A stretch of 64,000 nucleotides of DNA. It comes from Pseudovibrio axinellae. Lineage in GTDB: Bacteria; Pseudomonadota; Alphaproteobacteria; Rhizobiales; Stappiaceae. Where the stretch lies: contig NZ_FOFM01000004.1 of assembly GCF_900110875.1 (NCBI RefSeq), positions 124,001 to 188,000 of the forward strand, written 5' to 3'. Of this stretch, positions 1 through 64,000 are shown in pieces. The position numbers and the translations under genes are program-made. Under the pieces are notes generated by a model, which was not told where the DNA came from, ran no database searches, and saw only the letters and a list, made by a program, of their open reading frames with translations. Within the stretch, counting starts at the first letter, position 1; every line of letters begins with the position of its first letter.

Positions 1-68
1 TAAAATTCATATATGGTGGTTCTATTAGCGCTTCACAGCCGCTTCTGCAATCCAGTTCATTTACGTTT

Positions 69-488
69 TCACGGCTTGACGTGGGGCCAATCCTGCGGCC
101 AGGCCGAAATTACGACGAATGCCTGAGCTAGTGGGTAATCATCGGTGATTGTAAGGTCAATTCGTGGCGAAAAGCCCTCTGGCACCAGTTTATCCAGTCT
201 TTCTTTTGCCCCTGCAGTCAAGTTAAGTGTCGGTTTGCCACTTGGCAAATTGGTGACGCCCATCTCTTTCCAAGCCACACCCATTGAAAGCCCGGTCCCC
301 AACGCCTTTGAGCAGGCTTCTTTGGCAGCAAATCGCTTTGCATAGGTGGCAGCTTTGTTGGCGCGCCCTTCAGCCTTTGCGCGCTCAACCTCAGTGAAGA
401 CACGCTTTGTAAAGCGCTCTGGAAAGCGAGAGAGTGTTTTTTCGATGCGACGGATGTCGCAAAGATCGCTTCCGATACCAATGATCAT
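69..488 (-). CDS. acpS: Holo-[acyl-carrier-protein] synthase
   Basis: This cytosolic enzyme moves the 4'-phosphopantetheine arm of coenzyme A onto the serine of acyl carrier protein, which makes ACP active for fatty acid synthesis. The 139-residue product has the usual length of the AcpS family. It starts with the typical [13 protein letters not shown] segment carrying the metal-binding Asp, and has the second signature around [15 protein letters not shown], where the Glu and Lys of the active site sit. It is the last complete gene of a minus-strand run that starts with rpoZ. In related Hyphomicrobiales lepB follows, which would lie beyond the left edge. About 250 bases separate it from the DUF2062 gene upstream, so it may have its own promoter. 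Confidence 0.95.
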
Positions 489-735
489 TTAGGCCTCGTT
501 GCTTAGAGCTAGCTGCTTAGGTCGCATTTATGCATCATGCTCTAATTCATTGTTTGATGCGTATCGCCGTCTGAAAACCGGCACAGCTTTGGTAAATACC
601 CACTCGCATCTATATTGGTGTGTGATGAGGGATATCACAAGGCTTTGGCGAAATCTGTTCATGCCCACCGACTGTCATAGAAGCAGTTCATGCCTTTTCA
701 GTGATGATGGAAAAGGGAGCGCTGACAATCACGCG

Positions 736-1320
736 TTATTTGTTGTTTGAGGATTTTCTTGTTTTAGCGGACAATTTTCTCTTTAGGCGAAATCGGTGCT
801 CGCGGGCCTTTTGGTAGGTTGAGACCGAGGCCAAAACGACAAAGTAGAAAAATATGCCTGAAGCCAGTGCAAGAGGGACAGAGCCGATGAGCATTGGTTT
901 CAGGATCGGCCAGATTGTGTCGAGAGACTGGGATAGCATGGAGTGGTCCAGCTTCTGACTCAGGTCTGGAAGCGGGCGGTCTTCGCGGTCTAGAATATAA
1001 AGGCCAAGTTTGTAGGTGCTGGCCCAGATAAACGGGAACGTGAGCGGGTTGCCCACCGCTGTGCCCAAAGCTGCTGCGAGCAAGTTGCCGCGCAAAACAT
1101 AGGCGAGAAAGAAGCTGAGAATAAAATGAAAGCCAATTAGGGGGGTAAAGGAGGCGGCAGCGCCCGCTGCAAAGCCAATTGCTATTTTCCTTGGGCTGGC
1201 AGAGAGGCGAAGGACCCGTTTTGAAAAGTACTTGAAAGAGCGTGACCAACTGTGACGCGGCCATACGGTCACGCGAATGCGTTCTATTCTCGTTGGTTTA
1301 TCCCGCCGCTTAAAAATCAT
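736..1320 (-). CDS. DUF2062 family membrane protein
   Basis: The 194-residue protein matches the DUF2062 family, small inner-membrane proteins of unknown biochemical function that are common in Proteobacteria. A basic N-terminus is followed by the family's hallmark segment (about residues 45-70) in which SPRKIAIGFAAGAAASFTP leads into the first hydrophobic helix. A second membrane stretch contains GTAVGNPLTFPFIW, and a third lies near residue 155. The C-terminus is very basic and probably cytosolic. It sits 37 bases downstream of the pyrE-like gene in the same direction and is probably co-transcribed with it. The family assignment is firm; no function can be given. Confidence 0.85.
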   Translation of the reverse strand: MIFKRRDKPTRIERIRVTVWPRHSWSRSFKYFSKRVLRLSASPRKIAIGFAAGAAASFTPLIGFHFILSFFLAYVLRGNLLAAALGTAVGNPLTFPFIWASTYKLGLYILDREDRPLPDLSQKLDHSMLSQSLDTIWPILKPMLIGSVPLALASGIFFYFVVLASVSTYQKAREHRFRLKRKLSAKTRKSSNNK

Positions 1321-1357
1321 TTCGGTTCAAGTGCTTTGCTTATTTTTCTCGTGCCAC

Positions 1358-1939
1358 CTAAATGGCGTGATCTGGGTTTGCTTGTATAGCCGGTATCTCA
1401 GCGAGTTCCTTTGGTACATTATCGGCTGAATACACCGGTAGTTTCAGTGGAGCAAGAGATATTAGCGGTACACCTAAGTCGGTATCCCTCAAGCTTCTGT
1501 CGATAAAACAGGCAATACCAACTGTATTAATGTTGAGTGACTGCAATGCCTGGATTGTGGATAAACACAGGTGGGTCGTCTCCACAACATCTTGAATTAT
1601 AAACACATTTGACTTTTGGGGGATGCTAGCGTGACCCGTGGTGAGGTTGCCGCTTTCGCGCCTGATCCAGAGGGCACTCTTTTGCATGATCCTTGCAGTT
1701 TGGTGAGCAACGATCAAGCCGCCTAAACTGGGGGCAACGAAGTGAGTGAAATTGAGAAGCTCGTTTGCAGCAATTTTTTTCACCAGTTCGGAAGAGAGTA
1801 TTTCGATCTTCTCTGGGTATTCCAGCAGCTTCTGTCGCTGTAGGTAAGCTGAGCTGTGCCATCCTGAAGGAAGGATGAAATGGCCTTCCTTCAGTGCTTT
1901 TGTTTCTCTGAAAACGTCTAGGACTGCGTTTGGCCCCAT
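1358..1939 (-). CDS. PyrE-like orotate phosphoribosyltransferase homologue with eroded PRPP site
   Basis: The position just after rsh and the overall fold match the orotate phosphoribosyltransferase that occupies this place in rhizobia. The start at 1939 is chosen because AAGGA lies eight bases upstream and because it gives 193 residues, the family length; the longer frame would run into rsh. The N-terminal half (FRETKALKEGHFILPSG) and the C-terminus (VPKELAEIPAI) are typical. The PRPP-binding loop is not: where the family has an acidic pair followed by TTG, this protein reads IIQDVVETTHLC, and the basic stretch that normally precedes it reads NLTTG. It may be catalytically dead or have another ligand. 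A true pyrE would then be needed elsewhere. Fold assignment is fairly sure, activity doubtful. Confidence 0.75.
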   Translation of the reverse strand: MGPNAVLDVFRETKALKEGHFILPSGWHSSAYLQRQKLLEYPEKIEILSSELVKKIAANELLNFTHFVAPSLGGLIVAHQTARIMQKSALWIRRESGNLTTGHASIPQKSNVFIIQDVVETTHLCLSTIQALQSLNINTVGIACFIDRSLRDTDLGVPLISLAPLKLPVYSADNVPKELAEIPAIQANPDHAI

Positions 1940-1962
1940 GGGTTTTCCTTTAGGTTCAGCCG

Positions 1963-4200
1963 TTAGCCATTTACCCTTTGTGCTTCTGAGACATTGGGTT
2001 TGGCACGCAGCTGGTTCAAGATCAGATTCAGGTGCTTTAAGTCCCATACCTCAAGATCAATTAGCATCTCGTGAAAATCGGAGGCTTTGCGGATCATTTT
2101 GATGTTATCGATGTTTCCGCGGTGGTCGCCAATTACCTTTGTAATGGCGGCAAGCGAGCCGGGTTCGTTGACTGCAAAGACGCTAATTTGTGCCGGGAAC
2201 CGCTCTGGTGCATTTGGGTCAACATCCCAGCGCACATCAAGCCAGCGTTCCGGTTGGTCGTCGAATTCCTTCAAGTCTGGCGATTGAATTGGGTAGATGG
2301 TGATGCCGACGCCTTGTGTCAAAATGCCGACGATACGATCACCAGGGACTGCGCCGCCGCTTGGTGCAAAGCGTACGGGCAAGGAGCCGGATACGCCGCT
2401 GCGGATGGGCAGCGAGCCTTCGTTAGCGCCTTGCTGTGGCCCTTCGGGTATCTTGAACTTAACAGAGCTGCCCTTGTCCAGATCGAACCAGCCTTCAGAG
2501 GCTGTGCCTGCTGCTGGAGGCGAGCTTGGGTTCCTCTCGGCACTTTGAACGGGCGCGTAATCCGGGTAGGCGACTTCCATGACGGCGCCTGCCTGAATGT
2601 CCCCGCGTCCAACTGCGACAAGCAGGTCAAGAGTGCCTTCCATGTTGAACTTTTTGACGTGGGCCTCAAGAGCCGCCTCATCAAAGTCTTTTCCTGCATG
2701 GGAGAAGGCACGTTCCAGAATGTGTTTGCCGAGACCACCATATTGCTGGCGGGCGGACGCCTTTGTCGCCTTACGAATGGCCGAGCGCGCCTTGCCTGTT
2801 ACGGCAATGTTTTCCCAAGCTGGCGGTGGTGTTTGGGCTTGCGAACGCACAATGTCGACTTCATCGCCGTTGGTTAGCTCTGTAACGAGCGACGAGATGC
2901 GACCGTTGATTTTACAGCCAACGCATGTGTTCCCGATGTCCGTGTGAACTGCGTAGGCAAAGTCAATCGGCGTTGCTCCGCGCGGCAGTGCAATTAAGCG
3001 CCCCTTTGGCGTGAAGCAGAATACCTGGTCGTGGAAGAGTTCCAGCTTTGTATGTTCCAGGAATTCCTCTGGGGATTCCCCTTGTGCAAGCAGGTCGATA
3101 GTGCCGCGCAGCCAGCCATAGGCGCGGGACTCCGCTGTCATTGACTGGATGTTGCGACCACCGGTGACGCCGTCTTTGTAGAGCGCGTGGGCTGCGATGC
3201 CGTTTTCAGCAATGCGGTGCATCGCATGAGTGCGGATCTGCAGTTCTACACGCTGGCGCTTGGGGCCAACAACGGTGGTGTGAATGGAGCGGTAGTCGTT
3301 CTGTTTCGGCGTTGATATATAGTCCTTAAACCGCCCAGGCACGCATGGCCAAGCGGTATGGATCACGCCCAGAACGTGGTAGCAATCTTCTGGCGTTGGA
3401 ACGATCGCGCGGAAGCCGTAAATATCTGACAGCTGCTCAAACCCGAGGGACTTTTCTTCCATTTTGCGGAAGATTGAGTAGGCGCGTTTTTCCCTGCCAC
3501 TGATTTTGGCTTTGATGCCTTGCTCAGCCAAGCGCTGGGTCAGGTCCTCTTCAATATCAGTGATCAGGCCCTCATTCTTGCTGTGCAAGATTGTCAGGCG
3601 CTCACGTATCGTCTCGCGGGCGTCCGGGTAAAGCGTCTCAAAGGAAATATCTTCCAGCTCGTCACGAATATCCTGCATACCCATACGGCCTGCGAGGGGC
3701 GCATAGATCTCCATGGTCTCTTCAGCAATGCGCAGGCGTTTGTCCTCGCGCATATGGTGAAGGGTGCGCATGTTGTGCAAGCGATCTGCGAGCTTTACCA
3801 GGAGGACGCGCACGTCATCTGCAATAGCCAGAAGGAGTTTGCGGAAGTTTTCGGCCTGTTTTGCTTTGCGTGAGACCAGATCCAGACGCTGAATCTTGGT
3901 TAGTCCCTCAACAAGCTTCCCGATTTCTTCCCCAAAGAGACGATCAATTTCTGTGCGTGTTGCATCTGTATCTTCAATGGTGTCATGAAGAAGCGCAACA
4001 GCAATGGTTGCATCATCCAACTTCATGTTGGTGAGGATGGCTGCAACTTCGAGAGGGTGGGATATGTATGGATCGCCAGACGCACGGGTCTGGGTGCCAT
4101 GCTTTTGCATGGCGTAAACATATGCCTTGTTGAGCAGCGCTTCATCCGCATTCGGATTGTAGCTGGTTACTTTCTCAACAAGTTCGTATTGACGCATCAT
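1963..4200 (-). CDS. rsh: Bifunctional (p)ppGpp synthetase/hydrolase of the Rel/Spo family
   Basis: This enzyme makes and degrades the alarmone (p)ppGpp and so drives the stringent response. The 745-residue product has the full long-RSH layout. The N-terminal HD hydrolase domain holds LLHDTIEDT near residue 72. The synthetase domain follows at about 200-345, with GFRAIVPTPEDCYHVLG and the YRSIHTTV segment. The TGS domain (DQVFCFTPKGRLIALPRGAT) begins near residue 390. A C-terminal ACT domain around 665-740 contains NEPGSLAAITKVIGDHRGNI. The intact HD motif argues that it is bifunctional, as in other alphaproteobacteria with one long RSH. It lies between rpoZ upstream and the pyrE-like gene, with only 23 bases to the latter, a conserved order in the group. 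Confidence 0.95.
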   Translation of the reverse strand: MMRQYELVEKVTSYNPNADEALLNKAYVYAMQKHGTQTRASGDPYISHPLEVAAILTNMKLDDATIAVALLHDTIEDTDATRTEIDRLFGEEIGKLVEGLTKIQRLDLVSRKAKQAENFRKLLLAIADDVRVLLVKLADRLHNMRTLHHMREDKRLRIAEETMEIYAPLAGRMGMQDIRDELEDISFETLYPDARETIRERLTILHSKNEGLITDIEEDLTQRLAEQGIKAKISGREKRAYSIFRKMEEKSLGFEQLSDIYGFRAIVPTPEDCYHVLGVIHTAWPCVPGRFKDYISTPKQNDYRSIHTTVVGPKRQRVELQIRTHAMHRIAENGIAAHALYKDGVTGGRNIQSMTAESRAYGWLRGTIDLLAQGESPEEFLEHTKLELFHDQVFCFTPKGRLIALPRGATPIDFAYAVHTDIGNTCVGCKINGRISSLVTELTNGDEVDIVRSQAQTPPPAWENIAVTGKARSAIRKATKASARQQYGGLGKHILERAFSHAGKDFDEAALEAHVKKFNMEGTLDLLVAVGRGDIQAGAVMEVAYPDYAPVQSAERNPSSPPAAGTASEGWFDLDKGSSVKFKIPEGPQQGANEGSLPIRSGVSGSLPVRFAPSGGAVPGDRIVGILTQGVGITIYPIQSPDLKEFDDQPERWLDVRWDVDPNAPERFPAQISVFAVNEPGSLAAITKVIGDHRGNIDNIKMIRKASDFHEMLIDLEVWDLKHLNLILNQLRAKPNVSEAQRVNG

Positions 4201-4254
4201 TTTCGGGCGGCCGCTTCACTTTAAAATAAGCTAAGGCCGAACCAGAAAATGCGA

Positions 4255-4275
4255 GGCGCCGGCACGGCCGACGCC
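4255..4275 (-). terminator. GC-rich hairpin between rpoZ and rsh
   Basis: Read on the minus strand, a nine-base-pair stem (one G-T pair) with a three-base loop starts about 20 bases after the rpoZ stop. It is followed at a short distance by TCGCATTTT. This could be a partial terminator or an RNA-stabilising hairpin that lowers read-through from rpoZ into rsh. The weak T run makes full termination uncertain. Confidence 0.45.
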
Positions 4276-4294
4276 GACATCTTGCAGAGGGCGG

Positions 4295-4690
4295 TTAGTA
4301 GTCGTCGGAGCGTTCCGGCGGTACTAGTCCTTCCAACCCTTTAAGCATTTCCTCTTCAGTTATGCGGTCAAATTCAATGTCTGTATCATCAACTGCATTG
4401 ATCTGAAGTTGTTGTGGGTCGCTAGGAACCATTGGCGCTGCTTCTGCCTCCGGTTCGTCCACTTCAACGAATTTTTGAAGAGAGTGAATGAGGTCTTCTT
4501 TCAAGTCCTCTGGGCTCACTGTTTCTTCTGCAATTTCGCGAAGCGCAACAACCGGGTTTTTATCGTTATCGCGGTCGATTGTCAGCGGCGAGCCACTGGA
4601 AATCATCCGGGCGCGATGGCTGGCAAGCAGAACCAGCTCGAACCGGTTTTCGACCTTGTCGACGCAATCTTCGACGGTCACACGTGCCAT
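4295..4690 (-). CDS. rpoZ: RNA polymerase omega subunit
   Basis: The 131-residue protein is the omega subunit, which helps assemble RNA polymerase and in other bacteria forms part of a (p)ppGpp binding site. The N-terminus [13 protein letters not shown] and the segment [17 protein letters not shown] are the standard RpoZ core (about residues 1-60), followed by the conserved [11 protein letters not shown]. The acidic C-terminal extension, rich in Glu and Asp, is usual in alphaproteobacteria. Adjacency to rsh is conserved and links the alarmone enzyme with its target complex. The divergent gene on the other side is an NYN-domain protein, 820 bases away. Confidence 0.95.
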
Positions 4691-5510
4691 TCGATCACTC
4701 CGTAATATCTGGGAATTCAGAGGCCACTCATAGAATGCTTCTTGTTTTATGGCAAGAGCCGATTCTGCATTTTCTGTGAAACTCCTTTACATCTTATTGT
4801 GGAAGGAGTGATTTGTACCTATTTACAGCTTAAGATTAAGCCAGAGAGAAATAGGGGCTTTTGGTCTTGCGAGCATGATTTACACTTAAACACTATTGCA
4901 AAAGTTTGCTTTAGTAGTTGGCTTTGTAGTGGGTTCGGCTGTCGGTTACTTTTTAGGGGATACAAGTTTTCGATTCTTCAGGTTTGAATTGTGGTCTAAT
5001 TCAGAACTCCAGATTGGAATTGGAATAGATGAAAAAAAGTAAGGCAAAATTCTTAACTTATTTTTTTGACTGGCAATTCTTGGAGCGAGAATATCCGAAA
5101 ATTTAGTAGGAAAGCTTGTTTTTATTGGAACTTTTAGTATCGATAACCGGAAGTTCCTTTAGTGCCTACCTTAAAATCACAATAAAAAATGGGAATATCT
5201 GGTGGGTTCCTGTTAATTTATGCAAGATGACATCTGTAAATTTCTTTCATCTTGTTTTAGTTTCTGAACGGTGAATCGCGCTGCATTGGTCGGCTATTAA
5301 ATGGGCCAGTGCAAATTATACGCTGTGGGGCAAGGTTTTATGTTTGTCCGTAACGAATGTGTATCCGATTTAACGTAGAGTGCGACCGGGTCAATTAGAA
5401 TGGCATACATTCTGGGCGTGTCACGACAGCAAATCGACATGTCTGGAAAGGGATTGCTTATAACAAGTTACTGACTTCCGCGTCCGTGCAGCGAAAAGGC
5501 TAAAAATAAT
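4691..5510. other. AT-rich intergenic region between rpoZ and the NYN gene
   Basis: About 820 bases lie between two divergent genes. The stretch is clearly richer in A and T than its surroundings, mainly from about 4780 to 5340. One open frame of 81 codons (4742-4987, plus strand) has no ribosome site and an unlikely Cys- and Phe-rich composition, so I do not call it. No tRNA or recognisable RNA motif was found. It must hold the two divergent promoters and may contain decayed foreign DNA. Confidence 0.4.
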
Positions 5511-6098
5511 ATGTTTGATCCCCGCGAAAAGATTGCTTTATTCATTGATGGAGCTAACCTTTATTCGACAGCGAAAGCTATTGGCTTCGATATCGACTAT
5601 AAGCGTCTCTTGAAAGAATTCCAATCAAAGGGCTATTTGCTACGCGCGTACTATTACACCGCGCTGGTGGAAGAACAGGAATATTCATCCATTCGACCAT
5701 TGATCGACTGGCTGGATTACAATGGCTACAAAGTAGTCACTAAACCAGTGAAAGAATTTATCGATTCTGCAGGGCGTCGTAAGATTAAAGGCAATATGGA
5801 TATTGAGCTGGCAGTTGATGCCATGCAGTTGATTGATCATGTTGACCATATCGTTTTGTTCTCTGGCGATGGTGACTTCCGTTCCCTTGTTGAGGCATTG
5901 CAGCGTCGGGGCCGTAAGGTTTCCGTTGTTTCAACGCTTCAGACGCAGCCTCCGATGATTGCTGACGATCTGCGTCGTCAGGCTGATCACTTCATCGAGC
6001 TTTCTACGCTTATGCAGCGTGTAGGGCGCGATCCTAATGAACGCCCGCCTCGCGTTGTTGAAGAAGAAGATGATGAGATCGGAGACGACGACTACTAA
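5511..6098 (+). CDS. NYN-domain (LabA/DUF88-like) protein, putative RNase
   Basis: The 195-residue product belongs to the LabA/DUF88 branch of NYN domains, which have a PIN-like nuclease fold. The expected acidic residues are present: FIDGANL near residue 11, GNMDIELAVDAM near 95 and FSGDGDFRSLVEAL near 118. The C-terminus is strongly acidic. Family members are thought to be metal-dependent RNases, but the substrate is unknown here. The gene stands alone on the plus strand, opposite rpoZ, a place NYN genes also hold in rhizobia, and is closed by a strong terminator. A short AAGG lies upstream of the ATG. Confidence 0.85.
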   Translation: MFDPREKIALFIDGANLYSTAKAIGFDIDYKRLLKEFQSKGYLLRAYYYTALVEEQEYSSIRPLIDWLDYNGYKVVTKPVKEFIDSAGRRKIKGNMDIELAVDAMQLIDHVDHIVLFSGDGDFRSLVEALQRRGRKVSVVSTLQTQPPMIADDLRRQADHFIELSTLMQRVGRDPNERPPRVVEEEDDEIGDDDY

Positions 6099-6129
6099 GA
6101 TTCAAAGTAGTCGTACACGTTTTTACAAG

Positions 6130-6167
6130 CCGGTGAGGGAGCGTATGCACTCTCACCGGTTTTTTTA
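6130..6167 (+). terminator. Rho-independent terminator after the NYN gene
   Basis: CCGGTGAG at 6130-6137 pairs with CTCACCGG at 6152-6159 and is followed by eight T residues. This is a classic intrinsic terminator about 30 bases after the stop codon. Confidence 0.9.
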
Positions 6168-6411
6168 CGTATAGAGTTGATTTTGCAGAACAGTGTAAAC
6201 CGGAAAATGCGCCCACGGGTGATGCTTCTGCCTCAGACAGGATGCTGTGTGTGAGGACATAGAGGCTCGTGACTTATCGGAGCCTATCATTGCGACCTGA
6301 GGAGGTGAAGCTCTGGTGATGGGTGGTTGTGAGGTGCGCTCTGAGTTGGATCCTGCCCAGACCAGCAAGGTCCGAAGCGCAGCAGGGGTCCGTCTGGTTT
6401 TTACTCTTGGC

Positions 6412-7158
6412 TTACGGTTGCCGTTCCCAGCCTACTGATCCCAAGTGTTCTTGCGGCTTAAAGCGTTCTTTATATTCCATTTTTGGTGAGCCCTCGACCC
6501 AATATCCCAAATACACATAGGGAAGGCCAAGGTGCTGGGCTCTCATAATGTGGTCCAAAATTATGAACGTTCCAAGGCTTCTCGTTGTTTGGGTGTGGTC
6601 AAAGAATGAGTAGACCATGGAGAGGCCATCGCAAAGACGATCAGTCAGGGCGACGCCAATCAATGGCCCTTCGCCTTCGCGAGAAGTGGGGGTGTCTGGT
6701 TTTGAGCGGCGATATTCAATGACAGCTGTCTCTACGTGCGTGTCTTCAATCATCATTGAATAGTCAGTTGGAGACATTTGCGTCATGCCGCCATTGAGGT
6801 GCCGTGCTGTCAGGTATTCGTGAAAGAGATCAAACTGCTCTGTAGAGGGGCCGGGAGGGTGCTCGGCACCTATGAGGTCCTGATTGTCCTTCCAGACCCG
6901 CTTGAGAGATTTTGTCCATTGGAACTCCTGGGCGCAGACGCGTATGGAAATGCAGGCACGACATTCTTCGCAGGCTGGACGATAAGCGATATTCTGCGAG
7001 CGCCGGAAGCCTCCTTGTGTGAGCACATCATTGAGCGCAGCAGCGTTGGGCCCGACGAGATGCGTGAAGACTTTACGTTCTTTACGATGCGGCAGGTAGG
7101 GGCAGTCAGTTGGTGCAGTCAGGTAAAACTGCGGACTATCATAGGCTTGCCGTGTCAC
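6412..7158 (-). CDS. bpt: Aspartate/glutamate leucyltransferase (N-end rule aminoacyl-tRNA-protein transferase)
   Basis: This cytosolic enzyme transfers an amino acid, probably leucine, from its tRNA to the N-terminus of proteins that begin with Asp or Glu, which marks them for ClpAP-type degradation. The 248-residue length is typical. The N-terminal domain contains the Cys cluster [13 protein letters not shown] with YRPACEEC at about residue 59. The C-terminal GNAT-like fold holds [22 protein letters not shown] and the closing [17 protein letters not shown]. Bacterial proteins of this Ate/Bpt type carry leucine specificity as shown for Vibrio Bpt; specificity here is inferred. The SLC13 carrier gene is 26 bases upstream in the same direction. 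Confidence 0.9.
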
Positions 7159-7184
7159 CTGGCGTGGCCCTCTTTCTCTATTTC

Positions 7185-9017
7185 CTACAGATTATAATAG
7201 TAAGGAGCCGCAAATGAGAAGGTCAACCATATGATTATGGCAAGAGGGGTGCCGGCAAACAGAAAATCTGAGAAGCGGTAATGCCCTGGGCCCATAACAA
7301 TAAGGTTGGTCTGATAGCCAATTGGAGTTGCGAACGAGCAGTTTGCAGCAAAAATCAGGCAGACGATGAAGGGTTCAACGGGCACTCCTGTGCGATGCGC
7401 CATTTCTATTGCTATGGGTGTGAAAAGCACTGCTGTTGCGTTGTTGCTGAGTAAGTTGGTCAAAATGGCAACGACAGCAAATAGGAGCGAGAGAACAAAA
7501 GCAGGTGAGCGTCCATCGGCGATATTGAGGAGCGCCTGAGCGATAGCGTTGTCGCCTCCCGTTGCCTCAAGGGCGAGTGAGGCGGCGATAGAGGCGCCGA
7601 TAAGCATGAATATTCGGCTATCGATTGTACGCAGCGTTTGGCGGATGTTGAGACACCCAAAGCTGACCATGGCGAATGTTGCTGCAACGGATGCGACCAT
7701 AATAGGGACAAGCCCTGTGACAGCAACCGTGATCATGGCTACGAATATCGCAAGAGCACGGCGCGCGTATTGGCGCTGAGGGAGCTCTGCTGCGGACCAG
7801 TCCATGAGCAAGACATCGCGATTTCCGCGTAGGCGATTTATTTCTTCGCGGTTACCTGCAATCAGCAAAACATCACCAGATTCCATGCGGATATCGGTCA
7901 TTGGCATGCGTGGCATACGGCTGCGTCGCTGTAAACCTGTTACCACACAGCCTGTGTCTGCGTGGAAGCTGGTCATGGAGAGCGTACGCCCAATTAAGCG
8001 AGAACCCGGGGCAATAACGGCTTCGGCAAGGGTTAGAGTGCCGGTCGGTGTTGCATGCTCAGCAGTGCTGGTGGGGCTTTCGTTTGCGTCTGCTGGTAAG
8101 AGGGGGTGGCGTTGGCTGATGGCTCGGGTGAGGATGTCTCGTGTTGCAGCGACGATGACGGTGTCGCCCGGTTGCAGCTGTACCTCCTCAAAGGGAGGCA
8201 GCAGGGGGCGTTCGCCGCGCTGGATCAGGCGGACTGTCATATCGCGCAGTGCTGGGAACATGCCAGCAACGGCCTTCTCTCCCACGAGCGGGTGCCCGTA
8301 AACTACTGGAATTTGTGCAATAAACTGGCGCCCATCTTTGCCGGTAAACTCTTCTGCCATGGTTTGGCGGGGTTTGAGAATACGCGGGAGAACCAGGAGA
8401 ACATAAACGGCGCCAACGGCGGCCAGAATTGCTCCAAATGCGGTGAATGTGAAGAAGTTGATCTGAACTTCACCAGTTGCATTGGCGACGTTGGCTACGA
8501 GCAAGTTGGTGGAGGAGCCGATCATTGTCGTCATGCCGCCCAGAATCGTAATAAAGGAGAGGGGCATAAGAAATCGTGAGGATGAGGTGTTATGCGCGGC
8601 CGCCACGGTGGTCAAAATTGGAAGCGTGATCACAACAACGGGTGTATTGTTCAAAAACGCGCTCATAACGCCGACGATTATGAGCAGGGGGCCGGTGGCA
8701 AGCCAAAGGCGCTGTTTTGACAACTTCAGGATTGCCTGAGCTGGTTTATCCAGTGCATCCGTTTGAAAGAGGCCTTGTCCGACAATGAGTAGGCAGATGA
8801 CGGTGATCAACGCCTGATTGGAAAAGCCGGAGAGGAAGTCCTCCGGTCTGATTTGAATTCCGTTCAATGTCTGGGGAAACGCCATGAAAATCAGCATGAG
8901 GGCTACAATTGAGCCGAGTGCTACGAGTTCGATGGCAATGCGTTCCAGCGCATAAAGGATAATTGTGACGCCGATGACCGCAAAAGTCAGGATCATCGGA
9001 ATGTTCAGGTTCTCCAT
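7185..9017 (-). CDS. SLC13/DASS-family permease with two TrkA-C (RCK_C) domains
   Basis: The 610-residue protein is a multi-pass inner-membrane carrier of the divalent anion:Na+ symporter superfamily. Six or so N-terminal helices contain the family segment [21 protein letters not shown]. Two soluble TrkA-C domains follow at about 215-300 and 325-410, each with a pattern like [12 protein letters not shown] and [14 protein letters not shown] second membrane half carries [17 protein letters not shown], the repeat of the first N-N-T motif. Carriers of this layout take up sulfate, dicarboxylates or possibly other anions; the substrate cannot be read from sequence. It lies upstream of bpt and downstream of the RDD gene. 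Confidence 0.85.
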
Positions 9018-9100
9018 GCGCGTCCCCGCTCGTGTTTTCTTTTCACACGTTATTAGAGGGCCACGGCAGGTTCGTCACTCATCGTTGTGTCAGCGCTGAG

Positions 9101-9589
9101 CTATCGATGCAAACTATCCACCGGGGAATTCATAATAACGGCACCAAGTAGGATATCATGAAGCAGTCGCTTCTGGTCACTAAACAATGAGACCAAGAGG
9201 ACAAAGGGGCTTAGTACTGTTACTGAAAAATAAAAGAGCAGGGCATGGATTGCTGCAAATAGCGGGTATGGACGAGACCCATTATTCAGGCGCATTTCCA
9301 CGCCGAAGGCCCGCATTCCAGGGGTTGCACTATTAAATCCCCCTAAGGAAAATGCGGTGTAGGCGAGGGCAACAAGTGGCCAGATTGCGGGAAATAATAG
9401 CCATGCCAGGCCTAGTGTCAGGATTCCAAGGAAGCCGACGACAAAATAAGCGATGATCGATAGAATTGTGATTGCAACAATGTCGATCAAACACGCAAAA
9501 ACCCGCTTCGTCCGCACACCGTCAAACAGTTGTGGATTAAGGTAGGGATCGTAGTAGGTGCTGGGTGGCGTGCTCACATCTTGGCTCAT
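9101..9589 (-). CDS. RDD-family membrane protein
   Basis: The 162-residue protein has the RDD signature: FDGVRTKRVFACLIDIVAI carries the Arg and Asp of the family just before the first membrane helix (residues 24-50). Two more helices follow, with FNSATPGMRAFGVEMRLNNG between them, which is the second conserved block. RDD proteins are integral inner-membrane proteins, some linked to sodium/proton exchange, but most have no known role. In rhizobia this gene is found between hemB and the aminoacyl transferase gene, and it has the same neighbours here. Confidence 0.85.
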   Translation of the reverse strand: MSQDVSTPPSTYYDPYLNPQLFDGVRTKRVFACLIDIVAITILSIIAYFVVGFLGILTLGLAWLLFPAIWPLVALAYTAFSLGGFNSATPGMRAFGVEMRLNNGSRPYPLFAAIHALLFYFSVTVLSPFVLLVSLFSDQKRLLHDILLGAVIMNSPVDSLHR

Positions 9590-9778
9590 TCTTGCCTCGG
9601 TCGGGTTAAACTATGCTGGAGCCTTCCCCAGCGTCTCCCAATAGAGTTGGGTGTGCATTTTTCAAGTTTCAAGCGGGGGTAGTACACTATTTTATGCCCC
9701 TAGCTTGGGAGGAGAGCGGAATCTATATTCATGCTGCGTGTCCAGAGCAACCTTCGGCGGTTGCTGAGCATCCCTTGC

Positions 9779-9804
9779 GTCCTGTGAATTTGCTTTCACA
9801 GGAC
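9779..9804 (-). terminator. Perfect inverted repeat after the threonine ammonia-lyase gene
   Basis: GTCCTGTGAA at 9779-9788 is the exact reverse complement of 9795-9804, with a six-base loop. It starts four bases after the ilvA stop codon on the minus strand. The following bases are not T-rich, so it may be an RNA-stabilising 3' hairpin rather than a complete intrinsic terminator. Confidence 0.55.
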
Positions 9805-9808
9805 GGGT

Positions 9809-11050
9809 TTAAAATCTCATCTCTCCAGAAGACAGGTGAGAGACGTGAATATCCCGCTTTTCCAACGCTACAATAATCTCATCGGCATGTTTGCTGTCGC
9901 GTGTTTCAATGGCGACGTCCAAAGTTGCGCCTTTGACCGAAACATCAAGAAAGAGCCGGTGATGGGAGACTTCCAAGATATTTCCGCCAAGCTCACCGAT
10001 CAGCGTTGATATTTCGCCGAGGATGCCGGGGTTATCAGGAATGGTGCACCGGATGTGAATGATGTTCCCAAGGCGGAGTAACTGACGCAACATAATGGAG
10101 GCCAGTAAGCGCGGGTTTATGTTTCCGCCGCAAAGAACAAGGCCTACTTTTTTGCCTGCAAAGCGCTCTGGGTGGGCGCAAATGGCAGCAAGGCCTGCCG
10201 CGCCTGCGCCTTCTGCAACGGTTTTTAGGCGTGTGAGGAAGACATTGATGGCTTCTTCTATCTGGCTTTCGGAGACCAGCAGGACGTCATTGACAAACTG
10301 TTTGCAGAGCTGCTGAGTAAGGGTGCCGGGCACCTTAACTGCGATCCCTTCTGCCAACGAGTTGCCGCCGCATTCCATTGACCGGCCACGAAGGGCTGCA
10401 TACATGGAGGGGTACAGGTCACTTTCAACACCGATAATTTCAATATCAGGTTTGATCGCTTTGGCTGCCACTGCCATGCCGGAGATCATACCGCCGCCGC
10501 CAACCGGGACGACCAAGGTGTCCAGATCAGGCTGTTCGCGCAACATTTCCAGAGCAATCGTGCCCTGACCGGCGATCACTTCCAGATCGTCAAAGGGGTG
10601 CACCCAGGTGTAGTTGTGCTCTTGGGCAAGCCGGTCGGCTTCATTTTTCGCGTCGTCGACGGTTTCGCCTGCGAGAATGACTTTGGCGCCAAAGGCTTTG
10701 GTTGCTTCGACCTTCACATACGGCGTGCCATTTGGCATGACGATGAGTGCGGGAATGCCAAGGCGCTGTGCATGAAGTGCCACTGCCTGGGCATGGTTTC
10801 CAGCAGACATGGCAATGACGCCGCGGCTCTTTTCTGTATCGCTCAGGTGAAGCAGTTTATTAAGGGCACCTCGCTCTTTGAACGCATTGGTGACCTGCAT
10901 GTTCTCGTATTTAACGAACACAGAGGCTCCGGTAGCAGCATCCAGTTGAATGGCAGGTAGGAACGGTGTTTTTAGCACCGCGCCCTTAATGTTGTTTGCA
11001 GCCTCTTCAATGTTTGAAAGGGTGAGAAGAGGTTGATCCACCTTTGGCAT
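9809..11050 (-). CDS. ilvA: Threonine ammonia-lyase (threonine dehydratase) with C-terminal ACT-like domain
   Basis: The enzyme uses PLP to deaminate threonine to 2-oxobutanoate, the first step of isoleucine synthesis, or works in threonine breakdown. In the 413-residue product the PLP lysine lies in TNAFKERGALN near residue 57, the phosphate-binding glycines in VGGGGMISG near 185, and the second PLP segment in VLCGGNINP. A C-terminal ACT-like regulatory domain (about 330-410) contains IPDNPGILGEISTLIGELGG. The length and single ACT-like domain fit the shorter TdcB/IlvA-type enzymes of alphaproteobacteria. hemB lies 31 bases upstream in the same direction, and a hairpin follows the stop. Confidence 0.9.
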   Translation of the reverse strand: MPKVDQPLLTLSNIEEAANNIKGAVLKTPFLPAIQLDAATGASVFVKYENMQVTNAFKERGALNKLLHLSDTEKSRGVIAMSAGNHAQAVALHAQRLGIPALIVMPNGTPYVKVEATKAFGAKVILAGETVDDAKNEADRLAQEHNYTWVHPFDDLEVIAGQGTIALEMLREQPDLDTLVVPVGGGGMISGMAVAAKAIKPDIEIIGVESDLYPSMYAALRGRSMECGGNSLAEGIAVKVPGTLTQQLCKQFVNDVLLVSESQIEEAINVFLTRLKTVAEGAGAAGLAAICAHPERFAGKKVGLVLCGGNINPRLLASIMLRQLLRLGNIIHIRCTIPDNPGILGEISTLIGELGGNILEVSHHRLFLDVSVKGATLDVAIETRDSKHADEIIVALEKRDIHVSHLSSGEMRF

Positions 11051-11081
11051 GTTTTTTCTCGCAGGTGTTTTGTGTTTGGCT

Positions 11082-12110
11082 TTATTTGCCGTTTAGCTTT
11101 TTCGCAATTTCAGGTGCAAAGTATGTTAAGACGCCATCTGCGCCTGCACGTTTGAATGCCATCATGCTTTCCATCATGGCTTTTTCTTTGTCCATCCAGC
11201 CATTTTGTGCCGCTGCGCAAATCATCGCATACTCGCCAGATACCTGGTAGGCGTAGGTCGGTGCGAGGAAGGTTTCTTTGATGCGATGCAAGATATCAAG
11301 GTATGGCATTCCCGGCTTCACCATGATCATGTCAGCGCCTTCTTCCAGATCCAGCTCGGCCTCTTTGAGTGCCTCATCCGTGTTGCCCGGGTCCATCTGG
11401 TAGGTGCGCTTGTCACCTTTCAGGTTTGCGTTTGAGCCAACAGCGTCGCGGAACGGGCCGTAAAAGGCAGAGGCATATTTTGCAGAATAAGCCATAATCT
11501 GAAGGTCGTCGTAGCTGTTATTATCCAGCGCGTTGCGAATTGCGCCAATGCGACCGTCCATCATGTCGGACGGGGCGATAATGTCAGAGCCTGCATCGGC
11601 CTGAATAAGAGACTGACGGCAAAGCTGATCGACGGTTTCATCGTTGACGATTTTGTCACCGACCATCAGTCCGTCATGCCCGTGGGAAGTGTAAGGATCA
11701 AGGGCGACGTCTGTCATCAGGCCAACAGGAAAGCCTTCAGCTTTGATCGCACGTAGGGCGCGGCAGGTCAGATTGTCTTCGTTCAGCGCTTCGCTCCCCA
11801 TTTCGTCCCGAAGGTCGGGGTCTGTATTGGGGAACAGGGCGATGACCGGAATGCCTAGCTCGGCTGCCTGCTCGGCGGCGCGCACGGCTCTATCGACTGA
11901 GAAGCGCTCAACGCCTGGCATGGATGTTACCGGATCGGATTTATTTTCGCCGTCAATCAGAAAAATCGGCCAGATCAGGTCGTTAATGGTGAATGTGTTT
12001 TCACGGATCAAACGGCGAGACCAGTCGCTTGAGCGGTTGCGGCGCATGCGGCGACCGTTCAAAATCGGGTTCATATCGATGGAGGAATGCGATTTATTGG
12101 CAAACGACAT
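11082..12110 (-). CDS. hemB: Delta-aminolevulinic acid dehydratase (porphobilinogen synthase)
   Basis: HemB joins two molecules of 5-aminolevulinate into porphobilinogen in heme synthesis. The 342-residue product has the family length. The two active-site lysines lie in YSAKYASAFYGPFRDA and DMIMVKPGMPYLDI. Where animal-type enzymes have a Cys-rich zinc site, this one has DVALDPYTSHGHDG with Asp residues, as in the magnesium-dependent forms of alphaproteobacteria. It is the first gene of a minus-strand run to ilvA. The divergent region upstream (about 480 bases) separates it from the valine-degradation genes. Confidence 0.95.
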   Translation of the reverse strand: MSFANKSHSSIDMNPILNGRRMRRNRSSDWSRRLIRENTFTINDLIWPIFLIDGENKSDPVTSMPGVERFSVDRAVRAAEQAAELGIPVIALFPNTDPDLRDEMGSEALNEDNLTCRALRAIKAEGFPVGLMTDVALDPYTSHGHDGLMVGDKIVNDETVDQLCRQSLIQADAGSDIIAPSDMMDGRIGAIRNALDNNSYDDLQIMAYSAKYASAFYGPFRDAVGSNANLKGDKRTYQMDPGNTDEALKEAELDLEEGADMIMVKPGMPYLDILHRIKETFLAPTYAYQVSGEYAMICAAAQNGWMDKEKAMMESMMAFKRAGADGVLTYFAPEIAKKLNGK

Positions 12111-12589
12111 GGTAACTCACTTGAATGACTGGTTGTTTGGCGCCGGGACTTTCTAACGCTCTGACTTAATTAGAACTACTAGGACATTTGATGTCAGATA
12201 GCACGGTGTGGTGGCTTGATAAAACTCAATTTCTTTATGTGTTCCATAGCTTCTTCAAAATTGCAGAGGGTTTTTAGGTTTTGTAGGCGAGTTTTTGGTG
12301 GATGGTGCTTTTATCCCCTCCGCACTTTCTTGTCGCAGCGGGAATAAGGTGAGAATCACTGCCACTTGTCAGACTGACCTTAGGTTTGCGTGGTTTTGTG
12401 CGTTGGTTTGAAAGGAAACGGTGCCGCGAACGTTGTTGTGTACTGTGTGCTGTTTGCTCTGAGTAATTGGTCTTATCTTGGTCTTTTCGAGAATTGACGC
12501 AGTTTTGGCGCGAAGGTACCGATTGACGCAACTACTTCAACACTGGGGCTTGCAGTTGCGGGAGGCTGTGAGCTGAGAGGACGGATTCC
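12111..12589. promoter_or_regulatory. Divergent intergenic region between hemB and the acyl-CoA dehydrogenase gene
   Basis: This stretch of 479 bases contains no convincing gene on either strand. It must hold the hemB promoter (minus) and the promoter of the valine-degradation genes (plus). A segment near 12345-12395 resembles part of a cobalamin riboswitch by eye but does not fold like one (see rejected items). Confidence 0.4.
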
Positions 12590-13729
12590 ATGGAATTTGA
12601 ACTGAACGAAGATCAACGTGCATTTGTCGATATGGCTGCTGGTTTCGCTCAAGAGGAGATGGCGCCGTTTGCAGCTGAGTGGGATGCTAACTCTCACTTT
12701 CCGCTTGATGTGCTTCGTAAGGCTGCGGCTCTCGGGCTGGGCGGGCTTTATGTTCGCGAAGATGTGGGCGGTTCTGCGTTGGGGCGTTTGGACGGGGCGT
12801 TGATTTTTGAGGAACTGTCCAAAGGGTGTGTGTCTACCTCCGCGTTTCTTTCCATTCACAATATGGCGGCTGGCATGTTGGACCGGTATGGGTCTGATGC
12901 ATTGCGGCAGAAGTTTTTGCCTGATCTGTGCACTATGGAAAAGGTTGCAAGTTATTGTCTGACTGAGCCGGGCGCGGGCTCTGATGCGGCATCGCTGCGG
13001 ACGCGGGCTGTGCGGGACGGGGACCACTATGTCCTGAATGGCTCTAAAGCCTTTATTTCTGGAGGCGGCGTTTCTGACATTTACGTGTGCATGGTGCGTA
13101 CAGGAGAGGAAGGTCCAAAGGGGATTTCCTGCATTGTGGTTGAAAAGGACACTCCCGGGCTTTCATTTGGGGCAAACGAGCACAAACTTGGGTGGTGCAG
13201 TCAGCCAACAGCGCAGGTCAACTTTGAAGATTGCCGTGTACCGCTGGAAAATCTGGTTGGTCAGGAAGGGCAGGGCTTTTCCTTTGCTATGGCCGGGCTT
13301 GATGGCGGGCGATTGAATATTGGGGCTTGTTCTCTTGGGGGCGCGCAGTTCTGTTTGGAGCGGGCCTTGCAGTATATGGACGAGCGCAAACAGTTTGGGC
13401 GCCCGCTGGCGCAGTTTCAGGCCTTGCAGTTTAAGATTGCGGACATGGCAACGGAGCTGGAGGCCGCTCGTTTGTTGCTGCATAAAGCAGCTTACCTGCT
13501 TGATAAGAAAGACCCACAAGCGACACGGATGGCTGCAATGGCCAAACGACTTGCCACTGACACAGGCTTTAAGGTGGTCAATGAGGCACTGCAGATCCAT
13601 GGCGGCTATGGGTACTTGAAGGATTACCCGCTGGAGCGCCACTTGCGTGATTTGCGCGTTCACCAAATCTTGGAAGGCACCAATGAAATTATGCGCGTTA
13701 TTGTGGCGCGCGAGCTTATGAAGGCATGA
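12590..13729 (+). CDS. Acyl-CoA dehydrogenase, probably isobutyryl-CoA dehydrogenase
   Basis: This FAD enzyme oxidises short branched acyl-CoA; the neighbours make isobutyryl-CoA of the valine pathway the likely substrate. The 379-residue protein shows the standard three-domain fold. [15 protein letters not shown] near residue 125 is the flavin/substrate signature. [20 protein letters not shown] lies near 265, and the catalytic Glu is in [15 protein letters not shown] close to the C-terminus, the place used by short- and branched-chain members. The next genes encode the hydrolase and dehydrogenase that handle later steps of valine breakdown. The ATG at 12590 follows GAGAGG. Confidence 0.9.
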
Positions 13730-13894
13730 GTTGAATACCGCTCGCGCCGATTGCCTTAACTGGAGGTGCTGAAGGCTCTTTAAGTTTTTGTATTGGTGCG
13801 TATTCTTGGTTTAAGGCCGGTATCAGTCTTATGGATTGTGCAACGTGCGAAGAACCGGCGCACTGCGCAACAGGACTATGTGGAGGAAAGTTTG

Positions 13895-14941
13895 TTGGAA
13901 GTTACTGATGTTCTCTTTGAGGAGAAGGGCCACGCTGGTCTTATCATTCTCAATCGCCCGAAAGCGCTTAATGCCTTAACGCATGAAATTGTTGTTGCGA
14001 TGCACCGGCAATTGGAGCACTGGCTGGATAATGATCGAGTCAAGCACATCCTCATTAAGAGCAACAGCGAAAAGGCTTTTTGTGCGGGCGGGGATATCCG
14101 TCAGGTCGCCGAAAACGGGCCAGACAAGATTGACGAGAGCCTTCCGTTCTTCGCTGATGAATACCGGCTTAATGCATATATGGAGAGTTATCCCAAGCCA
14201 TTGATTGCGTTGATTGATGGTATTGTGATGGGCGGAGGTGTCGGTATTTCTGTGCATGGTGCGTACCGGGTGGGCAGCGAAAAGACGCTGTTTGCCATGC
14301 CAGAGACTGCGATCGGTTTCTTCCCTGATGTGGGCGGCAGTCACTTCTTGCCAAAACTGGCAAAGCACACTGGAATGTACTGCGCGATGACGGGGGAGCG
14401 TCTTAAGCAGGCGGATTGTTACTCCGCCGGTATCTTAACGCATGCCGTTCATTCAAAAGATATGGCAGGTCTGGAGGAGGCGCTGTGTGCCACTGAGGAC
14501 GTGAACCCTGTATTGGCGCGCTATGCGTTTGATCCGGGTCCTGCGCCGCTGGATGCTAAGGCGGATGTGGTGGATGCGTGTTTTGGTGCGCAAAGTACCT
14601 TGGAAGTCATTGATCGTTTGCAAAAACTGCTTGGCACCGAACATGATGAATTTGCCTCAGGTGCGTTGGAGACGATCAAGAAGCGGTCTCCGCTCAGCAT
14701 GGAGGTGGCTTTTCAGCAGGTGCGGCGCGGTGCTGGGCTTTCCATGAAAGAGTGCATGGTGATGGAGCATCGCATTGTCTCTCAGATTTTGCTGGGTAAA
14801 GATTTCTATGAGGGCGTGCGAGCTGTGATTATCGATAAGGATCATACACCTAATTGGCAACATTCCAGCCTAAGCGAAATAAAAACAGTTGATGTAGAGG
14901 CCCATTTTATGCCACCGAAGGGGGGCGACCTCGTATTCTAA
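13895..14941 (+). CDS. 3-hydroxyisobutyryl-CoA hydrolase (enoyl-CoA hydratase fold)
   Basis: This crotonase-fold enzyme releases CoA from 3-hydroxyisobutyryl-CoA in valine degradation. AFCAGGDIRQVAE and GIVMGGGVGISVHG form the CoA-binding and oxyanion sites, and PETAIGFFPDVGGSHFL carries the catalytic Glu/Asp of the HIBCH group. The open frame continues about 100 bases upstream without an ATG. GGAGG at 13882-13886 points to a TTG start at 13895 (or 13892), giving 348 residues, the normal HIBCH length. It lies between the acyl-CoA dehydrogenase gene and a small membrane-protein gene. Function is supported by both motif and pathway context. Confidence 0.88.
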   Translation: MEVTDVLFEEKGHAGLIILNRPKALNALTHEIVVAMHRQLEHWLDNDRVKHILIKSNSEKAFCAGGDIRQVAENGPDKIDESLPFFADEYRLNAYMESYPKPLIALIDGIVMGGGVGISVHGAYRVGSEKTLFAMPETAIGFFPDVGGSHFLPKLAKHTGMYCAMTGERLKQADCYSAGILTHAVHSKDMAGLEEALCATEDVNPVLARYAFDPGPAPLDAKADVVDACFGAQSTLEVIDRLQKLLGTEHDEFASGALETIKKRSPLSMEVAFQQVRRGAGLSMKECMVMEHRIVSQILLGKDFYEGVRAVIIDKDHTPNWQHSSLSEIKTVDVEAHFMPPKGGDLVF

Positions 14942-15000
14942 TCGAGGTGTAGGACCTGCTGGCGTTGGTTGAGGTAGATGTGCAAAGTGGAGCTTTAGGT

Positions 15001-15411
15001 ATGCCTGGCGTTTTTGTTGAACTGATGAAGAGGGTGCCCTCATTTCAGTTTTTGCTACATGCGTATATCCGGCTACTTGCTGTCTTGATGTTGTTTGCAG
15101 GGCTTAATTACTGGAGCGTCATTCTTGGTGCGAGCCTGATTGACGGTTTCCTGTTTGAGAATGTTGGCATTCAAGTTCAGTCGACTGTCGTCTGCTTTGC
15201 CATTCTTGACCTTGTGACAGCAATCGGCCTTTGGCTTCTCTCCAGCTGGGGAACGGTGATGTGGCTGTTTCGCTCTCTTGCGCAGGTGGTTATGTACTCC
15301 GTATTTCCGATGGTTTTTGGACGTAGCCCGGGTGAGGTCGTATTCTACATCAGTGCAATCGCGCTTTACCTCGTATTGCTCTATCTTGCCGAACGAGAGG
15401 AACGAGCCTGA
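15001..15411 (+). CDS. DUF6163-like small membrane protein
   Basis: The 136-residue product has four hydrophobic helices at about 18-40, 50-75, 80-105 and 112-130. It resembles the DUF6163 proteins found near ldtR genes in rhizobia; that name is from memory of gene neighbourhoods and is not tested. The ATG at 15001 is chosen because GGAG lies nine bases upstream, whereas the longer frame would need a TTG. The gene lies between valine-degradation genes, and a hairpin follows its stop. No function can be assigned. Confidence 0.65.
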   Translation: MPGVFVELMKRVPSFQFLLHAYIRLLAVLMLFAGLNYWSVILGASLIDGFLFENVGIQVQSTVVCFAILDLVTAIGLWLLSSWGTVMWLFRSLAQVVMYSVFPMVFGRSPGEVVFYISAIALYLVLLYLAEREERA

Positions 15412-15433
15412 CTGACGCGAAAAGTTGCGTCAG
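15412..15433 (+). terminator. Short hairpin after the small membrane-protein gene
   Basis: CTGACGC at 15412-15418 pairs with GCGTCAG at 15427-15433. There is no T run behind it, so termination is uncertain. Confidence 0.35.
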
Positions 15434-15570
15434 CTTAGTAACTCGTTGAAATCTAAGGTTGTAGAAACAGTCGTTCACATGGAATTGATATGAGCGTGCC
15501 AGGGTCATCAGCTTCAGGCAAGTTTTGAATGTTCAAAATCCAAATGGACGACGATTTTCAGGAGGTTGCA

Positions 15571-16473
15571 ATGGGAGAAACTGTTCTTCGCGTTGCTTTT
15601 GTCGGCCTCGGCAATATGGGCGGTCCTATGGCTGCAAATCTTGTCAAAGCCGGTCATGAAGTCGTCGGTGTAGATTTGTCTGAGGAGGCACGTGCTGCGT
15701 TTCAAGCTGTTGGTGGGCAAGTTGCCACATCAGCTGTGGAAGCCGTGCGGGAAGCTCAGGCCGTTGTTACGATGCTGCCAGCAGGAAAGCATGTTCGATC
15801 TGTTTATACGGGCGAGGGCGGAATTCTTGCGCATGCACCCAAAGGTACGTTGTTTATCGATAGTTCCACTATCGATGTTGACTGCAGCCGAGAGGTGGCA
15901 AAAGCAGCGAGTGATGCCGGTATGGACATGGTCGATGCTCCGGTTTCTGGCGGTATTGTTGGTGCCGCGAATGGCACATTGACCTTTATGGTTGGTGGGC
16001 CTGAAGGTGCATTTGAGCGGGCAAAATCGCTTTTGGATATTATGGGGGCCTCAATTGTTCACGCAGGTGAGGCAGGCGCTGGGCAGGCGGCAAAGATATG
16101 CAATAATATGTTGCTAGGTATTTCGATGATCGGTACCTGCGAGGCATTTGTTTTGGCTGAAAAGCTGGGTCTTGACCCACAAAAGCTCTATGACATTTCC
16201 TCTAAGTCCTCAGGTCAATGTTGGTCTTTGACCAGTTATTGTCCGATTCCCGGACCGGTCCCGACATCGCCAGCAAATAATGACTATACGCCAGGTTTCG
16301 CTGCGCCGATGATGCTCAAAGATTTATTGCTGGCTGAAGAAGCTGCAGATTCGAGTGGAGCCAACACGCCTATGGGTGAAAAAGCGGCTAGGCTCTATGA
16401 GGAATACTGTAACAATGGCGGGGAAAACGTCGACTTCTCTGGTATAATCCACTTGCTTCGAAAGTCAGGGTAA
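15571..16473 (+). CDS. mmsB: 3-hydroxyisobutyrate dehydrogenase
   Basis: The enzyme oxidises 3-hydroxyisobutyrate to methylmalonate semialdehyde with NAD+, a late step of valine degradation. The 300-residue protein starts with the Rossmann motif FVGLGNMGGPMAANLVKAG. The substrate segment DAPVSGGIVGAANGTLTFM lies near residue 120, and the catalytic Lys in GQAAKICNNMLLG near 170. DYTPGFAAPMMLKDLLLA is the usual C-terminal block of true 3-HIB dehydrogenases. The start at 15571 has AGGAGG five bases upstream; the longer frame from 15529 lacks this. It completes the pathway set begun at 12590. Confidence 0.93.
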   Translation: MGETVLRVAFVGLGNMGGPMAANLVKAGHEVVGVDLSEEARAAFQAVGGQVATSAVEAVREAQAVVTMLPAGKHVRSVYTGEGGILAHAPKGTLFIDSSTIDVDCSREVAKAASDAGMDMVDAPVSGGIVGAANGTLTFMVGGPEGAFERAKSLLDIMGASIVHAGEAGAGQAAKICNNMLLGISMIGTCEAFVLAEKLGLDPQKLYDISSKSSGQCWSLTSYCPIPGPVPTSPANNDYTPGFAAPMMLKDLLLAEEAADSSGANTPMGEKAARLYEEYCNNGGENVDFSGIIHLLRKSG

Positions 16474-16628
16474 ACAGAGGGTTAACGGAAAGCTCTACAC
16501 GCTTGCTAGTAGTTAAGAAATAATTCATCGTGTCTCTTAAGCGGTTCTTAGAAGCGGTCGCGTAAATTTGCTTCAAGTGCTGATAAAAATACGAACGCAC
16601 GAAAAATATGGACATGAGGCGCAACCAG

Positions 16629-17138
16629 ATGATCAATACAAACAGGGCCGTTGAGGTCGTGGCGCAAGAAGAAACGGTAGGGCTCAAGCCCGCCTACCTT
16701 GAGGCACTGACGCTCATCGAGCGTTTGCATCGCCGACTCCTTGACGTCATTAAAGATGAGTTTGACCGGATGGGTCGTTCTGATGTGAACAGTGTGCAGG
16801 CACTGCTTCTGTTTAACATTGGCGACGCCGAGTTGACAGCAGGCGAGCTTCGAACTCGCGGTTATTATCTTGGTTCGAACGTTTCTTATAATCTGAAGAA
16901 ACTGGTCGAAACCGGATACATCAATCATGAACGTTCTCAGATGGATCGTCGCTCCGTGCGTGTGAGCCTGACGGATAAAGGGCGTGAAATCGCTCAGATT
17001 GTTGACGACCTTTACAGTCGGCACATTCTTTCTGTTGAACAGGTTGGTGAACTTTCCACTGAGAGTTTTGAGGAGCTGAACCGGTCCCTGCGTCGTCTGG
17101 AGCGCTTCTGGACAGATCAAATCCTCTATCGCCTCTGA
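16629..17138 (+). CDS. ldtR: MarR-family transcriptional regulator LdtR
   Basis: The protein is a winged-helix MarR-type regulator close to LdtR, described in Liberibacter and Sinorhizobium as an activator of an L,D-transpeptidase gene and of stress tolerance. The core LTLIERLHRRLLDVIKDEF and the recognition region GYYLGSNVSYNLKKLVETGY are typical. The wing contains RSQMDRRSVRVSLTDKG. GAGG at 16616-16619 favours the ATG at 16629, though 16608 in the same frame is possible. A strong terminator follows, and the next gene is the L,D-transpeptidase, the expected target. Known LdtR proteins bind small phenolic ligands; that is not visible here. Confidence 0.85.
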   Translation: MINTNRAVEVVAQEETVGLKPAYLEALTLIERLHRRLLDVIKDEFDRMGRSDVNSVQALLLFNIGDAELTAGELRTRGYYLGSNVSYNLKKLVETGYINHERSQMDRRSVRVSLTDKGREIAQIVDDLYSRHILSVEQVGELSTESFEELNRSLRRLERFWTDQILYRL

Positions 17139-17164
17139 TATTCTGGGCGAAACTAGACCTTCCA

Positions 17165-17199
17165 AAAAACACCGCTCCCTCGTCGGGAGCGGTGTTTTT
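17165..17199 (+). terminator. Strong rho-independent terminator after ldtR
   Basis: ACACCGCTCCC (17169-17179) pairs with GGGAGCGGTGT, with a five-base loop, flanked by A residues on the left and TTTTT on the right. It can work in both directions. Confidence 0.92.
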
Positions 17200-17601
17200 G
17201 TATGTGCGCAGTCGTGGCCAGTCCCACGTAAGGTGTTTGTGAATAACTCTGCCCGTTTGTTGCTTTCTTGCACTAGGTCAGAGGGAAGGCGTTTTGTTAC
17301 GTTACCTTTTTTCTGGCTGGGGTATATAGCCATTAAACGGACACATTAAGTGAGGAAGACAGCCGTTCACTTTTCGGGCTTAAAATTTCCGTTGGTTAAT
17401 ATACATGAGAGAGTTTCTTGTCTGCCGTGTGCAGGATGCAGGGCACTTTCATTAAATTTCCAGCAGAAGTTCCTCCATTAGATTTGGCAGAAGTATTGCG
17501 AGTTTGCGCAGATAATGTCATTTAAACTGCAGTGTTAAAGCTCTGTTAACTAAGTTTGCATGGAATCTTACCGGGCGACTGATTGCTAGGAGAATTTATT
17601 C
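17200..17601 (+). promoter_or_regulatory. Upstream region of the L,D-transpeptidase gene
   Basis: About 400 bases without a gene separate the ldtR terminator from the transpeptidase start. Near the 3' end GTTAA at 17534-17538 and TTAAC at 17546-17550 form an inverted repeat with a seven-base gap, 52 bases before the start codon. A GTTAAC also lies between mmsB and ldtR. These are candidates for LdtR binding; this is inference only. Confidence 0.35.
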
Positions 17602-18948
17602 GTGTTGGCACCTCTTTTGAACCGCAGCAAAGTTGGTCTTGCTCTTGTGGTGAGTACGGGCCTTTCTGCAGGTATGATGTCTGCACAGGCGCAGGTTCAG
17701 GTTCCTGAATTGCTTTCCTATAGTGGGAAGACCCAGCAAGCTGCCAGTCAGTCTGCGCCCATTGTCCCTGAGCAGCGCGTTGTCGTGCAGGGAACGGAGT
17801 GGGAGGACACTTTCGATGAAGGTGTTTCCTCTTTGGAGCAAATCGATTTCGTAGCGCCGATCATCTCAGAGCAAACCAGCCAATATATGATCGATGCGAT
17901 TCTCGATTATGAGCGCATCGCGCTCAATGGTGGTTGGCCTGAGGTTTCCACTAAGAAGATTTTGCGCATTGGTATGCGTGCGCCAGCGATTGTAGCGCTG
18001 CGCCAGCGGTTGATTGCTTCTGGAGATATGGCTCAACATGCGGGCGTTTCAGATGTCTTTGACAGCTATGTTGATTCTGCTGTTCGTCGGTTTCAGTTGC
18101 GCCATGGTCTGACACCAGATGGTGTTGTTGGCCGGTCAACCGTGATCGCGATGAACGTGACTGTCGATGTGCGTTTGCAGCAATTGCGAACCAATCTTGA
18201 GCGCGTTTCTGATTTGGCTAAGGATGTTACAGACACCTATGTGAATGTGAATATTCCAGCTGCGCGCATTGAAGTTGTTGAAAATGGTCGTGTGCGGTCT
18301 CGCCATACCGCAGTTGTGGGCAAGAAGGATCGTCAATCACCGATCTTGAGTTCAACGATTTATGAAGTGAATTTCAATCCTTACTGGACTGTTCCCGTCA
18401 GCATTATTCGGAAAGATCTGATTCCGAAGATGCAGAAGGATCCAGAGTATCTGTCCAAAAATAACATCCATATCTACGACTGGTATGGCAAAGAAAAGCA
18501 ATGGCAGGAGATTGACTGGAATACAGATGAGGCCACCCAGTACCGGTTCACACAGGATCCGGGCGATGGAAACTCCATGGGCAGCATCCGTATCAACTTC
18601 AACAATACCCATCAGGTTTACTTGCATGATACGCCAGAACAGTCTTTGTTCGGCGAAGGGTACCGGTTCCATTCCTCTGGTTGTGTGCGTGTTCAAAACG
18701 TGCGTGAGCTTGTCTCTTGGCTGTTGGGCTCTACGACACCTGAGTGGACGAGAAGCCGTGTAGATAGCGCCATTAACTCCGGTGAGCGGCTGGATGTTAA
18801 GATGAAAAGCCGTATCCCGTTGCATATGTCCTATGTCACAGCTTGGGCGCTGAGTGACGGCATGGTCCATTTCCGCGATGATATCTACGACAAGGACGGT
18901 CTGTATCAAGCCAGTGCTGATCCAACGGCTCAGGCCACGCTGCGTTAA
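17602..18948 (+). CDS. Periplasmic L,D-transpeptidase (YkuD domain, YcbB-type)
   Basis: The enzyme makes 3-3 cross-links in peptidoglycan or attaches proteins to it. The 448-residue product has a signal peptide (residues 1-31, ending in SAQA). A peptidoglycan-binding domain follows near 115-185 with FQLRHGLTPDGVVGRSTV. The YkuD catalytic domain at about 205-375 carries the active-site motif FHSSGCVRVQNV, with the nucleophilic Cys, and an upstream HDTPEQSLF. This spacing is that of the YcbB/LdtD group. The start is a GTG at 17602 with AGGAG nine bases before it. It lies downstream of ldtR, its probable regulator. Confidence 0.9.
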   Translation: MLAPLLNRSKVGLALVVSTGLSAGMMSAQAQVQVPELLSYSGKTQQAASQSAPIVPEQRVVVQGTEWEDTFDEGVSSLEQIDFVAPIISEQTSQYMIDAILDYERIALNGGWPEVSTKKILRIGMRAPAIVALRQRLIASGDMAQHAGVSDVFDSYVDSAVRRFQLRHGLTPDGVVGRSTVIAMNVTVDVRLQQLRTNLERVSDLAKDVTDTYVNVNIPAARIEVVENGRVRSRHTAVVGKKDRQSPILSSTIYEVNFNPYWTVPVSIIRKDLIPKMQKDPEYLSKNNIHIYDWYGKEKQWQEIDWNTDEATQYRFTQDPGDGNSMGSIRINFNNTHQVYLHDTPEQSLFGEGYRFHSSGCVRVQNVRELVSWLLGSTTPEWTRSRVDSAINSGERLDVKMKSRIPLHMSYVTAWALSDGMVHFRDDIYDKDGLYQASADPTAQATLR

Positions 18949-18973
18949 ATCTCAGTAGATTTAAAACTTTGAG

Positions 18974-19007
18974 GGCGTTTGTGATGTGATGTCATGAACG
19001 CCTTTTT
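18974..19007 (+). terminator. Terminator after the L,D-transpeptidase gene
   Basis: GGCGTT at 18974-18979 pairs with AACGCC at 18997-19002 and is followed by five T residues. The loop is long (17 bases). Confidence 0.65.
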
Positions 19008-19107
19008 CTTTGGGAAAGTCAGGCCAGGCGATGATGCGCAGACCCTGCGGAGCTGTTAAATAAACGGCATAAATTACGAATCTGTGAGATGCAGAGTGAG
19101 GAGCTGT

Positions 19108-19293
19108 ATGTCTAAGCTGGGGCAGGTCTATTTTGAAATGCGCGTGATCGGAAACTCCGTGCGCATGACTGCAATTTGCGCAAAGACCGGTGTTGAGGTG
19201 TTTGTCGTGGGACCGCGCACTGCGCGCGATTCGCATCTGAAGCAACTGGCCCTTCGAAAGCTTGAACGTAAATTACAACTTCAGGATGCCTAA
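19108..19293 (+). CDS. DUF6898-like small protein
   Basis: This 61-residue protein begins SKLGQVYFEMRVIGNSVRMT and ends in a basic helix LALRKLERKL. It resembles the small DUF6898-type proteins found near glyA in Hyphomicrobiales; the number is recalled, not tested. The start at 19108 is chosen because GAGGAG lies just upstream; the frame can be extended to 19084 but without a ribosome site. glyA follows about 185 bases downstream. The function is unknown. Confidence 0.65.
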   Translation: MSKLGQVYFEMRVIGNSVRMTAICAKTGVEVFVVGPRTARDSHLKQLALRKLERKLQLQDA

Positions 19294-19477
19294 TTGGGGT
19301 GTTTTGGCTTGTCTCCTAAGCACAATTGATCAATTCGATAGAACAACTCTTGGTTCGCTATGGCCTATATGTTAATGGGCTAAGCGCCCGCACCTACAAT
19401 ATGTCGGGATGGAATGCGAAACGCCACAAGGTCCGTTTCGTCAGTGTCTTGCTCCAACCTTGTGATGAGGTCCGCCT

Positions 19478-20791
19478 ATGTCCGTATCGGATAGCCCAAC
19501 TACGCAGCCGCTCTACCCAGAGTTCTTTACAGGTAGCCTGGCTTCTGGTGACCCAGATATTCTTGAGGCAATCAACAACGAGCTTTCTCGTCAGCAAAAC
19601 GAGATTGAGCTTATTGCTTCGGAAAATATCGTTTCGCGCGCTGTGCTGGAAGCACAGGGCTCTGTTCTGACCAACAAGTATGCTGAGGGCTATCCGGGCC
19701 GTCGCTACTACGGCGGTTGTGAATATGCCGATGTTGTTGAGCGCTTGGCAATTGAGCGTGCAAAGAAAATGTTCGACTGTGATTTTGCCAATGTGCAGGC
19801 GAACTCAGGTTCCCAGGCCAACCAGTCTGTTTTGCTTGCTTTGGCCAAACCAGGCGACACTTTGCTCGGCATGAGCCTTGATGCAGGTGGTCACCTGACA
19901 CATGGTGCTCGTCCAAACCTATCTGGCAAGTGGTTCAATGCAATTCAGTACGGTCTGAACACCGAAACTGGCCATATCGATATGGATCAGGTGCGTGAAC
20001 TTGCAAAAGAACATAAGCCAAAGATCATCATTGCTGGTGGTTCCGCTTACTCCCGCGAAATCGACTTTGCTGCGTTCCGTGCAATTGCTGATGAAGTAGG
20101 TGCGTTCTTCTGGGTCGATATGGCTCACTTTGCAGGCCTTGTTGCAGGTGGTCAGCACCCAAGCCCATTCCCGCATGCGCATGTTGCGACCTCCACCACC
20201 CATAAGACCCTGCGTGGTCCTCGTGGCGGTCTGGTTGTCACCAACGACACTGACATTGCGAAAAAGATTAACTCCGCGATCTTCCCTGGTCTTCAGGGTG
20301 GCCCGTTGATGCATGTGATCGCCGCTAAGGCTGTCGCCTTTGGTGAAGCGCTGCGTCCTGAGTTCAAGACCTATGCAAAAGACGTTGTTGAGAATGCACA
20401 GGTGCTGGCGAAGACACTGCGTGAAGGTGGTCTTGATATCGTTTCTGATGGCACTGACACCCACCTGATGCTGGTGGACCTGCGCCCTATGAACCTGACC
20501 GGTAAAGACGCTGAGATTTCTCTGGGCCGTGCAAACATCACTTGTAACAAGAATGGTGTTCCGCTTGATCCTCAAAAACCAACCATCACCTCCGGTATTC
20601 GCCTTGGTACGCCAGCTGGCACGACTCGCGGCTTTGGTAAGGAAGAGTTCCGTGAAATTGGTCGGTTGATTACTGAGGTTTTGGAAGGTTTGCGCAAGAC
20701 AAACTCGGTGGACGGCAACGAAGCTGTGGAAGCACAGGTCAAAGAGAAGGTACTGGCCCTTACTGCACGGTTCCCAATCTACACAAACTAA
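19478..20791 (+). CDS. glyA: Serine hydroxymethyltransferase
   Basis: GlyA converts serine and tetrahydrofolate to glycine and methylene-tetrahydrofolate with PLP, the main source of one-carbon units. The 437-residue product shows the complete family pattern. [20 protein letters not shown] is near residue 40, [17 protein letters not shown] near 70, the PLP lysine is in [14 protein letters not shown] near 245, and [16 protein letters not shown] is near 370. A GAGG precedes the ATG. A strong hairpin follows the stop and separates it from nrdR, which is often next to glyA in alphaproteobacteria. Confidence 0.97.
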
Positions 20792-20800
20792 TTTAAACGA

Positions 20801-20834
20801 GAAGAACCGCCGCATATCCCTTCGGCGGTTCTTC
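20801..20834 (+). terminator. Long hairpin between glyA and nrdR
   Basis: GAAGAACCGCCG at 20801-20812 pairs fully with 20823-20834, a 12-base-pair stem with a ten-base loop. Only a few T residues follow, so it may attenuate rather than fully stop transcription into nrdR. Confidence 0.75.
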
Positions 20835-20860
20835 AGTGTTTGATTAAGGAGGCAGGCGAG

Positions 20861-21346
20861 ATGCGTTGTCCATATTGCGGGGGTGATGACACCCAGGTGA
20901 AGGATTCGCGCCCAACCGAGGATAATACAGCTATCCGTCGGCGCAGAGTCTGCCAGACTTGTGGTGGTCGTTTCACCACCTTTGAGCGCGTTCAATTGCG
21001 TGAACTGACCGTCATTAAGCGGAATGGCCGGCGTGTTCCATTTGATCGTGAAAAGCTGATGCGTTCTGTTTTGATCGCAACCCGTAAGCGCCCTGTGGAG
21101 CCTGAACGTATTGAACGTATGGTGAGCGGGCTTGTTCGACAGCTAGAAAGTTCTGGTGAAAGTGACGTTGTGGCGGAAGATATCGGCCATTTGGTCATGG
21201 AGGGTTTAAAAACCCTTGACGATGTTGCTTATGTGCGGTTCGCTTCTGTTTATAAAAATTTCCGCGAAGCCAAAGACTTTGAGGCTCTGCTGGATGAGCT
21301 TTCCGATGCGGATGTGGATCCGCTAATGATGCCGCCACGGACATAA
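20861..21346 (+). CDS. nrdR: Transcriptional repressor NrdR
   Basis: NrdR represses ribonucleotide reductase genes in response to ATP/dATP. The 161-residue protein has an N-terminal zinc ribbon with CPYCGGDD and [12 protein letters not shown], then an ATP-cone domain starting near residue 50 ([16 protein letters not shown]). The ATG at 20861 has AAGGAGG at 20847-20853; this start puts the Zn ribbon at residue 3, as in all NrdR. It leads into ribD, the usual order in alphaproteobacteria. It appears intact. Confidence 0.96.
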
Positions 21347-21383
21347 GTTCTGGTTTTGCAATAGCGCTGGCTAGGGGGGTGCT

Positions 21384-22529
21384 TTGTCTGGTCATACAGC
21401 ATTAAATGCAAAAGAACGTTTTGAGCACGAGCGCTTTATGGCGGCCGCGCTTAGTTTTGGCATTCGCGCAAAGGGTCGAACATGGCCCAACCCCCCCGTT
21501 GGCGCAGTTTTGACAAATGATTTCGGCAATGGTCCCGTGATTGTAGGTCAAGGGGCAACACTGCCTGCTGGTGGCTCTCACGCCGAGGTGCTGGCGATCA
21601 AAGATGCTGGTGAATATGCGCGAGGGGCAACTGCCTACGTGACGCTTGAGCCTTGTGCGCATTATGGCCGGACCGGTCCTTGTGCGCGTGCTCTTGTTGC
21701 AGCTGGTGTGAAGCGCGTTGTGTATGGCACCGTAGACCCAAACCCAGCGGTTGCAGGTCGTGGTAAGCGCATACTGGAGCAGGGCGGCGTTGAGGTTATT
21801 GTTGGCATCTTGAAAAAAGAGTGTCAGCAAGCCGTTCGTGGCCATATCTGCCGCATCCTGAATGAACGCCCGTTTGTGCAGTTGAAAATGGCGGTATCTC
21901 AAGACGGCTTTATCGGTAAACGCGGTGCGGGTCGGATGGCGATTTCTGGTGATTTGTCGGTCAAGATGGTTCATGCCATGCGCGCGCAGATGGACGCAAT
22001 CGTCATTGGAATTGGTACGGTTTTGGAGGATGATCCAGAACTTTCATGCCGCTTGCCGGGTATGGAGCGCTATTCCTCGCAACCTGTTGTGTTTGATAGC
22101 CAAGCGCGCATTCCCCTTGCTTCAAAGCTGGTTCGCAACGCGGAGGAGAACTCTCTTTGGATTATTGTGGGTGAGCATGCACCGGACCACCGCGTAAGTG
22201 CGCTGGAGCGGGAAGGCGTGACTGTGATTGTCAATGACAGCCTTAGAAATGGCAAGCTATGCCTTGATAAGGCATTGGAAGCCCTTTACATGCATGGTCT
22301 CTCTCAGATTATGGTAGAGGGGGGCGCAGAGCTTGCGCATAGCCTGCTTCAACAAGACCTGGTCGATGAGCTTTTAATCTTTCAAAGTAAAACCAAAGTT
22401 GGTGCAGATGGTATTCTACCCTTCGGGTTTGAAGGTCTGGACAGTTTGCGAGACGGCTATAACAAGCAGATGTTGCGCTTTGTTGATGAAGATCTGTTGT
22501 GGCGGTACACGCCAAAAGAGAGGTTTTAG
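21384..22529 (+). CDS. ribD: Bifunctional diaminohydroxyphosphoribosylaminopyrimidine deaminase / 5-amino-6-(5-phosphoribosylamino)uracil reductase
   Basis: RibD carries out the second and third steps of riboflavin synthesis. The N-terminal deaminase domain has the zinc motif HAEVLAI and EPCAHYGRTGPCARAL (residues about 70-105). The C-terminal reductase domain, from about residue 160, starts with FVQLKMAVSQDGFIG and has MVEGGAELAHSLL near 310. The start is a TTG at 21384 with a run of six G residues at 21374-21379 as a ribosome site; an ATG at 21438 would remove residues common in the family. The 381-residue length is normal. The stop is directly followed by the ribE start. Confidence 0.93.
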   Translation: MSGHTALNAKERFEHERFMAAALSFGIRAKGRTWPNPPVGAVLTNDFGNGPVIVGQGATLPAGGSHAEVLAIKDAGEYARGATAYVTLEPCAHYGRTGPCARALVAAGVKRVVYGTVDPNPAVAGRGKRILEQGGVEVIVGILKKECQQAVRGHICRILNERPFVQLKMAVSQDGFIGKRGAGRMAISGDLSVKMVHAMRAQMDAIVIGIGTVLEDDPELSCRLPGMERYSSQPVVFDSQARIPLASKLVRNAEENSLWIIVGEHAPDHRVSALEREGVTVIVNDSLRNGKLCLDKALEALYMHGLSQIMVEGGAELAHSLLQQDLVDELLIFQSKTKVGADGILPFGFEGLDSLRDGYNKQMLRFVDEDLLWRYTPKERF

Positions 22530-23153
22530 GTGTTTACGGGCATCGTGAGTGACGTTGGTACAATTCTTCAGCTGGAGAAAATCGCGGCTGGCCAAAGAGC
22601 AAAGATTGGAACCGTTTACGATCCTGACGGGATTGAAATTGGGGCCTCTATTGCCTGTTCAGGTGTGTGCCATACTGTAGTGAGTAAGGGCCGCGACAAA
22701 GACCAGAACTGGTTTTGCGTTGAATCTGCTGCTGAGACACTGGCTTTGACCACTGTTGCAAATTGGCGTGTGGGCCAGCGGATTAATCTGGAACGTTCCT
22801 TGTCTATGGGTGCGGAATTGGGTGGCCACCTTGTTCTGGGGCATGCTGACGGCAAAGCGAAGATTGTGGAACACACCCAACACCCGGAAAGTGTTTACCT
22901 GAAGTTTGAGTGTGCTCCCGAGTTTGCGCGGTTTATTCCCAAGAAGGGTTCTGTTGCGCTTGACGGAACCTCGCTGACGGTGAACGAGGCTGAGGGAAAT
23001 ACGTTTTCTGTATTCCTTATTCCACATACTTTGGAAGTCACAACCTGGTCTGACAGGGCACAAGGCGATGAGGTAAATCTGGAAGTCGACATGATGGCAC
23101 GGTACGTTGCGCGTCTTGCAGAGTTTCCAAGTCTTGCAGAAATTGCAAAATAG
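22530..23153 (+). CDS. ribE: Riboflavin synthase alpha chain
   Basis: The enzyme disproportionates two molecules of 6,7-dimethyl-8-ribityllumazine to riboflavin. The 207-residue product begins with the hallmark MFTGIVSDVGTI and has the two repeated lumazine-binding domains. The first holds IACSGVCHTVV and LGGHLVLGHADG; the second holds VALDGTSLTVNEAEGNTFSV. The GTG start directly abuts the ribD stop, so translation is probably coupled. The gene product is often called RibC or RibE. Confidence 0.95.
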   Translation: MFTGIVSDVGTILQLEKIAAGQRAKIGTVYDPDGIEIGASIACSGVCHTVVSKGRDKDQNWFCVESAAETLALTTVANWRVGQRINLERSLSMGAELGGHLVLGHADGKAKIVEHTQHPESVYLKFECAPEFARFIPKKGSVALDGTSLTVNEAEGNTFSVFLIPHTLEVTTWSDRAQGDEVNLEVDMMARYVARLAEFPSLAEIAK

Positions 23154-23224
23154 CCTTATAGCCAAAAAACACATCAGGAAATAGCTGGACATTTCGCTCG
23201 GGGCATGGTTCCTGAGCGCACATG

Positions 23225-23261
23225 CACGGGCACTGCTAGACCCGTGCCCGATACCTTTTTT
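23225..23261 (+). promoter_or_regulatory. Hairpin and T run in the ribE-ribH spacer
   Basis: CACGGG at 23225-23230 pairs with CCCGTG at 23241-23246, and a run of T residues begins nine bases later. A second hairpin, CGCTC with GAGCG, lies just upstream. It may be a weak terminator or attenuator between ribE and ribH. It does not match the FMN riboswitch. Confidence 0.4.
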
Positions 23262-23306
23262 ATCTGACTGTTCAGGTGTAAAAGGCTCGGCTTTAGGAGA
23301 ATAAAA

Positions 23307-23756
23307 ATGAGCGCGGTTCCGCACATCCTTGTTATTGAAGCACGTTTTTACGATGATTTAGCTGACGCCCTGTATGAAGGGGTTGAAGACGTGTTGGAGC
23401 GGGAAGGTGCCCGGATTTCGCGTTTGGCAGTCCCTGGTGTATTGGAAATTCCTGCTGCCCTTTCCATGGCGTTAACCGCAATGGAAAACGGAGAAGCAGA
23501 TTACGACGGTTTTGTATTGCTCGGTGTTGTAATTCGCGGTGAAACCACCCACTACGATATCGTTTCTAACGAGTCTGCTCGTGCCATCACAGATCTTTCT
23601 GTGGATGCAAATATTGCAGTTGGTAACGGTATTCAGACTGTAGAAAATAATGACCAGGCATGGGCGCGTGCAAGCGTTTCTAAAAAGAATAAGGGTGGGG
23701 GAGCTGCAGAAGCTTGCCTTGCTATGATTGACGTACGCGACCGGTTCGGTTTGTAA
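23307..23756 (+). CDS. ribH: 6,7-dimethyl-8-ribityllumazine synthase
   Basis: RibH condenses the aminouracil sugar with dihydroxybutanone phosphate to form lumazine, the substrate of RibE. The 149-residue protein has [15 protein letters not shown] near residue 45, [18 protein letters not shown] near 75 (containing the catalytic His), and [17 protein letters not shown] near 110. The ATG follows TTAGGAGAATAAA, a strong ribosome site. nusB follows nine bases after the stop. Confidence 0.95.
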
Positions 23757-23764
23757 GGTTTAGA

Positions 23765-24256
23765 ATGACAACTGAAAACAACAAGAAAAACGCTGAAGTG
23801 AAGCCTGCGAATAAACGTGGGGTTGCTCGTCTGGCAGCAGTTCAGGCCGTTTATCAAATGGAAATGACAGGGGCGCGTCTCAATGACGTGCTCAACGAAT
23901 ACGAAGCTTTCCGTCTTGGTCAGGATATTGATGGCGATCAGTATCGTGATGCAGACGCGTCCTGGTTCCGTGACTTGGTACAGGCTGTGTTTGAAGACCA
24001 GCTTCGTATTGATCCGCGTATCCATAGCGCACTTTCTGAAGACTGGCCACTGAAGCGTATCGACACCACTTTGCGTGCGATCCTTCGCGTTGGTTGTGCT
24101 GAGTTCCTGCGAAAGAAAGACGTTCCAGCCCGTGTGATCATCAATGAATACATTGATGTGGCGAAATCCTTCTATGAGGGGGATGAAGCAAAGCTGGTCA
24201 ACGGCATTATGAACCGTTTGGCCCGCGAGCTGCGCCAGTCCGAATTCGAAGATTGA
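23765..24256 (+). CDS. nusB: Transcription antitermination factor NusB
   Basis: NusB helps form the antitermination complex on ribosomal RNA operons together with NusE. The 163-residue, mostly helical protein begins its core with [14 protein letters not shown] near residue 22. [20 protein letters not shown] near 96 and [20 protein letters not shown] near 125 complete the family pattern. The ribH-nusB-thiL order is conserved in many alphaproteobacteria; thiL begins four bases after the nusB stop. Confidence 0.94.
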
Positions 24257-24260
24257 TTGT

Positions 24261-25280
24261 ATGAGCGAGAAGTCTGTCAGTTCCCGACCGGGAGAATTCT
24301 CGCTTATTGAACGCTATTTTGCGCCGCTTGCCACCAGCGCAGGCGCCGCACACTTGCAAGATGACGCCGCAGTCTTTGCCCCTGATCCTGGATGTGAATT
24401 GGTTGTTACCAAGGACATGCTGATGGCAGGGGTTCATTTTTTTAAGACTGACCCTCCTTTTGAAGTTGCGCAAAAAGCGCTGGGTGTGAACCTTAGTGAT
24501 CTTGCTGCCAAAGGCGCGGAGCCCAAAGGGTATCTGCTGGGCCTTGGCCTTTCCAAAGACATTAGCGAAGAGTGGGTTGCTGAGTTCTGTCGTGGCTTAA
24601 AGCTGGTTCAGGACCAGTTTCAGATTGACCTTTTGGGCGGTGATACTATTTCGTGTCCTGATGGGCCGTTGCTTTCCATTACTGCGTTTGGGCAGGTGCC
24701 AACGGGCAAGGTTGTTCGGCGTAATACTGCTGTTGCCGGTGCGCATTTGTATGTGACAGGCACAATCGGTGACGCAGCGCTTGGCCTGAAGTTGCGGCTA
24801 GATGAGGAACTTTCTGCCAAATCCGGCCTTTCTGCTGAACAGCGTGATTTTCTGCTGAAGCGATATTTATTGCCAGAGCCACGCGTTGAAGCAGCACAAG
24901 CTCTGCGCGATTATGCCGTGGCTGCGATGGATGTTTCCGATGGGCTGATTGCTGACCTTGGGCATATGTGCGCTACCTCCAAGGTGCGTGTACAGTTGCG
25001 GTTGGACGATGTGCCGTTCTCCGCGGCAACTTCTGCGCTGATTATGGCGGATGCGGCGTTTTTTGAGGCTGCGATAACAGGCGGGGACGACTATGAGATC
25101 CTCGCTGCAGTGATGCCTCAAGATGCACATGGATTTGAAGAGGCGCTTCAGGCGGCTGGCTTGCAGTGCTCCCGGATTGGAGAGTTGCTTGCGCCAGACA
25201 CATCTGAACCTGCGATCGCGCTGAGCTTGAACGGGAAAGCCTACGCGCTTGACGGGGCCGCTGGTTTTACCCACTTTTGA
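24261..25280 (+). CDS. thiL: Thiamine-monophosphate kinase
   Basis: ThiL phosphorylates thiamine monophosphate to the active cofactor thiamine diphosphate. The 339-residue product has the PurM-like fold. DDAAVFAPDPGCELVVTKDM lies near residue 34, LSDLAAKGAEPKGYLLGLGL near 78, LLGGDTISCPDGPL near 120, MDVSDGLIADLGHMC near 223, and ITGGDDYEILAAV near 272. The aspartates of these blocks bind magnesium-ATP. It is the last gene of the rib-nusB-thiL series. Confidence 0.94.
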   Translation: MSEKSVSSRPGEFSLIERYFAPLATSAGAAHLQDDAAVFAPDPGCELVVTKDMLMAGVHFFKTDPPFEVAQKALGVNLSDLAAKGAEPKGYLLGLGLSKDISEEWVAEFCRGLKLVQDQFQIDLLGGDTISCPDGPLLSITAFGQVPTGKVVRRNTAVAGAHLYVTGTIGDAALGLKLRLDEELSAKSGLSAEQRDFLLKRYLLPEPRVEAAQALRDYAVAAMDVSDGLIADLGHMCATSKVRVQLRLDDVPFSAATSALIMADAAFFEAAITGGDDYEILAAVMPQDAHGFEEALQAAGLQCSRIGELLAPDTSEPAIALSLNGKAYALDGAAGFTHF

Positions 25281-25335
25281 TTGGGGTGGGCAGTCTTATT
25301 TTTTGCTGCCTTCAAGATTCTTTTGAGTTTTTGAA

Positions 25336-25821
25336 ATGAGAGAACGCCCTGCTGCACGACTTTTTGGGCTTGATGAAGACAACCGCCTGCTTTTATTTCG
25401 TTATGACTGGACGCTGAGGGACCCTAAAGTTGTCACTCACTGGACCACGCCTGGCGGCGCGCTTGATGACGGAGAAACTTATGAGGAAGCTGCGCACAGA
25501 GAGCTTTTTGAGGAGACCGGCCTTAAAGTGACGGTTGGGGAGCCTGTTTTTCATCGTACAGCTCAGTTTCAGATGGGAACAGGAGAGTGGGTTAATGCAG
25601 AGGAGCGGTACTATATAATTCGAACGTCCTGCTTTGAGATCCCTCGTGAGCGTATCGATCACCCAACCAGTACGATTAAAAAGAACTACCGATGGTGGAA
25701 ACTTGATGAACTTCAGCAAAGTGAAGATGTCATCTACCCTGAGCAACTTGCAGATGTGATTGTGCAGCTGTGCAGCAGGCCTGAGCATATGAATAAGCTA
25801 GGGCCCATCGTCTTTTCCTGA
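25336..25821 (+). CDS. Nudix hydrolase
   Basis: The 161-residue protein contains a full Nudix box, which begins at GGALDDGE and ends in RELFEETGL (residues about 42-64), with the metal-binding glutamates present. Nudix enzymes cleave nucleoside diphosphates linked to another group; the substrate cannot be read from this sequence. It starts with RERPAARLFGLDEDNRLLLFR. It lies after thiL and before a GNAT gene, in the same direction and with short gaps. Confidence 0.88.
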   Translation: MRERPAARLFGLDEDNRLLLFRYDWTLRDPKVVTHWTTPGGALDDGETYEEAAHRELFEETGLKVTVGEPVFHRTAQFQMGTGEWVNAEERYYIIRTSCFEIPRERIDHPTSTIKKNYRWWKLDELQQSEDVIYPEQLADVIVQLCSRPEHMNKLGPIVFS

Positions 25822-25851
25822 AACAAATTAAACTGACAAAGTTGATTTCAG

Positions 25852-26340
25852 ATGTCTGTAAAACTGCAAGGCATAACATTAGCTGATAAGCCAATATTGG
25901 TGAGTTTGTTCCAGCTATATCTTTACGAAATGTCGAAATCCGTTGGGCTTGAAGTAGCTGATAACGGAAAGTTCGATTATGACCCTGAAATCATTAATGC
26001 CTATTTCAATAGGCCTGAACATCACCCGTATTTCATATTACACAACAATAGGCTGGCTGGGTTCGCGCTCGTAAGACGCTATCCTCACGACACTCGTTTG
26101 ATCGATATGGGGCAGTTTTTCGTATTGAGAGCACATATGCGACAAGGTGTTGGGCGCGCTGCGTTCGATCTGTGTGTGAGAGCACACGCTGGCCAGTGGC
26201 AGGTGAGAGTCCTTCCCGAGAACGTACCTGCGCAGACGTTCTGGAAGAGCGCTGTGTCTGAACTGACTGGTGGTACGTATGCGCATGAGACATCGAGCTA
26301 TCAGGGTAAAGACATGATCTTTATAACTTTCGCTTGCTAA
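25852..26340 (+). CDS. GNAT-family N-acetyltransferase
   Basis: The 162-residue protein fits the GNAT fold. The acetyl-CoA segment is FFVLRAHMRQGVGRAAFDLC (about residues 90-110), with the Q/R-x-x-G-x-G/A pattern. It ends with the aromatic C-terminal strand typical of the fold. GNAT enzymes move acetyl groups to amines or proteins; the acceptor here is unknown. It lies 30 bases after the Nudix gene. Confidence 0.8.
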   Translation: MSVKLQGITLADKPILVSLFQLYLYEMSKSVGLEVADNGKFDYDPEIINAYFNRPEHHPYFILHNNRLAGFALVRRYPHDTRLIDMGQFFVLRAHMRQGVGRAAFDLCVRAHAGQWQVRVLPENVPAQTFWKSAVSELTGGTYAHETSSYQGKDMIFITFAC

Positions 26341-26569
26341 TTCGTCGGCGGATTTGTTTGAGGCGGACCCGAACAAATATTTTCAACAGCTAGCAAATGA
26401 ACGTTTTGCGCGTCACGCATAATTGAGAGCATCAATGACGCATGACGTATTCTCATCTTATGATGCGTATATATCCTAAAGCCGATAGTGATATGACGGG
26501 TAAGGTGGTTGCTCATTGCGTAGAATTGATTAGGTTGGCGCTACCTACCTGCATTTGAAAGTACACATT

Positions 26570-27787
26570 ATGGGAAATTCTGTCGCGGCTCCGTTTGTTG
26601 ATGACGGTTTGGCAAAGCGTAACGCGCTGCTTTTGGCATTCACCCAATCGTTTGCAGGTGGTGTTCCTCCCATAATTTTTGCGACAACTTCCATCTTGGC
26701 CTCGACACTTCTGGTGGAAGATAAGTCCTTAGCAACATTGCCCGTGACAGCGTTCGTATTGGGAACCGCGATTGGTACCATGCCTGCCGGCATGTTGATG
26801 CGTGCCTTTGGCCGCCGCGCCGGGCTGGCTGGAGCCCTCATTTTTGGTATGTTATGCGCTCTGCTTGCATCTTATGCTGCGTATATAGGGAGCTTTTCGC
26901 TGCTTTGCCTCTCCACATTGGGGAGCGGGTTTGTGATGGCCTTTACTCAGCAGGCGCGATTTGCTGCAGCCGATACGGCCAGTCCTGCATTTAAGCCCAA
27001 AGCGATCTCCTGGGTTTTGACGGGCGGTATTCTTGCTGGTGTGGTCGGTCCTCAAACCGTCATTTTGACCCAAGGCATGTTTGAGCCGTTTCTGTTTGTC
27101 GGGACGTATCTGGCTCAAGCTGTTTTGTTGGCTATCGGCCTGGTTTTTGTCGTGTTTTTGAAAATACCACTGCCTGCAAAACTGGAAAAGCACGAACGTG
27201 GCCGTCCGCTACTGGAAATTTTGAAGCAAAAGAAGTTCTTTGTGGCTGTCACAACGGGCATGATCGGCTATGCGATTATGAACTTGATTATGACATCTGC
27301 ACCACTGGCGATGGTGGCTTGCGGGTTGTCGACTGATGATGCTGCACTTGGTATTCAGTGGCATGTGATTGCCATGTTTGCACCTAGCTTTATTACGGGT
27401 AGTTTGATCGGTCGATTCGGCCATGGGCCTGTTATTGGTGCAGGTTTTGTACTCTACGCAATTTGTGCATTGGTCGGACTGACAGGATTAGAGCGCTGGA
27501 TTTTTTGGAGTTCGCTTGTTTTACTTGGGCTTGGATGGAACTTTTCCTTTGTTGGAGCCTCTGCGTTGCTTACTCAAACCTATCGCGCAGAAGAACAAAA
27601 CCGCATACAGGCGGTAAACGACTTCTTTGTCTTTGGTTTAGTTGCAGCTGCATCGTTTTCCTCAGGGAAATTATTGAATGTTTTTGGGTGGGAAACTGTA
27701 AATATGATGGTGTTCCCATTCGTTATCATATGTCTATTTCTTGTTATGTCACTGATGTTTACTGAGAGACGTGAAGTTAAAGTTTGA
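26570..27787 (+). CDS. Major facilitator superfamily transporter
   Basis: The 405-residue protein has about twelve membrane helices. The loop between helices 2 and 3 contains MLMRAFGRRAGLAGAL, a variant of the MFS loop motif. A basic central loop (KLEKHERGRPLLEILKQKKF) lies between the two six-helix halves. The ATG at 26570 is preferred over the upstream frame because it is the first ATG and places a short soluble N-terminus before helix 1. Substrate is unknown. It stands alone before hppA, with about 180 bases between. Confidence 0.85.
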   Translation: MGNSVAAPFVDDGLAKRNALLLAFTQSFAGGVPPIIFATTSILASTLLVEDKSLATLPVTAFVLGTAIGTMPAGMLMRAFGRRAGLAGALIFGMLCALLASYAAYIGSFSLLCLSTLGSGFVMAFTQQARFAAADTASPAFKPKAISWVLTGGILAGVVGPQTVILTQGMFEPFLFVGTYLAQAVLLAIGLVFVVFLKIPLPAKLEKHERGRPLLEILKQKKFFVAVTTGMIGYAIMNLIMTSAPLAMVACGLSTDDAALGIQWHVIAMFAPSFITGSLIGRFGHGPVIGAGFVLYAICALVGLTGLERWIFWSSLVLLGLGWNFSFVGASALLTQTYRAEEQNRIQAVNDFFVFGLVAAASFSSGKLLNVFGWETVNMMVFPFVIICLFLVMSLMFTERREVKV

Positions 27788-27967
27788 ATAATTCCAAGTA
27801 GATTCAAGCCTCTCAACATACGTATTTCCTTCCTCTACCGTGTAAATGCAACTTGACGGATAGTGACATGTATATACCGTCATCGTGTTCGTTGATTTAC
27901 ACGATTGCAGTGCGGATTTTGCTACGAACACAAACATAAGTAGCAGGGTACCCTTAGGGGAGGAAAT

Positions 27968-30097
27968 ATGACTGAACTTATCGTTACCATCGCGTGCGGT
28001 TTGCTATCTGTCGTTTATGGCATTTGGGCAATTCAAAATGTGATGGCTGCTGACACCGGGTCTGCGAGGATGCAGGAAATTGCCGGTGCCATTCAAGAGG
28101 GTGCGCAAGCATACCTCACTCGTCAGTACACTAGTGTTGCACTTGTTGGCGTTGTTATCTTCGCCATAATCGCCTATTTGCTGTCCATCACAGTCGCCAT
28201 TGGATTTGCTATTGGTGCCATTCTTTCTGGTGCTGCAGGTTTTATTGGAATGCTCGTCTCCGTACGGGCTAATGTTCGCACTGCGCAAGCTGCAAGTCAG
28301 AGCCTTGGGGCAGGCCTGTCAATCGCATTTCGCTCCGGTACAGTTACCGGGATGTTTGTTGCTGGCCTCGCTCTGTTGGGTGTTGCCGTTTATTATCTGA
28401 TCCTCACCGGACCTATGGGTATTGACCCAACATCTCGCACAGTTGTTGATGCTCTGGTGGCTCTTGGCTTCGGGGCATCGTTGATTTCCATCTTCGCCCG
28501 TCTTGGCGGTGGTATCTTTACAAAAGGTGCTGATGTTGGTGGAGATCTTGTTGGTAAGGTTGAAGCTGGCATTCCTGAGGACGACCCGCGTAACCCAGCA
28601 ACAATTGCAGATAACGTTGGCGATAACGTCGGTGACTGCGCTGGTATGGCTGCTGATTTGTTTGAAACCTATGCGGTGACACTGGTTGCCACGATGGTCT
28701 TGGCAGCTATCTATTTTGCAGGTACGGCTGAACTTCAGGCAGCAATGCTTTACCCAATGCTGATTTGTGGCGTTTGCTCTGTCGCATCCATTATCGGAAC
28801 GTTCTTTGTTCGCCTTGGCGCTTCCAACTCCATTATGGGTGCGCTCTACAAGGGCTTTATTGCGACTGCGGTTGTCTCATTGATTATTCTATATCCGCTG
28901 ACCTACTGGGTCTTTGGAGGGATGGATACACTGCTGACGATGAGTAACGGCGTCAGCTTTACTCCGTTGGATCTGTTCTTCTGCGGTGTTTCCGGCCTTG
29001 TGGTGACAGGTCTGATCATCTGGATCACCGAGTATTATACTGGTACGAATTTCCGTCCTGTGCAGGCGATCGCACGTGCATCTGAGACAGGGCATGGTAC
29101 CAACGTTATTCAGGGTCTGGCGGTTTCCATGGAATCCACCGCGCTTCCAGCACTGGTTATCATTGCAGGTATTATCGTGACGTTTCAGCTTGCTGGATTG
29201 TTCGGTATTGCAATTGCAGTGACAACAATGCTGGCGCTGGCGGGTATGGTTGTGGCGCTGGATGCTTTTGGTCCTGTGACTGATAATGCTGGTGGCATTG
29301 CGGAAATGGCTGAGCTTCCTGCTGAAGTGCGTAGCACGACAGATGCACTTGATGCTGTTGGTAACACCACTAAAGCGGTGACCAAGGGCTATGCAATCGG
29401 TTCTGCTGGTTTGGGTGCCTTGGTGCTGTTTACAGCTTATACCGAGGATCTGAAGTTCTTCGTCGCCAACTCTGATCGGTTCCCTTACTTTCAGGGGATG
29501 ACTGAAGCCTCTATCGATTTCTCACTGTCCAACCCGTATGTGGTGGTCGGTTTGTTCTTTGGTGGCCTGCTTCCCTTCCTGTTTGGCGGAATGGCTATGA
29601 CAGCGGTTGGCCGGGCAGCGGGAGCCGTTGTTGAAGAGGTGCGTCGTCAGTTTAAAGAGCATCCAGGTATCATGAAGGGTGAGGTTCGCCCCGATTATGG
29701 CCGTGCAGTTGATATGCTGACTAAGGCTGCGATTAAGGAAATGATCATTCCGAGTATGCTGCCTGTGCTGTCTCCAATTGTTATCTACTTCTTGATTGAA
29801 GCAATTGCTGGCAAAGCAAATGCCTTTGCATCCCTAGGCGCTATGCTGCTTGGTGTGATTGTGACGGGCTTGTTTGTGGCGCTTTCCATGACCGCTGGTG
29901 GCGGAGCATGGGACAATGCCAAGAAGTATATTGAAGACGGTCATTACGGCGGTAAGGGCTCTGAAGCTCACAAAGCTGCTGTCACAGGCGATACGGTCGG
30001 CGATCCTTATAAGGATACTGCTGGCCCAGCTGTAAACCCAATGATCAAGATCACCAATATTGTGGCTTTGCTGCTCCTGGCAGTGCTGGCCCACTAA
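27968..30097 (+). CDS. hppA: K+-independent, membrane-bound proton-pumping pyrophosphatase
   Basis: The 709-residue integral membrane enzyme couples hydrolysis of pyrophosphate to proton export. It has about 16 helices. The pyrophosphate-binding motif near residue 195 includes [17 protein letters not shown], followed by [19 protein letters not shown]. The K+-independent type is indicated by a Lys in GNTTKA; K+-dependent forms have Ala there. The C-terminal [16 protein letters not shown] closes the active site. GGGGAGGAAAT precedes the ATG, and a strong terminator follows the stop. Confidence 0.96.
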
Positions 30098-30119
30098 TAG
30101 ACTCTGGTTGATCCGATTA

Positions 30120-30154
30120 AAAACCCGGCGATGAACTCGCCGGGTTTTCTTTTA
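30120..30154 (+). terminator. Rho-independent terminator after hppA
   Basis: CCCGGCGA pairs with TCGCCGGG around a five-base loop, then TTTTCTTTT. It ends at the stop codon of the convergent thioesterase gene and may serve both. Confidence 0.92.
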
Positions 30155-30568
30155 GCTTAGTTGGGGTAGAAGGGCTTCCAGCTTCGCGCGCAAATCTTGC
30201 GGAATCGGGATGGCCTTTCGTTTCTCCAAATCCATATGGACGCCAAGAAGTTGTACAGAGGCTACTTCTGTATGGTCTTGTGCCTTGTACATAATGTGTT
30301 GGAAGCGAACGGTCTTGTCAGAAACCTCCAAGAAGCCGGACTTGATGTAAAGAAGTTCGCCTGCGGAGACTTCAGCCATGAATTTTGTTTTGGCTTCCAG
30401 TGCAGCGACGGCTCTTTTTTCAGATTTAACCGTATCTTTAGAGAGGCCCACACTGGTGAACAGGTGCCAGCTTGCTTCATCAAACTTGGCTGTATACCAC
30501 GTCACGTTCATGTGGCCTAAAACGTCTTCCTGGTGCGGGTCAACAAACCCTCGGTATGTCTCAATCAT
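30152..30568 (-). CDS. 4-hydroxybenzoyl-CoA-thioesterase-fold acyl-CoA thioesterase
   Basis: The 138-residue protein has the hot-dog fold of the 4HBT/YbgC group. DPHQEDVLGHMNVTWYTAKF near residue 10 carries the catalytic Asp and the GHMN motif. Such enzymes cleave acyl-CoA thioesters; the chain preference is unknown. It is convergent with hppA and shares its terminator. Confidence 0.82.
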   Translation of the reverse strand: MIETYRGFVDPHQEDVLGHMNVTWYTAKFDEASWHLFTSVGLSKDTVKSEKRAVAALEAKTKFMAEVSAGELLYIKSGFLEVSDKTVRFQHIMYKAQDHTEVASVQLLGVHMDLEKRKAIPIPQDLRAKLEALLPQLS

Positions 30569-30657
30569 CTCAAATTCCTTAAAAATATTGTGGTTATCAC
30601 TTTAGGAAGTCTGAGAGATCGCGTCATTTATACTGTGGGATATGTTTTTGCGAAATT

Positions 30658-30695
30658 GCAAAAAAAAAGGCCGATGTTCTGCGAGGAACATCGGC
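30658..30695 (-). terminator. Rho-independent terminator after the BamE-like gene
   Basis: On the minus strand a ten-base-pair stem (30670-30679 with 30686-30695) is followed by at least nine T residues. It lies about 45 bases after the BamE-like stop codon. Confidence 0.92.
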
Positions 30696-30740
30696 TCAAA
30701 TTTGCATTTTCTACCTAATTTCTTAGGTCTCTAAGAGTTT

Positions 30741-31178
30741 TTACAGGCCAATCGATGGGTTCGCCGCACCGCGCAGAATCTGTGTCAACAGACCGTAATC
30801 GGCACCACCGGTGCGTGTCTTTCTACCAAGGTAATCAAAGACTTTTCCATCCTCAATGCCGTAATCGGCAACAGATTTAACGTAACCATCCCTATCAAAA
30901 TAAACTGCGACAACACGCTGGTCTACGATAGATGGAGACCAGAATGCCACTGTTTCGCTCTTTTGCGAGATATAATAGTAAGCTTCGCCGTCCATGTTAG
31001 ATGTGGTGGACGGGCTCCCAAGGAGAAGTTCCACCTGCTCTCGGCTGGAACCAACTTGAACATCTTGAATTGCATCAGGTGAAACGACCTGGCCATGCGT
31101 TAACGTCTGGGTGAAGCAGCCAGCCAGAGGCAGGCTCAAAAAAGCGAGGAACACAGTATGGCGTGCAAATGCGAACAT
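30741..31178 (-). CDS. bamE: BamE/SmpA-like outer-membrane lipoprotein
   Basis: The protein is a small lipoprotein of the SmpA/OmlA family, a part of the BAM complex that inserts outer-membrane proteins. The lipobox LAGC gives a lipidated Cys, and the core has VSPDAIQDVQVGSSREQVELLLGSP, the family's central block. The ATG at 31178 has AGGA eight bases before it and gives a 20-residue lipoprotein signal; ATGs at 31187 and 31202 are possible. It is divergent from the chaperone gene at 31306. Confidence 0.85.
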   Translation of the reverse strand: MFAFARHTVFLAFLSLPLAGCFTQTLTHGQVVSPDAIQDVQVGSSREQVELLLGSPSTTSNMDGEAYYYISQKSETVAFWSPSIVDQRVVAVYFDRDGYVKSVADYGIEDGKVFDYLGRKTRTGGADYGLLTQILRGAANPSIGL

Positions 31179-31305
31179 TCCAAACATCCTGTTGGCTTGC
31201 ATTATGCAGCAAAATGCAGCAAGCAAGCGGTTTAGATTCAGACTTGTGCTTATGGCATCCTCGTGGCAGGGACACAAGTAACTCGATAAGCTCAAGAGAG
31301 GTGCT

Positions 31306-31866
31306 ATGATCTTCGGTTTTTTCCGTCGACGTAAAGACACATCCGTTAGAATAACATATGAGCGGATTGTCGCGCAGGCGCGGCAACCAGTTTTCTATGA
31401 GCGCTATGGTATACCTGATACGAGCGAAGGTCGCTTCGAGATGATCGTTTTGCACGCTTTTTGTGTCTTCCACCGGTTGCGGGAAGAAGATACGGTCGCA
31501 CGAAAGTTTGCACAGGCTGTCTTTGATTACTTTTTTGAGGATATGGATCAGAGTATGCGCGAGCTTGGTATAGGGGACGAGGGCGTACGTCGGCGTGTTC
31601 GGGTTATGGTAGAATCGTTTTACGGTCGGGCTTCCAGTTATATGGAAGCTCTGGAAAACAAGGATGATACGGCTCTCTTTGACGCGTTTGAAAGAAACAT
31701 CTATGGGCAAAGCTGCGAACCTGTTGCGGTCAGGGCGCTGGTTCATTACATGCATGAGGCGGTAGCAGGTCTTGCTGTCCTTCCTACTAAAGAAATTCTC
31801 GCGGGCGACATTGAGTTTGTGGCTCCAAAAACAGAACTAATAAGGGAAAGCGCCAGCGATGGCTGA
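31306..31866 (+). CDS. Ubiquinol-cytochrome c chaperone (CBP3-like) family protein
   Basis: The 186-residue protein fits the CBP3/UPF0174 family, linked in mitochondria to assembly of cytochrome bc1. Key parts are YGIPDTSEGRFEMIVLHAF near residue 38, QAVFDYFFEDMDQSMRELGIGD near 65, and VRRRVRVMVESFYGR. Its 3' end overlaps the start of the DUF177 gene by eight bases, so the two are translationally linked, as in other alphaproteobacteria. Its role in respiratory assembly is inferred from the family. Confidence 0.85.
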   Translation: MIFGFFRRRKDTSVRITYERIVAQARQPVFYERYGIPDTSEGRFEMIVLHAFCVFHRLREEDTVARKFAQAVFDYFFEDMDQSMRELGIGDEGVRRRVRVMVESFYGRASSYMEALENKDDTALFDAFERNIYGQSCEPVAVRALVHYMHEAVAGLAVLPTKEILAGDIEFVAPKTELIRESASDG

Positions 31867-32440
31867 TACTGATTACCCGTGGGCTTATCTATTCGATGCG
31901 ACAAGGCTTGGAAATAAAACCAAGCATCTTAAACTCACTTTGAACGAGAGTGATCGGGCGCAAATAGCTAAAGCCTATGACTTGATTGAGTTGATTGAGC
32001 TGGAAGTAGACCTTGATTTGCGGCCTTGGCGCCGAGACGGTCTGGCTGCGCGTGGTCACATTCGTGCAAATGCGGTACAGCGGTGTGTTGTAACGCTTGA
32101 GCCGGTTGAGTGCGTGATTAATGAAGAATTCGATCGTACATTCTTACCAGAACAAGATTCTCGAGGACGTCGTCGCCGTGACGACGATACCTTAGAAGTT
32201 GATCTGGACGTTAATGAAAGCGATCCACCGGATTATTTCGAGGGACCGCAGGTGGACCTTGGGGCCATCATTTGTGAACATTTTGCTTTGGGTTTAGACC
32301 CTTTTGCACGGGCGAAAGGGGTTGAAATGGACGAGAAATATGCTCCAAACCCAGAGGAAGAACAAAAACAGGATGAAGAGCAAAAACCTTCTCCCTTTGC
32401 TGCACTTGAAGCCTTTACTGGAAAAATAAATAAATCTTAG
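31859..32440 (+). CDS. DUF177 (YceD-like) protein
   Basis: The 193-residue protein matches the YceD/DUF177 family of unknown function, which often sits before rpmF or plsX. The conserved RCVVTLEPVECVI near residue 78 and PPDYFEGPQVDLGAIICEHF near 123 are visible, followed by LDPFARAKG. The C-terminus is charged. It starts within the preceding chaperone gene. No rpmF gene lies between it and plsX. Confidence 0.88.
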   Translation: MADTDYPWAYLFDATRLGNKTKHLKLTLNESDRAQIAKAYDLIELIELEVDLDLRPWRRDGLAARGHIRANAVQRCVVTLEPVECVINEEFDRTFLPEQDSRGRRRRDDDTLEVDLDVNESDPPDYFEGPQVDLGAIICEHFALGLDPFARAKGVEMDEKYAPNPEEEQKQDEEQKPSPFAALEAFTGKINKS

Positions 32441-32599
32441 ATTGCTGCAAAGGTTTTTTAGAGATGAGTGTTGCGAGACGTTTATGATTGAGTATCTTCG
32501 CGACACGCATTTCCATTGTACTTAGGAAAATGCTCTTAAATATTCCATGGTCTGCCTGTAAGCGGCCAGACTTTGTTGGGACAAGGCAAGAAGTTGGAA

Positions 32600-33649
32600 A
32601 TGTCTAAAAAAATATGTATTTCTCTTGATGCTATGGGAGGGGATTACGGTGTCGACGTGGTGTTGCCCGCAGCTGATATGGTATTGCAACGCTGCCCGAG
32701 TATCGAACTCTTGCTTTTCGGGGACCTTAAAGTCATCGAGCCTATGCTTGAGGAATACCCTCGTTTGAAACAAGCTGCTCTACTGCGTCACTGCGATGTG
32801 TCCATTGGTATGGATGAGAAGCCAAGTCAGGCGCTACGCAAGGGCCGTGGCAAATCCTCCATGTGGCAGTCCATCGCGGCTGTGAAAAATGGTGAAGCTG
32901 ATGTTGCTGTCTCCGCTGGTAATACAGGCGCGCTGATGGCTATGGCCAAGTTTTGCTTGCGCACCATGTCTGGAATTGAGCGGCCTGCACTGGCTGCGAT
33001 ATGGCCGACAATGCGCGGTGAATCCATCGTTCTTGATGTGGGCGCAACGATTGGTGCGGATGCCCAGCAGCTGATTGACTTTGCTATCTTGGGATGTGCA
33101 ATGTCGCGTTCTATCCATGGTATCAATCAGCCAACTGTAGGTCTTCTCAACGTTGGAGTTGAAGAGGTAAAGGGTGTTGAGGAAGTGCGAACTGCCGGCA
33201 AGATGCTACGCAGCCTTTCTCCGCCAAACCTTGTTTACTCTGGTTTCGTTGAGGGCGACGATATCGGCAAGGGTGCTGTTGATGTTGTCGTAACTGAAGG
33301 ATTTGCCGGAAATATCGCGCTCAAGACTGCCGAGGGTACAGTAAAGCAGTTTACTGGTTACCTGCGCGCTGCTATGAACCGTACCCTTATGTCTAAGATT
33401 GGTTATCTGTTTGCCCGTGGTGCGTTTGCACGCCTGCGTGCCAAGCTGGATCCTCGTAAAGTAAATGGGGGTGTGTTCCTGGGTCTGAATGGTATTGTGA
33501 TTAAAAGTCACGGTGGATCAGATGCCGAGGGTTTTGCAGCTGCCGTTGAACTGGCCTACGATATGGCCAGAAATGAACTGATTAAAAAGATCTCAGACGA
33601 TTTGGCAAACTACCATCGCGGTCGTTTCTCTGAAGCTGAAGATAATTGA
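32600..33649 (+). CDS. plsX: Phosphate acyltransferase PlsX
   Basis: PlsX converts acyl-ACP to acyl phosphate for phospholipid synthesis. The 349-residue product begins [19 protein letters not shown] near residue 6, with [17 protein letters not shown] near 95 and [16 protein letters not shown] near 145. The ATG at 32600 matches the family N-terminus; the upstream extension adds nine unrelated residues. fabH follows after ten bases, the usual order. Confidence 0.95.
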
Positions 33650-33659
33650 AGGGTTTAAA

Positions 33660-34637
33660 GTGAAGGCACTTCGCTCTGTATTCTTAGGCTGCGGCAGCTA
33701 TCTGCCGGAAAAACAAATCACTAACCAGCAGCTTACTGAGTTTGTTGACACGTCTGATGAATGGATTGTTCAGCGTACCGGAATCAAAAACCGATATGTT
33801 GCAGCGGAAGGAGAGTTTACCTCTCACCTGGCTGTGAAGGCGGCTCAAGCAGCCTTGGAAAGTGCTGGTGTAGATGCGCAGGACATCGATATGATTGTTC
33901 TGGCAACTTCGACACCTGATAATACTTTCCCTGCAACAGCTGTTGCCGTTCAAAACGCACTTGGTATCAATCACGGCTTTGCATTTGACGTGCAGGCCGT
34001 GTGTTCAGGCTTCGTTTATGCCGTAACTACTGCGGATGCGTATTTGCGTGGTGGTCTGGCAAAGCGTGCGCTCGTGATTGGTGCTGAGACGTTTTCTCGT
34101 ATTCTTGATTGGGAAGATCGTACGACCTGTGTTCTGTTTGGAGACGGTGCTGGTGCTGTTGTGATGGAAGCGCAAGAAGGCGAGCCCTCTCTTGATCAGA
34201 GCGGCGTTCTTACATGTCACCTGCGTTCTGACGGACGTCATAAAGACAAGCTGTACGTTGATGGTGGTCCTTCCACCACCCAAACGACAGGTTACCTGCG
34301 GATGCAGGGACGCGAAGTCTTTAAGCATGCTGTTGGCATGGTTACCGATGTGATTGAAGATGCCTTTGACGCGACTGGTACCACCGCTGATGATCTGGAC
34401 TGGTTTGTGCCTCACCAGGCGAACCAGCGTATCATTGATGCCTCCGCTAAGAAGCTCGGTATTGCACCTGAAAAGGTCGTGAAGACAGTTGCAGAACACG
34501 GCAACACTTCGGCTGCATCGATTCCTTTGGCACTGGACAGCATTGTTAAAGCTGGCAAGGTGAAAAAGGGCGATCTGATGATGTTGGAGGCCATGGGCGG
34601 CGGGTTTACCTGGGGTTCAGTGCTCCTTAAGTGGTAA
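33660..34637 (+). CDS. fabH: Beta-ketoacyl-ACP synthase III
   Basis: FabH starts fatty acid synthesis by condensing acetyl-CoA with malonyl-ACP. The 325-residue product shows the catalytic triad of the family: Cys in [12 protein letters not shown] near residue 113, His in [11 protein letters not shown] near 252, and Asn in [13 protein letters not shown] near 282. [15 protein letters not shown] near 36 is also typical. It starts with GTG directly after plsX and is followed by ihfA. Confidence 0.95.
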
Positions 34638-34772
34638 AAAGCGACAAAAAACCCCAAAGGGTTGCAATTCTTAGCAAATGAGCTGTTGACGCTGACGTCG
34701 GTTGGCCATACCGTAACTTGTTGAAAGCAAGCTTTATTCTTACGGATCATGGCTTTACCTGAGGAGGGTGGA

Positions 34773-35084
34773 ATGGGTAGTCACACTGTAACCCGCGCAG
34801 ATTTGTGTGAAGCGGTTTATCAGAAAGTCGGCCTATCTCGGACTGAATCTGCTGAACTTGTGGAGCAGGTACTTGCAGAGATCTCTGCCAGCCTTGAAAA
34901 AGGCGATTCTGTCAAATTGTCTAGCTTTGGCTCTTTTATCGTTCGCTCGAAAGGTGAACGCATAGGCCGTAACCCAAAAACAGGCGAAGAAGTTCCGATT
35001 TCTCCTCGCCGGGTGATGGTATTCAAGCCAAGCAATGTTCTTAAGCAGCGCATTAATGATGCTCTGGTTGAGGGCGTCAGCTGA
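34773..35084 (+). CDS. ihfA: Integration host factor subunit alpha
   Basis: IhfA with IhfB bends DNA in recombination and transcription. The 103-residue protein has the HU/IHF core: [19 protein letters not shown] at the N-terminus, [21 protein letters not shown] in the middle and [17 protein letters not shown] near the end. The ATG at 34773 is preceded by GAGGAGG. The fabH-ihfA-merR order is conserved in the group. It is intact. Confidence 0.95.
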
Positions 35085-35124
35085 TTTGCTGCCCCAAAAT
35101 ATTTAGGTTTAGAGGGTTTGCATC

Positions 35125-35841
35125 GTGGAGAAGAGCGCCGACGCGTTCCGCACAATTAGTGAAGTAGCAAGTGAACTGGATTTACCGCAGCATGTTTTGC
35201 GGTTCTGGGAAACACGATTTACACAGATCAGGCCTTTGAAGCGAGGTGGTGGTCGACGCTACTACAGACCTGACGACCTTGAGCTTTTGCGCGGTATCCG
35301 CCATTTGCTCTACGGGGAAGGCTACACGATTAAAGGCGTGCAACGTATTTTGCGTGAGCAAGGTGTGCGCGTCGTTATGGATGTCTGGAAAGAAGGGGCT
35401 GGTGTTGTAATTCCAGCCTCGGCGAGTACAGCTGTACCGGCGGGCGTTGCCCCAGATCCTTCCCTGGTTCGTGAGGGCTCAGTTCACAGCGCGGCAGAAG
35501 CTGTAATGGAACAAGCTGTTCTAGTGCCTGCAAGGCAGGTGTTTGAACCGCAGGAAAACTGGGTTGCTGACAGTTCAGGGGCTGACATGCAAGCGGAATT
35601 TCCGCTTGAAGATGAAACTGAACCTCAGATGCCATTGCCTTCCGGTTTGTTGCCGGATGACGAGCCTTCGACCCACGGGAAGAGTGGACATGGAGCCTTT
35701 GGCTTTATGGACCGTTTGATGGGCTCTGACAGAGATGAGGCTTCTGGCGCGAAAGGGTTGTCCAAGGACAATGTAGACCGGCTGCAATCCACGCTCTTTG
35801 AGTTGTTGGAATGTAAACGTATGCTAGATCAGGCGCGCTGA
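35125..35841 (+). CDS. MerR-family transcriptional regulator
   Basis: The 238-residue protein has an N-terminal MerR winged helix (about residues 8-80) with [20 protein letters not shown] and [13 protein letters not shown] long, Pro- and Glu-rich region follows, then a conserved C-terminal block ending [18 protein letters not shown]. Proteins of this kind always follow ihfA in Hyphomicrobiales, and their regulon is unknown. The start is a GTG at 35125. The 3' half of the gene is repeated, with changes, at 37452. In relatives a tRNA-Pro gene follows closely; here 7 kb of accessory DNA lies between them. Confidence 0.9.
35466..35802 (+). repeat. Copy 1 of the merR 3' repeat (337 bp)
   Basis: This part of merR encodes the C-terminal half and is matched without insertions or deletions by 37452-37788. 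The two copies differ at many positions, mostly third codon positions. Copy 1 is the intact, expressed version. Confidence 0.9.
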
Positions 35842-35857
35842 TTTAATGAAATGTGAG

Positions 35858-35887
35858 ACTCAGGTGATACAATATAAACACCTGAGT
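35858..35887 (+). terminator. Hairpin after merR
   Basis: ACTCAGGTG at 35858-35866 pairs with CACCTGAGT at 35879-35887, and four more bases pair beyond a bulge. The T run is missing, so it is only a possible terminator. Confidence 0.45.
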
Positions 35888-35903
35888 TCACGATACACTA
35901 TGG

Positions 35904-36122
35904 TCAACCAGACCTGCTTTCCCATTGCATTTTATAGGTTTTGCTAGGGTTGCGTGATTGGTCAGGCTCCCTTGGTGGAGATTGCGCGTATATGACTTCA
36001 CATAGGCTTTTGGCTTGTCGTCTCAGGGCATTGTCAGGTTGTTTGGAGTTCTGAACTTCTGTAAATGCATTCCAGCACTCTGCCTTGACGTTTTCCTCGG
36101 CTTGTAGGTGCGCACTTCCCAC
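35904..36122 (-). CDS. Small hypothetical ORF
   Basis: This 72-codon frame on the minus strand has a plausible soluble composition with an alpha-helical middle (VKAECWNAFTEVQN), but no clear ribosome site and no known family. It lies just after the VOC gene on the same strand. It could equally be chance. Confidence 0.2.
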   Translation of the reverse strand: MGSAHLQAEENVKAECWNAFTEVQNSKQPDNALRRQAKSLCEVIYAQSPPREPDQSRNPSKTYKMQWESRSG

Positions 36123-36152
36123 GTAATATCATTGGCGATGCAGGTGCAGGTA

Positions 36153-36533
36153 TTACGCAGGCACGGTCAGATCTTGTGCAAACATCATCGCGTTGCCATC
36201 AGGGTCGTAGAAGGTTGCAGTGCTCACCATGCCTTCGATGGTTTGGGTTGCGCCATCAAACCTCACGCCTGCGGCCTCCAAAGAACTGCGCGCACTCTCA
36301 ATGTCACCAATGCCAAAAACCGGAACCGTGTTGCCGGGAGTAGGCTTAGCCTGCTCGCCGAGACCAAGAGTAACGCCAGCCGTTTTGGTCTTCATCTCGC
36401 TCCAGCCGGCCTCATCAATGTGATGAACGAGCTCAAAGCCGAGCATGGCGGTGTACCACTCAGCGCTCACATGACGATCGCGAACAGAAATCGCGAGGGT
36501 AATTGTATTTTCCAAAGAAACCAGAGACATCAT
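36153..36533 (-). CDS. VOC (glyoxalase/bleomycin-resistance fold) protein
   Basis: The 126-residue protein has the two beta-alpha-beta-beta-beta units of the VOC fold. LENTITLAISVRDRHVSAEW begins the first, and GIGDIESARSSLEAAGVRF the second, with FYDPDGNAMMFAQ at the metal-binding Glu/Asp end. VOC members include glyoxalases, dioxygenases and resistance proteins, so no reaction is assigned. The start at 36533 (or 36530) follows AAGGAAAA; the longer frame runs through the divergent gene. It is divergent from an HxlR regulator with 37 bases between them. Confidence 0.8.
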   Translation of the reverse strand: MMSLVSLENTITLAISVRDRHVSAEWYTAMLGFELVHHIDEAGWSEMKTKTAGVTLGLGEQAKPTPGNTVPVFGIGDIESARSSLEAAGVRFDGATQTIEGMVSTATFYDPDGNAMMFAQDLTVPA

Positions 36534-36552
36534 ATTTTCCTTTTGCTGAAAA

Positions 36553-36572
36553 ATAAAGTAACTATACTTTAT
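36553..36572. promoter_or_regulatory. Palindromic operator between the VOC and HxlR genes
   Basis: ATAAAGTA at 36553-36560 and TACTTTAT at 36565-36572 are exact reverse complements separated by ACTA. The right arm ends in the hxlR start codon. The position in the 37-base divergent gap fits autoregulation and control of the VOC gene by the HxlR protein. Confidence 0.65.
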
Positions 36573-37107
36573 GGACATTACGACACTTGTCAAGCTCACG
36601 TCTCGGGCTTGGTCTCTAAATATTCTGGCTCTCTTGCATTCCGGCGTTCCCGGCAGACAGGCACCGCTGCTGGCTGCATCGGGCGCTGGCCGCACGTCGT
36701 TTTCGGCAAGTCTTGAGCATCTGACCCAGCTAAAACTACTGGAGAGGAACCCTGGTCACGGTCACCCGCTGCGCCCCGAGTTCCGCTTGACCCCGGCAGG
36801 CATCAAGGCTGCCGAAATCGCCAGCAAGATTGTGACTGCAGTTCCGAATGAGAAGGAGTTCGCCCTGCTGCGCAAAAGCTGGACAGTTCCCATTTTAGCA
36901 CTCACCGCTGCTCCGCAGCGCTTCTCGGGAATAAGAACGAACCTGGTACCAATCACTGATCGCGCGCTGTCTACCTCGCTGGTTCAACTGGAAGAACGAG
37001 AGTGGATCAAACGCGACATCAATACTGCTGCCCGCGTCCCATTCCCCACCTACTGTGCGGCAAACGCCGGACAGCAAATTAACTGTGCAATCGATCTACG
37101 GGTGTGA
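36571..37107 (+). CDS. HxlR-type winged-helix transcriptional regulator
   Basis: The 178-residue protein has an HxlR-like winged helix: WSLNILALLHSGVPGRQAPLL begins the DNA-binding part, and SFSASLEHLTQLKLLERN holds the recognition helix. A second winged-helix-like half follows (WTVPILALTAAPQRFSGIR, then LSTSLVQLEEREWIKRD), so the protein looks like a tandem of two HxlR domains. HxlR proteins often sense quinones or aldehydes. It is divergent from the VOC gene, its likely target. It has no ribosome site in the usual place, and the start codon lies in the operator, suggesting a leaderless transcript. Confidence 0.78.
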   Translation: MDITTLVKLTSRAWSLNILALLHSGVPGRQAPLLAASGAGRTSFSASLEHLTQLKLLERNPGHGHPLRPEFRLTPAGIKAAEIASKIVTAVPNEKEFALLRKSWTVPILALTAAPQRFSGIRTNLVPITDRALSTSLVQLEEREWIKRDINTAARVPFPTYCAANAGQQINCAIDLRV

Positions 37108-37451
37108 GGGGGCGAGTGAAATGCCGTGGCATGAACACCGCTCAGCCCAATCACGCTGGGATATCAAACTGTGCGACCCTTTTTGCTGCGTGACCCTTTG
37201 ATAAATGAACTAAAAAGAGCGTTCGAGACCTTCATCAGAGCGACGTCACCAACGTCAATCAACTTGGCAATGCCCTTTCAATGTGAATACAGAGAGACAA
37301 GCGTGGTTGCGGAGGTTTTTCCTCTGTTCGTGCTCCGAATGATTCCTTCTGACAAGCTATGTAAAAATTGTGTTCTGTATATTTTGTATAGCTAACACGT
37401 GCGCAAAATAGGAACGAATTGGTGAAATCAAAAGATCGGCAATGGTTCAAA
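37108..37451. other. Gene-free stretch between hxlR and the merR fragment
   Basis: About 340 bases hold no convincing gene. A 74-codon frame at 37171-37395 has no ribosome site and unlikely composition. The region may contain the junction of the insertion that brought in the merR fragment. Confidence 0.35.
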
Positions 37452-37815
37452 GGTTCGTGAGGGCGCAGTTCACAGTGCGGAATAAGCTGCAATGGAACAG
37501 GTGGTTTTAGTGCCTGAAAGGCAGGTGTTTGAACCGCATGAAGACTGGGCTGTTGACAGTTCAGGGACTGACATGCAGGCGGATTTGCCGCTTGAAGAAG
37601 AAGCTGAGCCTCAAATGCCATTGCCTTCCGGTTTGTTGCCGGATGACGAGCCTGCGACCCACGGGAAAAGTGGACATGGAGCCTTTGGCTTTATGGATCG
37701 TTTGATGGGCTCTGATAAAGATGAGGCGTCTGGCGCAAAAGGGTTGTCCAAGGACAATGTAGACCGGCTGCAATCCACGCTCTTTGAGCAGTTGAAGCTA
37801 TCAGTGGTGCCTTAG
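37452..37815 (+). pseudogene. Truncated, diverged second copy of the merR 3' half
   Basis: The 337 bases from 37452 to 37788 align without gaps to 35466-35802 of merR. An in-frame TAA lies where merR reads Ala-Glu near 37485. The tail beyond 37788 is unrelated, so the normal C-terminus (ELLECKRML...) is replaced by QLKLSVVP. The HTH region is absent. Many changes are silent or conservative, which points to a copy that diverged as a working gene in another lineage before it became a fragment here. It could still be read from the ATG at 37492 as a 107-residue peptide, but I see no ribosome site that supports this. Confidence 0.85.
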
Positions 37816-38166
37816 AGAGGCACTAATCATTATTTTTTCTAAGGAAACTGGCAATTACTGACTGGACGTACTCGTTCACGCCACGAATGAGTCAATTTTT
37901 GCTCGCTAAACCATGTAAACTATCAAGAAGAAGCCAAAGTCTAGCCTTTTTTCACTGAAGAATAGGAGGGGATGGGCGAGTCCTCTCGGTTTGTTAGTGT
38001 TTCTAGGTTTTTGATTGATCGTGCTTTGATGAAGTTTATTCATGTTTTGCCGAGGATCATTTCTTACGCTTAAAGTGCGGGCTCTATCTGTTGTGTTGAG
38101 GTGATTTTTCTGTGGCACGGGGGGTTATTCTAATGGATCCGGCCTGGAATATAAAAGTGGGTGAAT
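37816..38166. other. Gene-free stretch before the MazG-like gene
   Basis: About 350 bases, rather AT-rich, contain no supported gene on either strand. It probably holds the promoter for the MazG-like gene. Confidence 0.35.
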
Positions 38167-38472
38167 ATGGTAACCATTGAGAGCAGTGCGAGCATTACCG
38201 CTTGGGGCGAGAGGACTTTTGGTCAGGTTTCTGATCTTACTGCATTAATTGAGCGGGCAAGGGAAGAGCTGGAAGCTTTGCAGGTGAGCGTGGAAAATGG
38301 CGATAGCACGCGCGACGTTGCATCTGAAGCAGCTGGTATAGCGATTTTGTTGCACCGCCTTGTGGGGCTGCATGGTGTTGAGCTTTCTTTCGCTATTGAT
38401 GAAAAGATGGCGCGCAACCGCACACGCATCTGGTCTTTAGCCGGTGATGGAACTGGGCGCCACGTCGCTTAA
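38167..38472 (+). CDS. MazG-like nucleotide pyrophosphohydrolase domain protein
   Basis: The 101-residue protein resembles the small MazG-like all-alpha NTP pyrophosphatases. After an N-terminal segment (WGERTFGQVSDLTALIERA), the helix with REELEALQVSVENGD carries the E-x-x-E half, and SEAAGIAILLHRLVGLHGVEL matches the second conserved helix. It ends with the typical DEKMARNRTRIW. In standard MazG the second helix has E-x-x-D; here SEAAGIAI keeps the Glu but lacks the Asp, so activity is uncertain. The ATG at 38167 follows GTGGGTG; a GTG at 38161 is possible. It lies outside the tRNA repeat of the neighbouring element. Confidence 0.65.
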   Translation: MVTIESSASITAWGERTFGQVSDLTALIERAREELEALQVSVENGDSTRDVASEAAGIAILLHRLVGLHGVELSFAIDEKMARNRTRIWSLAGDGTGRHVA

Positions 38473-38612
38473 GCTTTCAGGACTGAGTTCAGCATGCGTT
38501 TGATGTTTCGCCGCTTCTGGCGCGCTGCTTTGGGCATGTGCAAAGCAACATTGATGGCGGTTTTAAGGGCTTGGGTAGCTTAAGTCGCACCAAAATATGT
38601 TTTGGAAGATAA

Positions 38613-38658
38613 TGGTCGGGTAGGCCGGATTTGAACCGACGACCCCTTCACCACCAGT
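38613..38658. repeat. att-like direct repeat, left copy
   Basis: The 40 bases 38613-38652 are identical to 42900-42939, the 3' half of tRNA-Pro with its CCA, and the match continues after one mismatch to 38658. Here the rest of the tRNA is missing, so this is the displaced attachment-site copy. An imperfect hairpin (38660-38680) directly follows. Confidence 0.9.
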
Positions 38659-38752
38659 TTAGGCTTGGTAGTCCAACCTACTGTTTTCATTGAAGTAAAA
38701 CCCTCTATATCATCCCATTTTTCCCAATCAAACCAAGTCAACTAAAATCAGC

Positions 38753-38770
38753 TTGGGACGTATGTCCCAA
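38753..38770. repeat. Palindrome near the left end of the tRNA element
   Basis: TTGGGAC and GTCCCAA are perfect inverted arms around GTAT. A close relative with the same arms is found at 42842-42859 near the other end. They could be binding sites for an element-coded protein. Confidence 0.6.
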
Positions 38771-38805
38771 ACTCCAACGCCTCGGAAACTTTGGCAAGAA
38801 CAAAA

Positions 38806-39030
38806 ATGCCGATGCTCGGTAATCTCCTCGCTTTTCTGTCCGCTCTTTCAAAGGCCCTTTCGGGTCTTTTTTCATATCTGGAGCGACGCGACCTCAAGAA
38901 ACTTGGGGCCTATGAGCAGCAAGAGCGGGCCAATGTGGAGGGGGATATAACCCTCTCCAGCATTGATGAGGCGGCAAGTGAAGTCGGCTCTATGACGCCA
39001 CAAGAAAAGCTAGAGGAGGCCCTGAAGTGA
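38806..39030 (+). CDS. Putative inner-membrane spanin-like phage protein
   Basis: The 74-residue protein has one N-terminal hydrophobic segment (LLAFLSALSKALSGLFSYL) and a charged helical remainder ending in MTPQEKLEEALK. Size, single membrane anchor and the following lipoprotein gene resemble the Rz-type spanin arrangement of phage lysis cassettes. The stop overlaps the next start (GTGA). The start at 38806 or 38812 is uncertain, as the ribosome site is weak. The spanin role is inferred from layout only. Confidence 0.5.
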   Translation: MPMLGNLLAFLSALSKALSGLFSYLERRDLKKLGAYEQQERANVEGDITLSSIDEAASEVGSMTPQEKLEEALK

Positions 39031-39251
39031 CAAGGTTTCTTCTGTGCTTTCTATTCGCTCTTGGGGGCTGTGAAAGCTTGAGAATTCCAGAACCCGTTCA
39101 GACTGAATGGTGCCAGGCAACCAAGCTTATTCTTGAGAGGTCAAAACATGATCTCAAATTCCAAAAGGATGAGTGGGTGCATATGAGGCCACCAACACAA
39201 GACATGCTCTTAATTACCAAAAAATCCTATCAGGAAAGATGCCCTCCATGA
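39027..39251 (+). CDS. Small lipoprotein, possible outer-membrane spanin
   Basis: The 74-residue protein starts MTRFLLCFLFALGGC, a short lipoprotein signal with a lipobox Cys at residue 15. The rest is small and soluble. It begins with a GTG that overlaps the previous stop, and its own stop overlaps the next ATG (ATGA), so the three small genes are translated together. The position between a membrane-anchored protein and a holin-like protein fits the o-spanin place in a lysis module. There is no sequence match that I can name. Confidence 0.55.
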   Translation: MTRFLLCFLFALGGCESLRIPEPVQTEWCQATKLILERSKHDLKFQKDEWVHMRPPTQDMLLITKKSYQERCPP

Positions 39252-39436
39252 ACAAGCCTACTGATCTGGCAACAATACCAATTGCGGGCGGGGCGGTTAT
39301 GTCTGGCTTCGACGATTGGGCCTCATGGCTTGCGCTTGAGATCCAGCCATATGTTGCCTTGCTTGGCGCCGCGTGGCTGATTTTTAAACTTGCCACCGGA
39401 GTTTACGACCGGCTGAGCGGGCAAGATAAGCCGTGA
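39248..39436 (+). CDS. Holin-like small membrane protein
   Basis: The 62-residue protein has one clear membrane helix (YVALLGAAWLIFKLATGVY) with a polar N-terminus and a short charged C-terminus. Its size and place after two spanin-like genes suggest a phage holin or anti-holin. The ATG overlaps the preceding stop. A terminator follows 16 bases after the stop, closing the three-gene unit. No endolysin gene is present. Confidence 0.5.
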   Translation: MNKPTDLATIPIAGGAVMSGFDDWASWLALEIQPYVALLGAAWLIFKLATGVYDRLSGQDKP

Positions 39437-39451
39437 CAAACACACTCAATG

Positions 39452-39477
39452 GCCCGCTGCTGATTGCTGCGGGCTTT
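39452..39477 (+). terminator. Terminator after the lysis-like genes
   Basis: GCCCGC at 39452-39457 pairs with GCGGGC at 39469-39474, followed by a short T run. Confidence 0.65.
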
Positions 39478-39480
39478 ACT

Positions 39481-39810
39481 ATTCTTCGCATATATTGAGG
39501 CGGTGCATGCCAGCAAATCCCGTACCAGACAAGATACTATTGGAAGCGGTTAAAGCGCTTAGATATAGGGTGTGTTAAAGATTTCATCTCAGTGGATTGC
39601 CGGAGGGTATGCGACAACTAATCCCTTTTCGATTGAAACAGCAGGATTCTAAGGTCAAAGTATTACTTGTAGAATTGGGTATGCAGATTCCGTTAGTCTC
39701 TTGCAAAACTAAGAGCGACGAAGTACCTTCACCGCTGCAAATCTGACTTCGATATTTACAAATTAATCGCGGCCTCTAAGGCTCAAATATACGATTTAGT
39801 CACAGGTAAA
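39481..39810. other. Gene-free stretch before the hydrolase-TPR gene
   Basis: These 330 bases contain no supported gene on either strand. They separate the closed lysis-like unit from the hydrolase-TPR gene and must hold the latter's promoter. Confidence 0.35.
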
Positions 39811-41052
39811 ATGCTTTCAAAAATAGACAAAATTAAAGTTGATGATATCGACCAACTCCTGTTTACGAAGCACACGAAAGGTTCTAGCCGCTTGCTGATT
39901 TATTTCAGTTCGGCGGATGCGAAGAATATTCAGGGTGTATCAAAGTTCTCTCCCTACGATACTGATATTCTTTTTGTGCGTGACCCACGTCGCGGCTGGT
40001 ACAATCTCCCGATTGATGGGCTATCGAGCGATGCAGACGAGTTGCATGATCAATTAGAACGCCGTATCGGAAATTATCCTAGGGGGAGTATCACTACATC
40101 AGGTAGCTCTATGGGTGGGTATGCGGCCCTTCTGTTTGGGATAAAGTTGGGTGTTGGCCGGATTGTATCAGTCGGTCCGCAGATTGTGCTTCATCCTGAG
40201 ATACCGCACTCCCCTAAAATTCCGGTCAAATACAATGATCTATCGAAGCTTATAGAGACAAAGACTGAGAAAACGCAGATAGACATCTGGTACGGTGCTG
40301 AGAGCGGTCTTGACCTTTATAACATCCTGCGCGTCCGCAACACAGGTAGTGTTCGCCTTCATGCTGTGCCAGGCGCAATGCATAACATCCTTTCCACGTT
40401 CAAACGCCGTGGGCAGATGGAATCCTTTTTCGAACATACTGCCACTGGAAGTAATTTCAGTGTACCGGAACAGACAGTTAGAAACGCTGACATCATCGTT
40501 GAAGCAGCTCATAAGTTCTTTCGTGAGAAGAATTATCAAGATACGATTGATACTCTTTTGCCTGTGGCTGACGATATATGCTTGTCAGCCGTTTATTTTC
40601 TAATCGGCAATTCTCATTTTCGTATGGCGCAATACAAAAAGGCTCGCGTGTTTTTTGAGCGGGCGGCGACGGTCTCAACCAAGAATTATGATGCGCACTA
40701 TTACTTAGGTTTGGCGCTAGTAAAGCTCGGCAAAGACGTGGCTGCAGAACGATCATTCGCACGTGGGCTTGAAACCTACCCCTCCCCGAATGGAGTTCGC
40801 CTTGCAAAACTAGCTTCAGCGCAGTATCGCATTGGCTCTTTCGAGGATGCCATAAATAACCATCTGAAAGTTGTTGAGTTGGACAGCCGTCAAACAAAAT
40901 CGCACTTCGAACTTGGAGTGATGTTCATGAAGCTTGGCCGCGATCAAGAAGCGATGATGCACTTTAGTCACCACCATAAAAGTCAACCAGACTTTCTGCC
41001 GACAATAAGAAAGCTTACGCAACTTAGAAAGAAAATCGCGTCGGATGCATGA
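39811..41052 (+). CDS. Alpha/beta serine hydrolase fused to TPR repeats
   Basis: The 413-residue protein joins two parts. Residues 1-205 look like an alpha/beta hydrolase: the nucleophile elbow is TSGSSMGGYAALLFG with Ser100, a possible acid is Asp168 in YGAESGLD, and His191 lies in PGAMHNI. Residues 220-413 are TPR-like repeats, for example AVYFLIGNSHFRMAQYKKARVFFERA and AHYYLGLALVKLGKDVAAERSF (each read in part). There is no signal peptide, so it is probably cytosolic. It lies in the tRNA element without phage-gene partners and looks like cargo. Similar combinations are known near polysaccharide genes, which begin 2 kb away, but the substrate is unknown. Confidence 0.72.
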   Translation: MLSKIDKIKVDDIDQLLFTKHTKGSSRLLIYFSSADAKNIQGVSKFSPYDTDILFVRDPRRGWYNLPIDGLSSDADELHDQLERRIGNYPRGSITTSGSSMGGYAALLFGIKLGVGRIVSVGPQIVLHPEIPHSPKIPVKYNDLSKLIETKTEKTQIDIWYGAESGLDLYNILRVRNTGSVRLHAVPGAMHNILSTFKRRGQMESFFEHTATGSNFSVPEQTVRNADIIVEAAHKFFREKNYQDTIDTLLPVADDICLSAVYFLIGNSHFRMAQYKKARVFFERAATVSTKNYDAHYYLGLALVKLGKDVAAERSFARGLETYPSPNGVRLAKLASAQYRIGSFEDAINNHLKVVELDSRQTKSHFELGVMFMKLGRDQEAMMHFSHHHKSQPDFLPTIRKLTQLRKKIASDA

Positions 41053-41181
41053 AAAGTTCTCAACTGCAGTTGCTCAGTAATAGTGCTGCTACTAAGGCCG
41101 AATAGCCTAAAGCCTGTATTGCGGGCGAATTATCAAGATAGGTGAGGGCGTCGAAACGAGCCCTGCCGTTAGACCTAAAGC

Positions 41182-41206
41182 AGCCCTGCCTAGAGCGGGG
41201 CTTTTT
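41182..41206 (+). terminator. Terminator before the metallophosphoesterase gene
   Basis: AGCCCTGC pairs with GCGGGGCT (one G-T pair) with a short loop, followed by TTTTT. It stops transcripts about 130 bases after the hydrolase-TPR gene. Confidence 0.75.
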
Positions 41207-41229
41207 CATATCTGGTATATGGAGGCTCA

Positions 41230-42479
41230 ATGCCTACACCTCCCTTAACGGACGAACTATGCCTTGAAACCGCAAGGGCTTTTGCGGAATACGGTAATAA
41301 GGCTGCTGCAGCAAAAGCCCTCGGGATTCCGCGCAGTACATTCAACAATCGCGTTAAGTCCGCTGCTTTGAGAGGGTTAGTTGACCTCTACCCCAATGTA
41401 CCGGATGGCTTTGAAGTTTCCTCTCAGAGCGTCACAACAGACGGGCAGGGCACGGTTAAGGCTCGCAGTACCAGAGTAACCCGCTCCAGCGGTGAGCCGT
41501 TTGAATTACCCGCTGATATGGCGATTAAGGGTGTGTCTGCTCTTGTAGATGGTGACGGGAACCTCAAGCAAAAGTGGATCAAGACTGACCGCAAAGCCGA
41601 GGTTGCACATGCAGCACTCAAGGCCATGCTGGACGGGTTCAAAGATGAGGTTCCCAGAAGCGCCCCTTTGCCATTGCCAGAGAGCACAAATGATAAGCTT
41701 GTCTCAACCTACATCTGCACTGACTACCATATGGGTATGATGGCTTGGGGGGAAGAAACCCAAGTTGCAGACTGGGGCCTGAAACTAGCTGAAGAGTTGC
41801 TTATCAAGTGGTTTGGGTCTGCAATTGCATCGGCACCGGATTCACAAACAGCCATTTTTGCGCAACTTGGAGATTTCCTGCACTGGGACGGCATGGCAGC
41901 GGTAACGCCAACCAGTCACCACTTGCTAGACGCTGACACACGGTTTCAAAAGCTGGTACGGGCGGCAATACGGGTCCTTCGTCAAATTGTCTCCATGCTC
42001 CTGCAGAAGCATGAGCGTGTGCACTTACTCATGGTGTCCGGCAATCACGACATGTCCAGCTCGGTTATGTTGCGCGAACTGCTGGCAGCGCTCTACGAGA
42101 ATGAGCCGCGTGTAACCGTAGACCAAACCTCAGACCTGTTCCATTGCTATGAGCACGGCAATACATCCCTGTTTTTTCACCACGGAGACAAGCGCGGTGT
42201 AGCTCAGGTTTCTACAACGCTTGCCGCAAAATATCGGGAAGTGTTTGGCCGGACCAAATACAGCTACGCGCATATAGGCCACTTCCACCATAAAGACGTG
42301 CTGAAGGCCAAAGAAGACAACCTGATGGAAAAGTGGAGCAGCACCGAACGCTTGCGCCACCAGACGCCCATTCTGCAACTTCTGGCTACGTCTCGGGAAG
42401 GTCAGCGCAAGTCATCACCTATCACGCCGATTACGGCGAAGCGGGCAGGGTTACAATTACACCGGAGATGGTTCAATGA
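41230..42479 (+). pseudogene. HTH-calcineurin-like metallophosphoesterase gene with a frameshift near the 3' end
   Basis: The N-terminus is a helix-turn-helix (AAKALGIPRSTFNNRVK). From about residue 155 the metallophosphoesterase motifs follow in order: TDYHMG, GDFLHWDG, SGNHDM, HHGDKRG and GHFHH. After the A run at 42329-42332 the reading frame turns into unlikely sequence running to 42654. In the other frame the same DNA reads VEQHRTLAPPD...QVITYHADYGEAG and ends at a TGA overlapping the next ATG at 42476. One missing A or two extra A residues would explain this. It is either a pseudogene or a base-calling error in a homopolymer; the catalytic domain is complete either way. ATATGGAGG precedes the start. 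Confidence 0.8.
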
Positions 42480-42823
42480 AGCAGGATCAAACATTAAAGG
42501 CAGACGCCGGAAAGCTGCAAATGCGTTTGCTATTTGCCTATCTCTGGGGGCCGCTTGCTCAAGTGTGCGCTGTCCTGACTTTTGGTGCCCAAAAATACAG
42601 CGCCAACAGCTGCCAGAGCGTGGAGAGGGAAAGAAACTGGGATGCTCTTTATAGACACCTCAGCGCTTTTCATAGCGGGGTATGCAAAGACAAAGAAAGC
42701 GGGCTGCACCACTTGGCACATGCTGCCTGCAATATTCTTTTTCTCTTATGGTTTGAAACTAAAGATCAGACTTTAACAAGGTTCGATACGCCGCCAGTCG
42801 GGCGTAGAAATAAGCCGCAATGA
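42476..42823 (+). CDS. DUF5664 / dATP-dGTP diphosphohydrolase-like phage protein
   Basis: The 115-residue protein resembles the phage DUF5664 family, named as an N-terminal domain of dATP/dGTP diphosphohydrolases. The visible pattern is DAGKLQMRLL near residue 10, AQVCAVLTFGAQKYSANSC near 28, NWDALYRHLSAF near 54 and the metal-type segment GLHHLAHAACNILFLLW near 77. Such enzymes could change the nucleotide pool of the phage. Its ATG overlaps the true stop of the metallophosphoesterase gene, which supports the frameshift call upstream. It is the last gene before tRNA-Pro. Confidence 0.7.
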   Translation: MKQDQTLKADAGKLQMRLLFAYLWGPLAQVCAVLTFGAQKYSANSCQSVERERNWDALYRHLSAFHSGVCKDKESGLHHLAHAACNILFLLWFETKDQTLTRFDTPPVGRRNKPQ

Positions 42824-42841
42824 GTTGTGGAAAATAACCGT

Positions 42842-42859
42842 TTGGGACAAACGTCCCGA
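42842..42859. repeat. Palindrome near the right end of the tRNA element
   Basis: TTGGGAC-AAAC-GTCCCGA has the same arms (one change) and the same four-base spacer length as 38753-38770. It lies about 40 bases from the tRNA 3' end. Confidence 0.6.
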
Positions 42860-42899
42860 GGAGCCACTTTACTTTTTATAGCTAACTCATTGAAATATT

Positions 42900-42945
42900 T
42901 GGTCGGGTAGGCCGGATTTGAACCGACGACCCCTTCACCCCCAGT
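42900..42945. repeat. att-like direct repeat, right copy within tRNA-Pro
   Basis: This is the part of the tRNA gene shared with 38613-38658. It spans the T arm, the variable region and part of the anticodon stem-loop, the usual crossover region of tyrosine integrases. Confidence 0.9.
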
Positions 42946-42976
42946 GAAGTGCGCTACCAGGCTGCGCTACTACCCG
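42900..42976 (-). tRNA. tRNA-Pro(GGG)
   Basis: On the minus strand the 77 bases fold as a full cloverleaf. Acceptor CGGGTAG pairs with CTACCCG, the D stem is GCGC, the anticodon stem CTTCA/TGAAG encloses CTGGGGG with anticodon GGG, and the T arm is GTCGG-TTCAAAT-CCGGC. The CCA end is encoded. The 3' end faces the inserted element, and its last 46 bases are repeated at 38613, so the gene was the integration target. Confidence 0.96.
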
Positions 42977-43110
42977 AACCTTTAAGATACTTGCCCTGGA
43001 TGCAAGACTGCATTTGCAAGTATTCTTTTTTAGAGAGCGATCTAAAGCTGCTCTCTACAACTTTCCTACCTAATTCACGGTGTCTGATCAAGGCTCAAAT
43101 GAGTGTGGTC

Positions 43111-44379
43111 TTATCGTGCTGGTGGAAAACGCCTGTATCTGGAGATACCAGCTTCTGCTGAGATCACAGCCCATAATATACCAAGCAGCAAAAAGTAGTG
43201 ACGCCAGTGGTCGCTGTCAATAATGAAGCTAACACAAGCATGTAGGAGGAAAGCAACATATGTACAGACGATGTATTTTTGCCAGGGAAGTGGTTTAAAG
43301 ACCAACGGCGTTGCCTTAAAAACAGTCCAGAAAATAAGGGTAATATAAGAGAGTCCGCCGAGCCATCCATAGGTTGTAAAGGCTTTGAGGTAGGCGTTGT
43401 GCTCGTCCTCGGGAAAAATGCTGGAAAAGCCACCAGCACCCAGCCCCAATGGCGCTTCTGTGACGAGTGTGAAGCCTTCTCTCCAGCGTCCGAACCGCCC
43501 TAATCGTGCCCCATCATACTCCTGAACTAACTTTGCGCGCTGTGTGAACATCTCAAAGATGGAATCAACAGACAGGAATGCAAGCATCATGATGATGAAC
43601 GCAACACCCGCCAGCCCAAACAAGCCCAGCAACTTCAGGCGTGAGTAGGATCTGCGCTCGTTGATGAACACGAGCAGGAAGACGAGAAGGCTTCCGCCAA
43701 GGGTCATGCCCCATGTTGCACGGGAAAACGAGAGGAAAGCACCGAGCAGTAGAATTAGGAGCAGGACCGCGCTCAATATGTTTTTGCACAGCGGTCTGGT
43801 TAGAATATCGTAGACAATAAAAAGGGTGGGGAGTAGCAGGAACGGGCCATATACGTTTGGGTCTTTAAAGGTTCCCTTGGCGCGTCCGTATAAAGTGAAC
43901 TGATCGTACGCACCTGAAAAGAGGTTGAAGTATCCGGCCAGCGCTAGCAGTGTGGCAAACACTGCGGCAAGCATATAGCCTTTCTCAATCGCCTTGAGTC
44001 GTTCCATATTTGCAGACAAGGTTGCTGCATACAAAATGGATGAAAAGGCCAAGAAGACGGTGACTGCATAAAAGATCACGGCTTCTTTTGTGTTTGATGC
44101 TGCTGGCAGCGCCAAAATACCGCCCAGGATGTAGAAGCAGAGCAGAACCAGCAAGGGCAACTGATCTTTGCGCAACTCAAGCCCCGCGCAGGACCAGCCA
44201 ATCAAAAGAGCGGCAATCAGAAGGTCATAGGGCGCTGGTTCAATCATGACCAGAGCGCTCACAGAAGCTGCCAGAAACAATAGTGACCTTGCTATGGTTT
44301 CTGTGCTGATGATCAGCGGAACATGCCAGAAGGGGCGAGTGTTCTTTACTGTGCTTTGTGAGCGCGGCAGGTCGGTCAA
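43111..44379 (-). CDS. O-antigen ligase / Wzy-like polymerase family membrane protein
   Basis: The 422-residue protein has about eleven membrane helices and the long periplasmic loop typical of the Wzy_C family near residues 270-340. In that loop are RFGRWREGFTLVTEAPLGLG and the conserved EDEHNAYLKAFTTYGWLGG. Such proteins polymerise or ligate polysaccharide repeat units in the periplasm. The first four bases overlap the sugar-transferase gene, so the two are translated together. With its neighbours it most likely is the polymerase of the exopolysaccharide made here. Confidence 0.85.
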   Translation of the reverse strand: MTDLPRSQSTVKNTRPFWHVPLIISTETIARSLLFLAASVSALVMIEPAPYDLLIAALLIGWSCAGLELRKDQLPLLVLLCFYILGGILALPAASNTKEAVIFYAVTVFLAFSSILYAATLSANMERLKAIEKGYMLAAVFATLLALAGYFNLFSGAYDQFTLYGRAKGTFKDPNVYGPFLLLPTLFIVYDILTRPLCKNILSAVLLLILLLGAFLSFSRATWGMTLGGSLLVFLLVFINERRSYSRLKLLGLFGLAGVAFIIMMLAFLSVDSIFEMFTQRAKLVQEYDGARLGRFGRWREGFTLVTEAPLGLGAGGFSSIFPEDEHNAYLKAFTTYGWLGGLSYITLIFWTVFKATPLVFKPLPWQKYIVCTYVAFLLHACVSFIIDSDHWRHYFLLLGILWAVISAEAGISRYRRFPPAR

Positions 44380-45947
44380 TACGCGTTTTCCGTTTTCAGA
44401 AGGCTGAACGGTGTTTTAAGCAAGATATAAAGGTCAAAGAAAACCGACCAGTTTTCAATATAGTAGATATCGCATTCGACACGTTTCTGGATTTTGTCTT
44501 CCGTGTCAGTTTCTCCTCGCCAGCCTTTTATCTGCGCCCAGCCTGTGACGCCGGGTTTAACCTTATGGCGCGCAAAGTACCCATCCACGACGTTTTCATA
44601 GAGCCGGTTTTCGGCTTTTGCAGAGAGTGCATGTGGGCGCGGGCCGACAAGAGAGAGCTGGCCCATCAGAACGTTAACGAGTTGGGGCAATTCATCGATG
44701 GATGCTTTGCGGATGAAGCGGCCAACTCTGGTGACACGCGGATCATTCTTCGTCACCAACTTGGAAGCCATGCTGTCGGTTTGATTTTGGTGCATGGATC
44801 GGAACTTGAAGATATCTATAAGCTCGTTGTTAAAGCCATAGCGCTGCTGGCGGAAAATGACCGGTCCGGGGCTGTCCAGCTTGATGATAATCGCGGTGGC
44901 GATCATGACCGGGAAGAGGAGCAACAACGATAAGCTTGCAAAGAACAGGTCAAAGGCGCGCTTGGTAATTGTGTCCCAATCTGCAATTGGTTTTTCTAAA
45001 ACATCAACAAATGGAACCGCGCCAACAAAAGAGGACGCTCTTTGGCGGAAGCGGAGCTTGTCGGCATGGGCAGACAGGCGAATATCAACTGGCAGCACCC
45101 AGAGTTTTTCTAGCAACTGCAGGATACGCTTTTCGGCTCGGATCGGGATCGTGACCAGCAGCATATCAATTTGTGCAATGCGGGCAAAATCGACGAGATC
45201 AGAAATGTTTCCGAGCTTTTGATAGCCAGAGACACTTGGGGGAGAACGGTCATTTGCGCGGTCATCAAATATCCCGCAAATCTCAATATCGTTGTTTGGC
45301 TGGCGTTCAAGCTCAGCGATTAGGTCAGCAGCTGACTGTCCCCCGCCAACAAGCACTGCGCGGCGACTTAATCGGCCAGTGCGGGTCCAACGCACGATGA
45401 AGCTGCGGATGATCATCCTGAAAATTATCAGTAGGATCGCGCCGGTGCTAAACCATTTTAGCAGGAACGTCTGCGGTATCTCTGCGGATGGAAGAAGAAG
45501 TAGCAGAGAGGTGATGAGCGCTGCAAAGACCAGTGCCCAGGCCGTGATCAGCCTCATTACCTGTGAGATGACTTTGTGGAGCGCGTTTGCCTGATAAAGG
45601 TCTGCCATTTGGAAGAGAATGACGCCAACTATGGCTGCCTCAAACATTGCAAATGTAAGCCAGAGCGGTGATATGTCGATCGGGGCGCCGCCCAGATATG
45701 CAAGAGTACCAGTCAACAGGATTAGGCTTGCATCCGCGCACCGCAAGACACCATCCAAGACCTTCTTGGAAATGGTGTTGGAGCGCAACATTTCAGCCAC
45801 ATCCTGCGCATCTCTGGAAAGACTGGTTTCTTCAACATCAGTGCTATGTGAATGGGAGGCAAGCTGTTCCTCTGCCTCGGAAATTCCGTCCAAAGAAGCA
45901 TTGGTTTCAATTGGATTGAAGCGGTGTTTTACCATTGTGCTGTGCAA
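44376..45947 (-). CDS. Undecaprenyl-phosphate sugar-1-phosphate transferase (WcaJ/WbaP type)
   Basis: The enzyme starts polysaccharide synthesis by linking a hexose phosphate to undecaprenyl phosphate. The 523-residue protein has an N-terminal cytosolic tail, four membrane helices, and a Rossmann-like CoA_binding_3 domain near 190-320 ([17 protein letters not shown]). A fifth hydrophobic segment leads to the C-terminal catalytic domain with [32 protein letters not shown] and GPRPHA. The catalytic Asp/Glu pair lies in DELPQ. This layout is WcaJ-like, for which glucose-1-phosphate is common. It overlaps the polymerase gene downstream and abuts the glycosyltransferase gene upstream. Confidence 0.92.
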
Positions 45948-47162
45948 CTAGTTGAGTTTGTTTTTTGAGTGCAAACAGGGCTGCTGCGCACGCTGGGAAG
46001 CGTTTGTCAGTTCTTCGTTTGCGCCCAAAAGAGGGTGGTAAAGATGGGTGATATCCTGCGCCATTTGCGCCAGTGTGAAATTTGTTTTGAGGTGGTTTTG
46101 CAGCTGCTGACTGAGCTGGGTCTGGTCCTCACTGTGAGCGAGAGCCCATGATATAGCGTTGACTAGTTCTTGCTGGTCATCTGGTGGGATAAGAGCGTCG
46201 CTATGCTCGCCAAAAATCTCCGGGATGCCGCCAACACGTGTGGTGATCAATGGTTTTTGCGCTGCAAGAAGCTCTAAAACAACATAGGGCAGGGCCTCTG
46301 CGCGTGAAGGAATAACTGCGATTTTGCCAAGGGGAAGGGCTTGTTCTAACGGCAAATGCCCATAAAAACGCACTGAGTCTTGTAGGCCGCTTGCATTGAC
46401 CATTTGCTCAAACAAGAGACGGTCAGGTCCTTCGCCAACAATTGCCAGTTTGGGTTTGCTCTTGTTGGTCCTATGCAAGTCATCCAATGCGTTGATGAGG
46501 AGGTCTACCCCCTTCAGCTGCCGCAGCTCGCCGATAAACAACAGCTCCGCTGCATCCTTGTTTATTTCTGTGCGTTTAAACTCTGCTTGCAGTAGTCCGT
46601 TGTGGACGATTTTGTGACGGGGAGCGTTGCCGCCAAGGCCTACTTTTTGTTGGTAGGCGGCCTTTTCAAACGCGCTGGTAAATACAATCGTGTTCGTCAG
46701 CGGTCGCAGGAGTTTTTCAAGCGTAATATATACTTTGCCAGCTGGCGTTGTTGTATCATAGTGCAGGCTTCCGCCGTGCGGGCTGTAAATGCTCTGTGCT
46801 TTGCGGCCACTCAGACGTAGTGCTGCACTGATTGAGCGTGCCCAAGCGCCGCCTTTGGCTCCATGGCCATGGAGAACATCAGGTCTTGCTGGTAGCAGAT
46901 GCCTTAGTAGCTTGTAAAAACTAACTATGTCCGTTGGTGAGAGCGAGCGTGCCATGGGAGCTGTTAGCAAGCTGAGGGTGAGCTGTGGTTTAAGTTTGTT
47001 CAGCTGCTGTAACGAGGACGGGGAGATGTCATTTGAGGCGCAGATGATCCCAAGCTCATGCCCCATACCGATTTGTTCTGTTGCCAGATCCAGCATATGG
47101 CGAAACGCGCCGCCGATTGGCGCGCGTATAAAATGAATAATTTTCAGCTTGCTCGTAAACAT
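45948..47162 (-). CDS. Glycosyltransferase family 4 protein
   Basis: The 404-residue protein is a GT-B-fold glycosyltransferase. The N-terminal part begins IIHFIRAPIGGAFRHMLDL. The nucleotide-sugar domain carries FIGELRQLKGVDLLINAL near residue 215 and SRAEALPYVVLELLAAQKPL near 305, with the E-x7-E motif of GT4 enzymes. It adds a sugar to the lipid-linked unit; the donor is unknown. The ATG at 47162 has GGGGAG nine bases upstream. The gene abuts the sugar-transferase gene. Confidence 0.9.
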   Translation of the reverse strand: MFTSKLKIIHFIRAPIGGAFRHMLDLATEQIGMGHELGIICASNDISPSSLQQLNKLKPQLTLSLLTAPMARSLSPTDIVSFYKLLRHLLPARPDVLHGHGAKGGAWARSISAALRLSGRKAQSIYSPHGGSLHYDTTTPAGKVYITLEKLLRPLTNTIVFTSAFEKAAYQQKVGLGGNAPRHKIVHNGLLQAEFKRTEINKDAAELLFIGELRQLKGVDLLINALDDLHRTNKSKPKLAIVGEGPDRLLFEQMVNASGLQDSVRFYGHLPLEQALPLGKIAVIPSRAEALPYVVLELLAAQKPLITTRVGGIPEIFGEHSDALIPPDDQQELVNAISWALAHSEDQTQLSQQLQNHLKTNFTLAQMAQDITHLYHPLLGANEELTNASQRAQQPCLHSKNKLN

Positions 47163-47257
47163 CTGCAACAAACTCCCCACCGCGCCTGCTTTTAAGATGC
47201 TCCCCAGCACAGACCGCTACGCAATTAAGTTTATTGTAAGCTTAAAATACTGTTTGA

Positions 47258-47273
47258 CCTGTTAATCGACAGG
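47258..47273. promoter_or_regulatory. Inverted repeat upstream of the glycosyltransferase gene
   Basis: CCTGT and ACAGG flank six bases in the gap between the Wza-like gene and the glycosyltransferase gene. It could be an operator for the downstream minus-strand operon, but there is no independent support. Confidence 0.3.
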
Positions 47274-47341
47274 GTTAATGAAGTTTAAACTCTAGATTTT
47301 TGATAAATAAAACGCAACTTTTGATTGGGTGCAGTGCGTAA

Positions 47342-47899
47342 TTAGAAGAGTCTTTCATGCACATATAGTGTGTCGCCTGGGCGCACTGGGGCTGTAATGA
47401 GAACCCGGCCACTTTGGATTTCGCCGTTGATCTGACGTGTCAGGTCAACATCCTCCTGACGGGCCCTTGCTGTAAAGCCACCTGCTGTTGCAATGATGTT
47501 TTGAACAGTCATGCCAGGAAGAAAGGCATATTGGCCAGCGTTATTGACTTCTCCCATTACAAAAATAGGCCCGTACACCGCCACCTCAACAGAGACATCG
47601 GGGTCGCGGACAAAACCACCTTGTAAGCGAGAGCGGATTATATTGGCGAGTTCGTCTGGTGTTTGGCCGGTTGCACTGACCTGCCCAATCAGAGGAAACG
47701 CGAGGTTACCAGCCTGATCAATCTTGTATGTGTTTGACAAGTTGGCTTGTCCAAAAACGATGATACGGACTTCGTCGCTGGTCGCAAGTGTATAGGGCTG
47801 AACCAGCTCCTCATGAAAAGCAGGTGCTGGCTTTTTATAGGATGAACAACTCGTTAACAGAGTTAAGCCAGCAATAAGTGCCAATGAGCGGGGCCGCAT
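47342..47899 (-). CDS. Polysaccharide export lipoprotein (Wza-like, short form)
   Basis: The 185-residue protein has a lipoprotein signal (SLALIAGLTLLTSCSS). The PES domain follows with YTLATSDEVRIIVFGQANLS and a SLBB domain with VMGEVNNAGQYAFLPGMTVQN near residue 115. Such proteins form the outer-membrane export channel of Wzx/Wzy-type polysaccharides. It is shorter than E. coli Wza, as is common in alphaproteobacteria. The ATG at 47899 has GAGGGAAT before it. It is divergent from the Wzc-like gene. Confidence 0.9.
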   Translation of the reverse strand: MRPRSLALIAGLTLLTSCSSYKKPAPAFHEELVQPYTLATSDEVRIIVFGQANLSNTYKIDQAGNLAFPLIGQVSATGQTPDELANIIRSRLQGGFVRDPDVSVEVAVYGPIFVMGEVNNAGQYAFLPGMTVQNIIATAGGFTARARQEDVDLTRQINGEIQSGRVLITAPVRPGDTLYVHERLF

Positions 47900-48106
47900 T
47901 ACAAATTCCCTCAAATTCTATTGGTGTATATTTCGTCTTACAAGGTTAATAGAGTATAAATATTGTAAATATCTTCCAATTAATTTTGACGAATTTGTTG
48001 GGTGCTATGTCAATTCTTTCCAGCATTTGATCGTCGTGCTTAATAACTTGGTTACCCTGTCTATGCATTCTTATGGATAGAAGTTTGTAATGTTCTTTGT
48101 GAGTCA
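47900..48106. promoter_or_regulatory. AT-rich divergent promoter region of the export genes
   Basis: The 207 bases between the divergent wza-like and wzc-like genes are AT-rich, contain no gene, and must hold both promoters. No clear operator is visible. Confidence 0.4.
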
Positions 48107-50482
48107 ATGGGGAAGCTGGCTGTGCCGCAAGAAGATGTCTTTCTTGATATGGGCGTGCTGTTTAAGAAAGTGCTGATAGGGCTGCTGTGGGTTATCCCGT
48201 TTGCCGCTCTTGTCGCCTTTGGCGTATTCTATTTCGCCAGCCAGCAAGCAGCCAAATACACCAGTGAATCCAAAGTTCTTATCGATACTGCGAAGATCGT
48301 GCTGCCCGGACAGGTCCGCAACAGCGAGCAAGAGCGCTCGTTGCTGGACAAGGAAGGTATTGCAAGCCAGGTGCAGTTGCTTCGCTCACGGGACCTAGCA
48401 CGCCGGGTGGTGCAGAACTTACACCTTGAAAACAACAGGGTGTTCGCTGCAAAGAGCGAAGTGGGCCTTTTCGATCAGCTCATGACGTATGTGGGTCTGG
48501 AGCTGAACGTAAGCCAAATCAGCGAAGCGGAGTGGGTTTTAAACCAATTCACGCGAAACCTAAATGTGTATCAGGTTGATGGATCGCGTGTGATTGCGGT
48601 GCGCTTTTCCAGCAAAGACCCGGAGCTTTCTGCTCGCGTTGCGAACACGGTCGTTAGCGAGTACCGAATGTTGCAAGATGATGCAAAGCGGGCTGTAACC
48701 AACAACACGGCGGATGCACTTGCTCCTCAAGTTGATCGTCTTCAAAACGAGGTTGAGGCTGCACAGCAAAAAGTTGCGCAGTTTAGGGCTGGGGCTGATT
48801 TGTTGCTTGGCTCGGAGAACCGTACTTTGAATCAGCAGCAGCTTGCGGAGCTGAATTCTCAAGTCTCGGCTGCCATTGTGGCAAAGTCGCAGGCGGAAGC
48901 GCAAGCCAAGCAAATTAGGTCTTTGCTCAGCAATGGTGGGTCTTTGGAGACGGCGACCCAGGTGCTGAATTCCACGTTGATCCAGAGACTGCGAGAACGT
49001 CAGCTTGCGCTTGAAAACCGTATTGCTGAGTTGTCGACCACACTGCTGCCAAACCACCCTCAAATTAAAGCTCTGCGTTCCCAGCTGACCGGATATGACC
49101 GTCAGATTCGGACTGAAGCAGAGAAGATCGTTATTGGACTTGAGAACGATACAAAGATTGCCCAGGACCGCTATGTAACACTGAATGCTCAGGTGAATGA
49201 GCTGAAGAAAGAGGCTGCGCGCTCTGGGGCTGATCATGTTCGGTTGCAGGAATTGGAGCGGCAAGCACGTTCAAAAGAGGACCAGCTCAATCAATTGCTG
49301 GTCAGTCTGCGTGAAGCGGAAGTTCTGCAGGGTGTTGGGGTGCTGAATGCCGATTCCCGCGTTATTTCTCGCGCTTCCGTGCCAAGCGAACCATCCGGGC
49401 GCAAGCCATCCGCCCTTGCAGCAATTGCAGGTTTTGCCGCCTTCTTCCTTGGGGCCTTATGGAGCATTGTGCGCGCCCTGATTTCAGGCGAGGTGCTGCG
49501 CCGCGAGTCTTATCAGGCACCTGTTGCACCTGCTGCTAACCCGAAAGAATTTACCGGCACTGCGACGTCAAATGCGCTTGAAAGTGTGGTTGATGCAGCA
49601 ACCCGCAGTCATGCAACAGCTGCTCCTGTTGTTGAGCTGAAACCTGCTTTTGAAGCTGAGCATGCTAAGAAGGTATCACCTGCTGATGTTCGTGGGGCTG
49701 AGGTTGTAAAAGAAAAGCTGTCTGCGCTTCGTGAACAAAAAGTGAGCGATCTGGACGCTGATGAGGTCAGCAAGGATACTGAGTTTGAAGATGAGTTTGA
49801 AGAGCATGAAACCTCCGCGCCTTCTTTAACGCTTGCAAAAGTTAAAGCGGACAACTCTCACCGGGCGGGTAAAGTTGGCCGTGTTGTTGTCTTAAGTGTT
49901 GAAGATGCAAGCCTTTCTTCTCGTGTTGCGTTGAGCTGTACGCGCAAGATTGCAGCAAAAGGCATTATGCCTGTGGTGGTGGAAGTGCGCTCGGAAGGCG
50001 GCGAGGGCGCTCAGTCTATCTTGAAAGAGACACCACTAGAGGATGTTGAGGGTGTTACCAGTGATGAGGAGAATATGAACCTGGAGAAGCCGGGGTTCTC
50101 TGAGTTGTTGGAGGGGGAGGCTGCCTTCACAAATGTTATTCACCGGGACCCTGTTTCTCGTGCACACGTGATACAGTCAGGTATTATTCCCATTCGCGAT
50201 GAGGTGGTCTATGGCGGGCGGTATAACCTAATAATGGAAGCGCTTGACCTGACTTATGATGTGATTGTTGCTGATCTTGGACTGATTGACCCAAGTTTGA
50301 TTTGCGCTCAAATGCTGTCTGAAGCCGATCGCGTGATTATTGCGACGGATGGATCACCAGCTGGCCCAGAACTGGAAACAGCACTGTCCGTTTTGGAAAA
50401 GCATACCAAAGCACCTGTTGAGGTGGAGCGCGTAGTCAGTGATGAGGTTGCTGCCTGGCATCAATTGGACATGGCAGCTTAA
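48107..50482 (+). CDS. Wzc/ExoP-like polysaccharide co-polymerase with a degenerate kinase domain
   Basis: The 791-residue protein has the Wzz fold: a first membrane helix near residues 22-45, a periplasmic part with long coiled coils (about 190-390) and a second helix near 435-455. The GNVR-like part of the periplasmic region includes VPSEPSGRKPS. The cytosolic domain resembles the BY-kinase fold and keeps DVIVADLGLIDP (Walker A'-like Asp) and FSELLEGEAAFTNVIHRD. The P-loop is absent: the position reads VVVLSVEDASLSSRV instead of a glycine-rich GK(S/T) loop, and there is no Tyr-rich tail. The protein probably sets chain length without kinase activity. A GTG at 48122 is an alternative start. 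Confidence 0.87.
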   Translation: MGKLAVPQEDVFLDMGVLFKKVLIGLLWVIPFAALVAFGVFYFASQQAAKYTSESKVLIDTAKIVLPGQVRNSEQERSLLDKEGIASQVQLLRSRDLARRVVQNLHLENNRVFAAKSEVGLFDQLMTYVGLELNVSQISEAEWVLNQFTRNLNVYQVDGSRVIAVRFSSKDPELSARVANTVVSEYRMLQDDAKRAVTNNTADALAPQVDRLQNEVEAAQQKVAQFRAGADLLLGSENRTLNQQQLAELNSQVSAAIVAKSQAEAQAKQIRSLLSNGGSLETATQVLNSTLIQRLRERQLALENRIAELSTTLLPNHPQIKALRSQLTGYDRQIRTEAEKIVIGLENDTKIAQDRYVTLNAQVNELKKEAARSGADHVRLQELERQARSKEDQLNQLLVSLREAEVLQGVGVLNADSRVISRASVPSEPSGRKPSALAAIAGFAAFFLGALWSIVRALISGEVLRRESYQAPVAPAANPKEFTGTATSNALESVVDAATRSHATAAPVVELKPAFEAEHAKKVSPADVRGAEVVKEKLSALREQKVSDLDADEVSKDTEFEDEFEEHETSAPSLTLAKVKADNSHRAGKVGRVVVLSVEDASLSSRVALSCTRKIAAKGIMPVVVEVRSEGGEGAQSILKETPLEDVEGVTSDEENMNLEKPGFSELLEGEAAFTNVIHRDPVSRAHVIQSGIIPIRDEVVYGGRYNLIMEALDLTYDVIVADLGLIDPSLICAQMLSEADRVIIATDGSPAGPELETALSVLEKHTKAPVEVERVVSDEVAAWHQLDMAA

Positions 50483-50516
50483 CGGCTGTCTGTGTATCTC
50501 AGCCTCTCAACTTGCA

Positions 50517-51734
50517 CTAGCTTTGCAAGCGAGCAATGAGGGCACGGATACGGCGGTAGAACTGCCAGAAACTATGGTTGCTTCTTAGCTTTCGTTTGGA
50601 ATGAAGTTTGGCTCGCTCCCATGCAGCTGCAAGCTTGCCTTTGAGTGTGAGCGGTTCAATCCAGTCCCTCAGGTGCTCCGGTTGTGCCCATGTAAGTTTG
50701 AAGCTTTCTTCTCCAAGCCCAAAGTCAAAGACTTTCATTCCGTCCTCACACATCTGTTTAATGACGTGCTGCATGAGCAGATCGCCGGGGCTATAGCGCA
50801 TTATGTCCCCGCTCGTGATGGAGGTGCAATAATAATAATAGCAATCACCTGAGATGAGCCCCAGGCACGTGCTAATGACTTCTCCATCCAGTGACAGGCT
50901 GTAAACGGGGCCTTTTGTCGGACTTTCTGTTTTTTGAAGGCTTGCGAAAGCGGTGTGTACGAACTTTTGGTATGCAGGCTGGGAAAAGGCCGTGGGAACG
51001 CCGGTTTTTGCTTGCCTGATCTCTCGTTGCACAATCATGGCCTGCACAGCTGTTACCGTGTCTTCCTGTGAGGAGTGGGCTTTGAATTCCAGCTTTCCCA
51101 GTGACTGGAGCTTGTTCAGTTTGCCGCGGTGCCTTTTGCGAGTGGTTTTTGAGCGTTTGGTTTTGACAAAATCCTCAAAAGGTCTCGCTAATTCAGCAGG
51201 GTAAGTCGCGTTTGTACTAAGGTTGTCATGTGGCCGCACCAAAGGATTGTCATAGATATCCAGGTGACATGCCATATTGCCAAGCTGGATGAGGTCGACG
51301 CCCCATGCTTTGAGTTCTTCGACCAGACGGTGACGCACTAAGTGGATGTGTGGCGCATCTAATAGTTCTTGAGACCAATAACCGGTGTTCTGGTTAGAAA
51401 TAGCCTCTGCGAGCCAGCGTACTGTTTTGGTGCGCTTGTGTTGATGGAGCGCAAGCGGTAGCAAAATATGAAGCTTCCTATCAATGTGCCCGGTCAGGAT
51501 TAACGCCGTTGCGTTCTCAAAAGGTGCTATATGCTCCGCCCAGCTTTGGCACCATTCATAAGCATGGTAAGCGCTTCCATAGGCCTGCTTTTCCAGCGCA
51601 AGCCAATCCGCACGAAGCTTTGTGAGGTCATTTCCTTTATAAATTTGAAGGGTGAGCTTTCCCGGGTCCAAGTCTCTATTGTCGCCAGCAGGTTGCGTGT
51701 TTGTTTTTTGTACCGTGACTTGGGAAAATGCCAT
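50517..51734 (-). CDS. FemAB/BcsL-like GNAT family acetyltransferase
   Basis: The 405-residue protein belongs to the acetyltransferase-6 (BcsL/CelD) group. The first half begins near LRADWLALEKQAYGSAYHAYEW. The second has TTRKRHRGKLNKL and the acyl-CoA-type ending VFDFGLGEESFKLTWA, with the repeated tyrosines of CYYYYCTS near residue 305. Such proteins are common in exopolysaccharide loci and may acetylate sugars. The ATG at 51734 gives the family length. It is convergent with the Wzc-like gene. Confidence 0.82.
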   Translation of the reverse strand: MAFSQVTVQKTNTQPAGDNRDLDPGKLTLQIYKGNDLTKLRADWLALEKQAYGSAYHAYEWCQSWAEHIAPFENATALILTGHIDRKLHILLPLALHQHKRTKTVRWLAEAISNQNTGYWSQELLDAPHIHLVRHRLVEELKAWGVDLIQLGNMACHLDIYDNPLVRPHDNLSTNATYPAELARPFEDFVKTKRSKTTRKRHRGKLNKLQSLGKLEFKAHSSQEDTVTAVQAMIVQREIRQAKTGVPTAFSQPAYQKFVHTAFASLQKTESPTKGPVYSLSLDGEVISTCLGLISGDCYYYYCTSITSGDIMRYSPGDLLMQHVIKQMCEDGMKVFDFGLGEESFKLTWAQPEHLRDWIEPLTLKGKLAAAWERAKLHSKRKLRSNHSFWQFYRRIRALIARLQS

Positions 51735-51882
51735 TGGAAATGCCCTAATTAACTTGCAAGTAACGATTAGTGCCACTCTCTGAATGAACCATAAATAGGC
51801 AGATAAACCTAGATTGAAATTAATCGTAAATAATTGCCAGTTACAAATATAGTGAAATTTATTACGGATCTAGAGGTTCGCC

Positions 51883-52962
51883 GTGCGGATATCTTTGAAG
51901 CATTTTGTTATAGATTGCGCCAGCTACTTGTTCAGCAGCCGGGGACCTGCCAGACTCATCAAGGGTATGACAGCTGGCGATGGTGTCATCTTTACTCTTC
52001 ATCGTGTGTTGCCTGCATCCGAACGCGCTTTTCAGCCCAACAAGCTGCTAGAGATCACGCCTGAATTTTTGCGGGCCGTTGTGTTGCAAGTACGCAGTGC
52101 AGGATACGAGTTTGTATCATTGGACGCGGCGTTGGAGCGCCTGCAAAATGAAGATAAGAGCGACAGAAAGTTTGCGGTACTGACCTTTGATGATGGCTAC
52201 AAAGACATTCTTGAAGTTGCCTATCCTGTCCTGAAAGCCTTAGAAGTTCCGTTTACGATTTTTGTGACGAGCGAATACAGTAACCATCGCTCGGAGCCCT
52301 GGTGGGCAATTCTGGAGCAGCTTATTGCTGAAAATGAGCGGCTCACCCTTGCAGATGAGGGCAAGGTCTATGCTTTTAACTGCGGGACTTTAGAACAGAA
52401 AGAGGCCGCTTTTGAGGCTGCTCGTAAGGTTCTGATTAGCGATTTGTCAGAAAGAACACAGCGGCGTGTCATTCGTGATGCGGCGGACAAACATGGGCTG
52501 CATTGGCAAGAGCTGTGCCGTGAGCTCTTTTTGTCCTTTGAAGAGTTGAACGATTTGGCTGAAGACCCTCTTGTCAGCCTTGGTGCGCACACGGATACGC
52601 ATCCAATGTTGGCACGCCTCTCCAGTACTGCGGAAATCAGGCAGCACATACTCTCTGGTATGGAAGAGATGAACGCACGGCTGGGCAGTCAGCCGACAGT
52701 GCTCGCTTACCCCTATGGATTTGCAGCAGCAGTTGATGAGCGCTGTGAAGGTGTTGCAGAGGAACTGGGGTTTAAAGCGGCAGTTACCACACAGCCAGGC
52801 ACATTGACGACAGGCAGTCTGAAGCGCCGCTTTCGTCTGCCGCGTGTTTCCTTAAATGGCTTGCATCAAAATCCACGGATGGTTGATGTTTATCTAAGCG
52901 GTGCCGCCTTTGTGGCATACCATGCCTTTGCGCGCGTTCGCGCGCTTGTGAAGAGAACTTGA
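51883..52962 (+). CDS. Polysaccharide deacetylase family protein
   Basis: The 359-residue protein has a CE4-like NodB fold. The metal-binding Asp is in LTFDDGYKDI near residue 100, the H-x3-H pair in LGAHTDTHPMLARL near 230, and the closing strand in AYPYGFAAAVDE near 275. An N-terminal block (ITPEFLRAVVLQV) is typical of enzymes in exopolysaccharide loci. It may remove acetyl groups from the polymer made by the neighbours. The start is a GTG at 51883 with GAGG upstream. It is divergent from the acetyltransferase gene. Confidence 0.87.
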   Translation: MRISLKHFVIDCASYLFSSRGPARLIKGMTAGDGVIFTLHRVLPASERAFQPNKLLEITPEFLRAVVLQVRSAGYEFVSLDAALERLQNEDKSDRKFAVLTFDDGYKDILEVAYPVLKALEVPFTIFVTSEYSNHRSEPWWAILEQLIAENERLTLADEGKVYAFNCGTLEQKEAAFEAARKVLISDLSERTQRRVIRDAADKHGLHWQELCRELFLSFEELNDLAEDPLVSLGAHTDTHPMLARLSSTAEIRQHILSGMEEMNARLGSQPTVLAYPYGFAAAVDERCEGVAEELGFKAAVTTQPGTLTTGSLKRRFRLPRVSLNGLHQNPRMVDVYLSGAAFVAYHAFARVRALVKRT

Positions 52963-52974
52963 AAACCAGTTTCT

Positions 52975-53178
52975 CTAGCGTTTTTTGTAGGTCCAGCTGA
53001 TAATCATTCCAGCTGGAACGATCCAGATCAGGCCTGCAATGGCGAAGAAGATTAGCTTTATAGACCAGTGTTTGCCTGCCATTGTCATGTCGCCGATGAC
53101 CATCGCGATAAAGCAATAGACAAGAACAAACGTGACTAGAAATACCATGCCGATGAAACGGCGCGCTGGCGAAATCAT
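52975..53178 (-). CDS. DUF2842 family membrane protein
   Basis: The 67-residue protein has two membrane helices and the C-terminal pattern WIVPAGMIISWTYKK of the alphaproteobacterial DUF2842 family. The ATG at 53178 has AAGGAGAA before it; the longer frame has none. It lies opposite ctaA, its usual neighbour. The function is unknown. Confidence 0.8.
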   Translation of the reverse strand: MISPARRFIGMVFLVTFVLVYCFIAMVIGDMTMAGKHWSIKLIFFAIAGLIWIVPAGMIISWTYKKR

Positions 53179-53465
53179 ATAGTTCTCCTTGAAGGCCTCT
53201 TTTGTCGACCTTTTTTTTCCGCGCAAGCCATAGTCCAAAATGCATATATATTTCAAGAGGATCTTGGTTGTAAAACCTCACTCAAGCTTGGCTCGTCTGC
53301 GATTTATCATTCTAAGTTCCTGACAGAACAACGCTATTGCTTTGGAGGTATGGGGCAAAAATTCTAGGTAATTTGTCTAGACTGCTGTGTGGATCTGCGT
53401 ATTTTTCCTGATTTGGCCATCGATCTGGCCTATACAGGGGCAAACAAGTTCTACGAATAGGTGCT

Positions 53466-54554
53466 ATGATTACTCCGTTCCACAGTTCAGGTCTTTCCCC
53501 TCAAGACCTTTCCAATCGCAGGCAAATTCGTGTGTGGTTGCTGTTTATCTGCTTTTTGATTTTAGCCATGGTTGTTGTTGGCGGAGCGACCCGACTAACG
53601 GATTCTGGCCTTTCCATCACAGAGTGGAAGCCAATTCATGGTGCCATTCCGCCATTGAATATGGCTGAGTGGGCGGAAGAATTCGAAAAATATAAACAAA
53701 TCCCCCAATACAAACTTCTTAACGAAGGCATGACGCTTGAAGAGTTCAGAGGTATCTTTTGGTGGGAGTGGGGGCACCGGTTGCTGGGCCGTGTGATTGG
53801 TTTTGTTTTCTTCATTCCGCTGGTGTGGTTCTGGGCACGCGGGCAGGTCAGCACCTGGCTTAAGCCCCGGCTTTTGCTCGCGTTTGTGCTTGGTGGGTTG
53901 CAAGGCGCAATCGGCTGGTGGATGGTTGCTTCGGGCCTCGTCAACCGCGTTGATGTTAGCCAATATCGCCTTGCCGTCCATTTAAGTGTAGCTGCTATTC
54001 TTTTTGCTTATCTTTACTATCTCGCAGGTGTTTTAAAGCGTCGTCCAGAGTTGAAGCATGACGGTTGGAATGTGTTTGGCAATGGATTGTGGGCCGCTTA
54101 CGGAATTGTGGCTTTGGTCCTGTTTCAGGTTTTCCTAGGTGCATTGGTTGCAGGTCTTAATGCAGGGCTGACATTCAATACATGGCCGCTGATGGATGGG
54201 CAGATCATTCCAGGTGGTTTGTTTGTCATGTCGCCTTGGTGGTCCAACTTTTTTGAAAATGTGATGATGGTCCAGTTCCAGCACCGGATGGTCGCCTATG
54301 CACTGGTTGTTGCTGTCTTCGCACAAGGGATCTCCCTGATGCGCGAAAACCGGGATGGCGCGCTTAAACGCAATGCGAGCTGGTTGATGGTCGCAATTAT
54401 CCTGCAGGTTGGCCTGGGTATTGTCACGCTGCTCAGTATGGTTGCGATGGACCGCGCCCTAGCACATCAGGCAGTGGCACTAATTGTTCTGGCTCTTGCT
54501 ATAGAGCAGGTTTGCCTGCTGCGCCGCGAAAAGGGTGAAGCGCTGAGGATGTGA
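53466..54554 (+). CDS. ctaA: Heme A synthase
   Basis: CtaA oxidises the methyl group of heme O to make heme A for cytochrome c oxidase. The 362-residue inner-membrane protein has eight helices. The first holds MVVVGGATRLTDSGLSITEW with the conserved signature near residue 45. The loop GIFWWEWGHRLLGRVIG near 107 contains a heme-binding His, and further His residues lie in QFQHRMVAYAL near 280 and ALAHQAVALIVL near 335. It is followed by a strong terminator. The start follows TAGGTGCT. Confidence 0.94.
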   Translation: MITPFHSSGLSPQDLSNRRQIRVWLLFICFLILAMVVVGGATRLTDSGLSITEWKPIHGAIPPLNMAEWAEEFEKYKQIPQYKLLNEGMTLEEFRGIFWWEWGHRLLGRVIGFVFFIPLVWFWARGQVSTWLKPRLLLAFVLGGLQGAIGWWMVASGLVNRVDVSQYRLAVHLSVAAILFAYLYYLAGVLKRRPELKHDGWNVFGNGLWAAYGIVALVLFQVFLGALVAGLNAGLTFNTWPLMDGQIIPGGLFVMSPWWSNFFENVMMVQFQHRMVAYALVVAVFAQGISLMRENRDGALKRNASWLMVAIILQVGLGIVTLLSMVAMDRALAHQAVALIVLALAIEQVCLLRREKGEALRM

Positions 54555-54589
54555 ATCCGAATGCGGGAATAAGTGTTTGAAATAATAGG

Positions 54590-54618
54590 AAAAAAGGCGC
54601 CTGACGGGCGCCTTTTTT
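54590..54618. terminator. Bidirectional terminator between ctaA and metY
   Basis: GGCGCC pairs with GGCGCC with a five-base loop, A residues on the left and six T residues on the right. It serves the convergent genes ctaA and metY. Confidence 0.9.
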
Positions 54619-54684
54619 GTCGCTTGTGGTGTGGTTTGTATGCTGAATCACATAGTGACTATAACGTATTGATTTATAAGATAA

Positions 54685-55968
54685 TTACGTCTTTTCGAGT
54701 GCTTGTTTCAGGTCAGCGATAATATCTGCTGCATCTTCAATGCCAATGGAGACCCGAACGACGTCTGGCCCTGCGCCAGCTGCGATTTTGTGCTCATCTG
54801 TCAGCTGGCGGTGGGTGGTGGATGCCGGGTGTATAACCAGCGAGCGTGTGTCGCCAATATTGGCAAGGTGCGAGAACAGCTCTAGCGCCTTGACCAGTTC
54901 CACACCGGCCTCATAGCCACCTTTCAGACCAAACGTGAAGACTGCACCTGCACCTTTCGGGCAGTATTTTTGGTGAGCCATGTAGAATGGATCGTTGGAC
55001 AGACCTGCATAGGAGACCCAGCTTACTGCCGGATGCTTTTGGAGGAACTGAGCAACCTGTAGAGCATTGTCACAGTGTTTTTGCATCCGCAGGGCTAGTG
55101 TTTCGATGCCGGTGATGAGCATGAAGGCGTTGTGTGGAGAGATTGCTGGACCCAGGTCTCGTAGACCAAGAACGCGGCAGCAAATTGCAAAGGCGATATT
55201 GCCAAAAGTTTCAAAGAGGCAAATCCCGTTATATTCAGGGCGTGGCTCTGTCAGCATTGGGTAGTTGCCAGATGCAGCCCAATCAAACGTGCCTGCGTCC
55301 ACGATCGCGCCACCCATGGAGTTGCCGTGCCCACCCATGAACTTTGTCAGGGAATGTAGGACGATGTCGGCTCCGTACTTTATAGGCTGGCAAAGGTAAG
55401 GGGTGGCCATGGTGTTGTCGACGACGAGCGGGATGCCTGCTTCCTTTGCGACGGCGGAGATTGCCTGCATATCCATGACAATACCGCCCGGGTTTGCAAG
55501 GCTCTCAATGAAGACGGCACGGGTGTTTTCGTCAATCTGATCGGCGAAGCTTTGGGCATCGAGGTCTTCAGCCCACTTCACTTCCCAGCCAAAGCTTTTA
55601 AAGGAGTGGTTGAGCTGGTTGATGGTACCGCCATACATACGCTTGGAGGCTACGATGTTGCAGCCCGGTGTCATGATGGCATGGAAGGTCAGTAACTGTG
55701 CTGCGTGGCCAGATGCAACCGCCAGTGCCGCCGTGCCGCCCTCCAGTGCTGCCACTCGTTCTTCAAGAACAGCCGTGGTGGGGTTCGTTATGCGGGTGTA
55801 AATGTTGCCGAACGCCTGTAAGCCAAACAAAGAGGCAGCGTGGTCTACGTCATCAAACACAAAGGATGTGGTTTGGTAGATCGGCGTTGCCCGTGCGCCG
55901 GTTGTTGGGTCTGGTTGCGCTCCGGCGTGAATGGCAAGGGTATCAAAACCTGGTGTGGAATCGCTCAT
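54685..55968 (-). CDS. metY: O-acetylhomoserine sulfhydrylase (aminocarboxypropyltransferase)
   Basis: The PLP enzyme forms homocysteine from O-acetylhomoserine and sulfide, or methionine from methanethiol. The 427-residue product has the Cys/Met-metabolism fold. FDTLAIHAGAQPDPTTGAR is at the start, YTRITNPTTAVLEERVAALE near residue 57, the PLP lysine in LHSLTKFMGGHG near 205, and RSLVIHPASTTHRQL near 375. The length and N-terminus are those of MetY rather than MetZ or CysK-like enzymes. It is convergent with ctaA. Confidence 0.93.
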   Translation of the reverse strand: MSDSTPGFDTLAIHAGAQPDPTTGARATPIYQTTSFVFDDVDHAASLFGLQAFGNIYTRITNPTTAVLEERVAALEGGTAALAVASGHAAQLLTFHAIMTPGCNIVASKRMYGGTINQLNHSFKSFGWEVKWAEDLDAQSFADQIDENTRAVFIESLANPGGIVMDMQAISAVAKEAGIPLVVDNTMATPYLCQPIKYGADIVLHSLTKFMGGHGNSMGGAIVDAGTFDWAASGNYPMLTEPRPEYNGICLFETFGNIAFAICCRVLGLRDLGPAISPHNAFMLITGIETLALRMQKHCDNALQVAQFLQKHPAVSWVSYAGLSNDPFYMAHQKYCPKGAGAVFTFGLKGGYEAGVELVKALELFSHLANIGDTRSLVIHPASTTHRQLTDEHKIAAGAGPDVVRVSIGIEDAADIIADLKQALEKT

Positions 55969-56354
55969 GAAGCAGTCCTTTTAATGCGCATGCAGAATGG
56001 AACGGTACTGCGCAAGTTGCTTGGAACTGCAACCTCTTAAAACAGGCGTTATTCTCTGCGGTTGTGTAAACAATTTCCCGTAATGGACTATGAGGGCACA
56101 ACTTTAAGTTATCAAGCGCAGAAGGGCGAATGGGTCGGCCTCAAACTTGCAGAAAGCTCAAGGGTTGGATGGCGAAGGTAAAGTGTGAAACGGTGTTTTT
56201 CGCCGGGGGCTGTATGTAGGAGATTTTTTCAAGAAACAGTGGGAGTCGGCATCGCGTTGAAGTGAGTAAATTGGAATGATGGGGATGAGGTCAATCTCAC
56301 ACAAGATTTGTGTGCTAGCAGGCTAATGAATCTATTAGGGCACGCGGAGGCATT
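55969..56354. promoter_or_regulatory. Divergent region between metY and the TPR-sulfotransferase gene
   Basis: The 386 bases hold no gene. I looked for a SAM-II riboswitch before metY, as is common in alphaproteobacteria, but found no match. A small hairpin (GTTGC with GCAAC) lies about 60 bases before the metY start. CGGAGG at the right end is the ribosome site of the next gene. Confidence 0.4.
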
Positions 56355-58094
56355 ATGAGTCAGACAACTTTTTCCTTAGGTGCGCTCGAACGCAGCTATT
56401 CCAGTGGTAAACTTTCAGTTTCTAATAAGAAAATGCGAAAACAAATTAAGAAGCTGATTGACACACAAAACTTTGCAGGTGCCCTGGAAAAAGCGAATGC
56501 TTATTTGTCGGTCAAAGAAGATGATAGGTTGGTTCAGTTTTTCCAAGCCTTCTCCTTTTTCGGGGTCGGGGAAGGCAAACAAGCAATCAAAATCCTAGAA
56601 GAACTGACAATTCAGGTGCCAAATAACACCGAAATATGGCGTACTCTAGCGATAATCTACAACAAATACGGATCGTTCGCAAAAGAAGTTGATGCACGAG
56701 AAAAAGTGGTCAAAATCGATAATAGGAATGGACGTAGTTGGTTTGAACTGGCTGGCGCCTACAAAAGTGTATTGTGGTTGGAGGAAGAACAGCAAGCCTA
56801 CCTGCAGCTGGTTAAGCTGGCTCCCAAACTAGCAGCTGCTTGGATCGGTTTGGGTAAATCTTATCGTACTTGTTTGAAAGTAAAAGAAGCGGCGGCTGCT
56901 TATGGAATTGCGCTTGAGCTAGAGCCGAACTCGCGTGGTTTGAAGATTGAATATGCGACAGCGATGGGCGAGATCGGACTTTTTAGTGAATCCGATGCAA
57001 TGCTTAATAAACTGATAGAGGAAGAGTTTGAGGCAGGAGTTTTCTTCCAGCTTGCGCAGCGTAATCAAGTAAAAATTGGCGACGATCTTTATAACTCTGC
57101 TGTAAAATTCTTAGAGAGAAAAAACTCTGATAATGCACAGCGCTCTGCCACTCTTTCTGGGCTTGCCACCATTCATGAAAAAGAGAAGGAGTATGTAAAG
57201 TCCTCTGAGTTTTACCATGAGTCGGCGGTCGAGAAGAAGGGGGATTGTAAAACGCTACGCATTTTGGTGGACACTGATGTCCGCCAAACAAGACGAGCAT
57301 TTACTGAGGAGTTTTGCAGTCAACTCAAAGGTGGTGCGCAAAGTAAGGCCCCTATCTTCATTGTAGGGTTGCCGCGTTGTGGTTCAACTCTCGTTGAACA
57401 GATAATTTCCAGCCATTCTGCAGTTGTTGGTGCCGGAGAGCTCAGTTACCTTAACCGTCTTACAATTCCGGTAAACAAAGAGCCGTTCTATAAAGGCTTT
57501 GCTCACAGTGATGCACGTCAGCACAGTGCGCTTGGCGCTCAGTACTTATCTCTGGTTCGCCGCCTTGAATCCTATAGTGATCGTTTTACCGATAAAGCAC
57601 TAGGCAACTGGATACATATTGGTTTGATCAGGGCAATTCTTCCCAATGCGAAGGTTGTTCATGTTAAGCGGAATGTGAATGCTTCTAATTTTGCATTGTT
57701 TAAACAGAACTTTGGTCGCAACGTTCCCTACAGTAATACGGTTGAGGATATCTGGTGGTGGCGAGATCGCTATGAGAGCAGTGTGGCATTTTGGGAAGAA
57801 CGTTTTCCTGGCTTTGTGCATAATGTCGCCTACGAGGATGTTGTCAGCGATCAGGAAGGTGAAACTCAAAAGTTGCTCGAATATCTTGAGCTGCCATGGG
57901 AAGATCAGGTGCTTGATTTCCACAAAAACGAGCGTTCGGTTTTAACGGCGTCTGTAAGTCAGGTGCGTAAGAAAATTTACAGCTCCTCGCTGGAAACCTG
58001 GAGGAATTATGAGGGGACAGCTATTGATGCTTTGTTCCATCGCCCGGATGATATCCCCCCGCTGTTTCTTCAGGAGCAAAACGCTCCATCCTGA
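56355..58094 (+). CDS. TPR-sulfotransferase
   Basis: The 579-residue protein has an N-terminal TPR-like part (about residues 28-290) with repeats such as WFELAGAYKSVLWLEEEQQAY and WIGLGKSYRTCLKVKEAAAAYG (read in part). A C-terminal sulfotransferase domain follows. The PAPS 5'-phosphosulfate loop is IFIVGLPRCGSTLVEQI near 334-350, and the 3'-phosphate site is VVHVKRNVNASNFALF near 435. Proteins with this order sulfate tyrosines or sugars; the acceptor is unknown. Its closeness to an exopolysaccharide locus makes a sugar acceptor possible. CGGAGG precedes the ATG. No signal peptide is seen. Confidence 0.88.
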   Translation: MSQTTFSLGALERSYSSGKLSVSNKKMRKQIKKLIDTQNFAGALEKANAYLSVKEDDRLVQFFQAFSFFGVGEGKQAIKILEELTIQVPNNTEIWRTLAIIYNKYGSFAKEVDAREKVVKIDNRNGRSWFELAGAYKSVLWLEEEQQAYLQLVKLAPKLAAAWIGLGKSYRTCLKVKEAAAAYGIALELEPNSRGLKIEYATAMGEIGLFSESDAMLNKLIEEEFEAGVFFQLAQRNQVKIGDDLYNSAVKFLERKNSDNAQRSATLSGLATIHEKEKEYVKSSEFYHESAVEKKGDCKTLRILVDTDVRQTRRAFTEEFCSQLKGGAQSKAPIFIVGLPRCGSTLVEQIISSHSAVVGAGELSYLNRLTIPVNKEPFYKGFAHSDARQHSALGAQYLSLVRRLESYSDRFTDKALGNWIHIGLIRAILPNAKVVHVKRNVNASNFALFKQNFGRNVPYSNTVEDIWWWRDRYESSVAFWEERFPGFVHNVAYEDVVSDQEGETQKLLEYLELPWEDQVLDFHKNERSVLTASVSQVRKKIYSSSLETWRNYEGTAIDALFHRPDDIPPLFLQEQNAPS

Positions 58095-58108
58095 GGGGAA
58101 GGTTACAA

Positions 58109-58136
58109 GAGGCGCTGTTTACAGCGCCTCGTTTGT
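58109..58136 (+). terminator. Terminator after the TPR-sulfotransferase gene
   Basis: GAGGCGCTGT at 58109-58118 pairs with ACAGCGCCTC at 58121-58130 and is followed by GTTTGTT. It lies between convergent genes. Confidence 0.8.
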
Positions 58137-58147
58137 TATGGGTAGCA

Positions 58148-58585
58148 TCAGTGCGTAAAGAGGCCTAAGCGCGGTATTTCGATTTTGGGGCAGCGGTCCA
58201 TAACTACTTTTGTCCCCTTTGCCTCTGCGCGGGCTGCTGCTTCGTCATTTATGATCCCCAGCTGAAGCCAGATCGCCTTGGGAGGTGTTGGCAGGGCTAT
58301 GGCTTCGTCAATGATGCCTGCCGCAGCTTGGGAGTTGCGGAAAACGTCAACTAAATCGACGGGCTCTGGTAGCTCTGCAAGGGAGGCGTAAACCTTGGCG
58401 CCAGAGATTTCAGTTCCGGCTTGGCCCGGATTTATCGGGTAGACGGTGTAGCCTTGTGCGAGCAGAAAATTCAGGACCCGGAAACTTGCGCGTTCTGGTT
58501 TGTTGCTTGCTCCCACAAGGGCGATGGTTCTGGTGGTCTCTAGAATTTTTCGTAGATATGCATCCGAGTAGTGATCGTGGTTCAT
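58148..58585 (-). CDS. CoA-binding domain protein (YccU-like)
   Basis: The 145-residue protein is a stand-alone Rossmann-like CoA-binding domain. TIALVGASNKPERASFRVLN near residue 16 holds the nucleotide loop, YTVYPINPGQAG near 46 is typical, and it ends DRCPKIEIPRLGL. The biological role of this family is not known. It lies downstream of the enoyl-CoA hydratase gene on the same strand. Confidence 0.86.
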   Translation of the reverse strand: MNHDHYSDAYLRKILETTRTIALVGASNKPERASFRVLNFLLAQGYTVYPINPGQAGTEISGAKVYASLAELPEPVDLVDVFRNSQAAAGIIDEAIALPTPPKAIWLQLGIINDEAAARAEAKGTKVVMDRCPKIEIPRLGLFTH

Positions 58586-58699
58586 TCCGTTACTTGCTTT
58601 CTAACCTGTGCTCGATTGCTTTTGCCGGGCTCAGGACGCGTTTTGGCACCGTCCTTTATCAAACGCGCCCGGCAGTGTGCACTGTTTCGCGAAGTTTTA

Positions 58700-59530
58700 T
58701 CAGGTATCTGTCCAGTCTGGCTTACGCTTTTGAAGGAAAGCGTTGATCCCTTCTTCTGCGTCATGCGCAAGCATATTTTCGGTCATAACCTTTGAGGTAT
58801 AAGCGTATGCGTCTGCCAGAGGCATTTCGGCTTGCTTGTAGAAGGCTTCCTTGCCGGTTTTGACGGTCAGGGCTGATTTGGAGGCAATGGCTTCGCCGTA
58901 TTTCTGCACGACGACTTCCAGATAGTCAGCCTGTACAACACGATTAATCAGCCCGTATTCTTTAGCGGTTGATGCGTCGATGCTCTCACCAGTCAATAGC
59001 ATTTCCATGGCTTGTTTTCGGCCAATATTTCTGGTCAGCGCTACCATTGGTGTTGAGCAAAACAAGCCGATGTTTACGCCTGGTGTGCAGAAGGTTGCTG
59101 TATCTAATGCAATAGCTAAGTCGCAGGAGGCGACGAGCTGGCAACCCGCAGCAGTCGCAACCCCTGTGACAACAGCGATAACGGGCTTTGGCAGGTTCAC
59201 GATTTTTTGCATGAGTTCAGCACATTGGTTGAACGTTTGCTGGTAGAAGGCTTTTCCGCCATCTTCTTGGGCCCGTGCAGCCGTGAGTTCTTTCAGATCA
59301 TGGCCTGCGCAGAAGACTTTGCCTTCCGCTCCTAAAAGAACGACCCGCACTTCAGGGTTGGCTGCGGCTTCATCCAGTGCTGCGCACAACTCTTTCATCA
59401 TCGACAAAGACAGGGCGTTCATGCGTTCTGGTCGTTGCATGACGATACGCTGAACACCGTTGTGCAAAAGGCTCCCAAGCATTGGGCGTTCTGCTTCACT
59501 TTGGTCGTTGGCGGTGCCTGCGTCAGACAT
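58700..59530 (-). CDS. Enoyl-CoA hydratase/isomerase family protein
   Basis: The 276-residue protein has the crotonase fold. KVFCAGHDLKELTAARAQE near residue 70 and ATAAGCQLVASCDLAIALDT near 120 are the CoA-binding and oxyanion parts. TPGVNIGLFCSTPMVALTRN near 145 lies where the hydratase glutamates normally sit; here they are absent, so it may act as an isomerase or on another acyl-CoA, as in the ECHDC3 group. The ATG at 59530 has GGAGAA upstream. It is divergent from the thioesterase gene. Confidence 0.86.
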   Translation of the reverse strand: MSDAGTANDQSEAERPMLGSLLHNGVQRIVMQRPERMNALSLSMMKELCAALDEAAANPEVRVVLLGAEGKVFCAGHDLKELTAARAQEDGGKAFYQQTFNQCAELMQKIVNLPKPVIAVVTGVATAAGCQLVASCDLAIALDTATFCTPGVNIGLFCSTPMVALTRNIGRKQAMEMLLTGESIDASTAKEYGLINRVVQADYLEVVVQKYGEAIASKSALTVKTGKEAFYKQAEMPLADAYAYTSKVMTENMLAHDAEEGINAFLQKRKPDWTDT

Positions 59531-59717
59531 GATGGTTCTCCATTGTGCAGTAATTAGTCGTTGAGATGGCTTTAGCAGGCTATCTCGTTTCAATTAAGTG
59601 TTAAATCACAGAGTGAACAAAAGGTGAGCCTAGCGCAACGGTTTAGTACTTTTGTTCAGCTGGTAAAACCAGATTTCCTCTATCAGTATGTGCGCTTGCT
59701 TGAGGAGGAGGAACTTC

Positions 59718-60176
59718 ATGGCAAGTGATTTGGCGGCGCCAGATGTTAAATATAACGCAGCGGAGTTGACTGAATTTCTGGATAAGGCATTTCCGCAGAT
59801 GCACGCATTGGGCCGTGTATATTTCATTGATGAAGTTCTGCCGGGAGAAGCGATTGTTAGGCTTGAGGCGGGTGAGCTTCAGCTGCGTCCAGGGGGGACT
59901 GTGTCTGGTCCCTCATTGATGGGATTGGTTGATTATGCTGCCTATGTTGTGCTTCTTGGAAATATGGGGCTGCACGCTCTCGCTGTGACTACCAACATCA
60001 ATATTAATTTTCTGCGCAAAGCAGAAGCTGGAAACATGATTGCGACCTGCCGTATTTTAAAAGGTGGGAAGCGTCTGGTGGTGATGGATTGTGAGATTGT
60101 GCGAGAGGGCAGCGATGACCTGATTGCGCATGCGACGGCGACTTATTCTATTCCGCCGACATCTTTTAAGGGGTAG
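59718..60176 (+). CDS. PaaI-like acyl-CoA thioesterase
   Basis: The 152-residue protein has the hot-dog fold of the PaaI group. GGTVSGPSLMGLVDYAAYVV near residue 65 has the typical helix with Asp, followed by ALAVTTNININFLRKAEAG near 95. The ATG at 59718 has GAGGAGGAACTTC upstream. Its 3' end overlaps the end of the convergent gene by 34 bases. Substrate is unknown. This gene lies near rplM-rpsI in related genomes. Confidence 0.85.
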   Translation: MASDLAAPDVKYNAAELTEFLDKAFPQMHALGRVYFIDEVLPGEAIVRLEAGELQLRPGGTVSGPSLMGLVDYAAYVVLLGNMGLHALAVTTNININFLRKAEAGNMIATCRILKGGKRLVVMDCEIVREGSDDLIAHATATYSIPPTSFKG

Positions 60177-60460
60177 TCTGCCTGTTGTTTGCTGTCTAAC
60201 TGTGTTGTTGGGCAGCCGTCTTGGATTTTTCGCCACATTGGATTGTTGAGAGCCATTTGGCACTGAGCCAGATAGGCGGTGCCGTCTACATACAGGCAGG
60301 AAAAGTCACCCAGCTCGACACGCAGGCCACGGTTGGTGCAATAGCAGTCTGGTTGTTTAAACAGACTGCGTGGGCGTTTGCGGAACTTAGCTTCTTGCGC
60401 TTGGGCATTCCATACCCATAGAAGCAAGAGTGATAGGGTGAACAAGAGATAACGATGCAT
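60143..60460 (-). CDS. Small secreted Cys-containing protein of unknown function
   Basis: The 105-residue protein begins with a signal peptide (YLLFTLSLLLLWVWNAQAQ). The mature part has CYCTNRGLRVELGDFSCLYVDG and a closing Cys near CPTTQL, suggesting disulfides in the periplasm. Its 3' end overlaps the thioesterase gene by 34 bases in convergent orientation. I do not recognise a named family. A basic stretch after the signal (KFRKRPRSLFKQ) is notable. Confidence 0.65.
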   Translation of the reverse strand: MHRYLLFTLSLLLLWVWNAQAQEAKFRKRPRSLFKQPDCYCTNRGLRVELGDFSCLYVDGTAYLAQCQMALNNPMWRKIQDGCPTTQLDSKQQADYPLKDVGGIE

Positions 60461-60520
60461 TCCCTATGATAAGATGCAGGGCGTGCGTCGCTACCGCTGG
60501 TTTTCAGGGGGCTTGGAAGC

Positions 60521-61396
60521 TCACAGATAGATCAGCGTGCCCTGTGCACGTAAAGTCTCAAACCACTCAGGTTCTTTGGTTAGGCGTGTCCAGCGTAGGT
60601 CCAGTTTGCGCAGGTTTTTCAGGTTACTCATGCTGGAAGGCAGTTTTTCAAGCGGGTTTGCCCTGAGGTCCAACTGGTAGAGGTTCTTCAGACCTCCAAT
60701 TTCTTCTGGGAGATGAGAGACCTTATTGTTGCGCAGATCTAGCACTTCGAGCTGGCGCAAATCCTTTATGTTATCGGGAAGCTTTGTGAGGGCGTTGTCA
60801 CGTAAATAAGCCTCTCGCAAGGATGAAAGACCAGAAAAACTGATAGGTAATGCGTGTAAACCATTGCCGTAGAGCCTCAGCTCTTTCAGGTTTTGCAAAT
60901 TTCCGAAGCTTTCCGGGAGGTGTGAGATGGAGTTGTCGGTGCAGCCTAGATACTCAAGTGCAGCAAGGTCGCCAATGCTTTTGGGTAGTTGTGTCATGAC
61001 CGTGTTGCTTGCGTAGAGCACACGCAGTTTCTTCAACGCGCCTATCTTTGCCGGTAGAAACTCCAGTGCCTGATGACTGAGGTCCAGGATCTCTAAGTCT
61101 GCAAGGTCACAGAGGCTGGCTGGCAGTTGTTTCAGCTTGCATCCGTAGATATAGAGCTCCTTCAGCGCCTGTAGGTCGGAAATACTTTGCGGTAACTCGT
61201 TGATCGGGTTCTGTCCCAGATACAGGCTTCTTAAGGAGCGATGATGCATTAGCTCTTGTGGGAAGCTGTTCAACTCGCACTTTGTGAGCGCGATATCCGT
61301 CAGTAAACCGTTGGACTGGACTGAGCACGGGGTTCCGTCTTGCCGGTGCCTGATGCTTGTGAGCTGTTGATATTTAATTAAATCCTGCGTGATCAT
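60521..61396 (-). CDS. Leucine-rich-repeat protein
   Basis: The 291-residue protein is almost wholly leucine-rich repeats. From residue 55 there are ten repeats of exactly 23 residues without a gap, each like L-x-x-L-x-L-x-x-N-x-(L/I)-x-x-L-P; a less regular one lies before them. The pattern is the 23-residue, Leu-Pro kind seen in bacterial plant-type or Ras-like LRRs. There is no signal peptide or membrane helix, so it is probably cytosolic and binds another protein. It lies 17 bases after the peptidase gene in the same direction, so the two may form an operon. Confidence 0.85.
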   Translation of the reverse strand: MITQDLIKYQQLTSIRHRQDGTPCSVQSNGLLTDIALTKCELNSFPQELMHHRSLRSLYLGQNPINELPQSISDLQALKELYIYGCKLKQLPASLCDLADLEILDLSHQALEFLPAKIGALKKLRVLYASNTVMTQLPKSIGDLAALEYLGCTDNSISHLPESFGNLQNLKELRLYGNGLHALPISFSGLSSLREAYLRDNALTKLPDNIKDLRQLEVLDLRNNKVSHLPEEIGGLKNLYQLDLRANPLEKLPSSMSNLKNLRKLDLRWTRLTKEPEWFETLRAQGTLIYL

Positions 61397-61413
61397 TGGG
61401 GCCCGAAATATGC

Positions 61414-62640
61414 TTAGTGAAGGTATTGCTGTTGTAACGTCGAAACGACTTTCTGTGAAAGCGTAGTTTTCAGGAGATCGATTGTGGCTGGCGATAATGT
61501 CGCATGATTTAATCCTGCTGGCTCTATTTGGGGGACAATCTTGTCGAGCGACGTGCCTGCTTTTTGCAGTTCTTGATCAACTGCCTGCCAGAATGCGGCG
61601 CCCTTGATATAGAAAAGGGGATAGTAGCTGGAGTTATTCTCTCGCGTTACTTTGTTGTGGGCTTCATACAGGCCGGTTGCTGCATACGGGTAGTGCTCTT
61701 TAAAATTTTGCCATTGCTCCATTGGCGTTTCGCTTGTTAAGCCAGCGCTCTCCAGTGATTTGTAGCCGTAATACTGAGCAAGGCTCTCAGATATCCAGAG
61801 CGGGTAGGGCTCCGGTGCGAGTAAATGAAACAGTTCGTGGGCGGAGACCCAATGAAGTTTTGCGATGCTATCATCTGTAGCTATGCCATCGGTCACTGCA
61901 AAGTTGGCAAGGAATGCTTGCTTGCCGGCCGCTCCGGCTGTTTGACCCAGTTCTTTGTTGATCGCGACCCAGATAAGGTCAATCTTGTTTGGCGCAATTT
62001 TTTCAGTGTTAAGTACCTTTTGCAGGTATTCAATTTGTCTTTGAAGTACGGGAATGTGATCTTCGTTCAACGCATCGGTTGGGTCGTCCTTGAAGAGGGT
62101 CAGAGTTGTTGCATTGGTGGTTAAAACCTTTGCGGCCTTTCCCCATGTGAGGATCAGAGGGGGATCACTTTTCTCTGGCAGTGGGCTGCACGTCATGTCT
62201 TGTTCGTTGCCAACAAGTTTGCCGCAGACTTTCATGTTTGAAATACCTCTCACACGAGGGATGTCGCTCCACTCTATCAGGCTCCACCAGCCCTGCGGGG
62301 AATACAGGTTTTGTTGGTCTGCGATGGCACGAGGTGTTTGGCGGGTACTCTGGAATGTGACGGTCCATTGCAGTTTGCTGCAAGACATGGTTGTTCCATA
62401 CGATCCAATTTGTGGTTGGATGCCATCACATTTGAGTTGCGGTAAGTCTGTGTGCGCATTCCTTTGGAAGCTGCGCGGCCTTTGTAATGTGATTTCTTGT
62501 TTATGTGCAAAGTCTAGCGTTGCGGTTCCCTTCTCGGCGCGAGTGGGGGCCACCTCAATGATGATCTGGAGTGAGGAAGTATCAGCAAAGGCTGATGAGG
62601 CGCATAGCGACAACATAACCGAGATGAAGCTTGAGCGCAT
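61414..62640 (-). CDS. Secreted gluzincin metallopeptidase-like protein (M1/M61 type)
   Basis: The 408-residue protein has a signal peptide (residues 1-19, ending in AFA). The zinc motif HELFH is at 268-272, followed by Glu285 in LWISESLAQYYGYKSL. This H-E-x-x-H plus Glu at 13 residues is that of gluzincins such as M61 glycyl aminopeptidases. The N-terminal part (20-165) is beta-rich, with paired Cys residues. It is probably periplasmic and may cut peptides. The family is a structural guess; the motif itself is clear. The LRR gene follows directly. Confidence 0.78.
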   Translation of the reverse strand: MRSSFISVMLSLCASSAFADTSSLQIIIEVAPTRAEKGTATLDFAHKQEITLQRPRSFQRNAHTDLPQLKCDGIQPQIGSYGTTMSCSKLQWTVTFQSTRQTPRAIADQQNLYSPQGWWSLIEWSDIPRVRGISNMKVCGKLVGNEQDMTCSPLPEKSDPPLILTWGKAAKVLTTNATTLTLFKDDPTDALNEDHIPVLQRQIEYLQKVLNTEKIAPNKIDLIWVAINKELGQTAGAAGKQAFLANFAVTDGIATDDSIAKLHWVSAHELFHLLAPEPYPLWISESLAQYYGYKSLESAGLTSETPMEQWQNFKEHYPYAATGLYEAHNKVTRENNSSYYPLFYIKGAAFWQAVDQELQKAGTSLDKIVPQIEPAGLNHATLSPATIDLLKTTLSQKVVSTLQQQYLH

Positions 62641-62893
62641 GGGGGTGTCCTAATCGATTGGAGAAGGGGAGCTGGGCATCATAATTGATTCGAAGAAGGC
62701 GACATATGGGAGACCTCATCCCGTGTTATCCAATGTATGAAACATGTGCCCTATAAAACAGCACTGCGCTAAAGTGCCTAAAACCACCAATTTATTGAAT
62801 TCTTTGATTTAAATTTTCTGATATTTGAAATGTCAGTTGATCCAAAGAGGAAAATCCACTTAAAATTCAGGGATTAAAGCCAGAGGTCGTTTT

Positions 62894-63415
62894 TTGAGGG
62901 ATGGGAGCCCTGGTAGGACGGCGGGTGTGGAGGGGCTTGTGTTTTATCGTGCGTTTTTCGGTTTCATTTTTGATTTTCTTTTGGTGCCATTTCGGTTTGC
63001 ATCGTTGCTAGCCACTCTTGGTTATGTGGCTATTCTTGCCTTAAACATTATTCTGATCTTGGCAGTTCCGGCCTTTTTTGACCTGTATGTTTCTAGTGAA
63101 CCTCGTGTTTTTGCAGAGTTTCGAGAGACTTTGTTTTATCAAGACACCGCTTTCATCGGGGACCCATTTGTCTTTACCAGCCTGGTTTTCTTTAATTTGT
63201 TGCTTGCCAACGCCACCCTTACGACCCGTTTGACCCGGAGCCGGTGGCGTTTCTTCTATCCAACCCATTATGCGCCGATTAATTTGCGCGAATACCGTGT
63301 GGCCTTTGCCGGTCTTGGTTATTACATTAGCTGTTACAGCGCTAACTGGGTCTTCTTTGAATTGCAGGTGGATGACCTTATTTTGACGGCGGCGCGTGCT
63401 GCCGGCGCGTCTTGA
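62894..63415 (+). CDS. Hypothetical membrane protein
   Basis: The 173-residue product has three or four hydrophobic segments (about 20-62, 93-108 and 140-160) rich in Phe and Leu. A cytosolic loop with RLTRSRWRFFYPTHYAP lies between. No family is recognised. The start is a TTG at 62894 with AGAGG upstream; GTGs at 62927 and 62939 in the same frame are possible. It is the last gene before rplM and points the same way. Confidence 0.6.
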   Translation: MRDGSPGRTAGVEGLVFYRAFFGFIFDFLLVPFRFASLLATLGYVAILALNIILILAVPAFFDLYVSSEPRVFAEFRETLFYQDTAFIGDPFVFTSLVFFNLLLANATLTTRLTRSRWRFFYPTHYAPINLREYRVAFAGLGYYISCYSANWVFFELQVDDLILTAARAAGAS

Positions 63416-63522
63416 GCAATAAAACCAAAAGATTCATGCGGAAAAAGTGTGGTATTATAATACCTATTTTGTATCATATTGATTTTATTGAATCTTTTGC
63501 TTATGCGTGAATCTTTTTGCTC

Positions 63523-63551
63523 TTGACGTGGTGGCGAAGCTCGCGTATCTA
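63523..63551 (+). promoter_or_regulatory. Sigma-70-type promoter for the rplM operon
   Basis: TTGACG at 63523-63528 and TATCTA at 63546-63551 are separated by exactly 17 bases. It lies 94 bases before the rplM start and gives a leader of about 85-90 bases. It is the best promoter match I saw in the window. Confidence 0.75.
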
Positions 63552-63645
63552 CCCGTTCCTAGACGGAGCTATTACGTTGTGCTGCTCATTCGGGCCCTAA
63601 CGAATTTCTCCCAAGAATTTTAACCGTCAAACTACGGTAGATCTT

Positions 63646-64000
63646 ATGAAGACTCATTCCACGAAGGTGGCTGAGGTCGAGAAAAAGTGGATCTTGATCG
63701 ACGCAGAAGGTGTTGTTGTTGGCCGATTGGCTGCATTCATCGCTAACCGTCTGCGCGGCAAGCACAAGCCGACCTACACCCCACACATTGATGATGGCGA
63801 CAACGTAATCATTATTAATGCAGACAAGGTTGTACTGACTGGTAAAAAATACCAGAGTAAAAAGTACTACTGGCACACTGGTTACCCTGGCGGTATCAAA
63901 GAGCGTACAGCTCGCCAGCTGATCGAAGGCCGTTTTCCAGAGCGTGTTCTGGAAAAAGCTGTTCAGCGCATGATGCCAGGTGGACCTCTTTCCCGTGCAC
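63646..64000 (+). CDS. rplM: 50S ribosomal protein L13 (partial, cut by the window end)
   Basis: The first 118 codons match ribosomal protein L13 from its N-terminus: [19 protein letters not shown] near residue 11, [19 protein letters not shown] near 37 and [15 protein letters not shown] near 74. It binds 23S rRNA and is an early assembly protein. The frame is open to the right edge; about 35 residues are missing. rpsI (S9) is expected next. The ATG at 63646 has no strong ribosome site. Confidence 0.95.

Follow-up and report, generated by a model that had tools for sequence, protein, structure and literature searches.

The window, by which we mean the whole 64-kb stretch of Pseudovibrio axinellae DNA that was analysed, contains about 4.3 kb flanked by two copies of the 3' part of a tRNA-Pro(GGG) gene. 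The copies (38613-38658 and 42900-42945) are 46 nt long and differ by one mismatch (98% identity); assuming equal base use, the chance expectation for such a match is about 4e-21 in 64 kb. When the genome was searched with positions 42900-44379 as query, matches were obtained at the two repeat sites only. ARAGORN and Rfam both report one tRNA at the repeat locus, tRNA-Pro(GGG) on the minus strand. The 46-bp direct repeat described in the original prediction is thus real, and a tRNA 3' repeat at both ends with an intact tRNA at one of them is the arrangement of a tRNA-integrated prophage. The following features were assigned, with the source of each in brackets.

38613-38658, no strand: attL core, the 3' part of tRNA-Pro(GGG) in a displaced copy of 46 bp with one mismatch (repeat comparison)
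38755-38768, no strand: GGGACGTATGTCCC, the left-arm palindrome, at 96 bp from the core and with no GCACTTNACTT-like motif after it (arm comparison)
38806-39030, plus strand: 74-aa ORF, N-terminus hydrophobic by eye; lysis-like by position only (ORF list)
39027-39251, plus strand: 74-aa putative lipoprotein, LGGC lipobox-like by eye; lysis-like by position only (ORF list)
39248-39436, plus strand: 62-aa holin-like ORF with one hydrophobic stretch by eye (weak G004 relative)
39811-41052, plus strand: alpha/beta-hydrolase-like and TPR protein of 413 aa, probable passenger flanked by the holin-like and phosphoesterase genes (family matches)
41182-41202, plus strand: hairpin resembling a terminator, 3' of the hydrolase-TPR gene and 5' of the phosphoesterase gene (consensus match only)
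41230-42476, plus strand: phosphoesterase, phrog_704 (E 1.1e-101), frameshifted near 42330 (PHROGs, relative alignment)
42476-42823, plus strand: dATP/dGTP diphosphohydrolase N-domain protein, PF18909 (E 6e-27), phrog_801 (Pfam, PHROGs)
42844-42857, no strand: GGGACAAACGTCCC, the right-arm palindrome, at 42 bp from the core; the arm motif comes next and agrees at 9/10 positions (arm comparison)
42900-42976, minus strand: intact tRNA-Pro(GGG), with its 3' part, 42900-42945, as attR core (ARAGORN, Rfam)

As predicted, no integrase family occurs among the matches between the repeats, and no integrase gene adjoining the partial tRNA copy was recognised in the ORF list, Pfam or PHROGs. Without an integrase the element cannot be claimed as an active prophage; a remnant may be without one.

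Gene content of the element

The phosphoesterase and the dGTP-type gene belong to phage families, as had been proposed for the latter. A relative of the 474-aa phosphoesterase ORF aligns in one frame up to 42330 and in another frame from 42330 to 42476, placing the last ~48 residues in a different frame. The shift thus accounts for both the listed C-terminus of this protein and the overlap with the gene that follows. The frameshift itself could be a sequencing error, the assembly being a draft of 93 contigs. Related phosphoesterases were found in only two of the 15 other genomes of the genus, G004 and G013. The G004 copy lies at the same tRNA, whereas that of G013 sits among tail genes, 130 kb from its tRNA-Pro, and the phosphoesterase alone is therefore no marker of this phage type.

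The three short ORFs next to the partial tRNA copy, proposed to be a lysis-like, phage-like trio, overlap one another. None of the three proteins has a Pfam or PHROGs match, none matched in 192 IMG/VR loci, and the first and second have no match in named phages. A relative was found for the third member only: a weak one (47% over 34 aa), encoded by the ORF directly 5' of the G004 phosphoesterase (L065). The lysis label thus derives from size, overlap and position, and the trio is a putative lysis cassette.

For the hydrolase-TPR protein, none of the 15 other genomes of the genus yielded a match over the full length. Among named phages the protein has no full-length relative, just four Listeria-phage records that match the TPR part; among viral contigs it has no match, and among genome contigs a single one, again to the TPR part, in a Desulfobacterales MAG. 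Searching with the N-terminal half separately revealed neither a donor nor a second copy. Its matches among solved structures, to TPR proteins (best E 0.0016) and to lipases/esterases (best E 0.0082), are weak, a match to an 'internal virion protein' was not significant (E 0.078), and an AlphaFold model built without an alignment was set aside (mean pLDDT 41.5). An anti-phage defence identity was considered and rejected, as PADLOC-DB holds no known defence family that matches. The hairpin downstream of the gene is one of 10 terminator-like sites that the consensus picks out in the region; shuffles have 4.6 of them (sd 2.3).

Related elements and attachment-site arms

The phosphoesterase end of the element resembles that of Rhizobium phage 16-3, whose annotated order is phosphoesterase, nucleotide genes, attP and, on the other strand, int. 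The same order, with nucleotide genes followed by a convergent int, is found in phage RHph_TM3_3_14B, and the phosphoesterases of 16-3 and RHph_TM3_3_14B are 44% and 48% identical to that of the window. Read from the sequence, the 16-3 attP contains a tRNA 3' end; the integration target of this phage is tRNA-Pro(CGG). In RHph_TM3_3_14B a tRNA-3'-like stretch can be seen by eye before int, although the record annotates its own 'attL' elsewhere. Phosphoesterase and integrase occur together in 8 of 192 IMG/VR loci and are convergent in all eight. The window likewise has a phosphoesterase and a nucleotide gene beside an attachment site. Unlike 16-3, however, it lacks int as well as the early, head and tail genes; no match to the 16-3 head, tail, terminase or repressor families was found in the stretch, and neither the hydrolase-TPR protein nor the trio has a significant match in 16-3 or RHph_TM3_3_14B. 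The 16-3 attP palindromes also differ from those of the window and lie at other distances. We therefore file the element as a remnant with a 16-3-like layout and not as a 16-3-like phage.

Integrase-bearing elements occupy the same tRNA elsewhere. In G055, from the same host family, a 29-kb element carries an integrase gene adjoining the partial tRNA copy as well as phage replication genes, both of which the window lacks. Its core has the same inner limit over 46 nt, is one letter off that of the window and extends 17 nt further outward. In G003, from the same genus, the partial tRNA copy is equal for 42 nt and is adjoined by an integrase ORF that is short at its N-terminus and 54% identical to the G055 integrase over the fragment; the two ends of this element sit on different contigs. 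The integrase type is thus present at tRNA-Pro(GGG) in the family (G055, G041) and as a fragment in the genus (G003). None of the six proteins encoded between the repeats of the window matches the G055 or G041 stretches. G004 contains a second remnant at this tRNA, which keeps an endolysin gene, a holin-like gene, the phosphoesterase and a similar right arm; its listed ORFs include no recognisable integrase. Empty sites were found as well: in G006 and G009 nothing is inserted between the endolysin-like gene and the tRNA.

Elements that carry this type of integrase share an arm layout, namely a palindrome followed by GCACTTNACTT, 41-50 bp from the core on the right and 94-96 bp from it on the left. 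For the window and the compared elements the distances are 42, 42, 42, 41 and 50 bp on the right and 96, 96, 95 and 94 bp on the left, with 95 bp for G041 on recount; those of G055 and G003 are within 1 bp of the window's on both arms. An element with a different integrase, in G008, has no such arm palindrome. The right arm of the window has both palindrome and motif, whereas its left arm has a palindrome at the expected spacing without the motif. Eight other arm sites score 7-10 of 10 and the left arm of the window 4/10, although these scores are no independent test because the motif was derived from those same sites. A score of 4/10 is reached by 98% of shuffles of the window's left arm; the weak right-arm score of G004 (7/10) is reached by 8.6% of its own shuffles. 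The missing motif suggests that the loss begins inside the left arm.

We rejected the palindrome pair as stand-alone evidence, since same-arm pairs within 5 kb are not rare (four in the window) and GGGACN4GTCCC has three sites in the genome, below the four of a backwards control. At 56 other integrase loci, palindromes with arms of at least 7 occurred in 9, against 6.6% of shuffles; this is a slight excess, and a palindrome feature of the whole family is weakly supported. A reverse-strand reading near 38746-38795 with integrase-like end residues was considered as a C-terminal integrase remnant and taken as chance, because the gap between the conserved integrase end and the palindrome (~17-18 nt in G055 and G003) does not exist here.

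Origin of the element

Loss of the integrase and most other genes is a common fate of prophages. The repeats, the gene content, the 16-3 order and the half-missing left arm site together lead us to consider it highly probable that what survives here is one end of a temperate phage, as a 'grounded' deletion derivative. The phage would have entered the 3' part of tRNA-Pro(GGG) by means of a tyrosine integrase, rebuilding the tRNA at attR and leaving the 46-bp copy at attL. The parent would have been ordered attL, int, early and structural genes, lysis genes, phosphoesterase, nucleotide gene, attR. No intact phage combining this trio, the hydrolase-TPR gene and these arms was found, and this parent is accordingly reconstructed from parts. 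One or several deletions, presumably a single one, would then have removed a span that began just within the left arm and ended shortly 5' of the trio, including int and an endolysin gene that the phage probably once had, and would have retained the phosphoesterase end and a stub of the int-side arm. Such an element would no longer be able to excise. The decayed, tRNA-integrated phage origin originally proposed is thus upheld by the integrase-bearing elements with this site and core and by the 16-3-like order, and the decay also by the truncated left arm and the frameshifted phosphoesterase. In the consulted text of PMC6379469, grounded (cryptic, defective) prophages are integrated phages that lack recombinase or attachment function, are decaying and may hold cargo; the element resembles them, with no essential difference seen from that text. 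The terms tRNA-Pro and attB do not occur in the consulted portion of PMC10460002.

The hydrolase-TPR gene is an unusual passenger, most likely cargo that the phage acquired before its decay. If instead it had entered a phage remnant that was already decayed, the stretch would be a composite island in which the cargo, and not the phage, is what has been kept. The G004 holin-like gene abuts the phosphoesterase, whereas in the window the two are separated by 1.8 kb that include the hydrolase-TPR gene; this part has a lower GC content (0.433-0.462), and the hydrolase-TPR ORF is uninterrupted, unlike the frameshifted phosphoesterase. Since neither a donor nor a second copy was found, and one genome cannot tell the timing of the insertion relative to decay, we regard this order of events as improbable.

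The idea that the element is a phage satellite, keeping its ends and moved by the integrase of a helper phage, draws on its small size, on the retention of both core copies and both palindromes, and on the visits of this integrase type to the site in genus and family. Satellites such as PICI, P4-like elements, PLE and PICMI carry an integrase, a regulator, a primase or packaging-interference genes of their own. No such hallmark gene is among the significant family matches in the stretch, primase, integrase and packaging families included, the motif that makes up half of the arm site is missing on the left, and nothing in the same genome matches this integrase type at more than 32%; on these grounds we rejected the helper-dependent satellite as the main reading and consider it quite unlikely. 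The frameshifted phosphoesterase also speaks against it, and no second element of this build was found in the genus with the phosphoesterase and the hydrolase-TPR protein or in viral contigs with the latter. Similarly doubtful is a live, minimal passenger without integrase, with both cores and enough arm for excision and re-insertion by visiting tRNA-Pro(GGG) integrases, kept for the hydrolase-TPR protein as a surface-modifying lysogenic-conversion function.

An old, non-mobile host locus lying beside a tRNA fragment by chance would fit the unremarkable base composition (0.489 against 0.50 for the window), but it is extremely improbable and contradicted by the genus comparison, in which, for the two genes searched, the set expected in most related strains was absent (hydrolase-TPR full-length in 0/15, phosphoesterase in 2/15), as well as by the phage families of the phosphoesterase and dGTP-type genes and by core and arm sites that match integrase-bearing elements.

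The deletion remnant of a temperate phage is, in itself, an ordinary grounded prophage remnant, at a tRNA-Pro(GGG) locus that has differing occupants across the genus. Its arm-site anatomy can help to separate a deletion remnant from a maintained element without integrase before excision experiments are undertaken. The arm layout, an element-specific palindrome with a shared GCACTTNACTT motif, is a testable lead on what this integrase type binds.

A tRNA-bounded stretch with phage-like genes

The 46-bp direct repeat that the original prediction had derived from the 3′ end of tRNA-Pro(GGG) is real. Sequence comparison within the window shows that its two copies differ at one position. The second of them makes up the 3′ part of an intact tRNA at one end, the sole tRNA detected in the window. 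The six inner ORFs accepted as genes all lie on the plus strand with the tRNA to their right, and thus point toward it, as had been claimed.

38613-38658, attL core copy, 46 nt, one mismatch to the attR copy
38806-39030, 39027-39251 and 39248-39436, plus, trio of short ORFs, the third holin-like
39811-41052, plus, hydrolase-TPR gene
41230-42476, plus, phosphoesterase gene
42476-42823, plus, last gene
42900-42976, minus, tRNA-Pro(GGG) (tRNA detection), with the attR core at 42900-42945

Profile searches assigned the phosphoesterase to phrog_704 (PHROGs, E 1.1e-101) and the last gene to PF18909 (Pfam, E 6e-27) and phrog_801 (PHROGs, E 5.4e-29). The last gene also matched two PHROGs (E 1.4e-24 and 2.9e-17) whose label reads 'endolysin; inhibits RNA polymerase', but because phrog_801 scores better and because of the Pfam label we name it a dATP/dGTP diphosphohydrolase type. 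At E 1e-5, relatives of the phosphoesterase were counted in 2003 of 50,697 phage records and those of the last gene in 384. All three trio ORFs were without family matches in Pfam and PHROGs, and the first two matched nothing in named phages.

Just outside the element, at 38161-38472, a host gene with similarity to dATP/dGTP pyrophosphohydrolases (PF04447; its E of 3e-4 falls slightly short of the cut-off) neighbours the element's own PF18909 gene. Nearby, a 343-bp direct repeat, 91% identical (35466-35808 and 37452-37794), flanks some 1.6 kb that holds a VOC-like ORF and an HxlR-type ORF (36571-37107), both named by eye; in relatives, the HxlR-type stretch has its matches at other places.

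Occupants and integrases of the tRNA-Pro(GGG) site

A tRNA-containing match was present in 16 of 16 genus genomes, including that of the window (G000). Gene-by-gene comparison covered the genomes other than G001, G007 and G010-G013, in which the tRNA matched and the whole right flank did not; gene names at colinear sites were assigned by eye, except for integrases and genes with family searches. The proposed alignment of related genomes revealed two (G006 and G009) in which an endolysin-like gene immediately precedes the tRNA, with no insert between them and no second core copy. The colinear site holds an amidohydrolase gene in G002, G005 and G015 (by eye), GAPDH and MFS genes plus a degenerate core copy with 8 mismatches in G014 (by eye), and an endolysin, a holin-like gene and a 55% identical phosphoesterase in G004. 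In G003 a partial core copy, with an integrase ORF beside it, lies on a separate contig, and in G008 an integrase of a different type adjoins the tRNA. Across the compared loci (L065-L076), one tRNA has varied occupants in the genus: two integrase types, GAPDH with MFS, and amidohydrolase.

G000 is without the DUF2793 and GH108-endolysin genes that relatives have beside tRNA-Pro (named for L066). Elsewhere in G000, DUF2793 relatives lie at C76:234439, C52:79822 and C61:118563, and GH108-endolysin relatives at C52:78942, C76:235817, C76:92802 and C61:116716.

The phosphoesterase and hydrolase-TPR genes are not common in relatives, as they would be at an old, non-mobile locus. Of 41 genomes searched, 3 have a phosphoesterase relative (G000, G004 and G013), that of G013 in a tail-gene region 130 kb away from tRNA-Pro. 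Among the other 15 genomes of the genus, the hydrolase-TPR query found only partial TPR matches (22-29%) in 11 and none in 4.

The G003 integrase ORF (269 aa; phrog_1, E 6.7e-51) adjoins the partial tRNA-Pro copy and is without the N-terminal part seen in its relatives from the wider family, G055 (54%) and G041 (52%), which both adjoin partial tRNA-Pro(GGG) copies. The G055 element (G055:C1:276924-306030) is 29 kb long, and its core copies share 46 nt with the window's inner limit, one letter different, and 17 nt further outward. A family scan of its integrase and six further ORFs matched primase, helicase, Cas4-type exonuclease, Sak4-like annealing, anti-repressor and dNMP kinase families. 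A terminase profile likewise matched the helicase ORF (E 4.7e-15, residues 40-303). Inspection by eye of all listed ORFs, only some of which the family scan covered, showed no head or tail gene. Tyrosine recombinases form a large family, and the integrase query therefore matched 83 of 87 family genomes; at least 47% identity over at least 230 residues was reached, besides G003, only in G041, G055 and G092. The best match of G000 to this integrase type is 32%.

Phage layout and arm sites

In Rhizobium phage 16-3 the annotation runs from tail fibre genes through small genes, the phosphoesterase and nucleotide genes to attP, followed by int on the opposite strand. Rhizobium phage RHph_TM3_3_14B has lysozyme, small genes, phosphoesterase, nucleotide genes and a convergent int, with a tRNA-3′-like stretch ahead of int by eye and attL annotated at another place in the record. 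Among 192 IMG/VR loci (47 matches, the best 80 of 154 and the best 80 of 558 from lists; windows of at most ~21 kb), phosphoesterase and integrase shared a locus in 8, convergent in all 8. Two of these eight integrases share no more than 30-32% identity with the query, and two pairs are apparently the same phage. The last gene was matched in 7 of the 192 loci, the trio and hydrolase-TPR in none. In a prophage of this layout, int and the phosphoesterase lie at opposite ends. The window keeps the phosphoesterase end at attR and has an attL arm without int.

Elements with this integrase type carry a palindrome near the core on each side, followed by a GCACTTNACTT-like stretch.

Arm sites: palindrome-to-core distance in bp; palindrome half-sites; arm motif score out of 10
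Window: right 42, left 96; GGGAC..GTCCC; right 9, left 4
G003 (arms from different contigs): right 42, left 96; GAACA..TGTTC; right 10, left 10
G004: right 42; right 7
G055: right 41, left 95; GGTTCA..TGAACC; right 8, left 10
G041: right 50, left 94 (95 on recount, core copy one base short); GGTTC..GTACC, imperfect; right 9, left 9

Palindrome letters vary among elements, and half-sites match between both arms of each single element. As the motif was derived from the scored sites, their scores count only in contrast to the window's left arm, whose 4/10 is reached by 98% of its shuffles. Several observations speak against reading a deletion into that arm: the two G003 ends come from different contigs; the 7/10 of G004 is a weak score, attained by 8.6% of its shuffles; same-arm palindrome pairs are common as such in the window; arm palindromes at 56 other integrase loci were in only slight excess (9/56 vs 6.6% in shuffles); and the G008 arms, with the other integrase, had no such palindrome. 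The GCACTTNACTT-like stretch and the element-specific palindrome, at near-constant core distances, may represent a candidate binding site.

Probable decay and the passenger gene

Judged from its sequence, the window's left arm seems to be cut just inside the palindrome and joined to DNA from just before the trio. An endolysin-like gene precedes the holin-like gene in G004 and none does so in the window; a deletion that ran from the left arm into the lysis region would account for both the half-missing arm and the absent endolysin. A relative's phosphoesterase aligns in two frames (41401-42330, then 42330-42476), and upstream of the frameshift the residues conserved over five aligned proteins are kept, including the GNHD and GHxH stretches. 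The frameshift could be a sequencing error in this 93-contig draft assembly.

Since the holin-like gene abuts the phosphoesterase in G004, the window's 1.8 kb that carries the hydrolase-TPR gene represents an insertion by comparison with that genome. In the 413-aa protein the TPRs pass the Pfam cut-off, and the hydrolase-like N-half stays under all Pfam cut-offs. Ten of 16 matching proteins of ~355 aa, from the same bacterial family, were aligned with it (20-23% overall identity); they share with it an invariant Ser (GSSMGG), Asp and His. One such protein, when checked, gave a far sub-threshold XcbB/CpsF capsular-polysaccharide match (E 2.9e-4, 20 bits vs cut-off 125). A surface-modifying role in lysogenic conversion is our guess; the fold prediction was not usable (pLDDT 41.5).

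The original prediction offered decay or dependence on a helper. The satellite idea found no support. Decay is the best supported reading, with half of the left arm site missing, no int at attL and the phosphoesterase frameshifted (possibly a draft error). On the decay reading, a temperate phage would have entered tRNA-Pro(GGG) via site-specific recombination, restoring the tRNA, and a later deletion would have removed int along with the greater part of the phage. The remaining stretch would be grounded, with no excision expected because the enzyme is gone and half of one arm site is missing; the passenger gene would be what maintains it, if anything does. Grounded or cryptic prophages are an already described class, according to passages of PMC6379469. 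The element is most likely a new example of this known kind, a grounded prophage remnant, and the varied tRNA-Pro(GGG) occupants and the arm-site layout are more useful by-products than the element itself.
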